Source of the DNA: Gluconacetobacter johannae
GTDB lineage: Bacteria > Pseudomonadota > Alphaproteobacteria > Acetobacterales > Acetobacteraceae
Direction: 5' to 3'
DNA: 64,000 bases
NCBI RefSeq assembly: GCF_014174305.1
Contig: NZ_JABEQH010000004.1
Coordinates: 62,001-126,000, forward strand
The position numbers and the translations under genes were made by a program. A model generated the notes under the pieces. The model made no database searches, had not been told where the DNA came from, and was given only the letters and a program-made list of their open reading frames with translations. Positions 1 through 64,000 of this stretch are shown one piece after another. Positions within the stretch are counted from its first letter, which is position 1, and every line of letters starts with the position of its first letter.

Positions 1-158
1 AGGCCACAGCCGATCCAGCGGTCCAGGGCCTGTCGCGCGGTGACCCGGGCATGATCGGTGTCGTCGCAGAATGCCCAGCCCAGCAGCAGAAGACTGTCCA
101 GAATGCGGTCTTCATCGACGGCTCTGTATCGGTCGTCAAACTTCAGCATCGTCGTCAT
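1..158 (-). CDS. Unidentified protein, N-terminal part only
   Basis: The frame runs from an ATG at 158 off the left edge, giving about 52 codons beginning MTTMLKFDDRYRAVDEDRI. A good ribosome site (GGAGAG) lies 5 nt before the ATG. The visible part has no signal peptide and is rich in acidic and hydrophobic residues, so it is probably cytoplasmic. I do not recognise it. It lies 44 bp downstream of the SMR-like transporter gene on the same strand and may belong to the same transcription unit. Confidence 0.55.
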   Translation of the reverse strand, partial: MTTMLKFDDRYRAVDEDRILDSLLLLGWAFCDDTDHARVTARQALDRWIGCG

Positions 159-202
159 CGACGCTCTCCGGGGAACATATGTCAGATATGGGACGTCGCG
201 TC

Positions 203-583
203 CTACGATGCGCGCGCCATCAGCACGACGCCGGAGACGATCACGGCTAACCCCACGACCCGCATCGGATGGATGTTCTCGCCGAGAAAGATGATTCCGG
301 CGAGGACGGTCAGAACGATGCCGAACGCGACGCAGGGATAGGCCTGGGACACGTCGATACGCGCCAGCACCAGAAGCCATACGACGGCGCTCAGGCCAAA
401 GGCCAGCAGGCCCAGGACGACCGGCACATTCAGCGCGATCACCGACACCGCGTCCCAGACGCCGGACCGGTTCGCGATCGCGGCCTGGACCGCCCGGTCC
501 GACATTCCCGTCTTCAGCAGGATCTGGGCGGAGGAGGACAGCAGGACGCTGATAAGTACAAGACCGATTGTTCCGAATGTCAT
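203..583 (-). CDS. SMR/EamA-like small membrane transporter
   Basis: A 126-residue protein with four hydrophobic segments (about 3-25, 45-72, 79-100, 103-122), the size and topology of small multidrug resistance and ArnE-type half transporters. The third segment (AYPCVAFGIVLTVLAGIIFL followed by GE) resembles the conserved AY...G...G..F.E pattern of the SMR/EamA superfamily. I chose the ATG at 583 over an upstream start because it overlaps the stop of the preceding gene as ATGA, implying translational coupling. With a HAD-UbiA protein and a large membrane protein upstream, a role in flipping a polyprenyl-linked sugar (as ArnE/ArnF do) is more likely than drug efflux. That role is inference. 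Confidence 0.75.
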   Translation of the reverse strand: MTFGTIGLVLISVLLSSSAQILLKTGMSDRAVQAAIANRSGVWDAVSVIALNVPVVLGLLAFGLSAVVWLLVLARIDVSQAYPCVAFGIVLTVLAGIIFLGENIHPMRVVGLAVIVSGVVLMARAS

Positions 584-2295
584 GGCGTGGATACCCCTGG
601 CGCGGCGAAGACGCAAAGACGGTCAAATCGAGCCGCCTGTGCCTGTGAATCGGCCTGCGTGCAGCCATCGACCACATAGGCGATGCCGTGAGCCGCGGCA
701 TAGGACAGGCGTTGAGGAAGAGTCTGCAATGTTCTGACCTCCGTTACCCTGCTCCGCCATGTCTGGTAATAGGCGGGCGCCCACATCACGGCGGCCCCGG
801 CCTGGGCGAATACCCATGCCTGCCGGTGGGAAAAATAGGGGAATACGACGACGCCCGCGGACAGTTGTTCCTGATCCGCGCTGGCTCTGGGAAACATGCC
901 CGAATCCCGCAGGGCCCCAGGGGGGACGAGAAATACAGCGTCGGGCTTCGTCTGGGTCCTGGCCCATGTACCCAGGGCCTGCCACTCATTTCGTCGGGCG
1001 ATATCGGCGCGGTCGGATGCCATGGCGTGATAGATCCGCGCCACGTTGAACAGCACGACAGGCAGCAGCAGGGCCGCTGGCGCGTAAACGCGCCATGAGC
1101 CGGTTATGACCGGCGATGTCCGCTGCCACAGCAATAGCGGAATAGCCAGCGGCAGCAGAGGTTTGAGCGAGCAGGACAGCAGGATAAGCGCGGGCGCCCA
1201 CACGAGACGGTCCATCTCGTTGCGGGAAAAGATCCATCTGGTTGACAGGGCCGCGATGGCGGTCGCCGCCATCAGATGCACCGTGCTTCCCGATCGCAGC
1301 AGGTGCAGGTTCAGCAGCATGCGCGCATGGGTCGCGAAGGGAAGGAAAACGCCGAAGATCCAGACTGCCGCCGCCCCGCATAATGCGGCTGTCAGATACG
1401 AACCGGGCGCACGCAGCATCTGCGCGGCGAGTACGCCGCAGCAGAAAACGCCCGTCAGCAGGCACACATCCCGAAAGGAGATGGTCCATATCAGGAAATG
1501 ATCCGGATAGAACGACGTCAGATAGGTGACGTAATCGAAATCTGCCGGCCTGGCATACGGATTGCTCAGGATGTTGTAGACGACGGGCGCGGCCAGCAGC
1601 CCGAAGAGCACAAGACCCACGCCTGCTTGCCGCAGAAGCGCCGGCCACGTCCATTCATGCCGTCGTCCCTGGGACCACAGGATGAAGGCGAGAGGAACCG
1701 CGGTCCAGACGGCGATGAAGGCGTTGATGAAGAACGTCACGCCGTTCATGGCAAAGGCGGCGGTGACGCGCCCCCGCGCCGCCCAGGCCAGGGCCAGAAG
1801 TGTCGTTCCGTTCGCCAGTTCGGATTGCGTGAAGTTGTTAATCAGCAGGCCTCCGCCCCCTGCATGGGAAAAGGCATGCAACGGTGAGGAGACGGCGAGA
1901 AGCGCCGTGAAGACCAGGCGTTCTTTCGGACTGTCGATTCCCAAAAGGCTTGCCCATGACAGGAAGCCGAGGAACAGAAGGGTTCGCGACAGGATCTGGA
2001 ATACGAACAGAATTGCGTACACGTCCTGGCCATGCACGCGGCCGGACAGCAGTTGCCAGAAGCCGGACGAATAGAAGCGCAAGCTCTGGATGAACGGGTC
2101 ATTTGCGAATTGGGGTTCGTTATACAACCCGGCCAGGATGGAGAGATGAAAGAAATTGTTCAGTTGTCCACCGATATGTCCCGACAGCGCAACCGACAGC
2201 AACGCACCGAACGATGCGATGGCATATGTGACGCACCAATCCGGAACGCGTCGCACGCGCAGGGTGGCACTCGGCAGTATGGTGGAGCCCGTCAT
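580..2295 (-). CDS. Polytopic inner-membrane protein, possible GT-C-type glycosyltransferase
   Basis: 571 residues with roughly ten or more hydrophobic segments spread from residue 20 to 420 and a soluble C-terminal third. The first large loop (about 45-90) is rich in polar and aromatic residues, as in GT-C enzymes that use lipid-linked sugar donors. I see no unambiguous catalytic motif, so the enzyme assignment is weak. It overlaps the downstream SMR-like gene by four bases and lies about 195 bp after a UbiA-type prenyltransferase, with a repeat element between. The neighbourhood suggests a lipid-linked sugar pathway. It could instead be an uncharacterised conserved membrane protein of surface-polysaccharide loci. 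Confidence 0.65.
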   Translation of the reverse strand: MTGSTILPSATLRVRRVPDWCVTYAIASFGALLSVALSGHIGGQLNNFFHLSILAGLYNEPQFANDPFIQSLRFYSSGFWQLLSGRVHGQDVYAILFVFQILSRTLLFLGFLSWASLLGIDSPKERLVFTALLAVSSPLHAFSHAGGGGLLINNFTQSELANGTTLLALAWAARGRVTAAFAMNGVTFFINAFIAVWTAVPLAFILWSQGRRHEWTWPALLRQAGVGLVLFGLLAAPVVYNILSNPYARPADFDYVTYLTSFYPDHFLIWTISFRDVCLLTGVFCCGVLAAQMLRAPGSYLTAALCGAAAVWIFGVFLPFATHARMLLNLHLLRSGSTVHLMAATAIAALSTRWIFSRNEMDRLVWAPALILLSCSLKPLLPLAIPLLLWQRTSPVITGSWRVYAPAALLLPVVLFNVARIYHAMASDRADIARRNEWQALGTWARTQTKPDAVFLVPPGALRDSGMFPRASADQEQLSAGVVVFPYFSHRQAWVFAQAGAAVMWAPAYYQTWRSRVTEVRTLQTLPQRLSYAAAHGIAYVVDGCTQADSQAQAARFDRLCVFAAPGVSTP

Positions 2296-2321
2296 GTCAT
2301 GCCGTCCGCGTTATGAATGGC

Positions 2322-2455
2322 TCTTCGGCGGCATGTCTCAGGGCGCCGCCCTGAAACTCGCCGAAGGCCACAGGCCTTTGGAAACCGATCCGTTCATCCG
2401 TGGCCGGGGTCCAGGGCCTCGGACCCTGGTGGGTCCGGGCAAGGCCCGACCTGTC
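2322..2455. repeat. Intergenic palindromic repeat element
   Basis: The gap between two minus-strand genes holds several inverted repeats: TCAGGGCG/CGCCCTGA (2338-2354, one-base centre), CCAGGG/CCCTGG (2411-2429) and further GGTCC/GGACC and GGGC/GCCC pairs up to about 2450. The style (paired GGCGCCGCCCTG and AGGCCTTTGGAAACC blocks followed by GGGTCC repeats) matches, from memory, a dispersed intergenic repeat common in Acetobacteraceae and related genomes. It could act as an mRNA-stabilising or terminating structure between the two genes. Copy number in the genome cannot be judged from this window. Confidence 0.5.
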
Positions 2456-2489
2456 CTGCCGGTTGTGTCACCGTTTTCGTCGCCTGGCG

Positions 2490-3929
2490 TCAGATCGAGA
2501 TCAGGACGACAAGAAACGAGATTGCGACCGCGTAGCGGCAGGTACGGTCACGCAATGCCCAGATGACCGGGTCGTCATGCATCTGGCGTCGATGCGCGAC
2601 CAGCAGCGCCCGGGCAAGGATGAACAGCAGAATGGGCGACAGGATCCAGAGAACGTACGGGTGGGTATACATCTGCCTGACCGAATCAGACGTAATATAC
2701 AGGGTGAATACCGTCACCGCATTCGTCCCGCAGGCCGCGGCCAGCGCCGCCAGGATCATGAGGTCGTCCTTCCGGTAGGCCCGGCTGCTCGATTCCGGAA
2801 GATTGCCGTCCAGCCGGACAAGAAGTTCGGTGTACCTCTTGATAAGGGCAAGAGAGGTGAATACGAACAGCGAGAATGCCAGGATCCATTCGGAAAGAAA
2901 GATGCCTGTCGCCGCCGCCCCCCCGATCAGCCTGGCCGTGTAGAGCAGCGCAAGTCCGACGACGTCGCCGAGCATCTTGCGCTTCAGCCAGAAGGAATAG
3001 CATGTGGTCAGGGCGACGTAGCCGGCTAGCGTGACCGAGAACATCCATGGCAACACAAGGCAGGCGGCAATGGCGCCCAGGCCCAGTATCGGGATTGCCA
3101 GCAGGGCGGAATGGACCGACAGGGCGCCACTTGCCAACGGACGTCGTCTTTTGGAGGGATGCAGCCGGTCATCCCCCAGATCGACCATGTCGTTCAGCAG
3201 ATATATGGCGGACGCTGTAACACAGAAGGCCAGGAACGCGACGCAGCTTGCGGCCAGTGTTCCGATGTGGAACGCGTGCGCGGCCAATGCGGGCAGAAAC
3301 ACCAGAACGTTTTTCGCGTATTGGTGGACCCGAAGCGCACGCGCCCAGATCTTTACGGTATGATTCGGCTTTTCGATGATGTCGACATTTTCGAATTTAT
3401 TCAGCTTCCTGAGCGAACGGGCATCAAGCCCGATGGCATGGCAGCGATGGGCGTGACGCCAGATCGCCAGGTCATGGCGATGGTTGCCGACATAGTCGAA
3501 CCCCTTGTCGCCGAAAGCGTCGACCAGTACGCGCGCCTTGTTGGCGCCGGCGAGATTGTGGCGCTTGTCGCTGGCGAACAGCCCGTCGAAGCTGCCGAGA
3601 TGGTCGGCCACCGCGTGTGCGAATCGTTCGTTCGAAGCCGTGGCGAGATAGACCGGCCGCCCTTCCATCCGAGCGTCGTCGATCAACTGCAGGATGGCCT
3701 GATGATAGGGCAGCGTCGTCGCATCAATCTCGGCATGCGTAGCAACGGCCTGCTTCAGATGAGACCGCCCGCGAAATAATGAGAAAAGCAGGGATGGCAG
3801 GGCCGCGGGGTTTCGCCCGACGCAATTGAAAAAGGATTCTATAAGAAGATCCGACGCTATAAGCGTGCCGTCCAGATCGACAACCAACGGATGCGAGTGG
3901 GTTTGACCCAGGGACACTGCTACGTTCAT
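2490..3929 (-). CDS. HAD phosphatase-UbiA prenyltransferase fusion
   Basis: 479 residues in two parts. Residues 1-185 are a HAD-type phosphatase domain with the nucleophile motif DLDGT (18-22) and a late GNHRHD acidic motif (148-153). From about residue 195 there is a UbiA-type integral membrane transferase with the prenyl-diphosphate-binding motif NDMVDLGDD (246-254), then HPSKRRRPLASG (257-268) and several membrane segments. This HPxKRxRPLASG form is typical of the branch containing decaprenyl-phosphate phosphoribosyltransferases (mycobacterial Rv3806c type). An inferred role is transferring phosphoribose from PRPP to a polyprenyl phosphate, with the HAD domain removing the 5-phosphate. The start is the only good ATG, and AT-rich DNA lies upstream. 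Confidence 0.85.
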   Translation of the reverse strand: MNVAVSLGQTHSHPLVVDLDGTLIASDLLIESFFNCVGRNPAALPSLLFSLFRGRSHLKQAVATHAEIDATTLPYHQAILQLIDDARMEGRPVYLATASNERFAHAVADHLGSFDGLFASDKRHNLAGANKARVLVDAFGDKGFDYVGNHRHDLAIWRHAHRCHAIGLDARSLRKLNKFENVDIIEKPNHTVKIWARALRVHQYAKNVLVFLPALAAHAFHIGTLAASCVAFLAFCVTASAIYLLNDMVDLGDDRLHPSKRRRPLASGALSVHSALLAIPILGLGAIAACLVLPWMFSVTLAGYVALTTCYSFWLKRKMLGDVVGLALLYTARLIGGAAATGIFLSEWILAFSLFVFTSLALIKRYTELLVRLDGNLPESSSRAYRKDDLMILAALAAACGTNAVTVFTLYITSDSVRQMYTHPYVLWILSPILLFILARALLVAHRRQMHDDPVIWALRDRTCRYAVAISFLVVLISI

Positions 3930-4295
3930 GTGCGCCTCAAGGTGAATTAAATATGAAATTGAAATATTCTATATAATAGAAAATATAGATGATATTATAT
4001 CAAAATACTCTGCACAAAAATGCAGCTTGCATCTAACGGCGCTCTGTCCGGTTGGTTCCTGCCCGCTGTTACGAAATTTTACATTTCCGGCAGACCGGTC
4101 TTGTGTGCTTCTCGATGCCGTCGCCGTTTCGCGGCCGGACGCCTGCGGGGTGTCATCCGAGAGTTCCCATGGGCATCCGTATGAAAATGAAGGCAAAATA
4201 GCCGATGCCAGGACATCACATGGAGATGCAGGCGCACGGTGTCCTTCGTGCGCCTGCCGGGACATCTGGTCGTGGATAAAGACGGCGCAGGCCGG
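3930..4295. other. Intergenic region; AT-rich segment upstream of the HAD-UbiA gene
   Basis: 366 bp without a convincing gene. Positions 3945-4020 are strikingly AT-rich compared with the flanks and lie just upstream of the HAD-UbiA start, so they probably hold its promoter. No exact sigma-70 boxes are claimed. The right end contains the hairpin listed separately. Confidence 0.5.
4228..4257 (-). terminator. Hairpin after the EPS/E1/lipoyl operon
   Basis: Perfect 11-bp inverted repeat GCAGGCGCACG / CGTGCGCCTGC with an 8-nt loop, beginning 39 bp after the stop codon of the lipoyl-domain gene, the last gene of the long minus-strand run. No T tract follows, so it is either a Rho-assisted or 3'-stabilising structure rather than a classical intrinsic terminator. 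Confidence 0.45.
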
Positions 4296-4601
4296 TTATG
4301 TCACCTCGAAATCGACCAGGATGTCGGTTGCCGTCGCATCGCCTTCCGGCAATGGCTCGTCCGCGCTGTCCGAGAAGAGCGCCAGGCGCAGGCCGACGGC
4401 GCACCAGTCGCCGGGCTCGGCCTTTATCTCGCGCAGAACACCGGCCTGGCCGGCGCGGACCTCGACCACGGCCTTGTGGGTTTCCAGTTCGACAATCAAA
4501 TCACCCGGTGCAAATGTCGATCCCGCGCCGCCATGCCATTCCAGGATCCGGATTTCCTCGACGCCCGGTACCGCGGCGGGAACTGACAATTGATAGATCA
4601 T
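4296..4601 (-). CDS. Free-standing lipoyl-domain protein
   Basis: 101 residues that are little more than one lipoyl/biotinyl carrier domain. The lipoylation loop reads VELETHKAVVEVRA with the acceptor lysine at residue 43 (canonical loop ETDKA). There is no peripheral-subunit-binding domain and no acyltransferase domain, so this is not a complete E2. The ATG at 4601 has a strong AGGAGG site (7 nt). The gene is 28 bp downstream of the E1 beta gene on the same strand, which makes it the likely swinging-arm substrate of the adjacent E1 pair. The C-terminal 25 residues are acidic. No E2 acyltransferase or E3 gene is in the window. Confidence 0.85.
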   Translation of the reverse strand: MIYQLSVPAAVPGVEEIRILEWHGGAGSTFAPGDLIVELETHKAVVEVRAGQAGVLREIKAEPGDWCAVGLRLALFSDSADEPLPEGDATATDILVDFEVT

Positions 4602-4629
4602 TATTATCCTCCTTGTTGTTCGGGTGATG

Positions 4630-5619
4630 TCAGCGCGCCAGCAGCGTGCGGATGGCGTCCGCCACGCGGGGCGCGTCGGGGATGCAGGCGGCCTCCAGCA
4701 CCGGATTCGACGAGACCGGGGCGGGAAGGGCGCCAATGCGGATCCATGGTTTCGGCCCGGTCCGCTCGAACGTCCGGGTCGCCACTTCGGTCCCGACGCC
4801 GCAGACGGTCTGGCCTTCCTCGAGGGTCAGCAACCGGCCGGTCCGCTCCACGGAGCCCGCCACGGTGTCGATGTCCAGCGGCGCCAGGCTGCGGAGGTCG
4901 ATGACCTCGCAGGATATGCCGTCCTGGGCCACGATCTGCGCGGCGTCGCTTGCCACGCGCATCATGTAGCCGTGGCTGACGAGGGTCAGGTCGGTTCCGT
5001 CGCGCCGTATGCAGGCCTGCCCGAAGGGAATGGAGGTTTCCGTGACCGGCACATCGCCCGGTGTCGGAAAAAGCCGCTTGTGGTCGATATAGACCACCGG
5101 GCCGTCGCCGCGCAAAGCCGTCTTCATCAGCCCGTAGGCGTCGGCGGGCGTCGAGGGGGCGACGACCCGCAGGCCGGGGACGCTCATCAGCCAGGCTTCG
5201 ATGCATTGGGAATGGGCGACGCCCTGTCCCTGGGCGCCCGCCGTGGTCTTGACGACCATCGGCGCCGACAGGCCGCCCGCCGTCTTGTAGCGGAGCTTGG
5301 CCGCGTAATTAATCAGGGCGTCGAAGCCCAGCATCAGGAAATCCATGTAGGTGATGCTGACCAGCGGCCGATAGCCCGCCGCCGCCGCGCCGGCGGCGAT
5401 GCCGATGGTCGCGGCCTCGGCGACCGGGGTGTCGCGTATGCGGTCCGGGCCGAATATCTTGTACAGCCCATCGAATTCCCGATACGAGCCACCGAAGGCG
5501 CCGACGTCCTGGCCGAGGATCAGGATATGGGGGTCCCGCGTCATTTCCTCGCGGACGGCGCGCGTCACCGCTTCGCGGAAAAACATCCGCGCCATAACCG
5601 GCTTTTGTTCATACAACAT
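4630..5619 (-). CDS. 2-oxoacid dehydrogenase E1 component, beta subunit
   Basis: 329 residues, the usual length for PdhB/AcoB/BkdB-type E1 beta subunits, which with E1 alpha decarboxylate a 2-oxoacid on thiamine diphosphate and transfer the acyl group to a lipoyl lysine. Recognisable features are the N-terminal FFREAVTRAVREEMTRD and GQDVGAFGG segment, the DTPVAEAATIGIAAGAA helix, and the C-terminal transketolase-like domain with DLRSLAPLDIDTV and EEGQ. The start at 5619 has an AGGAGG site and overlaps the E1 alpha gene by 11 bases. The gene sits in an EPS operon instead of beside E2 and E3 genes. The substrate cannot be told from the sequence; pyruvate or acetoin are the ordinary options. Confidence 0.9.
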   Translation of the reverse strand: MLYEQKPVMARMFFREAVTRAVREEMTRDPHILILGQDVGAFGGSYREFDGLYKIFGPDRIRDTPVAEAATIGIAAGAAAAGYRPLVSITYMDFLMLGFDALINYAAKLRYKTAGGLSAPMVVKTTAGAQGQGVAHSQCIEAWLMSVPGLRVVAPSTPADAYGLMKTALRGDGPVVYIDHKRLFPTPGDVPVTETSIPFGQACIRRDGTDLTLVSHGYMMRVASDAAQIVAQDGISCEVIDLRSLAPLDIDTVAGSVERTGRLLTLEEGQTVCGVGTEVATRTFERTGPKPWIRIGALPAPVSSNPVLEAACIPDAPRVADAIRTLLAR

Positions 5620-6544
5620 GTCGCAGAACCTCCTGTGCCGTCGGGTAGGGCGATGCCTCGGCGTAGGCCATGGCCTGTGCGATTTCCGCCGCGGCGTCCT
5701 GACGCATCTGCTCCAGCCCCACGTCATCCACGATGCCGTCCGCCTGCAGGGCGGCGGCATGGCGCCGTATCGGGCAATGGGTCTGCAGTTCGGCCAGTTC
5801 GGCGCGGCTGCGGGTTTCCCGGGCCGTCGTGGAATGCGACCGCAGGCGAATGGATGTGCATTCCAGGAACGCCGGCCCCAGGCCGTCGCGGATGTGACGC
5901 ACCGCGTCGCGTGCCGCCGCCGCGACGCCCTGCACATCCAGCCCGTCGATGGTGCGGGCCCACATGCCGAACGTCGCCCCCAGGTCGGACAGGTTGGCGA
6001 CCGCCAGCGCCGCGTCGCGCGCGGTCGATACGGAAAGCTGGTTGTTGTTGCAGACGAACAGGATGGGCAGCTTCCATTGCGCCGCCATGTTCAGGGTCTC
6101 GTGCAGGGCGCCCGCGCCGCAGGCTCCGTCACCGAACAGGATGGCGACGATACCGCCGTCGCCGTCCAGTTGCCGGGCCATGGCCACCCCGGCGGCGATG
6201 CTGATATTGCCGCCCACGACGGCGTGCGCGCCGAAAAAGCCGGCCTGCGGGTCCGACATATGGCCGCGTCCCGCGCGGCCCTGGTTCATGCCGCCGGACT
6301 TTCCCAGCAATTCGGCCATGACCCGTTCCGGTGCGACGCCACGGGCCAGCGCCGGGCCGATCGACCGCCCGCCGGTCAGCAACTGGTCTTCGGCCCCCAG
6401 CGCCGACGCCAGGCCGACGGCGACGGCCTCCTCGCCCGATGACAGCAACTGGAAGCCATGTTCCTTCCGGCGGGCCAGGGTGTCCTCGAAGGTGCGGATC
6501 ATCAGCATGGCGCGCAGGGCGCCCACGGGATCGATATGGGTCAT
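5609..6544 (-). CDS. 2-oxoacid dehydrogenase E1 component, alpha subunit
   Basis: 311 residues with the thiamine-diphosphate motif starting GDG (138-140) and closing NNN (166-168), plus the SGEEAVAVGLASAL and GKSGGMNQGRAGRGHMSD segments typical of PdhA/AcoA. It pairs with the following E1 beta. The length is slightly under that of housekeeping PdhA and close to AcoA. The ATG at 6544 overlaps the stop of the preceding SGNH-like gene as ATGA, so translation is coupled to a polysaccharide-type gene. That coupling argues that this is a dedicated paralogue, not the main pyruvate dehydrogenase. Function in EPS acylation or in a modified sugar is inference. Confidence 0.9.
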   Translation of the reverse strand: MTHIDPVGALRAMLMIRTFEDTLARRKEHGFQLLSSGEEAVAVGLASALGAEDQLLTGGRSIGPALARGVAPERVMAELLGKSGGMNQGRAGRGHMSDPQAGFFGAHAVVGGNISIAAGVAMARQLDGDGGIVAILFGDGACGAGALHETLNMAAQWKLPILFVCNNNQLSVSTARDAALAVANLSDLGATFGMWARTIDGLDVQGVAAAARDAVRHIRDGLGPAFLECTSIRLRSHSTTARETRSRAELAELQTHCPIRRHAAALQADGIVDDVGLEQMRQDAAAEIAQAMAYAEASPYPTAQEVLRHVV

Positions 6545-7401
6545 TGCGGTTTCAGTCCCATCAGTCTGACCATGCCCGACGTCAGCAGGCCGAGGCTTTC
6601 CTGCACGCCCCGTCGCCGGACCGCGTGAATGAGTTTGTCCGCCGCCTGGCGTGGCGGGATCTGGCCCTTCAGCACCTGCCGGATCAGCCAGCCGACGTGG
6701 TTATCCTGGACAGAGTCGGTAATGGTGGAGACGACCTGCCGTCGTCGACCCTTGCCCATGGTCATCAGGTTGCCGGGAACAAGGTCCGGCGCCGGCCGGA
6801 TGGCGGGCTGGCTGGCGGTGATCGCCCGCTTGACGCGCTCCTGGGCTTCGAAGGGCAGGGCGGCATCCAGGGCGTTGTCCACGATCCCCAGCGCCAGCGC
6901 ATGGCCCGCGAGCTCGGCGGCCGCCTGGCCGTCCAGGCCGTAATCCGTCAGTACCCGCACGGCGCCGACATCGCTGAATATCCTGTCCAGATCGACGACG
7001 AAGAGGCCGTAGGCGCGTGACAGTTCCGTCGCCAGCAGGTTCAACCGGCGGATGCGGACCAACAGCGCCTCGGCGCGATCGGGGTCCCGCTGCGCGCCGA
7101 TGTGGCGGAAGATGGTGGTGACAAGGACCGTGTCGCCGCTGTCGCACAGGGCGGCATAGTTCTGGCGCAGCCGGGCTTCGACCTCGCTCCAGGGGGTATC
7201 CAGCTGGTCCAGTTCCGGCGTCAGCGACGCAATGCGGATCGTGCCGGGCGTCGCCGTTTGCAAGCGGTCGAAATCGGCGACCGTCGCACAGGCCAGTTCC
7301 GCCCCTTCGTCGCCAAGGGCGGCCTGCAGGATGTGGGCCGCCCTGGCCACGGTGGCATGTTCGCCTGGGGGCACGAAAGCCGCGACGGATATCTGCTTCA
7401 T
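6541..7401 (-). CDS. SGNH-hydrolase-like protein, catalytic His apparently lost
   Basis: 286 residues, no signal peptide. The pattern of beta strands and helices (VLVTTIFRHIGAQRDP, then LSRAYGLFVVDLDRIF, then LTDYGLDGQAAAELAGHAL) resembles the SGNH-like protein encoded two genes upstream. Where that protein has DTFHLTPEG, this one has TDYGLDGQA, so the block V histidine is replaced. It may be a non-catalytic partner or a diverged acyltransferase. Both ends overlap neighbours by four bases (GT2 upstream, E1 alpha downstream). An alternative view is that it is an unrelated conserved EPS-locus protein; similarity was judged by eye only. Confidence 0.55.
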   Translation of the reverse strand: MKQISVAAFVPPGEHATVARAAHILQAALGDEGAELACATVADFDRLQTATPGTIRIASLTPELDQLDTPWSEVEARLRQNYAALCDSGDTVLVTTIFRHIGAQRDPDRAEALLVRIRRLNLLATELSRAYGLFVVDLDRIFSDVGAVRVLTDYGLDGQAAAELAGHALALGIVDNALDAALPFEAQERVKRAITASQPAIRPAPDLVPGNLMTMGKGRRRQVVSTITDSVQDNHVGWLIRQVLKGQIPPRQAADKLIHAVRRRGVQESLGLLTSGMVRLMGLKPQ

Positions 7402-8456
7402 CGGGAGATCCCCTGTTCGGCATGGCGGGTGCCGAACGGCGCGGTGCTGGCCGCCAGATAGGCCGCGCGTACCGCATCACGCCCCTCCAGCCCGTCATAT
7501 GTCGCGGCGATGCGCGCCAGTTGCGGCAAGGACAGGATGCGCGATGCCTCGAGCACGGTCTTCTCGTCGCTGAGGCTTTGCCAGAGCAGCGGCAGCAGGG
7601 CCACGTCGGCGCGGGGATGGGCGGTATAGAAGATGTCTTCCCAGTCCTTGTCCTGCAGGGGATCGCGCCAGCCGCTGCGATGGATCATGTGATAGCTGCG
7701 CGCGGTGGTGGCCGTCATTTTCCCGCCGTCCCGGCACAGCCGCAAAGCCAGTTCACGATGTTCGTTGATCGAGAGATCGGGGTGGAAACCGCCGGAGTCC
7801 AGAAAGGCGGCGCGCACGACCGACTGGTTGGCGCCGGCGGCCGCGGCCCACAGGATGCCGCAATCCTCCGCGTCCCGCAGGGCTTCCATTTCCAGTTCAT
7901 AGAGCTTGCGCGGGCCATATCCCGGATAGACCCCGGGCTGCGCGCGGCCATCGATTTCGTCGAACCGGCTTCTGATCTGCTGCCGGGTGACCCGGGCACG
8001 GTCCATCTCGGCGGGGGACATGCGGGCCACCCGTTCCTCGTGGCCGGGCTGGGGCGTGCCGGCCTCGGGGTCGCGGAACGGCCGCGTGCATCTCAGATGA
8101 AAATTCTCGCCCCGGACGATGAGGTCCGGCCGTAGGCGGTGGCACTGCATGTGCCCGGCGACCAGGTCGGGCCCCGCCAGCGTATCGCCGTCCAGGAAGA
8201 TCAGGATGTCCCCGCTGGCATGCGCGGCCCCGGCATTGGCGGCCGCGGACCGGCCGGCCGGCTTCGCATGGTGCACGGCGACAAGGTCGAGGTCGCGCGG
8301 GGCCTCGGCGATGACGGACGCCGTGTGGTCGGTCGATCCGTCGTTGACGACCACGACCTCGGCCGCTTCGGTTTGACAGGCCAGCGAGGTCAGGGTCAGG
8401 CGCAGGCGGTCTGCCTCGTTCATCGAACGGATGACGACGGTCGCGTGCATGGTCAT
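7398..8456 (-). CDS. Family 2 glycosyltransferase
   Basis: 352 residues. The N-terminal GT-A nucleotide-sugar-binding fold shows VVVVNDGSTD (35-43) and the metal-binding DGD at 89-91 in LIFLDGDTL, and the middle part has an INEHRELALRL segment where GT2 enzymes carry the ED acceptor motif. No membrane segment is seen, so it should act at the cytoplasmic face on a lipid-linked intermediate. It overlaps the SGNH-like genes on both sides by four bases. It probably adds one sugar of the EPS repeat; donor and linkage are not predictable. Confidence 0.88.
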   Translation of the reverse strand: MTMHATVVIRSMNEADRLRLTLTSLACQTEAAEVVVVNDGSTDHTASVIAEAPRDLDLVAVHHAKPAGRSAAANAGAAHASGDILIFLDGDTLAGPDLVAGHMQCHRLRPDLIVRGENFHLRCTRPFRDPEAGTPQPGHEERVARMSPAEMDRARVTRQQIRSRFDEIDGRAQPGVYPGYGPRKLYELEMEALRDAEDCGILWAAAAGANQSVVRAAFLDSGGFHPDLSINEHRELALRLCRDGGKMTATTARSYHMIHRSGWRDPLQDKDWEDIFYTAHPRADVALLPLLWQSLSDEKTVLEASRILSLPQLARIAATYDGLEGRDAVRAAYLAASTAPFGTRHAEQGISR

Positions 8457-9250
8457 TTCTCCTCCGCGCTATCGAACACACCCAGATCGTCAAGCACGCG
8501 TACGGCGTCTTCCGCGACGCGCCTGTAGCCTTCGGGCGTTAAATGGAACGTATCGAGTTTCAGTTTGTCCGCGCCATGGCGGGCGATGACGGCATCCACA
8601 TCCACAATGGATATGCCGAGCGTCGCGGAAAGTTCCACGAGGGCCAGGTTGAAACGCCGTATACGTGTCGAAAATGTTTCGTCCAGGCCCAGATAGCAGT
8701 GGACCCCGTCACCGGGGACCACCGACGACAGATTATGGACCAGAATCGGTACATCCCGTTCCTGACGCAGTCTTTCGACAATCTGTGCCAGATTGTCCAT
8801 CGACTGCTCGACCGTCAGAAAGCCGACCGCTTCGAATTCCGATCGAAGCCATCGTCTGTCCGCCTCTGCCCAGGTGGCTGCGTCGGCGGGGTACAGAAAA
8901 TATCCCTCTGTCCGGTGACGCACCAGTTCGGTGGCGACGTCCGGCAGGATCGACAGGAAAATGGCGTCGGCAGGCGTTGTGAAAACTGCCGTGCTGAACT
9001 GGCTGGTCGGCGGGTAGTTGCCAAGTGGTAGCGTGCGCTCGGCCAGGGAGGCCGGAACGGCCCCGGTCGCAGCCAGAACGGCGTCCGAACGTGTCAGGGT
9101 CTCGTGACGCAGGCGCGTCGACAGGCCCGGATAGGACCCGCGCAGGATCTCGTTGATGCCGTTCCACTGCACCGTGCCCCCGATCCGGCAGGAATGCAGG
9201 GCATCATGGACATCGACATTGCCTTTGGCGAAGAGGGTCAGCCGCTTCAT
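8453..9250 (-). CDS. SGNH/GDSL-hydrolase-like protein
   Basis: 265 residues. The C-terminal DTFHLTPEG (233-241) is a good block V with Asp233 and His236 of a Ser-His-Asp triad, and VPILVHNLSS resembles the block III region. The N-terminal block I reads FAKGNVDVHDALH in place of GDS, so a nucleophilic serine is not evident in its usual place. No signal peptide: cytoplasmic. Such proteins in EPS loci may attach or remove acyl groups. A GGAAA ribosome site precedes the ATG at 9250, and the 3' end overlaps the next GT2 gene by four bases. Confidence 0.65.
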   Translation of the reverse strand: MKRLTLFAKGNVDVHDALHSCRIGGTVQWNGINEILRGSYPGLSTRLRHETLTRSDAVLAATGAVPASLAERTLPLGNYPPTSQFSTAVFTTPADAIFLSILPDVATELVRHRTEGYFLYPADAATWAEADRRWLRSEFEAVGFLTVEQSMDNLAQIVERLRQERDVPILVHNLSSVVPGDGVHCYLGLDETFSTRIRRFNLALVELSATLGISIVDVDAVIARHGADKLKLDTFHLTPEGYRRVAEDAVRVLDDLGVFDSAEEK

Positions 9251-9292
9251 GCGCTTTTCGTTTCCTGTCGGAATTATTCGAGTTTCTGGAGT

Positions 9293-10144
9293 TTATGTCG
9301 CGGCCGCCGCGGGCGAAGGGGCGCGGTATCCGGCCAGCCGGCCGAAAAAGGTCATGACGTAATATCGGGCGATCGGAAAATCGAGCTTTGCGGCATTGAC
9401 CAGGGCGCCACCGATCGGTCGCAGCAGGAATCGGGCGACTGTTGCCAGGTCGCAGCGATTCTTACGCATGACCCGCCCCATGCCGAGCCCGTAGGGGAAG
9501 GCTCGCGAGATATTCAGGGCCACCGGCTTGTCGGGATGAATGATCCGCAGCCGGTGGATGTAGCGTCCGGATGCGCCGTGCGACAGCAGGCGCAGGGCGA
9601 GGTCCTGTCCTTCTCCCGATCCGAAGCGTGTGCCCGGCCCGAGTGTTTCGTCAAATCCGCCGACGATTTCGAAAAGGGGGCGGCGGATGAACAGGTTGAA
9701 CTCGATCAGGCAGGTCCAGACGGTCTGGCTGTCGATGGCGCTGTCATGCTTCAGCCATCGCCCGGACCGCCCCGATGTGCCGCCGGGGAGGATGACCGAC
9801 CCCGTCAGGAAGCCGGTCGCGGGATCGTTGCGAAAAAACTGGTCGACCTGCGTCAGGACATCCTGCGTGTATTCGCAGTCGTCGTCGGGGAATGTGATGA
9901 TGTCGCCGGTCGCATGTCGCGCGCCCAGGTTCCGGGCATGGTTGCACAGCCGCACCGGGCTGCGGAGGTGAAGAATGCTCAGGCGATCGGTGAATTCGGC
10001 AATGACGGGATCGAGGCGGTTGTCGTCATTCTGGTCCACGACGATGATTTCGAACGATCGGACGGCCTGCATGGTCAGGGACCGCAGAAGGGCCCGCACT
10101 TCGTCGGTGCGCCCCAGGGTAGGCACGACAAGGGAAAAGCGCAT
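9293..10144 (-). CDS. Family 2 glycosyltransferase
   Basis: 283 residues with the GT-A start FSLVVPTLGRTDEV, a diverged VVDQNDDNR nucleotide-binding loop (36-43), DDD at 87-89 in FPDDDC and GSGEGQDLALRL as the catalytic-base region. The C-terminal FPYGLGMGRV segment is typical of rhamnosyl/glucosyl-type GT2 proteins of EPS loci. No clear transmembrane segment. It lies 24 bp downstream of another GT2 gene and 42 bp upstream of the first SGNH-like gene. Sugar specificity unknown. Confidence 0.88.
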   Translation of the reverse strand: MRFSLVVPTLGRTDEVRALLRSLTMQAVRSFEIIVVDQNDDNRLDPVIAEFTDRLSILHLRSPVRLCNHARNLGARHATGDIITFPDDDCEYTQDVLTQVDQFFRNDPATGFLTGSVILPGGTSGRSGRWLKHDSAIDSQTVWTCLIEFNLFIRRPLFEIVGGFDETLGPGTRFGSGEGQDLALRLLSHGASGRYIHRLRIIHPDKPVALNISRAFPYGLGMGRVMRKNRCDLATVARFLLRPIGGALVNAAKLDFPIARYYVMTFFGRLAGYRAPSPAAAAT

Positions 10145-10168
10145 GGCGTATCGTCCGAAGAGGGGTGT

Positions 10169-11056
10169 CTACAGCGTCAGTATGCGTTCGGGCGCAATCC
10201 GGCCGCGCAGGAAATCGACAAGGGCCAGCCCGTTGCCGATGAGCCGGCCCCGACGATCGACATAGGGTTCGGGCCGCAGGCTGAAGATCAGGTTCATCGC
10301 GATATTGCGCCCGACGCTACGCAATGTGTGGTCCCAGGGAAAGGTGCCCTTGCGCGCCAGATAGACCGGGTTGGCGACCTGCGAATATCCCAGGCGCCGG
10401 CCGGGGGTGCGGCCCGTCTTGGTGCCCATGTGGATGCCCTTGGCGCCATTGACCTTCACGATGCGGCCCTGGCGGCCCAGGCGTCGGGAAAAATCAATAT
10501 CCTCATACCAGGCATAAAGCGGCAGACGTTCGTCGAATTGCAGGCCCTGGCGCCGGATTTCCGACATGCGGAAGGTCATGTTGCAGCCATAGCTGCTCCA
10601 CACCGTCTCGACCGGCGGCAGGTTCGGGCTGTCGTTGATCGTGGGATCGGCCAGCATCGCCAGGGCGGTTTCCGACGAAATGCCGGGCCCCTTGGCGCCA
10701 TCGGCAAGGACCCGCCCGGTGGCGGCGGAAATGGTCGGGTCGGCCTGGAACGCCTCGACGCAATGAAGCAGGTAATCCCGGTCCGGGATGAAATCGTCGT
10801 CGAAGAAGACAATAAGATCGGTGTCCTGGGCGTGGGACAGCACGACATTGCGCTGATGAGGCGCGCCCATTGGGCCCTGGAGCAGAACGAGGTCGCGGGC
10901 CTCGACCAGTCCCGCCGCGTCGGACGGACGGGGGGTGCAGACGATGATGCGTTGCACGGGATAGCTCTGATTTCGCAGCTCGTCGATGGTTTCGCGCAGA
11001 ATGGCAGGACGACCGCAACTGACGATGGCGATCGTGACGGTCAGGGGTGTCTTCAT
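10169..11056 (-). CDS. Family 2 glycosyltransferase
   Basis: 295 residues from the ATG at 11056 (a GTG three bases earlier is possible). GT-A fold: TVTIAIVSCGRPAILRETI at the start, metal-binding DDD at 86-88 (VFFDDDF) and YEDIDFSRRLGRQG near residue 175, which carries the ED acceptor motif. The stop codon of the upstream GT4 gene overlaps this start as TGATG, which implies coupled translation. It should add one residue of the EPS repeating unit from a nucleotide sugar; the sugar is not predictable. Confidence 0.88.
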   Translation of the reverse strand: MKTPLTVTIAIVSCGRPAILRETIDELRNQSYPVQRIIVCTPRPSDAAGLVEARDLVLLQGPMGAPHQRNVVLSHAQDTDLIVFFDDDFIPDRDYLLHCVEAFQADPTISAATGRVLADGAKGPGISSETALAMLADPTINDSPNLPPVETVWSSYGCNMTFRMSEIRRQGLQFDERLPLYAWYEDIDFSRRLGRQGRIVKVNGAKGIHMGTKTGRTPGRRLGYSQVANPVYLARKGTFPWDHTLRSVGRNIAMNLIFSLRPEPYVDRRGRLIGNGLALVDFLRGRIAPERILTL

Positions 11057-12255
11057 CACACGGTTCCAGCCTGCTGGTATGCGGTCGGGTGCCTGTGCGG
11101 CACGGGGGAGGGGGACGTCGGCGAGCGGATGCGGGCTTCCGACAGCAGGTCGCGCGACAGTTCGACATGCCGCGCGACGTAGGCGCGGGAATTCAGGCAG
11201 TCGCGCATCCGCTGCTGGGCATGGGCGAGCATCGCGGCCTGGGCCGCCGGATCGGCCGCCAGGTCGATGATGGCGCGCGCCAGTGCCGGCGCATCGCCCA
11301 CCGGCACATACCGGATCGCGTTATCGCCGAAATAATGGCGCAGGCCGCCCACGTCGGTGGCGATGACCGGTACCCCGCGTGCGGTCGCCTCCTGGATGGC
11401 CGTGATGCCCGAGGCATGCTGGTTGGGGCCGACCGGCACGACGACCAGGTCCGCCTGGTCGTACAGATCGAACAGTTCCGTATTGTTCGTCAGCGTCGCC
11501 AGCGTCACATGCGCCGCCGTGGCAAGCATCCGGCGTGCCGCGCGGTCGGTGGTCGCAATGGTCACCGTGCAGGGAAGGTCGGATGTTGCCGTCAGCAGGG
11601 TGTTCCAGTCGCGGTGCCGGTCGTTTCCCAGGGACAGGACGCGGATCGGCGCGCCGGGGGACCGGTCGCGCGGGGGGCGGACGATCATCTCGTCGATCCG
11701 GATGCCGAATTCCATCAGCGCCATACGCTGATCGGGAAAAATCACGGCGGCCTGGTTCAGGTTACAGGGGGACAGGAAGGTCAGGATATCCGCACGGGAC
11801 AGAAGATTGCGGAATATGATGCGATTTTTCCACGATTCCGTGGGCCACCGATCCACCAGCCAGACGCTTTGCGCGATCGTCCGGGGGTGCCGGCGGCGGG
11901 GAAACAGGCGCAGGACCAGCTGGACCGCCAGGGACTGGGATTCGGTATGGGTCCAGACGACGTCGCTGCCGAGGATGGCGGCACGGTTCCGCCATGCGTG
12001 AACGAAATCGAAGCCCAGAAGCAGGCGCGCGCCATAGCGGACGAGACGCCCGAAAACCCCTTCCGGGGCGTCCTCGGACTGGGTTACGGTAAACCCGGGT
12101 TCCGAGGCGCGCAGATAGCCGTAGGCATATTCCTCATTCAGGCCGAGAATGCGCCCATCCTGCCACCGTCGATGCCACGTCGTGGCCCCGTAGCCATAAC
12201 TGAGCTGCACGAAGGCGCGTATGGGCTGCCCAGCTTCGTTCTTCGGCATATACAT
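11056..12255 (-). CDS. Family 4 (GT-B) glycosyltransferase
   Basis: 399 residues of the GT-B fold. The C-terminal half has the donor-binding signature of group 1 transferases: ASGITAIQEATARGVPVIAT followed by DVGG, with the Glu-x7-Glu motif degraded to a single glutamate. The N-terminal half carries WTHTESQSLAVQLVLRL as the acceptor domain. The AAGGA site favours the ATG at 12249, six bases inside the first possible ATG. It sits between a small secreted protein gene and a GT2 gene in the EPS operon. Confidence 0.85.
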   Translation of the reverse strand: MYMPKNEAGQPIRAFVQLSYGYGATTWHRRWQDGRILGLNEEYAYGYLRASEPGFTVTQSEDAPEGVFGRLVRYGARLLLGFDFVHAWRNRAAILGSDVVWTHTESQSLAVQLVLRLFPRRRHPRTIAQSVWLVDRWPTESWKNRIIFRNLLSRADILTFLSPCNLNQAAVIFPDQRMALMEFGIRIDEMIVRPPRDRSPGAPIRVLSLGNDRHRDWNTLLTATSDLPCTVTIATTDRAARRMLATAAHVTLATLTNNTELFDLYDQADLVVVPVGPNQHASGITAIQEATARGVPVIATDVGGLRHYFGDNAIRYVPVGDAPALARAIIDLAADPAAQAAMLAHAQQRMRDCLNSRAYVARHVELSRDLLSEARIRSPTSPSPVPHRHPTAYQQAGTV

Positions 12256-12270
12256 GTCCTTTCCGGCAGG

Positions 12271-12699
12271 TCAGAAAACCCCGACGCTGACGATCGCGAC
12301 GTTTTGGGCGGCCATGCGGCTGATCTGGGTGGCGCGGGCCACGGCGGCGGTCGAACGTTTCGCGGACTGGTGGCAATAGTTGCCTTCCAGGCCCAGATGC
12401 AGGCCGTAGCGCGCATTGACGGTCCTGCCGAACCGTCCGCTATACGCCCTGGCCGCCATGAAGGAGCCCGTGCCGAGCCGGGTCACGTCGCTGACATACA
12501 GGGCGCCCCCTTGCGGGACGCTGCACCATATGACCGTGGGCGGGCGCACCGGATGGGCCGCCATGTCCGCGGCCGGGTCGTCCTGTGCGGCGGCCGGACG
12601 GCATGTTGCTGCGGCAAGGAGGGCAAGGCCGCACAGTACCGTCGCGCGACACGCCGTGCGGATCGTCACCTGGCGGTCGATGGGGGACGCGGATTGCAT
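12271..12699 (-). CDS. Small secreted protein of the EPS operon, unknown function
   Basis: 142 residues. An N-terminal signal peptide (CRATVLCGLALLAAATCRPA, cleavage predicted after AAA near residue 38) precedes a mature domain of about 100 residues with three cysteines after the cleavage site and basic patches. I use the ATG at 12699, which has GGAGA 6 nt upstream, rather than an in-frame ATG 45 bases earlier. I recognise no family. Its place directly after the Wzc-type kinase gene suggests a periplasmic accessory role in EPS assembly. Confidence 0.65.
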   Translation of the reverse strand: MQSASPIDRQVTIRTACRATVLCGLALLAAATCRPAAAQDDPAADMAAHPVRPPTVIWCSVPQGGALYVSDVTRLGTGSFMAARAYSGRFGRTVNARYGLHLGLEGNYCHQSAKRSTAAVARATQISRMAAQNVAIVSVGVF

Positions 12700-12763
12700 G
12701 AAGGTCTCCGGCCTGCCGTTATCGGGCGCCTGTTGGTTGCTCATCGCCCCGATGCCTTCCGCC

Positions 12764-14986
12764 CTACGATGTCAGCAGGCCGTACTGGCTGTAGACGCCG
12801 AGTTGCCGCTTTTCGGACCCTTCCAGCCCGCGCGACGGCACCTGCGTCAGCACGCCGCCCAGAACGCGGGCGTCGTAGGCGTGCAGGATCCGCATGCCTT
12901 CGGCCAGAGCCGACGGCGCCGTCAGCCCCCATTTGACGACCATCACGACACCATCGGTCTGCTGCGCCAGCACGGCGGCGTCGGGGAAGGCCAGGACCGG
13001 CGGCGTATCCAGGATAATCATGTCGTAGTGCGGCGAGAACTGCGCCAGGATCCGGCTGAGTTCCAGCGGCGAGACCATCGCGCAATTGCGTTCGTTCCTG
13101 GGGCGAAGGGTCAGGATATCGACCCCCGGCAGGACGTCGCGCATCAGCCCCCCGGCCGCGGGGTTGAGCGGAAGGGTGTTGTCGCCCGGCCGGTCCGACC
13201 TGCCCACGACCGCAAGAGCCGAAGGATTGCGTGTGTCGCAGTCGATGACCAGCGCGCGCTGCAGGTCCCGGCCCGTATTGGCGGCCAGGGACACGGCGAA
13301 GGTCGTCTTGCCTTCTCCGGGGTTGGCCGACGTGACGAGCACCACCTTGGCCCGGAAGCGGCTGTGGCCGAAGCACAGGATACTGCGAATGGCTTCGATG
13401 GTCTCGACATAGGCCGAGGACGTCCCGCCCGAGCGGTAATGTCGCGCCAGGCCGCCGCTCAACGCCGGGACCAGGCCCAGGGTGAACAGTCCAGGCACCG
13501 AATCAAGCTGGGACGTGCTGCGGATGCCGTTGCGGATCCGGTCGATCACCAGGGCGGCCCCCGTACCCAGCATCAGTGAAAACAGGGCCGCGATGGCCAT
13601 GTATTGCGTGCGCGGCGGCCCGGAGACGCCCAGGGGGGTCTCGGCGTGGGAAATCAGTTCGGCCTCGGGTTCCTGCAACTGCGCCTGCGTCGATGTCTGT
13701 GCGAAGCGTCCCAGATAGTCCTGATAGACGACCCGCGCGGCGTTGGCCTCGCTGACCAGCTGGCGCAGGCCGACATTCGCCTGGTTTTCGCTGGTGACCT
13801 GGCGCTGCAAGGTGTCCACCGCCCGGCTTAGCGCCGCGACGCGCGCCTGGGCGGCGCTGACGTCCTTGGCGACGCTGTCGGCGATCCTGGCGGTTTCCGT
13901 GCCGATCTGACGTTGCACCTGCGCCTCGGCCGCCTGTGCGGCCTTCAGTTCGGGATTGCCGTCCAGATAGGTCTGGCTGAGGGTGGCGACGTGGCTGCTG
14001 AGCTGGGTGTGCTGGGTCTGGAGCTGCTGGACCAGCGGGGCCGCCACGACTTCAGGAAGGCTGCCCAGCGTGCCGTTGCGCGCGGCTTCGCGGACTTCCA
14101 TGTAGCGCGAGCGCTTTTCCTCCAGAATCCCCTGCGCGACGGTCAGTTCCTGGTTCATCTGCATAAGCTGCTGGTCGGCGACGGTGGACATGTCCACGCC
14201 ACCGCCGCCGGGGCCGGGCTGCTGTTCCATGCGGGCCGAAATCAGCCCGTTCTGTTCGCGGAATGTCTCGACCGCCTGCTCCGCCTTGCGTAGCCGTTCG
14301 CGCAGGGGCACGATCTGGTCGTCCAGAAGGGCATTGGCCCGCCAGGTCGCCGCGACCTTCATCTGGCGCCGGAAATTGAGATAGACGTCGGCATAGGCGT
14401 TGGCGATTCGCGCGCTGGAGATCGGGTCGCCGGTCTTGGCCGTGATGGTGATGATGTAGGATCGTCCGTCATTGATGACATTGACCATGTTGGTCAGCAT
14501 CAGGGCCGTGATCTGAAGACGCTGGGCCGGCGTTATGGGTTTTGCCGGCGGGGGCGGATGGCCCACCATCGTCGACAGGGCGTTCATGATCTTTGCCTTG
14601 AGGGGAACGTGCTCAAGCGCTTCCCGGAATTCGGGATCGTCCACCAGATCAAGCTGCTTTGTCACGGCGGTCGCGATCGACGGGCTGCGGAGGATGCTGA
14701 CCTGGGTATTGATGGCCACCATATCGACATCGGCGCCCGAGGTCGTGGCCTGCAGGTCCCGGAACGGCGTCTGCCGTGTTCCCAGCAGCAGAACGGACGA
14801 CGCAGTGTAGTACGGCTTCATCTGTTCGATTGCGAACCCGGCCGGAAGGCTGATCCCCAGGGTTATCAGGGCAACCGTCAGACGATGGCGGCCCAGGGCG
14901 CCGAACACCTGCGTTGGGGAGGCCTGCTGAACCCCGGAACGGTCTGCCGGCAGGCCACTCAGTGACGCGAGCTGGAGCTGGTTCAT
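12764..14986 (-). CDS. Polysaccharide co-polymerase / BY-kinase (Wzc/ExoP/GumC type)
   Basis: 740 residues. Wzz domain with membrane segments at about 37-55 and 475-497 flanking a long periplasmic coiled-coil region, then a cytoplasmic tyrosine autokinase: Walker A SANPGEGKTT (553-562), Walker A' ALVIDCDTR (578-586), Walker B MIILDTPP (656-663). The tail ends with only two tyrosines (732 and 735), a minimal phosphorylation cluster. It controls chain length and export with the OPX lipoprotein. The ATG at 14986 begins the MNQLQL sequence just before the Wzz domain; the frame is open further upstream but without Wzz-like sequence. Fused Wzc architecture differs from xanthan GumC, which lacks the kinase. 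Confidence 0.92.
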   Translation of the reverse strand: MNQLQLASLSGLPADRSGVQQASPTQVFGALGRHRLTVALITLGISLPAGFAIEQMKPYYTASSVLLLGTRQTPFRDLQATTSGADVDMVAINTQVSILRSPSIATAVTKQLDLVDDPEFREALEHVPLKAKIMNALSTMVGHPPPPAKPITPAQRLQITALMLTNMVNVINDGRSYIITITAKTGDPISSARIANAYADVYLNFRRQMKVAATWRANALLDDQIVPLRERLRKAEQAVETFREQNGLISARMEQQPGPGGGGVDMSTVADQQLMQMNQELTVAQGILEEKRSRYMEVREAARNGTLGSLPEVVAAPLVQQLQTQHTQLSSHVATLSQTYLDGNPELKAAQAAEAQVQRQIGTETARIADSVAKDVSAAQARVAALSRAVDTLQRQVTSENQANVGLRQLVSEANAARVVYQDYLGRFAQTSTQAQLQEPEAELISHAETPLGVSGPPRTQYMAIAALFSLMLGTGAALVIDRIRNGIRSTSQLDSVPGLFTLGLVPALSGGLARHYRSGGTSSAYVETIEAIRSILCFGHSRFRAKVVLVTSANPGEGKTTFAVSLAANTGRDLQRALVIDCDTRNPSALAVVGRSDRPGDNTLPLNPAAGGLMRDVLPGVDILTLRPRNERNCAMVSPLELSRILAQFSPHYDMIILDTPPVLAFPDAAVLAQQTDGVVMVVKWGLTAPSALAEGMRILHAYDARVLGGVLTQVPSRGLEGSEKRQLGVYSQYGLLTS

Positions 14987-15060
14987 GGCATGGTCCTTCG
15001 CATCAGGGCAAAAGGGAATGTCAACGGATCGGATCGTCAAAGCGTCGTGCGGGGCGGGTC

Positions 15061-16545
15061 CTAGCGCGCGCCGCTCTGGAACAGGACGGCGGGCACGGTC
15101 TTGGCCAGGATGACGACATCGTTCCACAGGCTCCAGTTCCTGACATACCAGTTGTCCAACTGCACCCGTCGCGGATAGGACGTGTCGCTGCGGCCGCTGA
15201 CCTGCCACAGGCCGGTGATGCCGGGACGGATCGCCTGATAGTATTCTATGTCGTCACCATAATGGTCCTGCTCGGCCTCGACGATCGGCCGGGGGCCGAC
15301 GAGACTCATTTCCAGGCGCAGAACGTTCAGAAGCTGCGGCAGTTCGTCCAGGCTGGTCTTGCGAAGGAAGTGACCGATCGCGGTGATCCGCGGATCGTTC
15401 GTCAGCTTGCGCGACGCCGCCCATTCCGCCGCCGCCTGGGGGTCGCGCGCCAGAAGGTCCGCCAGGATATGGTCGGCATTCTGCGCCATCGAGCGGAATT
15501 TGAGGCACCGGAAGGCGCGCCCGTTCCGGCCGATACGAAGATGCCCGAACGTCGCGGATCCCCCGTCGAGCCGGACGAGCACGTAGAGTATGACGAAAAG
15601 CGGCAGCGTCAGCAGCAGAAGGATGGACGCCACGGTGACGTCGAATGCGATTTTCGTCGCCCGATGGAAGGGCTGGTCCAGGCTGCTGCGGAACGTCAGC
15701 ATCATGGTATCGTAGCTGAAATAGCACAGGCGTTCGTGCTCGAGGGGAACGCCGACCATCTGCGGCACCAGCGAGAACGGCACCCGTCCGCGCGTGACGC
15801 GGGAAATGACCGCGCGCCCCGTATCGTCGTTGGCGTCGACCGCCAGGACCAGACGCGCCGCGCCGTAGCGTGTCAGCAGGACGCGCGCCAGATGGGCCGG
15901 CGCCACGCGCAGCAGCGTATCCGACGAGACGCAGCCGACCGACCGCAGGCCGGGCAGGCGCTCGCTGGAAAAGGCCTCGACGGTGCGGGCGCATGTCTCC
16001 GGATTTCCGACCAGCAGAACCGGCAACTGCCATACCCCGAAGAAATGCAGGATATTTTTGGCAGCCTGCCGGAATGAAATGGCCAGGATGGAAAACAGCG
16101 TCCATTGTTCGATCAGCGGCAGGGCCGGGCCCGTCGGCCACAACAGGAACCAGATCCCCGATGTCGCCACCAGCACCGCGCCGGCCGCCGCGATGACCTG
16201 CGGTACCTCGCTGAGGAACGGAAGGCGGTCGCGGTAATGACCCTTCCTTGAAAAATAAACGACCAGGCCGAAAAACATGAAGATGGACAGCCATAGTCCC
16301 CGGGATTCGGTCATGGGATCGTGCGAGGCGACGTGCCATACGGACATCATGTGGCTGGTGGCGGTCGCGATGGCGAATGCCATCACGTCGCCAAGCATCA
16401 GCGCGTATATCGACAAATAACGAAAAGACGGGGCATGCGATGGAATCAGCGGCTGAGGCACGTCGGTGGCAGGAATAGTGCTGCCTTCTGTCCGGGCGGC
16501 CGCGTTCGGCATTCCAATAACGACGCTGGAAGTCTGCGTGGACAT
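15061..16545 (-). CDS. gumD: Undecaprenyl-phosphate glycosyl-1-phosphate transferase (GumD-like)
   Basis: 494 residues: four or five N-terminal membrane segments, a central CoA-binding-like domain (PVLLVGNPE near 175), a fifth segment at about 290-310 and the C-terminal bacterial sugar transferase domain with KFRSM (349-353), DELPQ (400-404) and VGPRP (416-420). It starts EPS repeat assembly by moving sugar-1-phosphate, normally glucose in gum/acetan systems, to undecaprenyl phosphate. It is the first gene of the minus-strand EPS run, directly downstream of the AT-rich divergent region. A gumD gene is described in Gluconacetobacter diazotrophicus EPS synthesis, which fits. Confidence 0.93.
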
Positions 16546-16800
16546 AATACATCCCCGTATTGAAATATGAAAATATTATAAAAATTTCCAAAAAAACGGA
16601 GAAAAAATAAAAAAATATCAAATATAGCAGAACCAGGCCATATTTTTGAGCGTTATTTAAATTGTTCGACGGCGATCAATATATATCGTGTGATCCGAAC
16701 GGCCTATACGCAGGGTATTCGTTAAAGTTTCATGTCAGTTCGTAATAAAATTAAGAACATGGACGGGCAAGAAAACACGATAATGTGATGATATCGGGGG
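16546..16800. promoter_or_regulatory. AT-rich divergent control region of the two EPS arms
   Basis: 255 bp between the gumD-like start (minus) and the beta-barrel start (plus). It is far more AT-rich than the flanks, with A and T runs around 16565-16620 and 16730-16760. As the only non-coding DNA between the two arms it should carry both promoters. AT-rich islands of this kind are typical targets of nucleoid proteins. I do not assign exact promoter boxes. Confidence 0.6.
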
Positions 16801-18234
16801 GTGGCGGGATTGCAAATAAAGCTGGCGAAACGGGATATGGTTTCTCTACATAGAAACAGCGTTTCCAATAAAAAAATACAATTCTGGAAAACAATAAACC
16901 GACACATTGCAAGGCTTCCGGTGCGCACAACCTTACCTGTCAGCCTGGGTCTGATCGTCATTGTTCCCCTGCTTCTGCCGGATATCGCGTCCGCTCAGAT
17001 CGTCGATGCCTATTTCCCCCCCCTGGGGACGGGCTTCGGCGACCTGACGACCGAGCCGGAGCAGATACGCACACTTGAACATTATGCGCCGCAGGGCCTG
17101 CGGTACGGACCCGTCCGCTTCGATGCCAGCGCTACCGAAAATGGTGGCTATGACAATAATGTCAGCCGTCTGGTGAACGGGCGCGGCAGTGCCGCCTTTG
17201 TCACCAGCGGCAGGGCGGCGGTCGTGGCCCAATGGCAGCACGACCAGGTTCACGCCGATCTGGGTGTCGACGATTATCGTTTTGTCTCCCAGTCCATCCA
17301 GAACCGCACCAACTGGACGGCCGCGGCAGGGGGTATTCATGATTTCGGGCACGACCAGCTTGGTTTGGCGTACACACATCTGTCGCTTGTCCAGACGCCG
17401 GTGAACCTTGGCGCCCTCGGGCTGAGCCAGCCGGTGCCTTACCAGTTTGACAATGTCAGGCTCAGCTACACGGCTACGACCCATGGTCGTCTCAGCTTCA
17501 TCCCCGAAGCCCAGCTCAGCCAGTTTCATTTCGACCAGATCACGCCGTCGGAGGTGCAGATCGACCAGAGCTACCGCAATCGCGCGGTGATTACCGAGGG
17601 CATTACCGGGCGGTATGATGTGGCGGCGGGCCAGCAGATCCTGGTTGTGCTGCAGGGAATCGAGATCCGGTACCTGGATGGCACTCCGGGACTTCCGACC
17701 CGCGATTCGAATGGTGCGTCGGGAATGGTGGGCATGGATTTCGGCCTGTCCGGACCGATCCGTTTCCGCGCGCTGGTCGGATATCAGACCAGGCTGTACC
17801 GTGCAGCTCTGTTCGGTCAGATTTCGACCCCGATGGCCGAGGCCGAGCTGTCATGGAGCCCGACGCGGCTGACGATGGCGACCCTGACGGTTCGCCATGG
17901 AATCGAGGACAGCGCCTTCGAGAATGTCGTGGGCTTTACCTATACGTCCGCCCAGATCGGGGTGCGCCATGCCTTCAGCCGCAATATCGTGCTGACGGCG
18001 CAGGCCGGCCTTCAGCAAGCGGATTATTCCCAGACGCCGCAAGCCCTGAACAATACCGTCCTGACCCAGGTGGGGGCGAGCCAGGCGGTCTATACGGTCG
18101 GGGCCGGGGCGGAATGGCTGATGACCCGCCATATCGGTTGGACGTTCAATTACATCTTTTCCAGCCTGAACACGGTAGGAGCGGGGAACGTCCCCGACCA
18201 TACCGTCATGCTCGGCCTGCGCTTCTCGCTCTAG
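16801..18234 (+). CDS. Outer-membrane beta-barrel protein of the EPS export system
   Basis: 477 residues from a GTG at 16801 (an ATG at 16837 is possible). A signal peptide lies at about 43-66, ending ASA-Q. The mature protein shows many alternating hydrophobic/polar strands and ends in LGLRFSL with a C-terminal aromatic at the penultimate position, a BAM signal. It resembles the putative beta-barrel porin 2 type found in EPS loci. It is followed 26 bp later by a short OPX lipoprotein. In Myxococcus, OPX proteins lacking the outer-membrane helix work with separate integral beta-barrels (WzpX/WzpS), and the same division of labour is inferred here. Confidence 0.8.
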   Translation: MAGLQIKLAKRDMVSLHRNSVSNKKIQFWKTINRHIARLPVRTTLPVSLGLIVIVPLLLPDIASAQIVDAYFPPLGTGFGDLTTEPEQIRTLEHYAPQGLRYGPVRFDASATENGGYDNNVSRLVNGRGSAAFVTSGRAAVVAQWQHDQVHADLGVDDYRFVSQSIQNRTNWTAAAGGIHDFGHDQLGLAYTHLSLVQTPVNLGALGLSQPVPYQFDNVRLSYTATTHGRLSFIPEAQLSQFHFDQITPSEVQIDQSYRNRAVITEGITGRYDVAAGQQILVVLQGIEIRYLDGTPGLPTRDSNGASGMVGMDFGLSGPIRFRALVGYQTRLYRAALFGQISTPMAEAELSWSPTRLTMATLTVRHGIEDSAFENVVGFTYTSAQIGVRHAFSRNIVLTAQAGLQQADYSQTPQALNNTVLTQVGASQAVYTVGAGAEWLMTRHIGWTFNYIFSSLNTVGAGNVPDHTVMLGLRFSL

Positions 18235-18260
18235 CCCTCATAAACGGGAGCATACCAAGA

Positions 18261-18845
18261 ATGCTGACGACCTGTCTCATGCGCCGTCGGTTCGCCGCCC
18301 GGACTGCCCTTTTCGGCATGGTGGCGATCGTGGCCGGGTGCTCGCCTGGCGCCGATCTTCAACCGCTGACGCCCTACGATCCGAACCAGTACAAACTGGG
18401 CGTCGATGACCAGATCAGGGTCATCACCTATGGACAGGACCAGTTGACCTCGGACTTCCGGGTCGACAGCAACGGGAAAATCGCCTTCCCCCTGACCGGC
18501 GCGCTGCAGGCCGAAGGGCTGACGACGGCCCAGTTCGCGGCCGAGATCGCCGCCGCGCTGGAAAAGGCGCGCATGGTGCGCGAACCCCATGTGTCGGTCG
18601 AGGTGACGTCGTACAGGCTGGTTTCGATTCTGGGCGAGGTGGCGCGTCCCGGCCAGTATCCCTACCAGCCTTTCATGACGATGCTGACGGCGGTCGCCGC
18701 GGCGGGCGGATTTACCTATCGCGCCCTGGAACAAAGGGCCTATGTCGTGCGTCAGGAAGGCGATCATACAGTCGTGGGGCGCCTGGCGCCGCATGATTAT
18801 GTCAAGCCGGGTGACGTCATCAAGATCTACGAACGCCATTTCTGA
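18261..18845 (+). CDS. Short OPX polysaccharide export lipoprotein (GumB/Wza-like)
   Basis: 194 residues. Lipoprotein signal with lipobox IVAGC, so Cys27 is the lipidated residue. The Poly_export domain begins with YKLGVDDQIRVITYGQDQLT and the SLBB-like segment includes VSILGEVARPGQYPYQPFMT and LKPGD-like VKPGDVIKIYERHF at the end. It stops right after the SLBB domain and has no C-terminal amphipathic helix of the Wza pore, so it cannot span the outer membrane by itself. GGGAG lies upstream of the ATG at 18261. It probably acts with the adjacent beta-barrel protein and the Wzc-type protein. Confidence 0.88.
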   Translation: MLTTCLMRRRFAARTALFGMVAIVAGCSPGADLQPLTPYDPNQYKLGVDDQIRVITYGQDQLTSDFRVDSNGKIAFPLTGALQAEGLTTAQFAAEIAAALEKARMVREPHVSVEVTSYRLVSILGEVARPGQYPYQPFMTMLTAVAAAGGFTYRALEQRAYVVRQEGDHTVVGRLAPHDYVKPGDVIKIYERHF

Positions 18846-18892
18846 CCGGCGCCGGAGAGCCACCCGATCGGACGTGACATTGGGGGTGTATC

Positions 18893-20101
18893 ATGACGAT
18901 CATGCAGCCTGATCCAAACGTTGCGCCTGTCATGAAGGTGGCGATCGTTCACGAATGGCTCGAGCATTTTGCCGGATCCGAGCGGGTGGTTGAGCAGCTT
19001 CTGCTTGTTTTTCCACAGGCGGAACTGTTTGCCATCGTCGATTTCATGCCGGCGTCCGATCGGGGCATGCTGGCCGGGCGCAAGGTCACGACCACCTTCA
19101 TCCAGCGGTTGCCGTTCGCGCGGAGGCTGTTCCGGAATTATATCGGCCTGATGCCCATCGCGGTGGAACAGCTCGACCTTGCGGGGTTTGATCTGATTAT
19201 TTCCAGCAACCACGCCGTGGCCAAGGGGGTTATTACCGGTCCGGACCAGATCCACGTCAGCTATGTCCATTCGCCCATGCGCTATGCCTGGGACATGCAG
19301 GCCGCCTATCTGCGGCAGGGGGGGATGGAGCGCGGCCTGAAAGGCCTGTTCGCGCGCTGGCTGCTGCATCGGCTGAGGAACTGGGACGTGCGATCGGCCA
19401 GCGGCGTCGACATGTTCGTCGCCAATTCCCACTACATTCGGCGTCGCATCCGCAAGGTGTACCGACGCGAAGCCGCCGTCATCTATCCTCCGGTCGATAT
19501 CACCCGCTTTCAGGTGGTGCCGGGCCCGCGCGACGCTTATGTCGTGGTGTCCCGTCTTGTACCGTACAAGCGCGTCGATCTGGTGGTCGAGGCCTTCCGT
19601 CGGATGCCGCATCGCACACTGGTCGTGGTGGGCGACGGCCCCGAGCGGGAGCGCATCGCGGCCCTGGCGTCAGGTGCGCCGAACATCACGATGCGCGGCA
19701 AGGTGCCGCATGATGAGTTGCTGGCGCTGATGCAGGGCGCGCGCGCGTTCGTCTTCGCGGCGGAAGAGGATTTCGGGATCGCGATGGTCGAGGCCCAGGC
19801 CTGCGGCACGCCGCTGATCGCGTTCGGGCGGGGGGGCGCGCTGGACATCGTGCGTGGCGTGGGGGATGCCGGCGGCCCCACGGGCCTTTTGTTCGACTGC
19901 CAGACGTCGGACGCGATTGTCGATGCGGTGGAACGGTTCACGGTGCTGGCGCCGTTGATGACGCCGGAATTGTGCCGGGCGAACGCACTGCGCTTTTCGG
20001 AAGAGGCATTTCGCGATTCGATGCGCGGACTGGTGGAACAGGTCCTGTCGGACGACTCCCGCGCTGCCCGGACGCAACCGGCGACCCGGGACAGCGATTG
20101 A
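18893..20101 (+). CDS. Family 4 glycosyltransferase, mannosyltransferase-like (GumH/AceC class)
   Basis: 402 residues, GT-B fold. The N-terminal core begins MKVAIVHEWLEHFAGSERV at residue 14, and the donor domain has the E-x7-E signature EEDFGIAMVEAQACGTP (about 283-300). The EFG/DFGIAxVEA form and the HSPMRYAWD segment are seen in GT4 mannosyltransferases such as the WbaZ/GumH group, so GDP-mannose is a reasonable donor guess. An ATG at 18932 would remove the loose N-terminal 13 residues. It is in the plus-strand EPS arm 47 bp after the OPX gene. Confidence 0.88.
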   Translation: MTIMQPDPNVAPVMKVAIVHEWLEHFAGSERVVEQLLLVFPQAELFAIVDFMPASDRGMLAGRKVTTTFIQRLPFARRLFRNYIGLMPIAVEQLDLAGFDLIISSNHAVAKGVITGPDQIHVSYVHSPMRYAWDMQAAYLRQGGMERGLKGLFARWLLHRLRNWDVRSASGVDMFVANSHYIRRRIRKVYRREAAVIYPPVDITRFQVVPGPRDAYVVVSRLVPYKRVDLVVEAFRRMPHRTLVVVGDGPERERIAALASGAPNITMRGKVPHDELLALMQGARAFVFAAEEDFGIAMVEAQACGTPLIAFGRGGALDIVRGVGDAGGPTGLLFDCQTSDAIVDAVERFTVLAPLMTPELCRANALRFSEEAFRDSMRGLVEQVLSDDSRAARTQPATRDSD

Positions 20102-20160
20102 CCATGGTGTAACCCTGTCCCTTTTTCCCGGGGCCTTTTTCATGACTGGAGGCCGCCACC

Positions 20161-21654
20161 ATGGCTGTTCCTTTCGCCGGCCTGCTTCTTTTCCCGCTCT
20201 GCCTGTTATTGTGGACGCGGCCCTACACGGTGCTGCAGATCCTGATGGTGGCCGCTGTCTTTCCGGCAGCGGCGGCACTCATCCTGGCCGGGCAGGGGGT
20301 GCAGCCGCCCCTGGTGCCGGGACTTGCCTTCATCTCTTACGTGCTGCTGCAGCGCATGCTGGGGGTGCGCTATCCCGGTGACCGGATCACATGGTGGCTC
20401 TGCCTGCCGTTCGTGCTGACCGCCGCCTGGACGATCATGGGATCGGTCGTGATGCCACGGCTGTTCATGAACAGCGTTCTCGTCTGGCCGCAGAAAAACG
20501 ATGCCGTCGGCGAGCAGGTCCTGCTGCAACCCAGTTTCGGCAATGTCTCCCAGGATATGTATCTGCTGATTAATGTCACGCTGATGGTGACGGCGGCGGG
20601 ATTCCTGACTCGTGGGGATATCCGCATCGATCGGCTGTATCGCGCCTATCTTTTCAGCGGCTGGGTGGTCTGCGTGATCTGTTTCTGGCAACTGGCGTAT
20701 CGGCTGGCGGGCGTGCCGTTCCCGGAGACATTCCTGTATTCCAATCCGGGATGGGCCATTCTGAGCGGACAGATGGCGGGTTCGGTTCCCCGCATCAATG
20801 CCTCGTTCAGCGAGCCTTCGGCCTGTTCGACCTATCTGGCGGGGATCCTGTATTCGCTCCTGTGGATCACGCTGCAGGGGTATCGCCTGCCGATGGCGCG
20901 CCTGTTGATCGCGTTCGCATCCATCGCCCTTCTCTGCACGACGGCGACCACGGGCTTCGTCACGATGGCGGTGGGCCTGCTGCTGCTTCCCGCGGCGGCC
21001 CTGGCCACCGGGTCCATCCGGCTGGCGGGGCGTTTCGTTCGTTTTGTGGTAATCGGCGCCGCGGTTGCGGGGTGCGGGCTGCTGGTCGTTGTGACCGTGG
21101 CCCCGCAGTTCGCGCCGGCCGCGCGGTTCGTCCTCGAATCGACCCAAAGCAAGCGTGATTCCCAATCCTATCAGGAACGGTCGCAGACCGACGCCGATGC
21201 CCTGGCCGTGGTGCCGCAGACCTATGGGCTGGGTGCGGGGTGGGGCAGCACCCGCGCATCCAGCCTGATCCCCGGCCTGCTGTCGGGGATTGGCGTCGTC
21301 GGCGTGATCGGGTTGCTGATATTCGACTGGCGCCTGGTGCGCGAAGCCATGGCCGCGCGACGTCTGGTTCCGGCCTGTCCCGAGAGCCTGGTCATTGATG
21401 GGGGACTGGCGGCATTAGCCGGGCGGCTGGTCGCTGCTTGCGTGTCCGGACCCACGATCGGTGCCCCGGATTTCTACCTGATGATGGCGCTGGTGATCGC
21501 CGCGATCGCCCGCATACGGGTATGGGCCCGCGTGAACGGCAACGCGCATGGCCAGCGGGCGTTCGTCACGGCGGCGACGATGCCGATCCAGGCGGAAGGC
21601 GACGGGGGACGGATGGGCGGGCGTTTCACCCCCGAACTGTCACCGGAGCGATAG
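20161..21654 (+). CDS. Wzy-like EPS polymerase (O-antigen ligase/GumE class)
   Basis: 497 residues with about ten to eleven membrane segments and a large extracytoplasmic loop around 310-370 containing the polar QSKRDSQSYQERSQTDADAL stretch and GLGAGWGSTRASSL. This plan (long hydrophobic protein, one major periplasmic loop near the C-terminal third) is that of Wzy polymerases, which join lipid-linked repeats. TGGAGG sits 10 nt before the ATG at 20161. It is the last gene of the plus arm. The assignment rests on topology and context, since Wzy proteins share little sequence. Confidence 0.75.
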   Translation: MAVPFAGLLLFPLCLLLWTRPYTVLQILMVAAVFPAAAALILAGQGVQPPLVPGLAFISYVLLQRMLGVRYPGDRITWWLCLPFVLTAAWTIMGSVVMPRLFMNSVLVWPQKNDAVGEQVLLQPSFGNVSQDMYLLINVTLMVTAAGFLTRGDIRIDRLYRAYLFSGWVVCVICFWQLAYRLAGVPFPETFLYSNPGWAILSGQMAGSVPRINASFSEPSACSTYLAGILYSLLWITLQGYRLPMARLLIAFASIALLCTTATTGFVTMAVGLLLLPAAALATGSIRLAGRFVRFVVIGAAVAGCGLLVVVTVAPQFAPAARFVLESTQSKRDSQSYQERSQTDADALAVVPQTYGLGAGWGSTRASSLIPGLLSGIGVVGVIGLLIFDWRLVREAMAARRLVPACPESLVIDGGLAALAGRLVAACVSGPTIGAPDFYLMMALVIAAIARIRVWARVNGNAHGQRAFVTAATMPIQAEGDGGRMGGRFTPELSPER

Positions 21655-21691
21655 CAATCATATTTTAATTTTTAAGTCGCCGTCTATCCGG

Positions 21692-21715
21692 AACGCACCG
21701 TCCCGGCGGTGCGTT
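21692..21715. terminator. Hairpin between convergent genes
   Basis: Perfect 9-bp inverted repeat AACGCACCG / CGGTGCGTT with a 6-nt loop, lying between the stop of the Wzy-like gene (plus) and the stop of a 50-residue membrane protein gene (minus). Could end transcription in both directions. No clear T run on either side. Confidence 0.45.
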
Positions 21716-21728
21716 GGTCAGCCGGATT

Positions 21729-21881
21729 TCAGAATATGACGAAGCCGAGGATGATGAGGATCCAGAGGCCCACCCCGATCACGACGGCGCGGACCAGCCC
21801 TCGTGCCGGCCGCAGACCGTCCACTTCGGTCGTCGGCGAATAGATGGGTGCAGCGACGTCCTGCTTGCTTGGTTCTGACAT
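21729..21881 (-). CDS. 50-residue single-pass membrane protein
   Basis: Short frame from ATG at 21881 to TGA at 21729. It begins MSEPSKQDVAAPIYSPTTEV, then has a basic stretch LRPARGLVRA and a clean C-terminal membrane helix AVVIGVGLWILIILGFVIF. The hydrophilic N-terminus, positive-inside linker and single helix make a coherent small membrane protein, and codon use matches the neighbours. The ribosome site (CGGAACC) is weak. It may be transcribed on its own from the AT-containing region at about 21900-21990. Function unknown. Confidence 0.55.
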   Translation of the reverse strand: MSEPSKQDVAAPIYSPTTEVDGLRPARGLVRAVVIGVGLWILIILGFVIF

Positions 21882-22074
21882 GGTTCCGGTCTTGTCCTGT
21901 CGTTCCACACGCTCCGACCACGGTGGATAACGCAGTATTCCACTTTAAAGGCGGAATGATACCCCTGTCTTATATTCATCATGGAGCGCTTGAACACCCT
22001 TATTGGGCACGGGGCGCGGGTTATGCAAGCCCGTCGGGCGACGTGGCGCGTTGGCGGGACCGATCCGGCGGGGG

Positions 22075-23052
22075 CTACAGGGCGACGACGATCCGTCCGC
22101 GTATCCGGCCTTCCAGGAGGTCGCGGGCGGCGGGGATGACGTCCGACAGGGCGATCTCCTGCGTCATCGTTTCCAGTTCCGTGGGGTTCAGGTCCTGGGC
22201 CAGGCGCCGCCAGGCCTCCACCCGCTCGGCGCGCGGACACATCACGCTGTCCACGCCCACCAGCGTCACGGCGCGCAGGATGAAGGGGGCGACGGTGGCG
22301 GGAAACGCCATGCCGCCCGCCAGGCCGCAGGCGGTGACGACGCCCCGATACTGCATCGCCGCGCAGACGCTGGCCAGGATCTGCCCGCCCGCGACGTCCA
22401 CCGCCCCGGCCCAGCGCGCCCGTTCCAGCGGGCGGCCGGGATGCGACAGGCTGTCGCGGTCCACGATCTCGGCGGCGCCGAGGGAGCGCAGGTAGCTCTC
22501 CTCCTCCGGCCGGCCGGTGACCGCCACGACACGGTAGCCCAGGCGCGACAGCAGCGAGACGGCGACGCCGCCGACGCCGCCGGATGCCCCGGTCACGACG
22601 ATGTCCCCCGACGCCGGGCTGACGCCGTGGCGTTCCAGCGCCATGACGCACAACATGGCCGTATAGCCGGCTGTTCCGATGGCCATGGCCTGCCGCGTGG
22701 TGAAGGCGCCTGGAAGCGGCACCAGCCAGTCGCCCCGCACCGCGGCCTGCTGGGCCAGGCCGCCCCAGTGGCTTTCGCCCACGCCCCAGCCGTTCAGCAC
22801 CACGCGGTCGCCGGCGCGATAGTCCGGATGGCCGGATTCGGTGACGACCCCCGCCAGGTCGATGCCCGGCACCATTGGAAAGCTGCGGACGACCGGGCCG
22901 CGGCCGGTGATCGCCAACGCGTCCTTGTAGTTGAGCGAGGAATATTCGACACGCACCCTGACGTCGCATTCCGGCAGGCGCGCCGGTTCGAGCGAGCGCA
23001 GCGCCGCGTGATAGCCGTCGGCGTCCTTCTCGATCAAGATCGCCCTGAACAT
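22075..23052 (-). CDS. acuI: Acryloyl-CoA reductase / YhdH-type quinone oxidoreductase (AcuI)
   Basis: 325 residues, medium-chain dehydrogenase/reductase of the zinc-free YhdH/AcuI branch. It has [10 protein letters not shown] (37-46), GIDLAGVV (63-70) and the NADPH Rossmann motif GASGGVGG (155-162). AcuI enzymes reduce acryloyl-CoA to propionyl-CoA with NADPH. The ATG at 23052 is 7 nt after GGGAG. A second ATG at 23058 overlaps the stop of the TetR gene. The tandem TetR-AcuI arrangement matches acuR-acuI of DMSP and acrylate users, though here no DMSP lyase is visible, so the physiological role may be detoxifying acryloyl-CoA or similar enones. Confidence 0.85.
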
Positions 23053-23054
23053 GG

Positions 23055-23747
23055 TCATTCTCCCGAAACAGATCGTGCGCGGGCCCCGACCGCCGATGCG
23101 CCCAGGCCCGCGATGAAAACCTTCTCGAACAGACGCAGCGGGACAGGCCCGCGTTCCAGCTTCGCGCGCAGCACCGCGCCCTCCCACCCGATCCAGAAGA
23201 AGGCGGCCAGATCCGCGCAGGACGATCCGGGGGCGATGTCCCCCGCGTCGCGGGCCAGGCGCAGGCAGTGCGCCGTGCGCGCCTGCCAGCCCAGCAGGAC
23301 GTCGTGCAGGCGCTGGCGGAACGATTCCGGCAGCGCCCCCATTTCCTGGCCCAGGTTGCCGACCAGGCAGCCCCGCCGGTAGGCATGCCGGGCCATGCCG
23401 GCGCAGGCATCGTCGATCATCGCGCGCAGCCGATCCAGCGGCGCGCGGGCGTCGTCGGACAGGAAGCGCTCCAGCCGCCGGTCGAAATAGGCGGCGTAGC
23501 CGTCGATCAGCCGCAGGCCGAACGATTCCTTGCTGTCGAAATAATGATAGAACGACCCCTTGGGCACGCGGGCGATCTGCAGGATCTCGTCCAGGCCGGT
23601 GGCCACATATCCCTTTTCGGTCAGCAGTGCGATGCCCGTGCGGATCAGCAGGTCGCGCACGTCGTCACCGTCGCCCGGCGCGCGCGGCGGACGACCGCGC
23701 CGGCGGGAAAGGGGAGGCGTGACGAGGCAGGCCGGGTCGTCGGACAT
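23055..23747 (-). CDS. acuR: TetR-family regulator, AcuR-like
   Basis: 230 residues. The TetR DNA-binding domain occupies about 27-75 ([20 protein letters not shown], then [16 protein letters not shown]). The ligand-binding domain includes [11 protein letters not shown], typical of the AcuR/NemR-like branch that senses electrophiles or acrylate. It is directly upstream of the acuI-like gene with touching reading frames, so it likely autoregulates that pair. It is divergent from an aldehyde dehydrogenase gene, which may share the 152-bp control region. Confidence 0.8.
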
Positions 23748-23899
23748 GGCGATTTATTGGACCGATCGTCTTTTAAAATCCAGTGTCGTTCGCGTGAGGC
23801 AGGCAGGCTTTGACCCGGGCGGGCCGTTCAGGCAGGGTTCGCCCCGGCCCGCGATGCCGGTAGCCTGCCTTTTTCATTCGCAGTTATGGAGAGCCTGTC

Positions 23900-25342
23900 G
23901 TGCCCCACTATCCGGATACCCTGCTGTTCATCGACGGACAGTGGACAGCGTCGGGGGACAACCGCTTCATCGACGTGGTGAATCCCGCGACCGAACAGGT
24001 GATCGGGCGCGTGGCCCATGCGGGCCAGCCGGAACTGGCGGCGGCGGCGGCGGCGGCCCAGCGTGGTTTCGCGGTCTGGAGCCGCATGTCGGTGTTCGAT
24101 CGCTACAAGATCATGCGTCAGGCCGCGACCCTGTTGCGCGCGCGCGTCGACACCATCGCCCCGATCATGACCATGGAGCAGGGCAAGCCGGTGGGCGAGG
24201 CGCGGATCGAGCTGCTGGCGGCCGCCGACACCATCGACTGGCTGGCCGAGGAAGGACGCCGCGCCTATGGCCGGCTGATCCCGTCGCGCGCCCCGGGCGT
24301 GACCCAGGCGGTGATCCGCACGCCGGTCGGCCCGGTCGCCGCGTTCTCGCCATGGAATTTCCCGGTCAACCAGGTGGTGCGGAAGGTCGGCGCGGCCCTG
24401 GCGACCGGCTGTTCCATCATCGTCAAGGCCGCTGAGGAAACGCCGGCCTCGCCGGCCGAACTGATTCGCGCCTTCGCCGACGCGGGCGTCCCGCCGGGGG
24501 TGATCGGCCTGGTCTACGGCACCCCGTCCGAGATTTCGGAAACGCTGATCGCCCATCCGGCCATCCGCAAGGTGACGTTCACCGGGTCAACGGCGGTGGG
24601 CAAGATGCTGGCGGCGCTGGCGGGGTCGCACATGAAGCGCGCGACCATGGAACTGGGCGGCCACGGGCCGGCGATCGTCTGCGCCGATGCCGATGTCGAG
24701 CTGGCGGCGACCACGCTGGCGGCGGCCAAATTCCGCAATGCCGGGCAGGTCTGCGTCTCGCCGACGCGCTTCCTGGTCGAACGTCCGGTCTTCGGCCGTT
24801 TCGTCGAACGGTTCGCGGCGCTGGCCGCCGCCCATAAGGTCGGTGACGGGCTGGAGTCCGACACCACCATGGGGCCGATGGCCAATGTCCGGCGCATCGA
24901 CGCGATGGAATCGCTGATCGCCGATGCCACGGCCAAGGGGGCCGAGATCGTCACCGGTGGCCATCGTGTGGGCAACGCGGGCTATTTCTTCGCGCCGACG
25001 GTGCTGTCCGGCCTGACGGGCGACATGCGGATCATGAACGAGGAGCCGTTCGGCCCGGTGGCGCTGATGTGCCCGTTCGACACGCTGGACCAGGTGGTGA
25101 CCGAGGCGAACCGGCTGCCCTACGGGCTGGCGGCCTATGCCTTCACCGGGTCGGGCCGCACGGCGGCGCGGCTGCGCGACGAGGTGCGGACCGGCATGCT
25201 GACCGTCAACCATCTGGGCCTGGCCCTGCCCGAGGTCCCGTTCGGCGGGATCGGCGATTCGGGATACGGGTCGGAAGGCGGCACCGAGGCGCTGGAGGCC
25301 TATCTGGACACGCGCTTCTTCACGATGCGCGAATACGCCTGA
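23900..25342 (+). CDS. NAD(P)-dependent aldehyde dehydrogenase (succinate-semialdehyde type)
   Basis: 480 residues, full ALDH length. Cofactor motif FTGSTAVG (227-234), general base Glu251 in MELGGHGP, nucleophile Cys285 in FRNAGQVCVSPTR, and NEEPFGPV and PFGGIGDSGYG near the C-terminus. Resemblance is closest to succinate-semialdehyde / glutarate-semialdehyde dehydrogenases (GabD group), but substrate cannot be fixed. The start is GTG with GGAGAG upstream. A nitroreductase gene follows after 7 bp, so the two are one operon, divergent from acuR. Confidence 0.88.
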   Translation: MPHYPDTLLFIDGQWTASGDNRFIDVVNPATEQVIGRVAHAGQPELAAAAAAAQRGFAVWSRMSVFDRYKIMRQAATLLRARVDTIAPIMTMEQGKPVGEARIELLAAADTIDWLAEEGRRAYGRLIPSRAPGVTQAVIRTPVGPVAAFSPWNFPVNQVVRKVGAALATGCSIIVKAAEETPASPAELIRAFADAGVPPGVIGLVYGTPSEISETLIAHPAIRKVTFTGSTAVGKMLAALAGSHMKRATMELGGHGPAIVCADADVELAATTLAAAKFRNAGQVCVSPTRFLVERPVFGRFVERFAALAAAHKVGDGLESDTTMGPMANVRRIDAMESLIADATAKGAEIVTGGHRVGNAGYFFAPTVLSGLTGDMRIMNEEPFGPVALMCPFDTLDQVVTEANRLPYGLAAYAFTGSGRTAARLRDEVRTGMLTVNHLGLALPEVPFGGIGDSGYGSEGGTEALEAYLDTRFFTMREYA

Positions 25343-25349
25343 ATCCGGC

Positions 25350-26174
25350 ATGACCGACGATGTGATCGCAGGCCTCTGGACGGCGCGCTACCGGACCGCG
25401 CCGCCCGACGGCGTGCCATCCGGGGACGATGTGCTGCGCCACCTGCTGTCGCATCGCTCGGTCCGCGCCTACCGTCCCGATCCGCTGCCCGACGGCGCGC
25501 TGGAGGCCGCGGTGGCGGCCGCGCAATCGGCCTCGACCTCCTCCAACCTCCAGGCCTGGAGCGTGGTGGCGGTCGAGGACCCGGCCCGGCGCACCCGTCT
25601 GGCGGCCCTGGCCGGCGGGCAGGCGCATATCGTGCAGGCGCCCCTGTTCCTGGCCTGGCTGGTGGATCTGTCGCGCCTGTCGCGGCTGGGGGCGGCCCGC
25701 GCCCATGCCACCGACGGGCTGGATTATCTGGAAACGTTCGTCGTGGGTGTGGTGGACGCCGCCCTGGCGGCGCAGAACGCGGCCGCGACCTTCGAATCAC
25801 AGGGGCTGGGGATCGTCTATATCGGCGGGTTGCGTAACCATCCGGAACAGGTGGCGCGGGAACTGGAACTGCCGGGGCGGACGATGGCCGTGTTCGGCAT
25901 GTGTGTCGGTCATCCCGATTCCGACCGGCCGGCCAGCATCAAGCCGCGCCTGCCGCAATCGGTGGTCCTGCATCGCGAACGCTACGGCATGGCGGACGAG
26001 GCCGCGGGCATTGCGGCCTATGACCAAAGCGACGCCGCGTTCCAGCGTGAACAGGGGCTGGCGCCGCGCGCCTGGTCCGACGCCATGGTCCGCCGGGTGG
26101 CCGGACCGGAATCGCTCAGCGGCCGTGACCGGCTGCGCGACGCGCTGGCGGCGCTGGGCTTTCCGCTGCGCTGA
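25350..26174 (+). CDS. NADPH-dependent nitroreductase (NfsA-type flavin oxidoreductase)
   Basis: 274 residues of the nitroreductase fold. HRSVRAYRPDPLPDGAL (35-51) is the FMN-binding N-terminal motif, followed by SASTSSNLQAWSVV and GLGIVYIGGLRNHPE, and the C-terminal AYDQ segment that NfsA/FRP enzymes use for NADPH. It would reduce nitro compounds or quinones with FMN. Starts 7 bp after the aldehyde dehydrogenase stop and is therefore co-transcribed with it. Confidence 0.88.
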   Translation: MTDDVIAGLWTARYRTAPPDGVPSGDDVLRHLLSHRSVRAYRPDPLPDGALEAAVAAAQSASTSSNLQAWSVVAVEDPARRTRLAALAGGQAHIVQAPLFLAWLVDLSRLSRLGAARAHATDGLDYLETFVVGVVDAALAAQNAAATFESQGLGIVYIGGLRNHPEQVARELELPGRTMAVFGMCVGHPDSDRPASIKPRLPQSVVLHRERYGMADEAAGIAAYDQSDAAFQREQGLAPRAWSDAMVRRVAGPESLSGRDRLRDALAALGFPLR

Positions 26175-26187
26175 CGCCGCTTGTCAG

Positions 26188-26207
26188 GCCCGCCCTGTCC
26201 GGCGGGC
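26188..26207 (+). terminator. Hairpin after the aldehyde dehydrogenase-nitroreductase operon
   Basis: Perfect GCCCGCC / GGCGGGC stem with a 6-nt loop, 13 bp after the nitroreductase stop. It is followed by GGGCTTGAC, with no real T run, so it would be a weak or Rho-assisted terminator. Confidence 0.4.
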
Positions 26208-26336
26208 GGGCTTGACGCGCGGCGCGATCTGGGGACTCTGGCCGATCGGCGCGGCCCGTCCGGTGGGCGCGCGCCATGCCTGTCATGGGCCGGCGCGCAG
26301 AGGATCGCGCCGATGTGGTGGTGAAAGAGCAAGATC

Positions 26337-27431
26337 ATGGATAGCGCCGACAATTTTCGTTTCACGCTTTCTCCGCATCCCGCGCCGGTTCCGGCCGCGC
26401 AGCGGGCCGCGCTGCTGGCCGATCCGGGATTCGGCCGGGTCTTCACCGATCACATGGCGGTCGTCCGATACAAGGAAGGCCAGGGCTGGCATAACCCGAC
26501 CATCGAGGCCCGGGCGCCGATCCCGCTCGATCCCGCCGCCGCCGTGCTGCATTATGCCCAGGAAATCTTCGAGGGGATGAAGGCCTACCGTGCCGCCGAT
26601 GGCGGTGTGGTCATGTTCCGCCCCGACGCCAACGCCCGCCGTTTCCACCAGTCGGCCGAACGCATGGCGATGGCCCCGGTGCCCGACGCCCTGTTCCTGG
26701 AGGCGGTGCGCCAGCTGGTGCGCGTCGATCGCGACTGGATCCCCGAAGGCGAGAACGCCAGCCTGTACCTGCGCCCGTTCATGATCGCGAACGAGGCGTT
26801 CCTGGGCGTGAAGCCGTCGTCGGAATATCTGTTCATCGTCATCGCCTCGCCGGTCGGGTCCTATTTCAGCGGCGGCGCGGTGTCGGTCTGGGTGTCCGAG
26901 GACTATACCCGCGCGGCCCCCGGCGGCACCGGGGCGGCCAAGTGCGGCGGCAACTACGCCGCCAGCCTGCTGGCGCAGCGCGAGGCCAAGGCCCAGGGCT
27001 GCGACCAGGTGGTGTTCCTGGATGCCGTCGAACATCGCTGGGTGGAGGAGATGGGCGGCATGAACATCTTCTTCGTAATGGATGACGGGTCGCTGGTGAC
27101 GCCGCCCCTGAGCGGGACCATCCTGCCGGGCATCACCCGCGATGCGATCCTGACGCTGGCGCGCGATCGCGGGCTTGCGGTGCGCGAGGAACCGTACAGC
27201 ATCGACCAGTGCTATGCCGACGCGGCCAGCGGCCGGCTGAAGGAAGTCTTCGCCTGCGGGACGGCGGCGGTCGTGACGCCGGTCGGCCGGCTGCGCGGCA
27301 AGCGGGGCGAAATCGTCATCGGCAGCGGCAACGGCGCCGATCCGGTGACGGAAAGCCTGCGCGCCGCCCTGATCGGCATCCAGCGCGGCCAGCTTCCCGA
27401 TCCGCACGGCTGGGTGCAGCGGGTCGACTGA
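26337..27431 (+). CDS. ilvE: Branched-chain amino acid aminotransferase
   Basis: 364 residues, class IV PLP transaminase of the longer BCAT type. Features: LHYAQEIFEGMKAYR (71-85), YLRPFMIA (144-151), PLP lysine 202 in GGTGAAKCGGNYA, and EEMGGMNIFFV and SGTILPGITRDAIL further on. It converts 2-oxo acids of leucine, isoleucine and valine to the amino acids using glutamate. It stands alone between an upstream operon and a convergent RidA gene. Confidence 0.94.
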   Translation: MDSADNFRFTLSPHPAPVPAAQRAALLADPGFGRVFTDHMAVVRYKEGQGWHNPTIEARAPIPLDPAAAVLHYAQEIFEGMKAYRAADGGVVMFRPDANARRFHQSAERMAMAPVPDALFLEAVRQLVRVDRDWIPEGENASLYLRPFMIANEAFLGVKPSSEYLFIVIASPVGSYFSGGAVSVWVSEDYTRAAPGGTGAAKCGGNYAASLLAQREAKAQGCDQVVFLDAVEHRWVEEMGGMNIFFVMDDGSLVTPPLSGTILPGITRDAILTLARDRGLAVREEPYSIDQCYADAASGRLKEVFACGTAAVVTPVGRLRGKRGEIVIGSGNGADPVTESLRAALIGIQRGQLPDPHGWVQRVD

Positions 27432-27494
27432 CTGACCCACGGCGCCGACGCCGGACAGTGCGTGTCGCGTCCGCCGGTCGCGGACGGCGAGCGA

Positions 27495-27848
27495 TCAGGG
27501 CAGGGCGGCGATGCCCGTCAGCTCCACGCGCCAGTGGGGGTCGGCCAGGCTGGCCTCGACGGTCGCGCGGGCCGGTTTGTTGGCGCGGTCCAGCCAGGCG
27601 TCCCATGCCCGGTTCATGCCGGCCATGTCGCCCATGTCCGCAAGGAAGATCTGGACCGAGATCAGGCGGCTCTTGTCCGTTCCGGCCTCGGCCAGCAGCG
27701 TATCGACCTGGCGCAGGATGTCGGCCATCTGGCCTTCGGCATCCAGGGTGGCGTCGTCGGCCACCTGGCCGGCCAGATAGACCAGCCCGTTATGGATGAC
27801 CGCGCCGGTCAGGCGGGCCTCGGGTTGCAGGCGGGTAATGGGCGACAT
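27495..27848 (-). CDS. RidA family reactive imine deaminase
   Basis: 117 residues, one YjgF/RidA domain, cytoplasmic. HNGLVYLAGQVADDAT and ILRQVDTLLAEAGTDKSRLI match the family. The usual catalytic arginine region reads ARATVEASLADPHWRVELTG, in which Arg is present and the final Glu is kept. RidA hydrolyses 2-imino acids formed by PLP enzymes, so lying next to ilvE (convergent) is sensible. It is also 83 bp downstream of the di-heme peroxidase gene on the same strand. Confidence 0.88.
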   Translation of the reverse strand: MSPITRLQPEARLTGAVIHNGLVYLAGQVADDATLDAEGQMADILRQVDTLLAEAGTDKSRLISVQIFLADMGDMAGMNRAWDAWLDRANKPARATVEASLADPHWRVELTGIAALP

Positions 27849-27931
27849 CGGGTGGTCTTCCTCTGATGGATGGGGAGGATGGGAACGATAGACCGATCCC
27901 CTGCCAGGAAAACAGAGGTTGGATGGCGCCG

Positions 27932-29302
27932 TCAGCGCGTCGGGCGGTCGGTCAGCGTGCCGAGGAAGGCGACGATGTCCTGCTGCTCCCGATCCGTCAG
28001 GGCCGGCGCATCGCCCGGATGGCGGTCGAACGGGGCGTCGGTGGTATCGACGTTCGACTGGTAGGGCGGCGGAAGATCGTCATATTTCAGCACATGCCCC
28101 TTCGCATCGACGGGATATACCCGTTGCGGCGCGACGTCGCGAAAGCTGTAGAAAGCCAGGACCTGATTGAGCGTGCCAAAGACCCCGTTATGGAAGAAGG
28201 CATGCCGGGTGGCGGCATTGCGAAGGGTCGGGGTCGTGAACATGCCACACCACATGGCCTGCCCCGTCATGTCGGCGCGCTGCGGCCCGCACAGGCCCAG
28301 ATCGTGGAACGCCGCGTCGCGATTGACGGCCAGCGCCCGGTTCCTGGGGGCGCCCAGGGCTTCGAACTGGTGGTCGGTCAGCAACGGCGGCGCGCCGTCC
28401 GGGCCGGGCCGGTCGGGATGGCAGGCCGCGCAATTGCCCTTGGCGGGATCGTTGAACAGCAGATATCCCCGGCGTTCGGCCGGCGTCAGGCGCGTCCGGC
28501 CTTCCAGCCAGGCGTCGAACTGGCTGGAATAGGGATGGAAGGCCGGATCCTCGATCTGGTAGCGCGACACGGCGAACAGCGCCTCGGCCAGCAGCAGGTC
28601 CGGCGTGTGTGACGCGGCGGGGCCGGCCAGTTGCAGCAAAACCCTGGTGTAGGGGGCATGGGCCAGCCGCGACAGGACGATGGCGCGGCTGGAGGCCATT
28701 TCCTGCGGGTCGAACAGCGGGCCGGACGCCTGCTGTTGCAGGGTGTCGGCCCGCCCGTCCCAGAACAGCCCCCCTTGAGGGACCATGTTCGTTGCCGATG
28801 CCGCGCCGTTCTGCGCGCTCTTGGCCGCGTGCGGCGGCGGCGGCCCGGCGACCGCGGCTGGGGGCGGGCCTTCGCTCTCGGCGTCGTCGGGGCCGATGCT
28901 GAATCCGGGGCGGCGTTCCAGATAGGTCAGCGTCGGCACGGCGCGCAGACCCTGCCGGGTCAGATCGAGGCCCCCGCGCGCCACCATGTCCCGGCCGGGG
29001 GGGCCGTAATGGGCGGCCCGGTCGTGGCATGACGCGCAGGATAGCCGCCCCGATCCCGACAGGGCCGGGTCATGGAAGATCGCCCGGCCCACCAGCGCCA
29101 TGGCCGAGAGCGGCGCTGCCGGCGGACGTTGCAGCCGGATCGGGCAGGGATTGCCGCCGTCGTTGGCGGGCAGGCAGGAGGCGGCCCTTACGTCGCCGGA
29201 CTGGGCATGGCCGGTTGCCGGCCCGAACATCAGGCCGGCAAGCCAGCAGACCGGCAGCCATCGAAATGGCTGCCGGCGGGCCTTGGCGCGGGGCCTGGTC
29301 AT
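27932..29302 (-). CDS. Periplasmic di-heme cytochrome c peroxidase (CCP/MauG family)
   Basis: 456 residues. Signal peptide ends at about residue 33 (GPATGHA-Q). Two c-type heme motifs: CASCH at 89-93 and CAACH at 291-295. HDPALSGSGRLSCASCH and TPTLRNAATRHAFFHNGVF are signatures of bacterial CCP and MauG proteins. It reduces hydrogen peroxide, or in MauG-like members oxidises a protein or small substrate, in the periplasm. It starts only 4 bp after the phospholipase C-like gene, so the two are one operon. The length exceeds the roughly 330-residue CCP norm. Confidence 0.88.
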   Translation of the reverse strand: MTRPRAKARRQPFRWLPVCWLAGLMFGPATGHAQSGDVRAASCLPANDGGNPCPIRLQRPPAAPLSAMALVGRAIFHDPALSGSGRLSCASCHDRAAHYGPPGRDMVARGGLDLTRQGLRAVPTLTYLERRPGFSIGPDDAESEGPPPAAVAGPPPPHAAKSAQNGAASATNMVPQGGLFWDGRADTLQQQASGPLFDPQEMASSRAIVLSRLAHAPYTRVLLQLAGPAASHTPDLLLAEALFAVSRYQIEDPAFHPYSSQFDAWLEGRTRLTPAERRGYLLFNDPAKGNCAACHPDRPGPDGAPPLLTDHQFEALGAPRNRALAVNRDAAFHDLGLCGPQRADMTGQAMWCGMFTTPTLRNAATRHAFFHNGVFGTLNQVLAFYSFRDVAPQRVYPVDAKGHVLKYDDLPPPYQSNVDTTDAPFDRHPGDAPALTDREQQDIVAFLGTLTDRPTR

Positions 29303-29306
29303 GCCG

Positions 29307-30953
29307 TTATCGGGAAGGCCGCGGAGGTACGGCCCGCAGAGGCGCGCCACTGCGGGGATCGAGATAAAGGGGGGCGAGGCGCGGCGGCTGGGTGAAGTCG
29401 AACAGGCTGGACAGGTCGGCGGCATCGGCGTCGAACGACCCGCCGCCCAGTCGGGCGCCACCCAGCCAGTTGTCCTCGATGAAACGGGTGACCGAACTCT
29501 GGGTAATCAGGGTATGGTTGACATGATTGGTCCGCGCCCAGGGCGAAATGACAACCAGCGGAAGGCGCGTGCCGGGGCCGCAGCGTCCGTTGACGGGCTT
29601 GCCATCGACGCCGGCCGGCCGGGCGCCGGCGCCGCACCGGCCCGGTCCGTTCAACTGGTCGGCCTCGGCGTCGAACGAGGCGCGGGTGGTGGGGGTGAAG
29701 GCATGATCGTACCAGCCGTCCGAATCGTCCCACGCGATGATGATGGCGGTGTCCTTCCATTCCGGCCGGTGCTGCACGGCGTTGACGATGCCGACGATGC
29801 CCTGCTGTTCGTCCAGCGGGTCGGAATAGCCCGCATGGCCGTCCTGATAGGCCGGCAGTTTCAGGAACGACACCGCGGGCAGGTTTCCGGCGCGCAGGGC
29901 GGCGAAGAAATCATGCAGATCGTATTCGTGGTTCGCCGGGTCGCGCGTGGTCCCGTCGGGGCCGAACGTATGGCCGACGGCGGCAACGGAACCCGGCCGG
30001 GCATGGGTGGGGTTGGCGGTGCTGGGATAGTACTGGAACCAGTTGTGATGCGGGATGTAGTCGACGATGGTTTCGCCGACGACGGGCGAGGGCGTGGCGC
30101 GCCGGCATCCGGTGGACCCGTCAGGGTTACGCAGGCCCAGGTCGAAGCCGCCCATGAACCCGCCCCACGAGATATCGGCGGCATTCAGCAGGTCGCCGAT
30201 ATTGCGCCCGCGCATCAGCACCTGGTCGCCGGGAACCGAACATACGTCGTGGGCGGGGTCGATGTCGTTAATCATCGTCCAGCCGCCCTGTCCATCGGCG
30301 ATATAGGGCGAGGAGACCTGCCGGGTCGCGGGTTTCTGCGTCGTCGCGACGATTTGCATGCCATTGGTCTGGCCCGATACGACCTCCAGCGCGCCGGGGG
30401 TCGAGGGGCCGTAGGTATCGGTATAGGCCGCGTCGCTCATGGCGAATCTCTGAGCATAGCGCCACAATGCGCCGACGGTGTTGCCGTCGTAATAGCCCAT
30501 GACCTGCCCACGGGTGGCGAATGCGCCGACACCGCCCGGCGTGCCGCGCCCGGTATGAAGGGGGAACAGGTCGGCCTTGCCGCCGTTATAGGCCAGTTGT
30601 TCGGCCGTATAGGCGTGGTTCTGGTCGGCGGTGGCGGCCTGTGTCCGGTCCAGCCGGAAGGGCAGGGCGGCGTCGCGCCCGTCGAGCGGGCCGGCATTGG
30701 GGTTGGACGTCAGCAGGCCGGCGGTCGCCAGCGTATTGGCCACCGGGGTATCGGCCCGCGCGACGAAGGCCGGTTCGCCCGGCGGGTTGGCCGCCTGCGG
30801 ATAGGTGGCGAAATAATGGTCGAACGAGACGTTTTCGTCATACAGGACGATCAGGTGCCGGATCGGCGTGGCGGGGGCGTGCGCGCGGGCCACCGCCGGG
30901 CCTGCGAGGTCCCCGAACAGGGCCAGATAGTACAACCATCTGGAAAACCGCAT
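29307..30953 (-). CDS. Secreted phosphoesterase, phospholipase C / acid phosphatase family
   Basis: 548 residues with a signal peptide (about 1-24, ARA-H). The alkaline-phosphatase-like catalytic core shows IVLYDENVSFDHYFATYPQA, in which the Glu-Asn metal site and the FDHYF motif are typical of PlcC/AcpA proteins, PAVSFLKLPAYQDGHAGYSD, and IIIAWDDSDGWYDH, which supplies the second set of metal ligands. LPLVVISPWARTNHV closes the domain. Periplasmic or outer-surface hydrolase of phosphodiesters or phosphomonoesters. First gene of an operon with the peroxidase. Confidence 0.85.
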   Translation of the reverse strand: MRFSRWLYYLALFGDLAGPAVARAHAPATPIRHLIVLYDENVSFDHYFATYPQAANPPGEPAFVARADTPVANTLATAGLLTSNPNAGPLDGRDAALPFRLDRTQAATADQNHAYTAEQLAYNGGKADLFPLHTGRGTPGGVGAFATRGQVMGYYDGNTVGALWRYAQRFAMSDAAYTDTYGPSTPGALEVVSGQTNGMQIVATTQKPATRQVSSPYIADGQGGWTMINDIDPAHDVCSVPGDQVLMRGRNIGDLLNAADISWGGFMGGFDLGLRNPDGSTGCRRATPSPVVGETIVDYIPHHNWFQYYPSTANPTHARPGSVAAVGHTFGPDGTTRDPANHEYDLHDFFAALRAGNLPAVSFLKLPAYQDGHAGYSDPLDEQQGIVGIVNAVQHRPEWKDTAIIIAWDDSDGWYDHAFTPTTRASFDAEADQLNGPGRCGAGARPAGVDGKPVNGRCGPGTRLPLVVISPWARTNHVNHTLITQSSVTRFIEDNWLGGARLGGGSFDADAADLSSLFDFTQPPRLAPLYLDPRSGAPLRAVPPRPSR

Positions 30954-31327
30954 ACTTCTTCCTCATTGGTAGGTTGTTCCGACTGTCGGAGAGACATGTC
31001 GGTCGGAACCATAGAGAAAGGACGCCCAATGGGAAAACATTTTTGGGCGGGATGTTGGTGGTGTCCAAATGTCGCGTTTGAGATCGTCATGGAGGCGTCG
31101 TGCAAGTGAACCATTCATGAATTTCACATTGTATCCGGGATAATTCGGCATGCTTCTTTACCGGAGAGCTTTGGGTTCTGCCTTCGACCGACTGGTGCTT
31201 CCCACACCATGTGCTATAATTTACCACCGGATTTCAAAATGTGTACAAATGCAATTAAAAATGGGAGAATCTTGTAAAGTAAAATGATGAGTAAAAATAA
31301 CGTTCAAGGCAATAAGGTGAATTTTTG
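30954..31327. other. Intergenic region, no gene supported
   Basis: 374 bp between divergent genes. It carries an inverted repeat GTTCCGAC (30976-30983) / GTCGGAAC (31002-31009) about 25-55 bp before the phosphoesterase start, which could be an operator. Composition falls steeply in GC towards the right. Short frames here have no ribosome site and no recognisable product. Confidence 0.4.
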
Positions 31328-33364
31328 ATGAAAAATAAGATATTTAATTTATATGGGTTGGCGATATTAATTTCCCTTCCGATAATTATAATGCAGGTAT
31401 TTTATTTTGTTAAAATAGAAGACCCCATTTATATGTGGGATTCCAAAGCATATTGGCTGACTTGGGAAAATTTCTCCAGACTGGCGGTAAATGCCCCGTG
31501 GAGATGGTTCAAAGCTAATCTGGCAAGTATAAATGGGAATGATTATAATTCCACACCGATTGCTTTGTTATTTCCTTTTTATTTTCTCCCGGCTGCTTCA
31601 AGATTTTTGTATGTTTTTGCTGTTTCGATATGCTACTTTTTGCCGACTGTTATTTTGACATTGTGGATATTCAACAGGCTGGAAAGGGATAAAACTTTCT
31701 GGTGGAAGATGTTTATTATTATTGCGATTGTCACCTACTCGCCGTTCTGGAAGCCTACCTTGCGGGGATATCCCGATATTGTTGGCCTGTTGGGTGTGGA
31801 ATCTGCGATTATTTACAGCATTAAAAATAACATGACCAGTCGCCTGAATTTGAAAGTTGTTCTGGTGCTCGGGTTACTTATGTGGACACCGTTTTTATTC
31901 AGAAGGTGGTATGCCTATACGGTTGTTTCTTTGTATATGACGCTACCGTTCCTTAACTATATGCTATTTGTGGTGAATGGCAGAGAGAAGATCTTACAAT
32001 TTAAAAACGTGTTGTTGAATTTTTTATGTTCTGGAGTGGTTTCGATCATCTTTGCGGTTATATTTCAATTGAGCCTTTTAAGAAGAATTATTCACACAGA
32101 TTATTCCTATATATATTCTGCATATCAAAGTGATTTTTTGACTTCTACGAACAATGTTATTCATAATGGCGGTTTATATATCGTTCCTTTTCTCTTGATA
32201 GGCGCTGTCTGGTGCGTATCAAAAAATAGAAGTACCGAAAAAGATTTTTGCCTTTTCTGCGTCGCAAATCTTTTAATTAGTTTTTTCATATTCACGCGGA
32301 CTCAAAGTCCCGGAATACAGCATTGCTTGCCTTTTTCGCTATGGATATTTTTCATATCTATTTTTGGATTCCGAAGGGTTTTGGAATTCATCCGGAATGA
32401 TTTCCTCAAAAGATCATTAATCTTGGCTTCCAGCATTGCGTGTTTTCTTGTATTTTTTTCGACATTTAATGAAATAAAAGGAAGGCCATTATTAGACAAT
32501 AATTACCTTCCGGCTAAAAACTATCCGTTTCATATAGATAATTTCGGGAACTATCAGGATTTGGCGACTGCTTTAGAAAAGTTGACGTCTCACGGTGACA
32601 AGTTATTGGTTCTCAGCTCAAGTGGGTTACTGAGTGACGATCTTGTTTCGACCTTGACGCAGGGCCGTATTGACGATCATTTGGATTCTGCGTCACAGGT
32701 CGATCTTCGTGATCGACTTCGCCTGTGGGGATTTCAGGCACGATATGTTGTCGTGGCGGACCCAATTCAAATTCATCTGCCGCCCGAAGGACAGAGGGTG
32801 ATTGTCATCCCGGCAAAGGAAATTCTGTCCGGCACAGGAATCGGTGCTGCCTACAAGCGAATGCCTATGGAATTTCACCTTTCCAATGGTGTGATTGCAC
32901 ACGTCTTCGAAAAAAATAGACCATTCACCTTTGATGAAGCGACTAATTTTATCTCCAAATTCACGGATCTATACCCAGATTGGAAAGACGCATATTTAAA
33001 TCCATTAGCGGAATCCTATTTAACGGCGAGCATCACAACTGGGGACATATGGGGTAATTTCGAGATCGATTCCGACGGGAAGAAAATATATGCCCATCCT
33101 GGGGAGCATACACCGACCGTTGCAGAATGGTATTTTGGGGATATTCGATCCCTGACGTTTCGTATGGCAAACAGAAGCTGCCCTGCGGCGGATGGTGTAG
33201 TCGTCCAGTTGGAGAATGCAGATGGCGCGCGTGTGCGGATTGATCTTCCAAACGATGCCTCACGCAAGATCATTACGTCGGATTTTTCCCGGAAGATGGG
33301 AAAAATTATCATTGATAAAAATCAGAACTCGTTCTGCGACAAGGTGGAGATTACCGAGGAATAA
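31328..33364 (+). CDS. Polytopic membrane protein, GT-C-type glycosyltransferase candidate, AT-rich gene
   Basis: 678 residues from the ATG at 31328. About ten membrane segments fill residues 8-390, followed by a 280-residue soluble extracytoplasmic domain. The first loop holds [16 protein letters not shown], placing an aspartate where GT-C enzymes (ArnT/PMT-like) keep their catalytic Asp. This fits transfer of a sugar from a polyprenyl-phosphate donor to a surface glycan, but no specific family is certain. The gene is strikingly AT-rich, with many AAA, ATT and TTT codons, unlike nearly all genes to its left, a sign of lateral transfer. Decayed IS pieces begin at its stop codon. Confidence 0.7.
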
Positions 33365-33500
33365 TAAGACCTATATGGGATAACGGGATGTCGGTCCTGC
33401 GTTCGTAACGGACGGCGAGACGGCGGAAGTGTGAGATCCAGGCAACGGTTCGTTCAACGACCCAGCGGTTTCTTCCGAGGGTGAGGGCCGCTTTCGATGC
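33351..33500 (-). mobile_element. IS5-family transposase C-terminal remnant
   Basis: On the minus strand the frame reads [20 protein letters not shown] then [11 protein letters not shown], the well-conserved end of IS5-family DDE transposases (the RWVVERT-W-x-FRRL-x-RYERR block containing the catalytic Glu). It ends at a stop overlapping the 3' end of the GT-C-like gene. Sequence upstream of this block is out of frame, so only about 45 codons of transposase survive. No terminal inverted repeats were recognised. Confidence 0.7.
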
Positions 33501-33542
33501 CCTTCCCGAAAACTGGCAGCGCATCGAGAAGTGGTTCCCCGG

Positions 33543-33760
33543 CACATCCGTCGCCTGATGCGGGCGATGCGGGTATAGCGACCCTGGGACTGCGGACAAC
33601 GCAGTCCACGCCCCAGGCAGAAGATCTATACCCTACCGGCTGCGGGGTCTCGTCATCGATTGGCATAGCCGCGCCGTGCTGGCCTGGCGCGTGTCAAACA
33701 CGATGGGTGTCGGGTTTTGTGGACATGATGGCAACGCTGGCGCGACGCCTGTATCTCCAC
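33543..33760 (+). pseudogene. IS3-family transposase (OrfB) remnant, frameshifted and deleted
   Basis: Three adjacent pieces of an IS3-type integrase lie in three different frames: IRRLMRAM (from 33546), [20 protein letters not shown] (from 33572) and YRLRGLVIDWHSRAVLAWRV-SNTM-GVGFC (33634-33720). In intact IS3 OrfB proteins about 25 residues, including the catalytic DITY segment, separate the RGLVID and IDWHSRAVLAWR parts. Here these are fused, so an internal deletion has joined the two similar VID/IDW sites. Non-functional. Comparison is to remembered IS3 consensus. Confidence 0.65.
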
Positions 33761-33874
33761 GGTACATCGGCAACAGGCATTCTGCTGGTTGCCTGACAGA
33801 GAGAAAACGAGAGCCGGACGATCCAATTTAAATCGCCGTGGCCCTCGTCCCCATCCCGTGGGGGACATCAGATA

Positions 33875-34915
33875 TTATCGGATCCTGCCTAAATTCAGGC
33901 GAGCCTTGAGAAAACGATAGGAGGGCTGTTCAAACAGCTCGCAAGTGACAGTGGATAGAAAGATCGCCGCCGTCATTTCGATGACGAGAGATAGAAAATG
34001 TCCGTGCGGAGAAGATATGCCCGACACTATAACGCTGGAGTGAATGAGGTAGAGGGAAAAGCTGATGTACCCCATCCATTGAAGCGGGGCGCTAGAGAGT
34101 AACCTTGAGAGTAGATTTGGATATAGATCGGAATCTTCGATCAGCATCAGTGGGATGAACGCAACGATATAAAGAAAATCCAATCTGTTATGATCCTGGC
34201 TATATATTCCAACGAGAACAAATATAAATGCCGAGTATATCATATAATTGGCATGGGAAGGCTTCATCACGGAATAGAGACTGAAGCCACGATTCCTAAC
34301 ATCATACATGAACGCTCCCAAGGATATACCGGAAATGCCACTAAGAAGGCCGAAATAATGGTCAATGTTTCCGACGCCACCAGCGTTGAAAATGAGAAAA
34401 TACATATAAGAAGTAAAAAACAATATAAATTTTCCAACCGTATTAAATCTAATCAATACGGGAATAAGCATAATAGAAAGCCAGAATTCGATGCTTATGC
34501 TCCATGATGGATCGTTAAATAGCGGAAAATTCGACGGCAAAATGCCGTGCATAAATCCCACGTTCAGTAGGAATATCTTCAAATCAAATATGTTAAAATC
34601 CGGTACGTAGCGTCCATGCCCTTTATTATAAGCATATATTAAAAACATCCCTAACGTCGTAATAAAATGCAGAGGCCAGAGGCGGAATAGCCGTAGGCAT
34701 ATATATTTTATCCATGGAATTTCGGAACGGTAGGTTAATGACAGAACAAATCCGGACAGTATGAAGAAGTAATTCACCGCCAGATATGCGCCGTTGAATG
34801 GCCGGAACCCCCATCCGTACAAAGAACCAATGATATGATTTATAGCTACGGTAGCGGCGAGTAGTCCCCGTATTCCGTCGAGAAATGCAACCCGGCCTGT
34901 TTTTGATATTATCAC
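33875..34915 (-). CDS. Membrane-bound acyltransferase family 3
   Basis: 346 residues, nine to ten membrane segments. FLDGIRGLLAATVAINHIIG (11-30) carries the conserved Arg and the catalytic-type His; NYFFILSGFVLSLTYRS, RLFRLWPLHF and DPSWSISIEFWLS follow the order of the OatA/NodX/WecH family, which moves acetyl or succinyl groups across the membrane onto surface glycans. AT-rich like the GT-C-like gene on its other side, so both probably arrived together. Likely decorates a surface polysaccharide. Confidence 0.88.
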   Translation of the reverse strand: MIISKTGRVAFLDGIRGLLAATVAINHIIGSLYGWGFRPFNGAYLAVNYFFILSGFVLSLTYRSEIPWIKYICLRLFRLWPLHFITTLGMFLIYAYNKGHGRYVPDFNIFDLKIFLLNVGFMHGILPSNFPLFNDPSWSISIEFWLSIMLIPVLIRFNTVGKFILFFTSYMYFLIFNAGGVGNIDHYFGLLSGISGISLGAFMYDVRNRGFSLYSVMKPSHANYMIYSAFIFVLVGIYSQDHNRLDFLYIVAFIPLMLIEDSDLYPNLLSRLLSSAPLQWMGYISFSLYLIHSSVIVSGISSPHGHFLSLVIEMTAAIFLSTVTCELFEQPSYRFLKARLNLGRIR

Positions 34916-35362
34916 GTTCCAAACATCCTACACCTCTTGCACACCATGGCAAAAGGTCATATTGGGCCTCTGGTAAATATGCAACAATCACATAGTTTCT
35001 TTACCAGAGGGCGGCGGGGTCGTGGTGTCGGCACCCGGACTCCATTCGCACGGTCTTCTGTCCATCGCCGTTACGGCAGTTCGGGCGTCCAGTGTCGGTC
35101 TCACCACCCCGATGATGTCCGCCAGCGCTGCCTTCATGTCGCCCGAAAGGGCGTGGGCAGCCACCATATTGCGGCCCCCGGGGCTTCGCTCGCGGTGTCG
35201 AATCAATAGTCAACGCATTAGTCGCCTGGACACTCATGTTTGACGTTGGTCCGCGCTATCGCGTGTTGCCTTGAGGTTTGATAAGGATTGTGAGAGTCCG
35301 CCGCCAGACGGTCGTGGTGCGGTGGGGAGGCATGTGCTAAATCGTAAGATGATAAGCGACTG
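34916..35362. other. Intergenic region, no gene supported
   Basis: 447 bp between the acyltransferase (minus) and the DUF4422-GT8 gene (plus). GC content rises again here. Several short overlapping frames on both strands (for example 34988-35206 minus) lack ribosome sites and recognisable motifs. The segment may be decayed coding or mobile DNA like that at 33.4-33.8 kb, but I could not identify a parent. Confidence 0.4.
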
Positions 35363-37240
35363 GTGCATGAGGCCGAAGTGAAGACCGAAATATATATCGC
35401 TGCCCACAGAGAAGCCGACATGCCGTCCGGCGCGTGTTTTGTGCCGATTCAGGTGGGTAAATCTCTGTCGAACGAGGATATGTACCCGATCGGTGACGAC
35501 ACCGGCGACAATATTTCGGAAAAAAATCATACGTTCTGTGAACTTACTGCTTTATATTGGGTCTGGAAAAATACCTCCGGACAGGATTATGTCGGCCTGT
35601 TTCATTATCGTCGCCATCTGAACTTTTCCCTGGTCGAATGGCCGGAGGATCAGTGGGGGGTGGTCGTCTATCCGGCGATGGATGACGAATATGTGGATGC
35701 GAACAATCTGACCGATGCCGGTGTGTCGTTCTTTGTGGCGGACAACGACATTGTGCTGCCCAAGCGGTGGGATGTCCGGCAGGCGGGCTCACGCACGATG
35801 CGGGAGCACTACAAGAACGGTGGTCATCACAATATCAAGGACTATGACCGGGCAACGGAAATCATCAAGAAGAAATATCCCGCTTACGCGCCGTTCGTTC
35901 GCAAGGTGAATGAGTCTTCCGGCGGCTTTTTCACCAATATGTTTGTCATGAAGCGGGATATTTTCGATCAATATTGTAGCTGGTTGTTCGATGTGTTGTT
36001 CGAACTGGAGCGTCAGATTGACCTGTCGGCCTATTCCATCCAGGAAAATCGGGTCTTCGGCTATATTTCCGAATGGCTTTTCAATATATTTGTCGAAAAA
36101 TATATTTATGACCATAGAGGGGTAAAAATCCGCGAGTCTCAGCGCACGTTCGTCGAGAATGCGCTGACATCGGTAACTCCGTTCTTCGACGAAAATGCCG
36201 TTCCGATCGTCCTGTCATTCAACGACGCCTTCACGCCTTACGCCGGCGCCTGTATCCAGTCCATCATCAATACGTCATCATCGGACACGAACTACGATCT
36301 CGTCGTCATCAATGACGACATATCGGACAACAGCAAGGCGCTGTTGACCAGCCTCGCCGGCGGCAGAGCCAACATATCCATACGGTTCATCGAGGTTGGT
36401 TTTATATTCGATAAATTCAACCTCGATACGCATATGCATTTTTCCAGGGAGACGTACTATCGTCTTTGCATCCCGGAAATATTTTCAAAATACAGTCGAA
36501 TTATCTATATTGACACCGATACCATCGTAAAGCGTGACCTCGCGGAGCTGTTCGCGACGGATCTGCAGGGGAAGATGGTCGGCGCGGTGCGTGATTGCGT
36601 CATGACGGGATTCCGCAAGCTCCGCATTCCGTCGATGGCGGAATGTGGAGGGCTGGATGCGGATACCTATCTGCGGGGATATGTCGGGATGCCGGATCCG
36701 GCCGGCTATTTTCAGGCCGGCGTCATGATCTTCGATCTTCCCCGGATAGATGACATGTATCCGGATCGTGTCCGGTCAATACTGGAATCGGGCCGGCGAT
36801 ACTGGTTCCTGGACCAGGACATCCTGAATCTTCTGTTTCAGGGCAACGTCCATTACCTTGACATGCAATGGAACGTGTATCACGGCAATGGCGATGTCCA
36901 TACGTTTTTCGCCAATCTACCGTCCGGTATCCGCAAAGCATACATGGATGCACGAAAGGCGCCCTACATTATCCATTATGCGGGGGAGAAGAAGCCCTGG
37001 TCCTTTCCATTGATCGATTTCGCCATTGATTTCTGGACCGTGCTGCGCGAAACCCCGTGGTACGAATTCGTGGTGATGCGGAACGCCAGGGGGATGTCGG
37101 AGACCGTGCAGCACGGGTCGATCATCGTGGGGTTGCGTGACATTGCGCGGGCCGTTGCCAACCCGATTGCCCCGCTGGGGTCGAAGCGGCGATCGGCATT
37201 GAGGAAAATATATAATGTCACTCAAAAAATTCGAAATTAA
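35363..37240 (+). CDS. DUF4422-GT8 two-domain glycosyltransferase
   Basis: 625 residues from a GTG at 35363; a second GTG at 35378 would begin directly at VKTEIYIAAHREADMP. Residues 6-265 are a DUF4422 capsular-type glycosyltransferase domain (IPIQVGKS-like FVPIQVGKSL, GDDTGDNISEKN, FCELTALYWVWKN, YVGLFHYRRHL). Residues 275-540 are a GT8 domain: IPIVLSFND, YRLCIPEIF, metal-binding DTD in IIYIDTDTIV (about 385), LDQDILN and HYAGEKKPW, the HxxGxxKPW signature. Two glycosyltransferases in one chain suggest successive sugar additions to a surface glycan. Followed by a GtrB-like gene. Confidence 0.88.
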   Translation: MHEAEVKTEIYIAAHREADMPSGACFVPIQVGKSLSNEDMYPIGDDTGDNISEKNHTFCELTALYWVWKNTSGQDYVGLFHYRRHLNFSLVEWPEDQWGVVVYPAMDDEYVDANNLTDAGVSFFVADNDIVLPKRWDVRQAGSRTMREHYKNGGHHNIKDYDRATEIIKKKYPAYAPFVRKVNESSGGFFTNMFVMKRDIFDQYCSWLFDVLFELERQIDLSAYSIQENRVFGYISEWLFNIFVEKYIYDHRGVKIRESQRTFVENALTSVTPFFDENAVPIVLSFNDAFTPYAGACIQSIINTSSSDTNYDLVVINDDISDNSKALLTSLAGGRANISIRFIEVGFIFDKFNLDTHMHFSRETYYRLCIPEIFSKYSRIIYIDTDTIVKRDLAELFATDLQGKMVGAVRDCVMTGFRKLRIPSMAECGGLDADTYLRGYVGMPDPAGYFQAGVMIFDLPRIDDMYPDRVRSILESGRRYWFLDQDILNLLFQGNVHYLDMQWNVYHGNGDVHTFFANLPSGIRKAYMDARKAPYIIHYAGEKKPWSFPLIDFAIDFWTVLRETPWYEFVVMRNARGMSETVQHGSIIVGLRDIARAVANPIAPLGSKRRSALRKIYNVTQKIRN

Positions 37241-37275
37241 GTCGGTAAAGACCCGCCTGGATTCCATGTGACAGG

Positions 37276-38244
37276 ATGACAAAGCAAGTGACGCCAACAT
37301 TGGCCATTGTCGTGCCATGCTATAATGAATCGGAAGTCTTTTCGCTGTGTCTTCGCGAACTGTCGGCCGTCATGGCCGACATGGCCGGGAATGGGCTGAT
37401 CGCCGGCAACAGCTACCTTCTGTTCGTCGATGATGGCAGCAAGGACGACAGCTGGACGCAGATCGAGGCGGCCTGTCGGGGCAACGGCCATGTGCGGGGC
37501 CTGAAGCTGTCGCGGAACAAGGGCCATCAGGTGGCTTTGATGGCGGGGCTTACGGCGGCGGACGCCGATATCATCGTCAGCATAGATGCTGACCTTCAAG
37601 ATGATATCTCGGTCATACAGGACATGGTGAAGGCGTATCTGGCCGGCAGCGACATCGTGTACGGCGTGCGTGGGTCGCGCGATGCGGACAGCGGCTTCAA
37701 GCGGTTTACGGCCGAAAGCTTCTACAAGATCATGGAACTGATGGGGGTGCAGCAGGTCTCCAACCATGCCGATTTCCGGTTGCTCAGTCGGCGGGCCTGC
37801 GCGGCATTGCTCGCTTACCGCGAGCAGAATATCTATCTTCGCGGGCTGGTTCCGCTTATCGGTTTCAAATCATCGTGCGTCTATTACGATCGCGCCGAAC
37901 GCGCGGCGGGGGAATCGAAATACCCGCTGAAAAAGATGCTTTCCCTGGCGCTGGAGGGCATTACATCGCTCACCGTCACGCCGCTGCGGATTATCGCGGC
38001 CCTGGGCCTGTCGATATCGGCCCTGTCGATGGTGGCGACCTTTTATTCGATCTTGCTGAAATATACCGGCAAGACGGTGGAAGGCTGGACATCGGTCATG
38101 ATCGCCATTTTCTTCATGGGCGGCGTCCAGATGTTGTCCCTTGGTATTATCGGCGAATATGTCGGTAAGATTTACATGGAGACGAAAGGCCGCCCGAAGT
38201 TTTTCGTGGAAAAGCATGTCGGGGGGGCACCTGATGCATCGTAA
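37276..38244 (+). CDS. GtrB/DPM1-like polyprenyl-phosphate glycosyltransferase
   Basis: 322 residues. GT2 domain with IVVPCYNESEVF, FVDDGSKDDSW, IVSIDADLQDD (about 99-109) as the metal-binding motif, GVRGSRD, and NHADFRLLSR; then two C-terminal membrane helices (about 235-258 and 270-292) and LGIIGEYVGKIYMETKGRP. This is the GtrB/ArnC/YkcC group that loads a sugar onto undecaprenyl phosphate for a periplasmic GT-C enzyme. The AT-rich GT-C-like protein at 31.3-33.4 kb is a candidate user. It begins 35 bp after the DUF4422-GT8 gene. Confidence 0.92.
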   Translation: MTKQVTPTLAIVVPCYNESEVFSLCLRELSAVMADMAGNGLIAGNSYLLFVDDGSKDDSWTQIEAACRGNGHVRGLKLSRNKGHQVALMAGLTAADADIIVSIDADLQDDISVIQDMVKAYLAGSDIVYGVRGSRDADSGFKRFTAESFYKIMELMGVQQVSNHADFRLLSRRACAALLAYREQNIYLRGLVPLIGFKSSCVYYDRAERAAGESKYPLKKMLSLALEGITSLTVTPLRIIAALGLSISALSMVATFYSILLKYTGKTVEGWTSVMIAIFFMGGVQMLSLGIIGEYVGKIYMETKGRPKFFVEKHVGGAPDAS

Positions 38245-38311
38245 TGCCCCCAGCCATCGTGTGGTGCGGGTTGACCGCCTGGCCGGTCCGTCACGCGGGG
38301 ACGCCTATCTG

Positions 38312-39397
38312 TCAGCGAGGACACCCCTCTGGCCCGCCGCCTGGCGGCCCGACGGTTGGGCGTGATCGTCGCGGCACGTCGAAGGTGAAACGGGCGGGGC
38401 CGGCCAATGTGTCGTGGATCCGCCCCGTGACCCCATCATGGTTCACCGTGAACTGAACGGTGGCCAAGGTATTTTCTTCGTCCGGGTCGGCGGGGTCGTC
38501 GCGGCGGATCGGCAGGCCCGGACCCGCCCGGTCGCGCAGGACTGCCAGCGGATCGCGCGCCGCCACGCCGGACTTCACCAGATCGTCCCCCCGTGCCTGC
38601 CGGCTGGCGGAGGAGTCGGTGACGATCTGCGGGATGTGCCGGTCGCCGGGATGGATGGCGTGGTTGGCGTGGACCGCCGGCGCGGTGACGCTCCGGACGG
38701 AGCAGCCGTGGGCCGAGAATTCGATGCTCACCAGTCGCGGATCGCCCGCCTGGGCCAGTGTCAGGTGATAGCCGCCGGCCCGTTCGGCATGGCGCAGCAG
38801 GTCGATGGCCTGGTCCAGGTCGGCGCAGTCCAGCATCGCCCGCGCCAGCACCATGCGGGGTACGCCTTGGGCGGCGGCCAGGAAGCGAATATTGTTCACC
38901 GTCTGCACCAGACCGGCGTCATTCAGCGCGAAGGCGTGTCCGGGCAGCGAGGCCGGATAGACGAACGACGAAAAGGCGATCCCGTCATCCGGTTCTACCC
39001 GGACCCAGGCGCAATGTCCCCGGAAGGCGGGGTCTCCGTCCTCGTTATGCGCGATGGTGATCGGCGGGCCGGGCAGCATCACGGTCGTGCAGCCTTCCGG
39101 CGCCATCGCCCAGATGTCGCCGCGGCAATTCCAGGCGAACAGATCGGCGAACGGCACCTCCAGCCCGTAGGCCATGCCCTGCAATTCGGCGAAATGGCGG
39201 GGGAAAAGCCGCTGCACCTGATCGCGCATATGCCCCACACGCCGGTCGTCGCGGTGGGCGGTCACATGGGCCCAGCCGGCGGTGTGGATCAAATGGGCGT
39301 GGACGATGTCTCGCCCGAACACACCCATTCCGACGCCGGTTTCGTACGCGCTTCCGCCGACCGTCAGCGCCCGCAGGGTGGCGTTGGCCGCCGTCAC
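38312..39397 (-). CDS. C45-type N-terminal-nucleophile acyltransferase/amidohydrolase
   Basis: 361 residues from a GTG at 39397 that overlaps the aminotransferase stop as GTGA. The core matches the C45 (isopenicillin-N acyltransferase-like) fold: WNCRGDIWAM, then the self-cleavage site Gly102-Cys103 in PEGCTTVML, AHNEDGDPAFRG, FALNDAGLVQTVNN and RMVLARAML. The proenzyme would cleave before Cys103 to free its nucleophile. Family members hydrolyse or transfer acyl groups on amino acids, acyl-homoserines or beta-lactam precursors. No signal peptide. The C-terminal 25 residues are Pro/Gly/Arg-rich and may be untemplated by the family. Confidence 0.85.
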   Translation of the reverse strand: MTAANATLRALTVGGSAYETGVGMGVFGRDIVHAHLIHTAGWAHVTAHRDDRRVGHMRDQVQRLFPRHFAELQGMAYGLEVPFADLFAWNCRGDIWAMAPEGCTTVMLPGPPITIAHNEDGDPAFRGHCAWVRVEPDDGIAFSSFVYPASLPGHAFALNDAGLVQTVNNIRFLAAAQGVPRMVLARAMLDCADLDQAIDLLRHAERAGGYHLTLAQAGDPRLVSIEFSAHGCSVRSVTAPAVHANHAIHPGDRHIPQIVTDSSASRQARGDDLVKSGVAARDPLAVLRDRAGPGLPIRRDDPADPDEENTLATVQFTVNHDGVTGRIHDTLAGPARFTFDVPRRSRPTVGPPGGGPEGCPR

Positions 39398-40803
39398 GAC
39401 GGCAGCGAGGCCAGCGCCGCGTCGATGGCGTCGCCCAGCCGGTCGACGATGCGGTCGATATCGCCGGGCGTGACGATGAAGGGCGGGGCCAGCAGCACAT
39501 GGTCGCCGCGTGTCCCGTCCGCCGTGCCGCCGGCTGGATAGACCATCAGGCCGCGCGCCATCGCCTCGTGCTTGATGCGGGCATGCAGTTTCAGGGACGG
39601 GTCGAAGGGCGCGCGGGTGGTGCGGTCGGCGACCAGTTCGACCGCGCGGAACAGGCCGCGCCCCCTGATGTCGCCGACATGCGGGGTATCGCCCAGCCGT
39701 TCGACCAGGCGTTGCCGCAATATCTCGCCCATCGCCGTCACGTTGGCCAGCAGCCCGTCGCGGCGGAGGATGTCCTGCACCGCCAGCCCGGCGGCGGCGG
39801 CCATCGGGTGGCCCATGTAGGTATGACCGTGCATGAAGGCGCCGGACCCGTTGGCGAACGCATCGAAGATCCGGCCCGACAGCAGCACTGCGCCGATCGG
39901 CTGGTATCCGCCGCCCAGGCCCTTGGCGATCGTCATCAGGTCGGGCGACACGCCATCCTGTTCGCAGGCATGCAGCGTGCCGCACCGGCCCATGCCGCAC
40001 ATGACTTCGTCCAGGATCAGCAGGACGCCGTACCGGTCGCAGATCGCCCGGATGCGCTTCAGGTAGTCCGCCACCGGGGGGATCGCGCCGGCCGTCGCGC
40101 CGACGACGGTTTCCGCGACGAAGGCCATGACCCGCTCGGGGCCGATGTCCAGGATCCGGTCCTCCAGCGCCTGGGCGGCGCGCGCCGCATAGGCCGCCTC
40201 GCTCTCGCCGGGTTCGCGCAGGCGGTAGGCGTAGCAGGGGTCGATATGATGGGTGTCGATCAGCAGCGGCTGAAAGGCCGCGCGCCGCCCCGCGTTGCCC
40301 CCGGTCGCCAGCGCGCCCAGCGTGTTGCCATGGTAGCTCTGCCGCCGGGCGATGACGTGCCGGCGCTGGGGCTGACCGGTCTCCACCATATACTGGCGGG
40401 CCATCTTCAGGGCGGCTTCGATCGCCTCGGACCCGCCGCTGACCAGATAGACGCGCTCCAGCCCCGGCGGGGCGTCCGCGACCAGCCGTTCGGCCAGTTG
40501 CTCGGCCGGTTCCGAGGTGAAGAAGCCGGTATGGGCGTAGGCCAGGCGGTCGAGCTGCGCGTGCAGCGCGGCCAGGACGTCGGGATGCTGATGACCCAGG
40601 CACGAGACGGCGGCCCCGCCGGAAGCGTCGATATAGCGCCGTCCTTCGCTGTCGATCAGTTCGATCCCCTGTCCGCCGACGGCGACGGGCAGGGTGGCGC
40701 GCGCGGTGCGATACAGCAGGCGGGTCATGCGGTGCATCCGCTGGAAAGGAAACGGGTCATTGTGGGCCAGTGCATTGGCAAGCCGCCCGGGGCGGGTTGG
40801 CAT
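39394..40803 (-). CDS. Class III PLP aminotransferase
   Basis: 469 residues. YIDASGGAAVSCLGHQHPDV (57-76), SGGSEAIEAALKMARQY (122-138), Asp265 in LILDEVMCGMG that holds the pyridine nitrogen, and PLP lysine 294 in MTIAKGLGGGYQPIGAV. This omega/class III group acts on beta- or omega-amines, GABA, ornithine or similar. The first 25 residues are not family-like, and ATGs at residues 23 and 26 are alternatives. Overlaps the C45 hydrolase gene by four bases and is divergent from a class II aldolase gene, so a catabolic pathway for an N-acyl amine is possible. Confidence 0.9.
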   Translation of the reverse strand: MPTRPGRLANALAHNDPFPFQRMHRMTRLLYRTARATLPVAVGGQGIELIDSEGRRYIDASGGAAVSCLGHQHPDVLAALHAQLDRLAYAHTGFFTSEPAEQLAERLVADAPPGLERVYLVSGGSEAIEAALKMARQYMVETGQPQRRHVIARRQSYHGNTLGALATGGNAGRRAAFQPLLIDTHHIDPCYAYRLREPGESEAAYAARAAQALEDRILDIGPERVMAFVAETVVGATAGAIPPVADYLKRIRAICDRYGVLLILDEVMCGMGRCGTLHACEQDGVSPDLMTIAKGLGGGYQPIGAVLLSGRIFDAFANGSGAFMHGHTYMGHPMAAAAGLAVQDILRRDGLLANVTAMGEILRQRLVERLGDTPHVGDIRGRGLFRAVELVADRTTRAPFDPSLKLHARIKHEAMARGLMVYPAGGTADGTRGDHVLLAPPFIVTPGDIDRIVDRLGDAIDAALASLPS

Positions 40804-40877
40804 GGCCGATTCCTGGCATGATTCATCCGGGTATGCAACAATCGGCCCGATTGTCGTTTCGAGGCATGAGGTATGTG

Positions 40878-41681
40878 ATGGCCCATCCGCTCTTTCCCCG
40901 TGGGGATGGTCCCTCCGGACCGTCGGCCGGGCATAACCGGCCGGACCTGGAGGCCGAGATCGTGTGGCAGGCGCGGGCCGATCTGGCCGCGTGCTTCCGC
41001 ATGGCGGCCCGGCTGGGGCTGGAAGAAGGGATCTGCAACCATTTCTCGGCCCTGGTGCCGGGGTATGACGATCTGTTCATCGTCAATCCCCATGGCTATG
41101 CCTTTCGCGAACTCACGGCCTCCAGCCTGCTGATTTGCGATTTCGACGGCAACGTGGTCGACGGCGCGGGCCTGCCCGAGGCGACGGCGTTTCATATCCA
41201 TGCCCGCATCCACCAGCAGGTGCCGCGGGCGCGGGTGGCGTTGCACACCCATATGCCCTACGCCACCGCCCTGACGATGACCGAAGGCGACCCCCTGCTG
41301 TTCGCCGGGCAGACCGCCCTGAAATTCCATGGCCGCGTCGCGGTGGATCGGCACTATAACGGCCTGGCGCTGGATGCGGCGGAGGGCGACCGCATCGCGG
41401 CGGCCATCGGCGCGGCCGACATCGTCTTCATGCGGCATCACGGCGTGATGGTGCTTGGCCCGACGATCGCCGAGGCGTGGGACGATCTGTATTATCTGGA
41501 ACGCGCCTGCCAGGTGCAGTGCCTGGCCATGGCGACCGGCCGGCCCCTGGTGCCCGTGGACCCGGCGGTGGCCGAGGCGACGGCACGGCAGATGCGCGCG
41601 GGCGATGCGGAGTCCGCGCGGCTGCATCTGGCGTCGGTCCGGCGCGTGCTGGATGCCGAGGACCCGTCCTACCGGTCGTGA
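40878..41681 (+). CDS. Class II aldolase/adducin family protein
   Basis: 267 residues from the ATG at 40878 (GAGG 7 nt upstream). Motifs: GLEEGICNHFSALVPG (48-62), NPHGYAFREL, HIHARIH and the zinc-binding HTHMPYATALT (His123, His125), and MRHHGVMVLG with the later metal histidine. The family includes L-fuculose- and L-ribulose-phosphate aldolases/epimerases and many uncharacterised bacterial members of about this length; the GICNHFS form is usual in the latter. Divergent from the class III aminotransferase. Confidence 0.85.
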   Translation: MAHPLFPRGDGPSGPSAGHNRPDLEAEIVWQARADLAACFRMAARLGLEEGICNHFSALVPGYDDLFIVNPHGYAFRELTASSLLICDFDGNVVDGAGLPEATAFHIHARIHQQVPRARVALHTHMPYATALTMTEGDPLLFAGQTALKFHGRVAVDRHYNGLALDAAEGDRIAAAIGAADIVFMRHHGVMVLGPTIAEAWDDLYYLERACQVQCLAMATGRPLVPVDPAVAEATARQMRAGDAESARLHLASVRRVLDAEDPSYRS

Positions 41682-41691
41682 GGGCCGCCGC

Positions 41692-42552
41692 TCAGAGGGC
41701 GATCAGCGCCAGGTTGGCGCGCAGGAAATCGTCCATGCATTCCACCGCCGCGCCGTCGGCGGCGTGGCTACGCAGCAGGCTGAATTCCAGATGATCCAGG
41801 GGCGGCATGGCTTCGGCCTCGCCGATGATGTCGATGGACGGCGGCACGCTGCATCGCGCGAGGGCCGCGACCGCCAGGCCGGCCTGTACGGCGGCGACCA
41901 GTCCCGGCAGGCCGGCACTGAAACAGGCGCAGCGATAGGGGCGTCCGGCCTCGCCCAGCGCATGCAGCACGCCCGAGCGCGCGGCGCATCCCGGTTCGAA
42001 CAGCGCGACCGGCAGCGGATCGCGCGTCCAGGCTTCATGCGCGCGCGACGCCACCCAGACCAGCGGTTCGCGGCGCAGGACCGGATAGGGCTGTTCGGGC
42101 AGGCGGGTGACGATCGCAAGGTCGATCCGTCCGGCCCCGATGGCCGGCACCAGCCGGACCGATGGTTCGCAGACCAGTTCGACCGTGACCAGGGGGTGAT
42201 GCGCCGCGACATGCGACAGGATGGGGGGCAGCAGGAAGCCCGCGTAATCGTCGGGAACGCCCAGCCGGACGCAGCCGCGTTCCTCGGGCTGGGTCACGCT
42301 GGCCCAGACCTCGTCCGACACATGCAGCAGCCGCCGCGCCTGGACCAGGAAATCCGCGCCGGCGGGTGTGGGGACGACCGAACGCGGATGGCGGACCAGC
42401 AGCGGCCGGCCGACGCTTTCTTCCAGCCGCTGGATCTGCATGCTGACGGCCGACTGGCTGCGCCCGATCCGTGGGGCGGCGGCCGACAGGCTGCGGCATT
42501 CCACGACGGTCACGAAACTGCGGAGAAGATCGAGGTCGAGTGGGTGCGCCAT
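41692..42552 (-). CDS. LysR-family transcriptional regulator
   Basis: 286 residues from the ATG at 42552. The winged HTH (LDLLRSFVTVVECRSLSAAA followed by PRIGRSQSAVSMQIQRLEES) is canonical. The effector domain is of the periplasmic-binding type. It is divergent from an EamA-family exporter gene with under 100 bp between, the usual layout for a LysR protein controlling its neighbour. It is convergent with the aldolase gene (10 bp between stops). Confidence 0.9.
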   Translation of the reverse strand: MAHPLDLDLLRSFVTVVECRSLSAAAPRIGRSQSAVSMQIQRLEESVGRPLLVRHPRSVVPTPAGADFLVQARRLLHVSDEVWASVTQPEERGCVRLGVPDDYAGFLLPPILSHVAAHHPLVTVELVCEPSVRLVPAIGAGRIDLAIVTRLPEQPYPVLRREPLVWVASRAHEAWTRDPLPVALFEPGCAARSGVLHALGEAGRPYRCACFSAGLPGLVAAVQAGLAVAALARCSVPPSIDIIGEAEAMPPLDHLEFSLLRSHAADGAAVECMDDFLRANLALIAL

Positions 42553-42650
42553 GCCATCAATATAACGGATGGCAGCATTCAGTTCTATTCGTTTGAGTGA
42601 ACGGACGAAGCCGTCCACTGTGCCGCCCTCCGCCACGGCAGGTTTTCGTC

Positions 42651-43550
42651 ATGACCCATCGCGACCATCACGGTCATCCCGCACTGAAGCTGGCCTTCGC
42701 CATGCTGCTCTCCGGCACCATCGGCGTGTTCGTGATGCAGAGCGGGCTCGACCCGATCAATGTCGTGTTCTGGCGGTGCGTGTTCGGCACGGCGTTCATG
42801 GGGGCGTGGTGCCTGTTTCGCGGCTATTTCCGTGGGCTCGCGTGGCGTGGCGTGCGGATGGCGATCGTGTGCGGGGTGCTGGTGGTCCTGAACTGGATCA
42901 CGCTGTTCACCGCCTATCGCCTGACGTCGATCGCGACGGCCACCATTGTCTATAACGTCTCGCCGTTCTTCGTGGTGCTGGCGGGACGCCTGTTCCTGGG
43001 CGAGACGATCACCCGCGACCAGATGGGCTGGATGCTGGCGGCGTTTGGCGGCGTCGTGCTGGCCAGCGGCCTGCTGTCGCCGGGGGAGCACGGCGCGGCG
43101 GGCTGGGCGGCCGGCACCGCGATCACCCTGGTGGCGGCGATGCTGTATGCGATGACGACCCTGATTTCCAAGGGCATGGGGCACCAGCGGCCGGAAATCA
43201 CGGTGTTCTGGCAGACCGCGACCGGCATCGTGCTGCTGGCGCCGCTGGCCGACCTGTCCCACCCCATGCCGGCCGCCGCGTCCTGGGGGTGGCTGCTGGG
43301 GCTGGGGGCGATCCATACCGGCCTGTGCTACGTGCTGATGTATGCGTCCTATCCCCGGCTGACGACATCGACGATCGCCACGCTGTCCTTCATCTACCCG
43401 CTGGTGGCGATCCTGAGCGACTGGATGGTCTACGGCCACCGGCTGACGGCGGCGCAGATGACCGGCGCGCTGGTGATCGCGGTGGCGACGCTGGGGTCAC
43501 GGCTGGGCTGGCGGGTGGGCTGGCCGCGCGGGTATTCGCGCGCCGGATAA
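42651..43550 (+). CDS. EamA/DMT-family metabolite exporter
   Basis: 299 residues with ten hydrophobic segments in two five-helix EamA repeats. The first repeat has VFWRCVFGTAFMG and TATIVYNVSPFFVVLAGRLF followed by LGE; the second has GAIHTGLCYVLMYASYPRL and TIATLSFIYPLVAILSDWMV followed by YG. Such proteins export amino acids or other small metabolites. I chose the ATG at 42651 because the preceding in-frame 18 residues are hydrophilic and unlike the family. Probably controlled by the divergent LysR. Confidence 0.9.
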   Translation: MTHRDHHGHPALKLAFAMLLSGTIGVFVMQSGLDPINVVFWRCVFGTAFMGAWCLFRGYFRGLAWRGVRMAIVCGVLVVLNWITLFTAYRLTSIATATIVYNVSPFFVVLAGRLFLGETITRDQMGWMLAAFGGVVLASGLLSPGEHGAAGWAAGTAITLVAAMLYAMTTLISKGMGHQRPEITVFWQTATGIVLLAPLADLSHPMPAAASWGWLLGLGAIHTGLCYVLMYASYPRLTTSTIATLSFIYPLVAILSDWMVYGHRLTAAQMTGALVIAVATLGSRLGWRVGWPRGYSRAG

Positions 43551-43554
43551 GGGC

Positions 43555-44346
43555 TTACCCGTCGCACGGCGGCAGCATGACCAGCTTGTAGTCGGGGTGG
43601 CCGGCAGGGATCAGCGTGATCTGGTCGTGGACCAGCGGGCCATCCTGCGGGTGCAGGAACCGTCGCGGGCCCCCCGTGCGCGACAGTACGGCATGCCCGG
43701 TCCAGAACCGCGCGAAATCCGGACTGTCGCGCAGCAGGGCTGCAATGATGCGCTCCAGGGCCGGATCGTCGGCCAGACGCGCCGTGTCGGCGCGAAATTC
43801 GGCCAGGATCCGGCGCGCGCGGTCGTCCCAATCCTCCAGAAACGTTCGGGCGGCGGGGTCGAGGAAGACATAGCGCAGCAGGTTTGGCTCCGGCCCCGAC
43901 AACCAGCCGGTAAACAGGTGGCGCGCCGGGGCATTCGCTGCCCGCACGCACCATAGCCGGTCCAGAAGATAGGCGGGTGCGTCCATCAGGTCGGGCAGGC
44001 GGGCCAGGTCGGGCGGCAGTGATCCGGCCCCGGCCGGGTCGGGTGGGTGCGGATCCTTCTGGCGGGCGAGTTCGAACAGATAGGCGCGTTCGGCCGGCGA
44101 CAGGCGCAGCGCATTGGCCAGACGCCCGAGTGTCGGGGCGGACAGGGTGATGTCGCGCCCCTGTTCCGCCCAGGTGTACCAGGTGGTGCTGATGCCGCAG
44201 AGCTGCGCCACCTCCTCGCGCCGCAGGCCGGGTGTCCGCCGGCGGGTGGCGATGCGCGTCACCCCGACCCGCTCAGGCGGCAGGGCCTCGCGCCGGGCAC
44301 GCAGGAAAGCGCCGAGAACAGGGCGCTGGTCAGGGGGGATCGGCAT
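43555..44346 (-). CDS. XRE-family regulator with MmyB-like ligand-binding domain
   Basis: 263 residues from the ATG at 44346. The N-terminal HTH contains FLRARREAL and the diagnostic RRTPGLRREEVAQLCGIST followed by TWYTWAEQGR. The C-terminal domain (about 100-263) with AANAPARHLF, LLRYVFLDP and WD-D-R-R-ILAEFRAD is the MmyB-like domain thought to bind fatty acids or other small ligands. Divergent from a SAM-dependent methyltransferase gene, with 91 bp between the two starts holding two TATACC elements. It probably controls that gene. Confidence 0.9.
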   Translation of the reverse strand: MPIPPDQRPVLGAFLRARREALPPERVGVTRIATRRRTPGLRREEVAQLCGISTTWYTWAEQGRDITLSAPTLGRLANALRLSPAERAYLFELARQKDPHPPDPAGAGSLPPDLARLPDLMDAPAYLLDRLWCVRAANAPARHLFTGWLSGPEPNLLRYVFLDPAARTFLEDWDDRARRILAEFRADTARLADDPALERIIAALLRDSPDFARFWTGHAVLSRTGGPRRFLHPQDGPLVHDQITLIPAGHPDYKLVMLPPCDG

Positions 44347-44437
44347 GATGGCAGTTTTTATACCAGGATAAATGGACATCTTATACCCGTGTCCGGAACC
44401 GGGCACCTTGTCATTATCAACGCCAGGGGAGACGGGC

Positions 44438-45202
44438 ATGACGGACGAACAGGATCATTTCGCGGCGCGTCATTACGGTGCGCGCGCGGCCGACTATGTC
44501 AGCAGCGCGGTCCACAGTGCCGGTGCGGATCTGGACGAGATCGAGCGGGTGGTGGCGGGCCGGGGCCTGCGCCGCGTCCTGGACCTGGGGTGCGGCGGTG
44601 GTCATGTCGCCTATCGCGTTGCCCCGCATGTCGGTGAAATCGTGACCTGCGACGTCACGCCCGAGATGCTGGAGGCCGTGGCGCGCACCGCGCGGCAACG
44701 CGGCCTGGCCAACATCGTGACGCACCGCGCGGCGGCCGAATCCCTGCCGTTCGCGGACGGGGCGTTCGACGCCGTGCTGTGCCGGTTCACCGCCCATCAC
44801 TGGTCCGGCATGGAGGCGGGACTGCGCGAGGCGCGGCGGGTGCTGGGTGTGGGCGGTGTCGCCGTCTTCGCCGATGTCGTGGCCCCGGCGGACCCGCTGT
44901 GCGACAGTTGGTTGCAGACGATGGAACTGCTGCGGGATCCGTCGCATGTGCGCGATTATCGCGTGGCGGAGTGGATGGCGGTGCTGGGGCGGGCCGGATT
45001 TGCGGTGCGGGAGGTCAGGTCGCACCGGTTGCGGATGGATTTCGCCGACTGGGTCGCCCGGACCCGGACCCCGGCCGAGCGGGTCGCGGCCATCCGGTCC
45101 CTGCAGAGTGACGCGCCGGCGGCCGTGCGGGCGGCCTTCGCACTCGAGACCGACGGCAGCTTCACGCTCGACACCGCTACGATAACGGTCGCGCCCACCT
45201 GA
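44438..45202 (+). CDS. SAM-dependent class I methyltransferase
   Basis: 254 residues. SAM-binding motif I VLDLGCGGGHVAYRVAPHVG, motif II region EIVTCDVTPEML, PFADGAFDAVLCRFTAHHW and LREARRVLGVGGVAVFADVV are those of UbiE/Methyltransf_11 proteins. Strong GGGGAG site before the ATG at 44438. Small-molecule substrate unknown. Divergent from the MmyB-type regulator. Confidence 0.9.
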   Translation: MTDEQDHFAARHYGARAADYVSSAVHSAGADLDEIERVVAGRGLRRVLDLGCGGGHVAYRVAPHVGEIVTCDVTPEMLEAVARTARQRGLANIVTHRAAAESLPFADGAFDAVLCRFTAHHWSGMEAGLREARRVLGVGGVAVFADVVAPADPLCDSWLQTMELLRDPSHVRDYRVAEWMAVLGRAGFAVREVRSHRLRMDFADWVARTRTPAERVAAIRSLQSDAPAAVRAAFALETDGSFTLDTATITVAPT

Positions 45203-45215
45203 TATCCGGCCGCGG

Positions 45216-45845
45216 TCAGCCCTCGTCGGGTGGACAATTGGCGTCGATGATCTGCCGGGCGAGGAGGGCGACATTGCCGGCCGGGCCGCCGGGACCGAAG
45301 ATCTGGGCGGCGATGAAGGTCCCTTCCATCAACAGCAGCAGGCCGTCGGCCAGCAGGGCTGGGTCGCGCGCGTTCATGGCCTGGGACATGACGGTCAGTC
45401 GCTGCCGGACCTCCTCCTTCAGGCGGCCGGCCACCTGCCGGACCGGATGGGCCTGGTCGGGATATTCCACCACCGCGTTGGTCAGGCCGCAGCCGCGATA
45501 ATCGGCCTGCGACGCACGGTCGGCCAGACCGGTGAAATACTCCAGGATCTGCGCGCGCACATTGTGCGGATGGCGGTCGGCCGCCGTTTCGAAACGCCGC
45601 CAGAATTCCTCCTGATAATCGCACAGATAGGCGGCCGCCAGATCGTCCTTCGAGCCATAGGCCCGATAGAGGCTGGGTTTCGTCACCCCGGCGTTCCGCA
45701 CGATCTCGTCCACGCCCACGGCGCGGATGCCGTGGCTGTAGAACAGGTCGCGCGCGGTATCGCGGATTTTCTCGGCTGCACGACGGCGTGGCGGGGTGGG
45801 GGGGGCGGTTTCCAGGGACACGATCGGCAAACTCGCGATTGACAA
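45216..45845 (-). CDS. TetR-family regulator
   Basis: 209 residues if started from TTG at 45845; a GTG at 45821 is an alternative. HTH: IRDTARDLFYSHGIRAVGVD followed by EIVRNAGVTKPSLYRAYGSKDDLAAAY. The C-terminal domain includes YRGCGLTNAVVEYPD, common in TetR proteins that control efflux or electrophile defence. Divergent from an MFS transporter gene, with 54 bp between the two starts, so it very likely represses that transporter. Confidence 0.85.
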   Translation of the reverse strand: MSIASLPIVSLETAPPTPPRRRAAEKIRDTARDLFYSHGIRAVGVDEIVRNAGVTKPSLYRAYGSKDDLAAAYLCDYQEEFWRRFETAADRHPHNVRAQILEYFTGLADRASQADYRGCGLTNAVVEYPDQAHPVRQVAGRLKEEVRQRLTVMSQAMNARDPALLADGLLLLMEGTFIAAQIFGPGGPAGNVALLARQIIDANCPPDEG

Positions 45846-45899
45846 TGTTACTGAACGGTACGTATCTGTTTATAGCACAATCAACCATCGGTCGGCCAC
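45846..45899. promoter_or_regulatory. Candidate TetR operator between regulator and MFS gene
   Basis: The short divergent gap holds ACTGAACGGTACGT (45847-45860), an imperfect palindrome of the kind bound by many proteobacterial TetR proteins (ACNGAACGGTNNGT). A TATAGC-like -10 element for the plus gene lies about 12 bp to its right. Assigned by pattern only. Confidence 0.4.
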
Positions 45900-47177
45900 A
45901 TGCGTATATCGTCTTCCCATCCCCGTTACGTCTTCGTGGTGCTTGCGGTCACGTTCGTTTCGTTGCTGGTTTCGGCGGCGCTGCGGGCGACGCCCGGCGT
46001 GCTGATGATGCCGTTGCAGCATGCGCTGGGCTGGACGCGCGAGGATATCTCGTTCTCGGCGGCGGTTGGCATCTTCCTGTACGGGCTGATGGGGCCGTTC
46101 TCGGCGGCGCTGATGCAAGGGGTGGGCATCCGCCGGACCCTGCTGGGTGCGCTGGCGCTGATGGCGGTCGCCACCGGCGCGTCGCTGTGGATGACCCGGC
46201 CGTGGCAGTTCTTCGCCACCTGGGGCGTGCTGACCGGGTTGGGGACCGGGTCGGTCGCGATGGTTCTGGGGGCGACGGTGGTCAACCGCTGGTTCGTCGC
46301 GCGCCGGGGCCTGATGATGGGCATCCTGGCGGCCAGCACCGCCACCGGTTCGCTGCTGTTCCTGCCGGTGCTGGCGGCACTGGCCCAGAACCGGGGCTGG
46401 CAGGCCGTGGTGCTGAGCGTCTGCGTCGCGTGCGTGGTGCTGATCCCGCTGGTGGCGGCATTGCTGCCGGAACGGCCGGCCGATCGCGGGCTGGTGCCCT
46501 ATGGCGCCGGGCCCGGCTACCTGCCGCCGCCGCCGGCACACGGCCATCCGGTGGCGGTGGCGCTGGGCACGCTGGCGTGGGCGGCGGGGCGCCTGGATTT
46601 CTGGCTGCTGTTCCTGACGTTCTTCGTCTGCGGCTTCACCACCAACGGGCTGATCGGCACGCATTTCATCGCCATCTGCGCCGATCATGGCATCGCCGAG
46701 GTCCCGGCGGCGGGGCTGCTGGCCACCATGGGGCTGTTCGACCTGGTGGGCACGACGCTGTCGGGCTGGCTGACCGACCGGTTCGATGCGCGCAGGCTGC
46801 TGTGCGTTTATTACGGGCTGCGCGGGGTCTCGCTGATCTTCCTGCCGTTCTGCGATTTTTCACCGACCGCGCTGATGGTGTTCGGCGTGTTCTACGGGCT
46901 GGACTGGATTGCCACGGTGCCGCCGACATTGCGCCTGACCAACGCGGCGTTCGGCGAACGCCTGGCCCCCGTCGTGTTCGGCTGGGTCTTCTTCGGCCAT
47001 CAGGTCGGCGCCGCCTGCGCCGCCTATGTCGCCGGGATGCTGCGGGAGCGGATGGGAAGTTACGAACAGATGCTGGTCATGGCCGGGCTGACGGGCCTTG
47101 TCGCGGCGCTGCTGGCGTTGGGCATCGGCGGGCGTGTTGCCGACGCCGGGGGCGAGCTGGCGCCGGTCGCGCGTTGA
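45900..47177 (+). CDS. MFS transporter, OFA/monocarboxylate-like
   Basis: 425 residues, twelve membrane segments in two halves with the cytoplasmic loop at about 195-220. WTREDISFSAAVGIFLYGLM and the VNRWFVARRGLMMGILAAST segment (with RRG instead of GRR) resemble the oxalate/formate and monocarboxylate porter-like MFS group found in acetic acid bacteria. The second half carries GWLTDRFDARRLL as the motif A repeat. Under the divergent TetR gene. Transport direction and substrate unknown. Confidence 0.88.
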   Translation: MRISSSHPRYVFVVLAVTFVSLLVSAALRATPGVLMMPLQHALGWTREDISFSAAVGIFLYGLMGPFSAALMQGVGIRRTLLGALALMAVATGASLWMTRPWQFFATWGVLTGLGTGSVAMVLGATVVNRWFVARRGLMMGILAASTATGSLLFLPVLAALAQNRGWQAVVLSVCVACVVLIPLVAALLPERPADRGLVPYGAGPGYLPPPPAHGHPVAVALGTLAWAAGRLDFWLLFLTFFVCGFTTNGLIGTHFIAICADHGIAEVPAAGLLATMGLFDLVGTTLSGWLTDRFDARRLLCVYYGLRGVSLIFLPFCDFSPTALMVFGVFYGLDWIATVPPTLRLTNAAFGERLAPVVFGWVFFGHQVGAACAAYVAGMLRERMGSYEQMLVMAGLTGLVAALLALGIGGRVADAGGELAPVAR

Positions 47178-47273
47178 AGGCTATCGCCTCGGGCGCGCAT
47201 GCCGCTTGATTTTCCGGGCCGCCCGGTCTGAAAACGCGGTTGGACCATCACGTCTTCAGATCCGGGGCAGGCG

Positions 47274-48686
47274 ATGCGAAACAGCAGTCAGATATGGGAT
47301 TTCGTCGAGGCACGGAAGGAACCGCTCATTGCGCTCAGCGACGCGGTCTGGGCGGTGCCGGAACTGAATTTCGGCGAATTCCGGTCGGTCGCCCTGCATG
47401 GCGCGACCCTGGAGAGCGAGGGCTTCCGCGTGACCCGCGACGTGGCCGGCCTGCCGACGGCGATCATGGGCGAAGCCGGGGAGGGCGGTCCGGTCATCGC
47501 CATCCTGGGTGAATATGACGCCCTGCCGGGCCTGAGCCAGCAGGCGGGGGCCACCGAACCCTGCCCCCTGCCGGGTGACGGCAACGGCCATGCCTGCGGG
47601 CATAACCTGCTGGGCTCGGCGTCGCTGCTGGCCGCGACCGCGGTCAAGAACTGGCTGGCCGCCACCGGGACGCCGGGCCGCGTCCGCTATTATGGCTGCC
47701 CGGCCGAGGAAGGCGGCGCGGGCAAGGGATTCATGGTCCGCGCCGGGGTGTTCGATGACGTCGATGCCGCGATTTCCTGGCATCCGTTCTGCTTTGCCAC
47801 TGTCTTTCCGCCATCGGCGCTGGCCAATGTGCGGCTGGACTTCACCTTCACCGGCCGCGCCGCCCATGCGGCGGCGGCCCCGCATCTGGGCCGATCGGCG
47901 CTGGATGCGGCGGAACTGATGAACATCGGCGTCAACTATCTGCGCGAACATATGCTGCCCAGTTCGCGCATCCATTACGCCTATCAGGATGCGGGTGGCG
48001 TCGCACCCAATGTGGTGCAGGCCCGCACCGTCATCCGCTACACCGTCCGGGCGGCGGAACTGGAGGACATGCTGGCGCTGGCCGATCGCGTGCGCCAGGT
48101 GGCCGAGGGGGCCGCGATGATGACGGAAACCACCGTCACCTGCGCGGTCGTCAGCGGCATGGCCAACCTGCTGGGCAATCCGCCGCTGGAGGCCGCGATG
48201 CAGGCCAACCTGGAACGTCTTGGTCCGCCGCCGTTCGACGCCGCCGATCAGGCCTTCGCGCGCCAGATGCAGGCGACTTTCAGCGAACAGGATATCGTCA
48301 CCGCCTTCCGGCAGGTCGGCCTGCCGGTCGATCGCACGACGGCGCTGTGCGACAGGATTTTGCCCTATCCGACGCCGGGCGGCGCGGTGACCCTGGGGTC
48401 GACCGATGTCGGCGACGTCAGCTGGACGGTGCCGACCGTGCAGGCGCTGGGGGCGACCTGCGCCATCGGGACGGCGCTTCATTCCTGGCAGATGACGGCG
48501 CAGGGCACCTCGGCCCTGGCCCACAAGGGCATGGTCCATGTCGCCAAGATCATGGCGGCGACGGCGACCGATCTGTTGTCCGATGCGGGGTTGCTGGACC
48601 GCGCGAAGCAGGACCATGCGGCGAAGCTGCGGCAACGCCCCTATGTCAGCCCCATGCCGCCGGAGGTTCAGCCGCCGATCGCATAG
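47274..48686 (+). CDS. M20-family amidohydrolase, AbgB-like
   Basis: 470 residues. ILGEYDALPGLSQQAG (77-92), GNGHACGHNLLGSASL with the metal-binding HACGH, GCPAEEGGAGKGFMVRAGVF with the Glu-Glu pair, and the dimerisation domain with TFTGRAAHAAAAPHLGRSAL. TDVGDVSWTVPT carries a late metal ligand region. These are the marks of AbgB (p-aminobenzoyl-glutamate hydrolase subunit) and related aminoacyl-amide hydrolases. Follows the MFS gene by 96 bp on the same strand, so the transporter may import its substrate. Confidence 0.88.
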   Translation: MRNSSQIWDFVEARKEPLIALSDAVWAVPELNFGEFRSVALHGATLESEGFRVTRDVAGLPTAIMGEAGEGGPVIAILGEYDALPGLSQQAGATEPCPLPGDGNGHACGHNLLGSASLLAATAVKNWLAATGTPGRVRYYGCPAEEGGAGKGFMVRAGVFDDVDAAISWHPFCFATVFPPSALANVRLDFTFTGRAAHAAAAPHLGRSALDAAELMNIGVNYLREHMLPSSRIHYAYQDAGGVAPNVVQARTVIRYTVRAAELEDMLALADRVRQVAEGAAMMTETTVTCAVVSGMANLLGNPPLEAAMQANLERLGPPPFDAADQAFARQMQATFSEQDIVTAFRQVGLPVDRTTALCDRILPYPTPGGAVTLGSTDVGDVSWTVPTVQALGATCAIGTALHSWQMTAQGTSALAHKGMVHVAKIMAATATDLLSDAGLLDRAKQDHAAKLRQRPYVSPMPPEVQPPIA

Positions 48687-48689
48687 GCC

Positions 48690-48873
48690 GGGCCAGCAAG
48701 GGGCCGGGTTCGATGGCGGTGGCACCGCCGCGCAGCGTCATGTTGCGGCCGCCGGCACGGTTCCGGAATTCGAGGATTTGGCCTGATAGAGACCGGCGCG
48801 GCCGGCGAGAAATACCGACCCAGCTCAGCATCTGGCGGCGCGTCTGCGCCGGATACCGGGGCTCCGTGGTCAT
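48690..48873 (-). pseudogene. Decayed paralogue of the Tat-exported FAD amine oxidase
   Basis: From an ATG at 48873 the frame reads a start aligned residue for residue with the intact oxidase at 51987: TRRQML at 11-16 in both, then ILEFRNRAGGRNMTLRGG (33-50), which matches residues 83-100 of the intact protein (ILEFQNRSGGRNISLRGG). The intervening 50 codons, including the GAGLAG FAD-binding loop, and everything after residue 101 are gone. The fragment therefore cannot bind FAD. It lies on the far side of the TonB receptor gene from the intact copy and is oriented opposite to it. Confidence 0.8.
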
Positions 48874-48935
48874 TAACTGTCCACGGATATTTTAGCTTTT
48901 TACGGAGCGATCTGTTCACGCGCCGTGAAAACTCG

Positions 48936-48965
48936 GCAGGCGAGCATGATGTCATGCTCGCCTGC
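48936..48965 (-). terminator. Rho-independent terminator of the TonB receptor gene
   Basis: Perfect 14-bp stem GCAGGCGAGCATGA / TCATGCTCGCCTGC starting 8 bp after the receptor stop codon; read on the minus strand it is followed by CGAGTTTTC, a short T run. Convincing intrinsic terminator. Confidence 0.75.
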
Positions 48966-48973
48966 TTCGCGTT

Positions 48974-51697
48974 TTAGAAGGTCACGTTCAGACGGCCGTA
49001 GTAGTAGCCGCCGGTGATGGGAACCTGAAGCGAGAACTGGTCATAGACCTGGGCGCCATAGGGGTTCACGTTCTGGGGCACCTTGCGAGGGCGAACATTG
49101 AAGATATTGTTCGCGCCGACGGCGAGGTGGAAGTGCTGGTTGAACCGGTATCCGACCTCGAGATCGGTCAGCCAGCGCGGCGTGTTCTTGAACTGCGAGA
49201 AGCAGGAATTGCTGTAACGAAGCTTGCCACCGTCTGCCGGACAGGTCAGGGCGCTGTTGGTCCAGTCCGAATATTGCAGCATATCCGTGGTCTCGCCGTA
49301 GCGGGTCTGGCGGACGTTGATGTCCCAGGCGCCGACGGTGTAATAGGCATTCAGGATGATCTTGCTGCGCGGATAGGCCGTGGTGATGTAGCCGGCATTC
49401 TGCTCGTTCAGGATCTGCGATCCATCGGGGGCCGTGCCGTTATGATGCAGGCGCGTCCGGTTCAGGTCCAGCGCCATGCTCAGCGCCAGATTGCCGTACT
49501 GATGCAGGTGGAACGTGTAGTCGGCCTTGATATCCAGGCCCTGCGTGCGGGTGCTGGCGCCATTGGTCAGGTAATAGGCGCTGACCTGCGAAGGATCGGC
49601 GTCTGAAGCCAGCGCATAACCCATATTACGGATTGCATCGACCGCCGCATTCCCCGTGACGGTGCCACCACCGACGATGCGATTACGCAGATTGATCTGG
49701 TAGACATCGGTTTCGATATGGAACCCGTCGATGGGCTCGAGGACGATACCGCCCGACTCACTGACCGACTGCTCAGGCTTCAGCGGCTGTGCACCCAGCG
49801 CGCGGGCCGCCGGCGAATCCGCCGCCAACATGCCGCTCGCGCCACCCGGGCTGACATTCATCGCGCTGTAATGCGTTTCCGCCAGCGTCGGCGCACGGAA
49901 GCCGGTGCTGATCGTGCCGCGGATCGCCACCCGGCGCGAGAAATCGTAGCGGGTCGAAATCTTGCCGTTCTGGGTATTGCCAACGTCGGTGTAATGCTCG
50001 AACCGGCCGGCAAAATCCAGGTCCCAATGCTTGGTCAGACGGAAATCACCGTCGATATAGGCGGCGAAGATGTTGCGGTTCCAATTGCCCGCACTCTGCG
50101 GCCCAAGGCCGGCATAGCCCTGCGTGCCACCCGCTTCGTAGGAAGGCGGATTGCCCGCGATGATCTGGTAGGTTTCCAGGCGATGCTCGCCACCGACCGC
50201 CAGCGTCATGGGAACGACATTGGCGATATTGAAACGACGGCGGAAATCCAGATTGTTCGTCCACTGCGCCATGCGATACGTCTCCGCACGCGCCTGAGTC
50301 GGCGACCAGCCGCAGCCTTCGGACGAATAATTATTCGCCAGGTCGTTCGGGTCGGTCGTGCAGATGGCGTCGGAACCATCCGCATTGGCATGGACAGTTT
50401 TCAACATCCCCGGGTTGGCGGTGTTCTTGTTGCCGATCTTCGTCCCGTCGGCGCCATAGGTCGAACTGGCGTCCCAGTCCCAGTTGCCGAACAGCCTGTC
50501 GCCCTTCAGGCCCATGGTGACGGCGTAATCGTTTTCCTCGTTGGTTTCGGTCGGCGAGAAACCATTGGGATACATGTCCGGGGCGATGGTCGGGATACGG
50601 TAATTCTCGTAGGCTTCGCCATGACGGTGAGCATAGGTGAGGTTGCCGTAGAACTGCAGCCTGTCGTCGATGAGATCCTTGCCCCACTCGATGCCCAGGT
50701 TTTCGCGGGTCTCTTCCGGACGGCCCAGGATCTTGTTGAGGTTTGTCGGCATGTTGCGCGCATTTGCCACGACGCCGTTGTAATAGTGCGAGGTATCCGC
50801 CCCTTCGGGCCAATAGCCAAGCAGGCGATGATCGGCGGCGCCGACGTTCATGTGGTCGGTGTGATACATCTGGCCGCTGATGTGCACGAAGCCGTTATTG
50901 CCCCATTTGAAGCCGCCGTCGGCATTGAGCTGGTACTGCCAGCCATCGCCGTTATAGGCGTTGGCGCCGGTCTGCGCGCTCATATCCAGGCCGTGGTCGG
51001 CTTTCTTCGTGATGATGTTCACCACGCCGGCGATCGCGTCGGAACCGTACATGGCCGCCGCGCCGTCTTCGAGCACTTCGATATGGTCGATCATGTTCGC
51101 CGGGATCATGTTCAGATCCGCGCCGGTCGAACCGAACTGCGGGCCGGAATCGGCGACGATGTTCGCGGTGTTATGACGGCGCTTGCCGTCGACCAGCACC
51201 AGCACTTCGTTGGGGCCCAGGCCACGCATCTGGATGGAGGAGGTCAGCGCCGCCGAGTCCGCGCCCATGGCGACCACGTTGATCGAGGCGTAGGTCTTGG
51301 TCAGCGCGTCCGCCAGGTTCATCTGGCCCGACCGGCGCAGCACGGCGGACGAGACGACGGTGATGGGGCTGGAGCTCTGGCGGGCGTGGCGGTTGGTGGC
51401 GTGCGTGCCGGTGACGATCACGGCCTCGCCCGCGTCGGCCGGCGGCGGATGATACGGGGCGGCCGGGGCAACCGCCGGAACGACGGCGGGGATGGCGTGC
51501 GCGGCCACCGGGGTGGTCGGGGCCTTCTGCGCGGCTGCCGCCGCAGACTTCGACGCCTGGCGCGTGGTCTTGTGGGGGGCTGTAGCCGCATAGGCGTCCA
51601 CGGTGCCGGCGCAACCGATGGCGGAAATCATGGTCGCGGCAACGAGGCGTCGTCGTAAGCTCATATAAAGGGACCCGTTCATGATTTGATAAGACAT
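48974..51697 (-). CDS. TonB-dependent outer-membrane receptor
   Basis: 907 residues from the ATG at 51697 (TAAGG 6 nt upstream). A signal peptide ends near the AYA-A site at about residue 37, followed by a roughly 50-residue Ala/Pro-rich linker and a TonB box-like EAVIVTG. The plug domain has SPITVVSSAVLRRSGQMNLA, LGPNEVLVLVDGKRRHN, IEVLEDGAAAMYGSDAIAGV followed by VNIITKK. The 22-strand barrel ends with YGRLNVTF. The DGKRRH-type plug is the large class of receptors for sugars, siderophores or other small solutes. Divergent from the oxidase/cytochrome c/RidA operon, so it may import that enzyme's substrate. Confidence 0.92.
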   Translation of the reverse strand: MSYQIMNGSLYMSLRRRLVAATMISAIGCAGTVDAYAATAPHKTTRQASKSAAAAAQKAPTTPVAAHAIPAVVPAVAPAAPYHPPPADAGEAVIVTGTHATNRHARQSSSPITVVSSAVLRRSGQMNLADALTKTYASINVVAMGADSAALTSSIQMRGLGPNEVLVLVDGKRRHNTANIVADSGPQFGSTGADLNMIPANMIDHIEVLEDGAAAMYGSDAIAGVVNIITKKADHGLDMSAQTGANAYNGDGWQYQLNADGGFKWGNNGFVHISGQMYHTDHMNVGAADHRLLGYWPEGADTSHYYNGVVANARNMPTNLNKILGRPEETRENLGIEWGKDLIDDRLQFYGNLTYAHRHGEAYENYRIPTIAPDMYPNGFSPTETNEENDYAVTMGLKGDRLFGNWDWDASSTYGADGTKIGNKNTANPGMLKTVHANADGSDAICTTDPNDLANNYSSEGCGWSPTQARAETYRMAQWTNNLDFRRRFNIANVVPMTLAVGGEHRLETYQIIAGNPPSYEAGGTQGYAGLGPQSAGNWNRNIFAAYIDGDFRLTKHWDLDFAGRFEHYTDVGNTQNGKISTRYDFSRRVAIRGTISTGFRAPTLAETHYSAMNVSPGGASGMLAADSPAARALGAQPLKPEQSVSESGGIVLEPIDGFHIETDVYQINLRNRIVGGGTVTGNAAVDAIRNMGYALASDADPSQVSAYYLTNGASTRTQGLDIKADYTFHLHQYGNLALSMALDLNRTRLHHNGTAPDGSQILNEQNAGYITTAYPRSKIILNAYYTVGAWDINVRQTRYGETTDMLQYSDWTNSALTCPADGGKLRYSNSCFSQFKNTPRWLTDLEVGYRFNQHFHLAVGANNIFNVRPRKVPQNVNPYGAQVYDQFSLQVPITGGYYYGRLNVTF

Positions 51698-51702
51698 CGT
51701 AA

Positions 51703-51715
51703 CCTTACCGTAAGG
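51703..51715 (-). promoter_or_regulatory. Palindrome overlapping the TonB receptor ribosome site
   Basis: CCTTACCGTAAGG: two 6-bp arms around one base, placed 5-17 bp before the receptor start, so that one arm supplies the TAAGG ribosome site. It could be an operator or a translational switch controlling the receptor. Not seen elsewhere in the window by eye. Confidence 0.35.
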
Positions 51716-51986
51716 AGGAACGTTCCGATAACAGCCTAAATATGGACCGTGACGCTTTCGTCTCAATATGTTGCATTTTGATGACAGCCGGGGGCCGGTC
51801 CGACCGGATCGGATGCGGACGCAGCCGCGGTTCGCCCCGTCGCGGCATGGGGCATCCGGCCATGGGATGAAAAACGTTACGATTATGTGATCGGATGATT
51901 GCTCCGGCCCGACATCTCCCTGTAACTAGCGTTGCACCCGCATGGATCGTCATCGGACATGCGCCACTTCATCCTGGGGAAGCTTG

Positions 51987-53588
51987 ATGACAAATGCTTT
52001 CCAGCGTCCGGCGGCCACGCGCCGCCAGATGCTGACACGAATTGGTATCCTGGGCGGCAGCGCCGCCCTTTATCAGGCGATGACCAGCCTGGGCCATGCG
52101 GCCGGCACCGACTTTCGCGGCGCGCCGGCCCTGACCGGGGCGAAGCGCGGCACCCGCGTCCTGGTGCTGGGCGCCGGCCTGGCCGGCATGCTGGCCGCCT
52201 ATGAACTGCGTAAGGCCGGCTACCAGGTCCGGATCCTCGAATTCCAGAACCGCAGCGGCGGCCGCAATATTTCGTTGCGCGGTGGCGACACGCTGACGGA
52301 GCTGGGCGGCGCCACGCAGAAGGTCCAGTTTGCCCCCGGCAACTACATCAATCCCGGCCCGTGGCGCATCCCGTACCACCACCAGGGACTGTTGCATTAT
52401 TGTCGCGAGTTCGGGGTGGAGCTGGAACCGTTCGTCGAGTTGAACCACAACTCGTGGTTGCATTCCTCGGACAATTTCGGCGGCAAGCCGGTGCGCTATC
52501 GTGACTATGCCGCCGACTTCATGGGCTTCACGGCGGAACTGCTGTCCAAGTCCATCGAGCAGCACAAGCTGGATGAAGTCATCTCGGCCGACGAGCGCGC
52601 GCATGTCGCGGCGGCGATGCGCGGCTGGGCGGGGCTGGAGGCCGACGGCGCGTATCGCAAGGGCGTCAGCAGTTCGCTGCGGCGCGGTTTCGCCAAGCCG
52701 CAGGGCGGCGGCGTGGATGGGGCGCCGGTCCCGTCCGACCTGTTCGCCCGCGACGAGGTCATGCGCTCCGGCCTGTGGCAATGGCTGGCGTTCCACGAGC
52801 GGCTGGACATGCAGACGACCATGTTCCAGCCGGTCGGCGGCATGGACCAGATCGGCAAGGGCTTCACCCGCCAGGTGCATGACCTCATCACCCTGAACTG
52901 CAAGGTCTCGTCCATCCATCAGGACGATCATGGCGTTCAGGTCACCTACAACGACATGGCCAATGGCGGCGCCGTCCGGCAGGAAAGCGCGGATTACTGC
53001 GTCTGCACCATTCCCCTGTCGGTGCTGTCGCAGCTCGATATCCAGGTCAGCGGCCCGCTGAAGGCCGCCATCGCCGCGGTGCCCTATGCCTCGTCGGTCA
53101 AGCTGGGCATGGAGTTCAACCGCCGCTTCTGGGAGGAAGACGACCAGATCTACGGCGGCATCAGCTTCACCGACCAGCCGATCAGCCAGATCTCCTACCC
53201 CAGCCACGGCTATTTCTCGCGGGGGCCGGCGGTCCTGCTGGGCGGCTACATGTTCGGCCCCGCCGCCTACGACTTCGCGGGCATGACCCCGGCCGAGCGA
53301 ATCGAGCACGGCCTGGCGCAGGGGTCGGTGATCCATCCGAACTATCGCAAGGAATTCCGCGGCGGCGTGGCCGTGTCCTGGAGCCGGATGCCCTGGACGC
53401 TGGGATGCTGCTCCATGTGGACCGAGCAGAGCCGCAAGACGCACTACAAGACATTGTGCGCGGTGGACAACCGGATCGTCCTGGCCGGCGAACATGCCTC
53501 CTATATCGGCTGCTGGCAGGAAGGCGCGATCCTGTCCTCGCTCGACGCCATCACCCGTCTGCACAAACGCGCGCTGGGAGCTGCCTGA
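51987..53588 (+). CDS. Tat-exported flavin amine oxidase / amino-acid dehydrogenase
   Basis: 533 residues. Tat signal peptide with TRRQML (11-16) and a weakly hydrophobic segment to AAG at about 40. FAD Rossmann motif LGAGLAGMLAAYELRKAG (61-78) and LEFQNRSGGRN (84-94) of the flavin monoamine oxidase / L-amino acid oxidase family; the C-terminal IVLAGEHASYIGCWQEGAILSS closes the FAD site. It should oxidise an amine or amino acid in the periplasm to an imine. A c-type cytochrome gene starts within its stop codon (TGATG) and a secreted RidA follows, suggesting it passes electrons to cytochrome c, as NicA2 does to CycN, rather than to oxygen. GGGGAA precedes the ATG. Confidence 0.88.
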   Translation: MTNAFQRPAATRRQMLTRIGILGGSAALYQAMTSLGHAAGTDFRGAPALTGAKRGTRVLVLGAGLAGMLAAYELRKAGYQVRILEFQNRSGGRNISLRGGDTLTELGGATQKVQFAPGNYINPGPWRIPYHHQGLLHYCREFGVELEPFVELNHNSWLHSSDNFGGKPVRYRDYAADFMGFTAELLSKSIEQHKLDEVISADERAHVAAAMRGWAGLEADGAYRKGVSSSLRRGFAKPQGGGVDGAPVPSDLFARDEVMRSGLWQWLAFHERLDMQTTMFQPVGGMDQIGKGFTRQVHDLITLNCKVSSIHQDDHGVQVTYNDMANGGAVRQESADYCVCTIPLSVLSQLDIQVSGPLKAAIAAVPYASSVKLGMEFNRRFWEEDDQIYGGISFTDQPISQISYPSHGYFSRGPAVLLGGYMFGPAAYDFAGMTPAERIEHGLAQGSVIHPNYRKEFRGGVAVSWSRMPWTLGCCSMWTEQSRKTHYKTLCAVDNRIVLAGEHASYIGCWQEGAILSSLDAITRLHKRALGAA

Positions 53589-54007
53589 TGCGTCCCGCTT
53601 TCCTTCTGCTGGCCGGCCTTGTCGCCGGCACGACCCTCGCCACCCAGGCGCGCGCCGACAGCGCCAGCGCCGTCGTCGGCCGCCTGCAGCCCCTGACCGA
53701 CGGGGCCGCGATCTACCAGCACGTCTGCCAGGGGTGCCATATGCCCGACGGCCATGGCGCGATGGGATCGGGGGCGCGCTTTCCGGCCCTGGCCGGCAAC
53801 GCCAAGCTGGTCAGCGCGGATTATCCGGCCTACGTCATCCTCAACGGGTTCGGCGGCATGCCGTCGTTCGCCGGGCTGCTGACCGACAAGCAGGTGGCGG
53901 ACGTCGTGAATTATGTCCGCACGCATTTCGGCAATCACTACACCGACGCCCTGAAGCCCGCTGACGTCGCCGCGCAGCGCCCGACCATCACCCCCGAAGA
54001 GGAATAA
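53588..54007 (+). CDS. Periplasmic mono-heme cytochrome c
   Basis: 139 residues with a signal peptide (about 1-22, ARA-D). One heme motif CQGCH in AIYQHVCQGCHMPDGHGAMG, with the methionine ligand probably in GFGGMPSF near residue 95. Class I fold ending KQVADVVNYVRTHFGN. Its start overlaps the oxidase stop by one base, so the two are translated together, and it should be the electron acceptor of that flavoenzyme. Similar to the cytochrome subunits of acetic acid bacterial dehydrogenases. Confidence 0.9.
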   Translation: MRPAFLLLAGLVAGTTLATQARADSASAVVGRLQPLTDGAAIYQHVCQGCHMPDGHGAMGSGARFPALAGNAKLVSADYPAYVILNGFGGMPSFAGLLTDKQVADVVNYVRTHFGNHYTDALKPADVAAQRPTITPEEE

Positions 54008-54011
54008 GAAC

Positions 54012-54521
54012 ATGACGACATGCAAAATCGTTCGCGGCGCCGCGCTGGCGGCGCTTCTGGGCACGGCCGCGCTGTCCTCGGCCCGGGCCGAAGGGGTGGT
54101 GCGCCATGTCGATCCGGCGAGCCATTTCCCCATCGCCACGGCAATCGAGGTGCCCCCCGGGGCGACCACCATCTATCTGAGCGGCATGGGCGCCCCGCCG
54201 GCCGACAAATCGGCCAAGCCCAACACGCTGGCCGCCTATGGCGACACCGAAACCCAGGTCCGTGCGTCGCTGCTGCGTATCCAGGGCGCACTGGCGAAGC
54301 TGAAGCTGACCCTGGGCGACGTCGTGCAGATGCATATCTACATGGTGGCCGATCCCAAGCTGGGGAAGATCGACTTCCCGGGCATGATGAAGGCCTATAC
54401 CGAGTTCTTCGGCACGCCGGCGCAGCCCAGGCTGCCGACCCGCTCGGCCTTCGAGGTCGCGCATCTGGCGAATCCGGGCTGGCTTGTGGAAATCGAGGTC
54501 ACGGCGGTTCGCGCCCCGTAA
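54012..54521 (+). CDS. Secreted RidA-family imine hydrolase
   Basis: 169 residues: signal peptide (about 1-26, ARA-E) followed by one RidA/YjgF domain (ATTIYLSGMGAPPADKSA, TETQVRASLLRIQGALAKLK, VVQMHIYMVADPKLGKIDFP, TRSAFEVAHLANPGWLVEIE). The position of the family's catalytic Arg (usually in the xARS/TRxxV stretch) is Arg in PTRSAFEV, and the final Glu is kept. A periplasmic RidA is unusual. Here it lies 4 bp after the cytochrome gene and would hydrolyse the imine made by the flavoenzyme to a carbonyl compound and ammonia. Confidence 0.88.
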   Translation: MTTCKIVRGAALAALLGTAALSSARAEGVVRHVDPASHFPIATAIEVPPGATTIYLSGMGAPPADKSAKPNTLAAYGDTETQVRASLLRIQGALAKLKLTLGDVVQMHIYMVADPKLGKIDFPGMMKAYTEFFGTPAQPRLPTRSAFEVAHLANPGWLVEIEVTAVRAP

Positions 54522-54683
54522 GCCTGGCGCAAGCGGTTCCAGCCCCGGCCGGCAGGCGTGTCCCTGCCGGCCGGGCAGGTCGGTCGATCCGGCCGCCGAA
54601 CATCGAATTATGTCTGGCGGTATGCAACCTTATGTTGATGCGATGCATTAGGGCGGCGGGATAATCGCCGAGGAGACCGTCGG

Positions 54684-55181
54684 GTGACGGATCTGGTTTC
54701 GCGCGCTGCCGCATTCGCGGCCGCGGCACATTTCAGCGTTGGTCAACGCCGGAAATACACGAATAAGCCCTTTATCGTGCATCCGCAGCGCGTTGCCGAA
54801 CTGGTTGCCGACACCGGCGCGCGCGACGAAGTCGTGGCGGCCGCGTGGCTGCATGACGTGGTCGAGGACACGAACATCACGATGGCTGAGATCAAGGCCG
54901 TGTTCGGCGCCGAGATCGCGAATCTGGTGGATATGGTGACGGATGTCGTCCCGCCGGAAGAAGGGGCGCGTGCGTGGTGCCTGAACCGGGACCATCTGGC
55001 CCAGGCCTCGGCCGAGGCGCAGACGATCGGCATCGCCAGCCTGATGGACAATGCCGAGCTGATCGCCCGATACGAAGCCGATCAGGTGCAGCGTCATCTG
55101 CATGAAAAACTGGAATTCCTGCGGGTTCTGGGCAAGGGCGACGCGGGGCTGTACATGCAGGCGGCCCTGATCGTGGCCTGA
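54684..55181 (+). CDS. HD-domain protein, MESH1-like (p)ppGpp hydrolase candidate
   Basis: 165 residues from a GTG at 54684 with AGGAGA upstream. AHFSVGQRRKYTNKPFIVHP matches the start of RelA/SpoT-type HD hydrolases, with His33, then His57-Asp58 in AAAWLHDVVEDTN, then Glu61-Asp62, and a late Asp in SLMDNAEL. There is no synthetase or TGS domain, so it would be a small alarmone hydrolase like MESH1. The substrate could also be another nucleotide. Confidence 0.8.
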   Translation: MTDLVSRAAAFAAAAHFSVGQRRKYTNKPFIVHPQRVAELVADTGARDEVVAAAWLHDVVEDTNITMAEIKAVFGAEIANLVDMVTDVVPPEEGARAWCLNRDHLAQASAEAQTIGIASLMDNAELIARYEADQVQRHLHEKLEFLRVLGKGDAGLYMQAALIVA

Positions 55182-55189
55182 GAACCCGA

Positions 55190-55228
55190 CAGGAAACGCG
55201 CTGGCGGCGATCCGACGCGCGCTTCCTG
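55190..55228 (+). terminator. Hairpin after the HD-domain gene
   Basis: CAGGAAACGCGC / GCGCGCTTCCTG, 12-bp arms with one mismatch and a 15-nt loop, 8 bp after the stop codon. No T run, so it may be Rho-assisted. Confidence 0.45.
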
Positions 55229-55379
55229 CGTTCCGCTCTTGCTCGCCAGCCCACATTTCCGGTCAGGCTCTGACGCAATGCGCCGGTGCCGCAGGCGTGA
55301 CGGCGCGGGCTGCCGGACGCGCGCAACTTTCCATGCCGGACGATGTTGACGTTCTCATCCCCCAACGGGAGGTCTCGTC

Positions 55380-55541
55380 ATGCAAACAGATGAAAGCGTC
55401 AAGCCGGATCGGCCGTCCCTCTCGCGGGACCGCGATCGAACGTGCGCCCCGATCGGCTATCCGCCGGTCGCGGATTCCCTGTGTTTCGAAACCGTGCCCC
55501 TGGGCATCCCTCGTTCTCACGACGCACCGCCGTCGTCGTAA
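55380..55541 (+). CDS. Candidate 53-residue protein
   Basis: ATG at 55380 preceded by a strong GGGAGG site 7 nt upstream, TAA at 55539-55541, and a perfect 13-bp hairpin eight bases further on. The product begins MQTDESVKPDRPSLSRDRDR and contains two cysteines, TCAPIGYPPV and SLCFETVPLG, and a Pro/Ser tail. Soluble, no membrane segment. The combination of ribosome site, start, stop and terminator is what argues for a gene; there is no recognised family. A longer overlapping plus-strand frame (55297-55599) lacks such signals. Confidence 0.4.
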   Translation: MQTDESVKPDRPSLSRDRDRTCAPIGYPPVADSLCFETVPLGIPRSHDAPPSS

Positions 55542-55549
55542 TGATGTCC

Positions 55550-55584
55550 TCCCGGACCCGATCGCAGGGCAATCGGGTCCGGGA
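55550..55584 (+). terminator. Strong hairpin after the 53-residue frame
   Basis: Perfect 13-bp stem TCCCGGACCCGAT / ATCGGGTCCGGGA with a 9-nt loop, starting 8 bp after the TAA. No T run follows. Confidence 0.5.
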
Positions 55585-56291
55585 CAAGGGGCCGGATGAC
55601 AAGGATCTGGATCGCCGTCACAAGAGCGTGTGCGATGCGGTACGATAGGGCTGTCGCGTGCGCTGTATTGCAGGGTCAGAATGCTCCGTAATAAAATGAG
55701 ATAAATCCTTGTGAAATTTTTATTGGATGTGGCGCGGATCACGCCGGTCCGGACGCCGGAATAATCATCTCTTTTGATGACGTTCTGGCGAGAGTGATGT
55801 GTTTGATGAAGCAGATCAGAAAAGCGTCTGTTGCATACTTGAACCTTTATTCCGCCTTTGACGATGTTCCGATGTTGCCTTCCTGTTCCAGGTTTTTGTG
55901 AAATCGGCAGGGCCATGGAGTTCCGGACCCTCCGGGACAGGAGCCTTCCGAAGGCAGATCCGTTCCACTACGTGGAGGCCGTCTCCGGGCCGTCATGGCG
56001 TAGTCCGCAGCGTTGGTTCAGCCACGATTGGAACGAGGACGGATTTGCGTGACATCGGCCGCACGCCCGACGGATGCGCGCGGGTGCCGGCTGGACCACC
56101 TGCGCGACCGACCCGTTTCCGTCCGTGGTCGCGACATATTTTATTCTCTTGACGGAATGGGGTGGGACCTGTTCACGATTCGAAGACGCATGTGATTGAC
56201 GGAGCACGGATGCTGGCAGGTGGACGGATGACGCGGCATGGCGGGTCGCATCCGGGGCGACCGGGTGTCCGATAGACCGGCCGGTACGGCG
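55585..56291. other. Long gene-poor stretch
   Basis: About 700 bp without a supportable gene. 55680-55870 is AT-richer and could hold promoter elements. A plus-strand frame ending at 56052 (RSLPKADPFHYVEAVSGPSW and onward) reads like a protein tail but has no start signals or recognised match. Minus-strand frames lack ribosome sites. Decayed coding DNA is possible. Confidence 0.4.
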
Positions 56292-56606
56292 ATGGCTCGC
56301 ACCGCGACAGGCGACCGGACCTGCCGGACAAGGGCCGGCCATGCGGGACTGGCCCTGCTGCCTGTCCTGGCCCTGACAGGATGCGGGGGCGGCGCCGCGC
56401 CGCTTCTGATTATTTTCGGCGCGTTTTTCCCGGCATGGATCTTTTGCGCCGTGCTGGGCCTGCTGGGCGGGGCAATGCTGCGCCTGGTGCTGGGGCGGCT
56501 GGGCGTGCATGCCTATATCCGCCTGCCGGGGTTGTTCTATGCGGCCTGTATGGTGCTGCTGGGGGTATCTGCCTGGCTGGCCTGGTATGGCGGGGCGGCC
56601 GCATGA
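56292..56606 (+). CDS. YtcA-like small membrane lipoprotein of an efflux operon
   Basis: 104 residues from the ATG at 56292 (56238 is an alternative). A lipoprotein signal ends in LALTGC, then two to three hydrophobic segments (IIFGAFFPAWIFCAVLGLLG, GLFYAACMVLLGVSAWLAW). Size, lipobox and position just before an MdtN-type gene match YtcA, the small protein in front of mdtNOP in enterobacteria. The stop overlaps the mdtN-like start as ATGA. Function of YtcA is not known. Confidence 0.7.
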   Translation: MARTATGDRTCRTRAGHAGLALLPVLALTGCGGGAAPLLIIFGAFFPAWIFCAVLGLLGGAMLRLVLGRLGVHAYIRLPGLFYAACMVLLGVSAWLAWYGGAAA

Positions 56607-57652
56607 CGCCCGAACAGCAGCGGCGATATGAGGCCACCCGGCCCTATGCGCTGGGTCTGCTGGTGCTGGTCCTGCTGGCTGCCTGCCTGACGGTCTGGCT
56701 GGCCTGGCAGCGCAACCGCGATTATGCCCGATCCGAGGCGGTGTCGATCGACGCCGAGATCGTGAACATGGCGCCGGAGGTGCCGGGGCGTATCGTCAGC
56801 CTTCCGGTCCACACCAATCAGCATGTCCGCAAGGGCGACATCCTGTTCCAGATCGATCCCGAACCCTATCAGATCCGGGTGCGTCAGGCGCAGGCAATGC
56901 GCGATGCGGCGGCGGCGCGGCTGGACCAGCGGCGAAGGATCGTGAATGGCGAGGCCGCGAACGCCGATGTCGCGCGGCGGCAGGTGACGCGCGCGCAGGC
57001 CAATCTGGATCTGGCGCGGATGACCGTCGCCCGGCTGCGGCCTTTGCTGGGCAAGGGCTATGTCACCGCACAGGCGGTCGATCAGGCCGAAACCGCCCGG
57101 CGCGACGCCGAAGTCAGCCTGGCGCAGGCCGAAAGCCAGGCCAGGAGCCTGACGGACAATCTGGGCTCGACCGATGCGGCCGAAGCCGACGACCGGCTGG
57201 CGCAGGCGCAGCTTGACCAGGCCCGCCGCGACCTGCGTGAAACCACGGTCCGCGCGCCCTGCGACGGCATCGTCGACGGGTTGAGGACATCGGTCGGCCA
57301 GTATGTCGTGACCGGCGTGGCGCTGTTCGCCCTGATCGACAGCGAACAGTGGTATGCCGAGGCCAATCTGCGCGAAACCGACCTGGCGCGGGTTCGTGCG
57401 GGCATGCGCGCGACGGTCTGGGTGATGCAGGACCGGACCATTGCGATACGCGGCGAGGTGGACAGCATTGGCGCCGGGGTGCAGGACACCGGCAACATCA
57501 CCCTGCAGGGCCGCCTGCCGGTGGTGGAGCGCGACCTGAACTGGGTCCGCATCGCCCAGCGTTTCCCGGTGCGGATTCGCCTGCTGGACCCGCCGCAGGC
57601 GCTGATGCGCGTCGGGGCATCGGCCGTCGTGGTGATGGATGGGCCGTCATGA
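56603..57652 (+). CDS. mdtN: HlyD/EmrA-type membrane fusion protein (MdtN-like)
   Basis: 349 residues. One N-terminal membrane helix (about 15-36), a lipoyl/barrel-sandwich half IDAEIVNMAPEVPGRIVSLP and VHTNQHVRKGDILFQIDPEP, a long alpha-helical hairpin (about 90-205), then the second half TTVRAPCDGIVDGLRTSVGQ and beta-barrel domain. This is the periplasmic adaptor linking an inner-membrane pump to an outer-membrane channel. ATGA overlaps on both sides tie it to the YtcA-like and MdtO-like genes. Confidence 0.88.
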   Translation: MTPEQQRRYEATRPYALGLLVLVLLAACLTVWLAWQRNRDYARSEAVSIDAEIVNMAPEVPGRIVSLPVHTNQHVRKGDILFQIDPEPYQIRVRQAQAMRDAAAARLDQRRRIVNGEAANADVARRQVTRAQANLDLARMTVARLRPLLGKGYVTAQAVDQAETARRDAEVSLAQAESQARSLTDNLGSTDAAEADDRLAQAQLDQARRDLRETTVRAPCDGIVDGLRTSVGQYVVTGVALFALIDSEQWYAEANLRETDLARVRAGMRATVWVMQDRTIAIRGEVDSIGAGVQDTGNITLQGRLPVVERDLNWVRIAQRFPVRIRLLDPPQALMRVGASAVVVMDGPS

Positions 57653-59682
57653 GGCGTCGCCTGACGATGACGTCGCGCCTGACGGACCTGCCCCTGTGGT
57701 ATCGTTTCTATCTGGAACTGCTGCCGTTCCCCGGACGGGCGCGCGCGGCGCTGCTGGTAGCGGCGACCTGCGCGGTCGTGATCGTGCTGTGCGATTCCAT
57801 CCACTCCATCCTGCCGGCCTACTCGCTGTACATGGTGTTCTTCTGCTGGCAGGAATCGTCGGCCAAATCAGTGGCGATGGCGGGCCTGCTGATCGTCGTC
57901 AGCACCATCTGCCTGCTTGGCGCGGGGAATCTGCTGTCGATCCTGGTCGCAGGTTCCGCCGGGTTTCGGATCGGCTGCATCGTCGGGCTGACATTCTGCG
58001 GCTTCTTCCTGGCCCGGACGACGAAGCTGGGGCCGGTCGCTTCGGTGATCGCGTTCTTCGAGGTCTATACCCTTAGCCTGATCGACATCCTGCCCGATCC
58101 CGCGCTGATAACCCGCATCTACTTCTGGGTGTGGGTGATGATCGTCGTGCCGATGCTGGTGAGCATCGCCGGCAATCTTCTGGCGGGTGAACGACCGTTC
58201 GATCTGTTGCGGGACCGGCTGGCCCAGCGGCTGCAGGCCGTGGCGGCAATGGCCGCGCAGCCCGACGTCGGCGGACGGGCGCTGCTGGCGCAACTGGTGC
58301 GCGAGGGCGACGAGGCGCTTCTCGATTTCCATAAGCAGGCGACACGGCGGATGGGTGCCGTCCGGGGCGAGGCCTACGGGCAAGCCATCGCGCTGACCGG
58401 TCGCCTGGCGACGGTGATGCTGGCCTTGCCCGACGATGCGCGCACGGCGGACGGGCTGGCGGCGCCGCTGGACCGGCTGGCCGCCTGGTGCCGGTCTCTG
58501 GCGGCCAGCCTGGGGTCCGGCGACCTGGACGGCGGGCGATTGGACAGCATGCCGGGGATGGTTCCGGCGGCCCTCGCGCCGCCGTTCGGCAGCATCGTAG
58601 TCGAGGCAGGGGACATCCTGCGCCGCATCGCCATGGCATTGTCCGGCGACAGGCCGGCCGGGGCCGAAGGCGCACCGCCGCCGCGCGCGCCCGCCGCACC
58701 ATTCCTGCGTGCCGATGCGTTTTCGAATCCCGACCATGTGCGTTTCGGCCTGAAAGCCACCCTTGCGGTCCTGATCTGCTACGGCACGTTTCGCATTCTG
58801 GACTGGAACGATATTTCAACCGCGCTGGTCACCTGCTTCTTTGTGGCGCTCGGCACGCTGGAGGAGACGGTCCACAAGGCGACGCTGAGGATCGGTGGCG
58901 CAGTGCTGGGGGGCGGGGCCGGAATTCTGTCCATCCTGTTCCTGATGCCGGCCATGACGGATATCGGCCACCTGGCGCTGCTGATCTTTGCCGGCAGCCT
59001 GGTCGCGGGCTGGATTTCGGTGGGTTCGGAACGGATTTCGTATTTCGGATGGCAGGCGGCGCTGGCGTTCTTCATCGTGCTGCTCAGCACCTCGGTCCTG
59101 CATCCCGGTGCGGGGCCGACGCTGGACATGCAGACCGCGCGGGACCGCGTGCTGGGGATTGTGCTGGGCAATGTGGTCATGGCCGTCGTGTTCGCGACCA
59201 TCTGGCCCGTCAGCATCGCCGCCACGGTCGACGATGCGCTGACGCGCGCGCGCGACGCGCTGGCCGAACTGATCGCGTCCGCGCCCGGCGATGAGGATGC
59301 CGGTGCCATCGGGGCCTCGCGCCGGTTGCGCGCGGCCCTGGCGGCGGCGAACCGCGCGGCGGATTATCTGTCCTTTCGTCCGCGCGATGTCAGGACGTCG
59401 CGTGCGGACGACCGGGCGCTGCGGGTGCTGGAGGCCATCGAAAGCCTGTGGGTTTCCGCGACGGTGCTCGACGGATTGCCGCGTGACCCGGACGGCGCGG
59501 GGCGGCCGCTGGCGGCCGCCATGGCCGACGCCGTCCGACGGGGCGGCGGCGCGATCGTCGAGGCGCTGGACCTGTTGCGGGCCGAGCAGGCGATCCGGGG
59601 TGACGCCGGCGGACAGGCCCGCCTGTACTGGCATGGGCGCATGGCGCGGGGGCTGGAGGCGCTGGGGATGGCGGAGCGATGA
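57649..59682 (+). CDS. mdtO: FUSC/aromatic-acid exporter-family membrane protein (MdtO-like)
   Basis: 677 residues, close to E. coli MdtO. Two bundles of membrane helices (about 35-180 and 368-510), each followed by a cytoplasmic region, the plan of FUSC/AaeB-type proteins. LPAYSLYMVFFCWQESSAKS and the second-half ISTALVTCFFVALGTLEETV followed by HKATLRIGGAVLGG are typical. Works with MdtN and MdtP to export aromatic or sulfonamide-like compounds. Start chosen at the ATGA overlap; open frame extends upstream inside mdtN. Confidence 0.88.
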   Translation: MRRRLTMTSRLTDLPLWYRFYLELLPFPGRARAALLVAATCAVVIVLCDSIHSILPAYSLYMVFFCWQESSAKSVAMAGLLIVVSTICLLGAGNLLSILVAGSAGFRIGCIVGLTFCGFFLARTTKLGPVASVIAFFEVYTLSLIDILPDPALITRIYFWVWVMIVVPMLVSIAGNLLAGERPFDLLRDRLAQRLQAVAAMAAQPDVGGRALLAQLVREGDEALLDFHKQATRRMGAVRGEAYGQAIALTGRLATVMLALPDDARTADGLAAPLDRLAAWCRSLAASLGSGDLDGGRLDSMPGMVPAALAPPFGSIVVEAGDILRRIAMALSGDRPAGAEGAPPPRAPAAPFLRADAFSNPDHVRFGLKATLAVLICYGTFRILDWNDISTALVTCFFVALGTLEETVHKATLRIGGAVLGGGAGILSILFLMPAMTDIGHLALLIFAGSLVAGWISVGSERISYFGWQAALAFFIVLLSTSVLHPGAGPTLDMQTARDRVLGIVLGNVVMAVVFATIWPVSIAATVDDALTRARDALAELIASAPGDEDAGAIGASRRLRAALAAANRAADYLSFRPRDVRTSRADDRALRVLEAIESLWVSATVLDGLPRDPDGAGRPLAAAMADAVRRGGGAIVEALDLLRAEQAIRGDAGGQARLYWHGRMARGLEALGMAER

Positions 59683-61244
59683 GGCGCGGCGTCCCTTCGC
59701 CTGCGTCGGCGCTGGCGTCCATGCTGGCGGTCGGCCTGCTTGCCGGCGGCTGCGCCAGGCCGGCGCCCGACGCTCCGGCCTGGCAGCCCCCCGCGCCGGC
59801 GCCGCCCTTGGCCGGCCTGGCGAGGCGGGACACGGGGGACATGGTGCGGATGGCAACGGCACGCGCCGCACCGGGCGAGGGAAATCGCCTGGTCGCGGGC
59901 CATGTGTATGACCTGACCGAGCTGATCGACCTGGCCGAAGCGACGAGCCCGCGCACGCGCGGCGCATGGAACCGGGCGCGGAACGCCGCGCAAGGGATCG
60001 GGCTGGCGCGTGCGCTGTATCTGCCGCACCTCGCGCTGTCGGTCATGGCGGGGTACCAGACGGCGGCGGTGCCGCTGCCGGCCTATCTGACGGCGGGCCA
60101 GGGATGGTTCACGCTGCAGACCGCCGAAATCATCCCGATGCTGACGGTGAACTGGCTGCTGTTCGATTTCGGCAAGCGCGATGCCGAGATGGAGGTGGCG
60201 CGGCAACTTGCCTTCGCCTCGGATGCCGGCTTTACCGGGGAACATCAGCGCCTGATGTTCGATGTCTGCCGCACCTATTTCCAGCTCAGCGCCGCGCGCG
60301 AGAGGACGCGCGCCGCCGGGCAGGCCGTGGCGGATGCCACGATCGTCGAGACGGCGGCGCGGGCGCGGCAGGGTCAGGGCATCGCGACGTCGATCGAGGT
60401 CGCGCAGGCGGTCCAGGCGACGGCCCAGGCCCGTTTCGCCCTGGTCGGGGCGCAGGGGCAGGAAAGCACCGCCTATACCGACCTGCTGCACGCGGCCGGG
60501 CTGCCGTATGACACGATGATCGCGGTGCGCGATGCGGCGGATCGTCCGCTGCCATCGGGTGTGGACCAGAACCTGGACCGGCTGGTGCAGAAGGCGGTGG
60601 TGATGCGGCCGGACGTCCAGGCGTCGCTGGCGTCGGTGCGGGCCAGCCAGGCCCGGGTGCGTTCCGCCCAGGCCGATTTCCGGCCCAGGATCTTCATGAC
60701 CGGCAATGTGGCAGGCAATATCGGCTGGTTTTCCGCCCGCCTGCACGGCAACGCCGCGAACGCGCTGGCCGCCCAGGGGCTGTCGCCGTCGGTGCCCGAT
60801 TACACGATGTCCCAACCCATGGCTGGGGTGATGATGGGGCTTTCGGTCCCGCTTTACGATGGCGGGATGCGGCGCAGCCAACTGGCCTCGGCCCGCGCGC
60901 AAGCGGATTCGGCGGCGGCGGACCTGGAGCAGATGCGGCAGAACGCGGCGCAGGAGGTCGTCGGCAGCTATAATGCGTTGCGCACCGGCCTGGCCGCCTT
61001 CCGTGCAGCCGAGGCCCTGCTGCGGGCGGCGACCGTGACGCATGACGCCGCCCTGGATGTCTATCGCCACGGTCTGGGCACCATGCAGGATGTGGCGATG
61101 GCCACCACCGGGCTGGAAACCGCGCGGCAGGACCGTGCCGATTCTCATGCCGCGGCGTTGACCGCGGCGGCGGCCCTGGCCTTCGCGACCGGCGCTCTGG
61201 GGTCGGCGTCGGCCGCCCCTATGGCGCCCGACCCGGCGCCATAG
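59679..61244 (+). CDS. mdtP: Outer-membrane efflux channel lipoprotein (TolC/NodT, MdtP-like)
   Basis: 521 residues. Lipoprotein signal with lipobox LAGGC (Cys at about 25). Two OEP repeats rich in long helices: LTELIDLAEATSPRTRGAWN, VNWLLFDFGKRDAEMEVARQ and LSVPLYDGGMRRSQLASARA are the classical strand-helix borders of TolC-family proteins. Starts at an ATGA overlap with mdtO, completing a four-gene tripartite efflux operon. Ends 23 bp before the convergent malate synthase stop. Confidence 0.88.
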   Translation: MRRGVPSPASALASMLAVGLLAGGCARPAPDAPAWQPPAPAPPLAGLARRDTGDMVRMATARAAPGEGNRLVAGHVYDLTELIDLAEATSPRTRGAWNRARNAAQGIGLARALYLPHLALSVMAGYQTAAVPLPAYLTAGQGWFTLQTAEIIPMLTVNWLLFDFGKRDAEMEVARQLAFASDAGFTGEHQRLMFDVCRTYFQLSAARERTRAAGQAVADATIVETAARARQGQGIATSIEVAQAVQATAQARFALVGAQGQESTAYTDLLHAAGLPYDTMIAVRDAADRPLPSGVDQNLDRLVQKAVVMRPDVQASLASVRASQARVRSAQADFRPRIFMTGNVAGNIGWFSARLHGNAANALAAQGLSPSVPDYTMSQPMAGVMMGLSVPLYDGGMRRSQLASARAQADSAAADLEQMRQNAAQEVVGSYNALRTGLAAFRAAEALLRAATVTHDAALDVYRHGLGTMQDVAMATTGLETARQDRADSHAAALTAAAALAFATGALGSASAAPMAPDPAP

Positions 61245-61267
61245 GGGCAGCGCCCCCTGTCGGCCCC

Positions 61268-63481
61268 CTACAGCGACGCCCGGTCCAGTTCGGGCGTCGT
61301 CTGCCGGGTGTGTGGGGCGGCATCCTTTGCCGCCCGCCGCCAGCGGTGCAGCGTGGCCTCGGTATAGCCGTTGGGTTGCACGGCGCCCTTGAACACCAGG
61401 TCGGAGGCGGCGCGGAAGGCCGGCCCGGTCATGTTGCGCGACAGGGGGCGATAGCCGGCCTCGTCCCGGTTCTGGTCGTCGACGATGCTGGACATGCGCG
61501 CCATCGACGCCCGCACATCGTCCTCCGAGACGACGGCGTGACGCAGCCAGTTCGCCACATGCTGCGAGGAAATACGCAGGGTCGCCCGATCTTCCATCAG
61601 CCCGACATCATGCAGGTCCGGCACCTTGGAGCAGCCGATGCCCATGTCCACCCAGCGCACGACATAGCCCAGGATGCCTTGTATGTTGTTGTCCAGTTCC
61701 TCGCGGATTTCGGCGGCCGACCAGTCGGGCGTCCGGGCCAGCGGCAGGGTCAGCAACGGTTCGATCGGCGCCGGCGGCACGGTTTGCAGACGCGCCTGGA
61801 CCGCGGCGACATCGGTGAAATGATAATGCAGCGCGTGCAGCGTCGCCGCCGTGGGCGAGGGCACCCATGCCGTGTTGGCGCCGGCGCGGGGATGCGCCGA
61901 TTTCTGCGCCATCATGTCGGCCATGCGGTCGGGCATCGCCCACATGCCCTTGCCGATCTGGGCCTTTCCCTTCAGGCCGCAGGCCAGGCCGATGGCCACG
62001 TTGCGCTGCTCGTAGGCCGCCATCCAGGGTTCGGCACGCATGTCGGCCTTACGCACGACGGGGCCGGCCTGCATGCAGTAATGGATTTCGTCGCCGGTCC
62101 GGTCCAGGAAGCCGGTATTGATGAAGACCACCCGTTCGCGGGCGGCATGGATGCAGGCGGCCAGGTTGGCGCTGGTGCGCCGTTCCTCGTCCATGATGCC
62201 CATCTTGATGGTGTTCGGCGCCAGGTCCAGCAGGCGTTCGACCCGTGCGAACAGGGCGTTCGACAGGGCGACTTCCTCCGGCCCATGCATCTTCGGCTTG
62301 ACGATATAGATCGACCCCGCCCGGCTGTTGGTCGTCCGCGACCCGCCGCGCAGATCATGCAGGCCGATGGCCGCGGTGATCGCCGCGTCCAGTACGCCTT
62401 CGGGCACCGGATGGTCGGCCTGGTCCAGGACCGCGTCGGTGAACATGTGATGGCCCACGTTGCGGATCAGCATCAGGCTGCGTCCGGGCAGCGCCAGTGT
62501 CGTGCCATCGGGCGCGGTATAATGGCGATCGGGGGCCAGGCGCCGTTCCAGCAGGCGGCCGCCCTTGCGGAACGAGGCCGTGAGCGTGCCCTGCATCAGG
62601 CCCAGCCAGTTGCGATAGACCAGGATCTTGTCCTCGACATCCACGGCCGCGACGCTGTCCTCGCAATCCATGATGGTGCTGAGCGCGGATTCGGCGATGA
62701 CGTCCGACACGCCGGCGCGGTCGCGGCTGCCGATCGCCGAGGAGCGGTCGAAGCACAGTTCGATATGCAGCCCGTTATTGCGGAGCAGGACGACGCGCGG
62801 CGCGTGGGCGGGACCCGAGAACCCGGCGAATTGCGCCGGTACGCGCAACCCGGCGGGGGCGGAGCCGTCCCCGAAATCGGCGACCAGCCCGCCGTCCGTG
62901 ACGTGATAGCGCGTCACGTCCGCGTGGTTGCCGCGCGCCAGGGGCATGATCTCGTCCAGCAGCAGCCTGACGCGACGGATCACCAGGTCTCCGCGTGCGG
63001 TGTCGAAGGCGGCGCCGGGAATGCAGCCGCCGGTGTACGGTTCGGCGTCCGTGCCGTACAGCGCGTCATACAGGCTGCCCCACCGTGCGTTGGCGGCATT
63101 CAGGGCGTAGCGGGCGTTGGTGACCGGCACCACAAGCTGCGGGCCGGCGATCCGTGCGATCTCGTCATCGACATGCGTGGTCGTGATCGAGAAAGCCTTC
63201 GGTTCCTTCGCGATATATCCGACATCGTGCAAGGTCTTGATCTGCGCCCCGATGTCGCCCGGGTCATGCCCGGGCGATGTCAGGATCTGGTCCACGGCCT
63301 GCTGCATCAGGCGTCGCCGCGCCAGTGCGTTCAGGATCTTCGGCGTGAAGGTGGCGACGATTTCGGAAAATCCGGTCCAGAAACGGGTGGCGTCGACACC
63401 CGTGCCGGGCAGGACCTCCTGCGTGACGAAATCGTCAAGGGCGTGGTCGATACGCAGTTGGCCGATCGTGCGACGGGACAT
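61268..63481 (-). CDS. glcB: Malate synthase G
   Basis: 737 residues, the usual length of the G isoform. Condenses glyoxylate and acetyl-CoA to malate. Seen: N-terminal RIDHALDDFVTQEVLPGTGV, ALNAANARWGSLYDALYGTD, the acidic catalytic centre region SALSTIMDCEDSVAAVDVED, KPKMHGPEEVAL, TIKMGIMDEERRTSANLAAC, GLACGLKGKAQIGKGMWAMP and, near the end, VRWVDMGIGCSKVPDLHDVG. Together with the isocitrate lyase gene just upstream (54 bp), it forms the glyoxylate shunt used to grow on acetate or after ethanol oxidation. Confidence 0.97.
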   Translation of the reverse strand: MSRRTIGQLRIDHALDDFVTQEVLPGTGVDATRFWTGFSEIVATFTPKILNALARRRLMQQAVDQILTSPGHDPGDIGAQIKTLHDVGYIAKEPKAFSITTTHVDDEIARIAGPQLVVPVTNARYALNAANARWGSLYDALYGTDAEPYTGGCIPGAAFDTARGDLVIRRVRLLLDEIMPLARGNHADVTRYHVTDGGLVADFGDGSAPAGLRVPAQFAGFSGPAHAPRVVLLRNNGLHIELCFDRSSAIGSRDRAGVSDVIAESALSTIMDCEDSVAAVDVEDKILVYRNWLGLMQGTLTASFRKGGRLLERRLAPDRHYTAPDGTTLALPGRSLMLIRNVGHHMFTDAVLDQADHPVPEGVLDAAITAAIGLHDLRGGSRTTNSRAGSIYIVKPKMHGPEEVALSNALFARVERLLDLAPNTIKMGIMDEERRTSANLAACIHAARERVVFINTGFLDRTGDEIHYCMQAGPVVRKADMRAEPWMAAYEQRNVAIGLACGLKGKAQIGKGMWAMPDRMADMMAQKSAHPRAGANTAWVPSPTAATLHALHYHFTDVAAVQARLQTVPPAPIEPLLTLPLARTPDWSAAEIREELDNNIQGILGYVVRWVDMGIGCSKVPDLHDVGLMEDRATLRISSQHVANWLRHAVVSEDDVRASMARMSSIVDDQNRDEAGYRPLSRNMTGPAFRAASDLVFKGAVQPNGYTEATLHRWRRAAKDAAPHTRQTTPELDRASL

Positions 63482-63535
63482 GATGTTTCCCCCAAAAACG
63501 TTAGTCTGGACAGTGATTTTCCGAACGTGAAAAGA

Positions 63536-64000
63536 TCAGGCGGGTGCGGTGTTCTTGTCGAACGACACATCGGCGTGGAACTGGTCGGTTTCCGTCGAGC
63601 CCGCCATGGCGGCGGTGGAGGTATGCCCACCCCCCGCCACGGTCGCGACGGCGTCGAACCAGCCCGTGCCGACCTCGCGCTGGTGGCGCGTGGCGGTGTA
63701 GCCGTCGACCTCGGCCCCGAACTCGGCTTCCTGCAGTTCGGAATAGGCCGCCATGCCGCGTTCCGCGTAGCCGTGCGCCAGCTTGAACATCGAATAGTTC
63801 AGGCTGTGGAAGCCGGCCAGCGTCACGAACTGGAACCGGTAGCCCATCGCGCCGATGGTGCGCTGGAATTCGGCGATTTCGCGCGGCGACAGCTTCTTCT
63901 TCCAATTGAAGGAGGGCGAGCAGTTATAGGCCAGCATCTTGCCCGGATACTGCTTGTGGATGGCTTCGGCGAACTGCTCGGCCTCCTTCAGGTTGGGCTC
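63536..64000 (-). CDS. aceA: Isocitrate lyase, C-terminal part (continues past the right edge)
   Basis: About 154 codons of the 3' end are visible; the frame is open at position 64000 ([20 protein letters not shown]). [71 protein letters not shown] and [13 protein letters not shown] are the C-terminal signature of bacterial isocitrate lyase. The catalytic KKCGH motif lies outside the window. Cleaves isocitrate to succinate and glyoxylate. Same strand and 54 bp upstream of glcB, likely co-transcribed. Confidence 0.96.

Follow-up and report, generated by a model that had tools for sequence, protein, structure and literature searches.

A nine-gene module that combines a 2-oxoacid dehydrogenase E1 pair with a free-standing lipoyl protein, a possible acyl-loading system for glycans or glycoconjugates

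Described E1-lipoyl units and the gene set of the locus

Acyl groups bound to lipoyl domains are mainly known as being passed to CoA. QncN/QncL/QncM reportedly take care of the glycolicacyl loading for quinocarcin. According to parts of one report (PMC6335953), QncN/QncL are a precedent for an E1-lipoyl unit that stands outside central metabolism, and SclQ1-4 are responsible for glycolicacyl loading in the case of scleric acid.

The locus described here was found in the window, a stretch of 64,000 nucleotides of Gluconacetobacter johannae DNA, and continues beyond it. Its nine-gene module is composed of SGNH5, GT2c, P4, E1A, E1B and LIP, together with TGase, LIPdeg and SGNH529:

LIP: 4296-4601, minus strand; free-standing lipoyl protein, 101 aa, with the predicted lipoyl-lysine K43 in ETHKA
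E1B: 4630-5619, minus strand; 2-oxoacid dehydrogenase E1 beta, 329 aa, of a module-specific clade
E1A: 5609-6544, minus strand; 2-oxoacid dehydrogenase E1 alpha, 311 aa, with GDG...NNN and the changed residues L33, G59 and I62
P4: 6541-7401, minus strand; SGNH-fold protein, 286 aa
GT2c: 7398-8456, minus strand; the glycosyltransferase family 2 protein of the module
SGNH5: 8453-9250, minus strand; SGNH-family protein with KGNxD instead of GDS
TGase, part in the window: 3-158, minus strand; 52 codons, one end of the gene, the remainder lying left of the window
TGase, whole gene: 14962-16158 of locus L006, minus strand; transglutaminase-fold protein, PF01841, 2.6e-16
LIPdeg: 14451-14819 of locus L006, outside the window; lysine-free paralogue of LIP with an invariant Cys-Pro
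SGNH529: 13081-14454 of locus L006, outside the window; SGNH protein whose nucleophile position is occupied by Cys

An earlier note on this DNA had named an E1 alpha, an E1 beta and a lipoyl protein of 101 residues with K43 in ETHKA, and gene calls and Pfam searches recover all three. E1A matches E1_dh (4.1e-58), E1B matches Transket_pyr (3.3e-37) and Transketolase_C (2.8e-29), and a lone lipoyl domain (Biotin_lipoyl, 1.2e-10) is the only Pfam domain in LIP. GT2c matches PF00535 (2.3e-19) and SGNH5 matches Lipase_GDSL_2 (1.9e-8); the Pfam searches gave P4, SGNH529 and LIPdeg no match above the curated cut-off, and P4 has no NCBIfam match either. The ATGA overlaps of 4 bases between E1A and P4 and between P4 and GT2c, and the 11-base overlap of E1A and E1B, are as the note had described. 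It had also let the same-strand run end at the lipoyl gene, which is right for the strand but not for the end, as TGase, LIPdeg and SGNH529 continue the unit. An anti-phage system was considered and rejected, PADLOC models having given no families for each of the nine module proteins.

Distribution of the module, its surroundings and the whereabouts of E2 and E3

A genome scan with LIP, based on two patterns, one of which was [IVM]VELETHK, yielded 40 loci, and dropping L064 and L065 (32-34% identity) left 38 convincing ones, mostly from Alpha- and Betaproteobacteria. All nine families are present in 27 of these 38 loci, and E1B adjoins LIP in 36. LIP and partners are found without an adjoining E1B in L053 and L054; the genome of the latter (G270, fragmented into 700 contigs and 96% complete) contains E1B relatives of only 38% and weaker. 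P4 and SGNH529 are both absent from L047, so SGNH529 is not indispensable. The distribution is sporadic, with SGNH5 in 2 of 385 class genomes and P4 in 8 of 299 family genomes, and between the nine families the pairwise distances show correlations of 0.64-0.88, values that are uncorrected for species phylogeny.

A gene order not shared by related EPS loci would, according to the earlier note, have spoken against its reading. The order holds far beyond the genus, and conservation across genera rules out chance or local rearrangement. UbiA-HAD, MP571 and SMR were rejected as members, because they were observed beside the module in Gluconacetobacter and L017 (UbiA-HAD additionally in L030 and L041) and in none of the remaining loci.

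The same note had proposed a dedicated acyl supply for exopolysaccharide (EPS), of which the putative E2-less loading is supported by the anatomy of the loci, whereas the EPS setting applies to Gluconacetobacter and few others. In Gluconacetobacter, EPS genes flank the module, a Wzc/GT cluster adjoining it in the window, L016 and L026, and in L035 the module adjoins a flippase gene. In the plant endophyte Gluconacetobacter diazotrophicus, EPS output falls by 90% in a gumD mutant and by 94% in a wzc mutant (PMC8620434). EPS genes were not recognised in most of the other loci checked, and partial checks of the 27 loci with listed flanks recognised no polymerase or flippase in most of them. Glycosyltransferase genes recur beside the module across loci.

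No E2 or E3 had been seen with the E1 genes in the window, and the wider search agrees: tblastn with PDH- and OGDH-type E2 catalytic domains (AcoC-type E2 was not among the queries) and with E3 gave no matches in the window and 41 other sources, while the controls were positive. Five of the six nearest non-module E1 beta genes, by comparison, adjoin an E2-like gene. Elsewhere in the same genome, contig C13 encodes a complete PDH (E1a, lipoyl-E1b, E2, E3), contig C2 the OGDH E2/E3, and contig C8 an acetoin dehydrogenase with an AcoC-type E2 (PRK14875); PF00198 marks two E2s in the genome, and two E3s score above the TIGR01350 cut-off. That the genome might have no PDH E1 besides this E1 pair, which the earlier note had seen as fatal to its proposal, is ruled out by these full PDH and OGDH sets. 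Because the organism has its own PDH elsewhere and the gene order is conserved, a putative dedicated E1-to-lipoyl loading that works without an E2 of its own is well supported by the anatomy of the loci.

Conserved residues and folds of the module proteins

The residue alignments left out the rows of L015, L018, L020 and L021, which come from the same genomes as L028, L030, L054 and L055, and of L016, a near copy of L015. Weak window fragments and rows with a reference coverage of <58% were likewise excluded. Alignments A5, A6, A7 and A8 contain 34, 30, 29 and 25 rows, picked for spread, and wider sets of 38 SGNH529, 28 P4, 38 LIPdeg and 41 LIP rows agree with them.

The module E1 has the ThDP motif and the catalytic Glu and His of a 2-oxoacid dehydrogenase E1: Asp139 (34/34), Asn168 (34/34) and His237 (33/34, one gap) are kept in E1A, and Glu68 (36/37, one gap) and His136 (37/37) in E1B. 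Compared with seven canonical E1 alpha proteins, the E1A pocket carries Leu33 in place of His, Gly59 in place of His/Tyr and Ile62 in place of His, and the module E1B sequences (n=37) form one clade against eight canonical E1 beta (100/100; a warning about long branches applies). The separate clade of E1 beta and the fixed pocket changes of E1 alpha make pyruvate doubtful as the substrate. E1A also stays below the pyruvate dehydrogenase cut-off (270.7 against 393.85 bits; NCBIfam equivalog TIGR03182), and E1B falls below those of NF006667 (NCBIfam subfamily; 298 against 321) and NF008854 (NCBIfam equivalog; 272.4 against 454).

Searched against the PDB, the LIP profile has its best matches in E2 lipoyl domains. 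K43 is found in all 25 chosen rows and in at least 97% of 41 rows, although the conservation of this motif is partly built in, since it was itself a scan pattern. LIPdeg is a relative of LIP (hhalign, 98.1%), in which Cys51-Pro52 is present in 29/29 rows. TGase retains its Cys in 40/40 rows, His in 39/40 (one gap) and Asp in 38/40 (two gaps).

Both SGNH529 and P4 are relatives of SGNH5 (99.3% and 97.3%). In SGNH5, KGNxD replaces GDS and the DxxH is mostly kept (D233 30/33, H236 33/33). SGNH529 has Cys168, Asn355 and His423 in 34/34 rows and Asp420 in 32/34; its fold matches SGNH esterases, with Cys168 replacing the Ser by sequence position, an hmmsearch of its profile against the PDB returned no matches, and its N-terminal domain weakly matches LIP (28.6%).

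The description of P4, the neighbour of E1 alpha, as "SGNH-like" is correct as to fold, because its AlphaFold model (pLDDT 87.4) matches the SGNH hydrolases Axe2, PatB and TesA in Foldseek. The Ser of the first-strand loop is not conserved, with none at positions 9-14, nor is the DxxH histidine, whose position is occupied by L/M/F in 30/30 rows; Ser59 (29/30) and Ser128 are conserved, but elsewhere than in the first loop. P4 is probably a pseudoenzyme, and it is a poor candidate for acyl transfer because it has neither a conserved nucleophile where one is usually found nor a conserved DxxH histidine, so that a role as the transferase is unlikely. The suggestion that an SGNH-like partner hands the acyl group on thus loses its adjacent candidate, P4, but fits better with SGNH529, which has an invariant Cys, or with TGase.

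A possible route, its alternatives and comparison with known systems

Our best explanation, which we consider evenly poised between right and wrong, is that the nine genes form a module that loads and transfers an acyl group, without an E2 of its own, for a glycan or glycoconjugate. From the loading through the relay to the acceptor and the acyl group, we infer the following route. The E1 alpha/beta pair would decarboxylate a 2-oxo acid, probably one other than pyruvate, or cleave a ketose phosphate, and would reductively acylate the lipoyl-lysine of LIP. A cysteine enzyme of the module would then take over the acyl thioester, either SGNH529 through Cys168/His423, TGase through Cys269/His303/Asp319, or both, with LIPdeg and the N-terminal domain of SGNH529 as candidate docking parts. 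A handoff to a glycan is possible because the usual enzyme for transfer to CoA is not encoded with the set, and the acyl group might end up on a sugar that GT2c handles, attached to a hydroxyl or amino group. P4 and SGNH5, which are related to SGNH529 and have altered active sites, are perhaps binding or scaffold parts, and the cell's E3 would re-oxidise the reduced LIP. More tentatively, with the balance tipping against it, LIP may be a free lipoyl acyl carrier for glycans, in which E1 loads, a thiol relay replaces E2 and an unusual, non-acetyl acyl group goes to the sugar; that relay would consist of the cysteine SGNH protein, a lysine-free, Cys-bearing lipoyl-fold partner and a transglutaminase-fold acyltransferase.

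The same mechanism may yield a small-molecule or lipid glycoconjugate, a variant whose probability overlaps with that of our main explanation and which we regard as less likely than not. It would suit the sporadic occurrence of the module and the scarcity of recognised polymerases and flippases in the partly checked flanks, but not the adjoining Wzc/GT cluster of Gluconacetobacter or the flippase gene in L035. Alternatively, the E1 pair could resemble AviB1/AviB2 or Pau11/Pau12 and move a two-carbon acyl anion to C-4 of a keto sugar, with LIP as an accessory. Parts of three reports (PMC4425429, PMC4753412, PMC4802897) describe this proposal for E1 alpha/beta pairs of the avilamycin and paulomycin clusters, as well as C-4 branched octoses in Gram-negative polysaccharides. 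Although the recurring glycosyltransferase genes also agree with such a branched sugar, we consider it unlikely, as LIP adjoins E1B almost throughout with its Lys kept, and TGase, LIPdeg and SGNH529 would be left unexplained. The E1 His residues, which serve lipoyl acylation, are kept as well, and to our knowledge a two-carbon branch transfer of the AviB type requires no lipoyl carrier.

Still less probable is an accessory E1 whose acyl group is carried by LIP to the E2 of PDH or OGDH to give acyl-CoA. The genome does provide the E2s and E3s for this; however, LIP has only its lipoyl domain in Pfam and therefore no recognisable subunit-binding domain, and this reading gives no reason for the E1 pair and LIP to occur together with SGNH, TGase and GT2 genes. 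Sulfur or redox chemistry of the lipoyl group and three cysteine proteins, as with LbpA of the Hdr-like sulfur pathway, appears very improbable. Lipoate-binding proteins with a non-acyl role do exist, as parts of one paper describe (PMC6067878), and several cysteines of the module are invariant, but the LIP profile matches E2 lipoyl domains best and an E1 pair with ThDP residues lies next to it.

No paper describing the module was recognised in literature searches of open-licence PMC papers. If our main explanation is true, the module would represent a new acyl-supply route for surface or secreted glycans, in which glycosyltransferase, SGNH and transglutaminase-fold genes stand in the place of E2 across many proteobacterial genera, and it offers a defined protein set for reconstitution. 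AdmF of andrimid, a transglutaminase homologue, is said, in 2007 work by Fortin, to condense carrier-bound thioesters; it works with peptidyl carrier proteins, whereas the candidate partner of the module TGase is a lipoyl protein. AviB1/AviB2 and Pau11/Pau12 are likewise E1 alpha/beta pairs in sugar-related clusters, for which the consulted parts of the reports (PMC4425429, PMC4753412, PMC4802897) name no lipoyl partner. As in the module, E1 alpha/beta and a lipoyl domain occur together in QncN/QncL/QncM and SclQ1-4, where, according to parts of the report (PMC6335953), they load a C2 acyl group that goes into a biosynthetic product, the lipoyl domain of QncN/QncL and SclQ1-4 is joined to an acyltransferase domain, and the set includes an ACP; in the module, LIP stands free and the searches gave no PDH/OGDH-type E2 domain. 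Acetoin dehydrogenase with AcoC is similar in that an E1 pair and a lipoyl domain are combined with a hydrolase-fold partner that replaces the usual E2. The module E1 is only about 32-39% identical to that of acetoin dehydrogenase, and whereas lipoyl and alpha/beta hydrolase parts are fused in AcoC, LIP, SGNH and TGase are encoded as separate proteins in the module.

Module genes in the window genome

The module genes of the window (G000:C4:62001-126000, in the 3.63-Mb genome of Gluconacetobacter johannae, G000) lie on the minus strand in the order SGNH5, GT2c, P4, E1A, E1B and LIP, that is, two SGNH-family proteins (SGNH5 and P4), a glycosyltransferase, the alpha and beta subunits of a 2-oxoacid dehydrogenase E1 and a lone lipoyl protein. 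From SGNH5 to E1B, successive genes overlap by 4, 4, 4 and 11 bases, and 28 bases separate E1B from LIP, which is 97% identical to the LIP of Gluconacetobacter azotocaptans. Upstream of SGNH5, the same run holds two further GT2 genes, a GT4 gene, a Wzc-like gene and a Bac_transf gene, and the exopolysaccharide setting proposed in the earlier note is therefore real in this genome. That note also took the lipoyl gene as the end of the run; E1A, E1B and LIP are indeed there with the overlaps it gave, but the module extends past LIP. Leftward follow three intervening genes and then TGase (transglutaminase-core match PF01841, 2.6e-16), LIPdeg, a lysine-free relative of LIP (hhalign 98.1%), and SGNH529, another SGNH protein, mostly outside the window.

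Intervening genes within the module (window 203-3929)

Besides an SMR-like transporter and a membrane protein, the interval separating the module's two parts encodes UbiA-HAD. The UbiA-HAD protein, whose NF006088 score exceeds the cut-off, corresponds to PRK08238 and is related to decaprenyl-phosphate phosphoribosyltransferase models; relatives are also present at loci L017, L030 and L041.

Distribution and glycan-related neighbours

Searches with P4 in 299 genomes of the family and with SGNH5 in 385 genomes of the class found matches in 8 and 2 genomes, respectively, the latter including G. johannae itself. A LIP scan of genome contigs matched 69 stretches, of which 40 were confirmed, and 38 loci were counted after two weak ones (L064 and L065, 32-34% identity) were dropped. 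Going by record titles, the loci include Gluconacetobacter, Nguyenibacter, Novosphingobium, Aureimonas, Caulobacter, Methylocella, Methylocapsa and Falsiroseomonas, together with MAGs labelled Acidocella, Erythrobacter, Aromatoleum, Burkholderiales, Hyphomicrobiales, Micropepsaceae and others, as well as Verrucomicrobia, Kuenenia and Eremiobacterota, which are possibly misbinned.

All nine families are present at 27 of the 38 loci. The other 11 (L029, L031, L037, L045, L047, L048, L051, L053, L054, L055 and L062) are all from contigs 4 to 17 kb long or have flanks cut by a contig end. Clear exceptions are L053, where the 978 bases preceding LIP lack E1B, and L054, which has no E1B between P4 and LIP and whose fragmented genome has E1B relatives of only 38% and weaker; L047 lacks P4 and SGNH529. 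At most loci other than that of the window, SGNH529 and LIPdeg come immediately after LIP but are encoded on the other strand, and TGase lies to one side or the other. Four tandem transglutaminase-fold genes, one cut by the locus end, stand beside the module in a Caulobacteraceae MAG (L039, 2-4790), and L042 and L050 have two each. The Aromatoleum MAG (L048) carries LIP twice (1313-1618 and 6362-6667), with ETYKA replacing ETHKA in one copy, and in Methylocapsa palsarum (L060, 7096-8052) an NAD-dependent epimerase gene is inserted between P4 and E1A.

An additional GT2 gene adjoins the module in 12 of 40 sources examined (one with PF00535, 9.4e-9). The window, L016 and L026 have a Wzc gene with the module, and L027 and L028 have the orthologous GT genes. 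L035 carries a flippase gene (PF13440, 1.3e-48) and a Wzc-like match (27%), and L041 a gene judged flippase-like by eye. At the remaining loci among the 27 with listed flanks, no Wzc or flippase was recognised by eye or in blastp comparisons with a small set of reference genes; the Pfam search covered 10 of 174 flank genes. L032, L033, L035, L041, L043 (a weak match, 26%) and L049 have, close to the module, a large gene that by eye resembles membrane-bound PQQ glucose dehydrogenase; it might bear on a sugar-acid substrate.

Conserved and altered residues

Judged by alignment, E1 and LIP retain the residues required for ThDP chemistry and lipoyl acylation. In the E1 beta tree, the 37 module rows group as a single clade apart from the 8 canonical sequences (100/100), with long branches flagged by the program. 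Three positions of the module E1 alpha depart from seven canonical sequences: Leu33 (32/34 rows, two gaps; His in 7/7), Gly59 (34/34; His in four, Tyr in three) and Ile62 (34/34; His in 7/7). In an alignment with human E1 alpha, these correspond to His63, Tyr89 and His92, which contact substrate or ThDP. Where all seven canonical sequences have a loop Asp, 32 of 34 module rows have Ala or Thr. Together, these changes make pyruvate a doubtful substrate, although the altered positions name none.

LIPdeg keeps Cys51-Pro52 in 29/29 rows. The SGNH529 model (pLDDT 87.4, pTM 0.90) matches SGNH esterases; by sequence position, Cys168 occupies the family's Ser place after the first SGNH strand, and Asn355 (34/34), His423 (34/34) and Asp420 (32/34) are conserved. 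One Foldseek row to the E2 model 9a4v_B (122 columns, E 0.016) hints at a lipoyl-like N-terminal domain; in profile comparison, its match to LIP is weak. P4 has the SGNH fold without the first-loop Ser or the DxxH His, its conserved Ser59 and Ser128 lying at other places. SGNH5 mostly keeps DxxH, with KGNxD replacing GDS. The TGase Cys (40/40), His (39/40) and Asp (38/40) are invariant apart from gaps.

Proposed acyl loading without a dedicated E2

The earlier claim that the locus lacks E2 and E3 held: PDH E2, OGDH E2 and E3 queries, which did not include the AcoC-type E2, gave no match in 42 sources (662,486 bases), and the controls were found. Elsewhere in G000, E2 and E3 genes occur on contigs C13 (PDH) and C2 (OGDH), and on contig C8 (L022, 6933-10086) an E1 pair of the acetoin type is accompanied by a lipoyl-alpha/beta-hydrolase protein that passes the acetoin E2 model (481.7 against 307 bits). 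This set, in G. johannae itself, is useful to compare with the module as a case of E2 replacement. In 398 genomes of the phylum, the closest E1 beta sequences outside the module (E up to 1e-75) are 40-42% identical and come from six genomes; an E2-like gene adjoins them in five, and the contig of the sixth stops there.

The most economical account, to which we give about an even chance, is an acyl-loading system without its own E2, joined to thiol enzymes and glycosyltransferases. The serious rival is an action of the module E1 pair like that of AviB1/AviB2, because such pairs are likewise proposed to act on sugars. A literature search returned nothing that we recognised as describing this gene set, and the closest precedents to the module are QncN/QncL and the AcoC-type E2.
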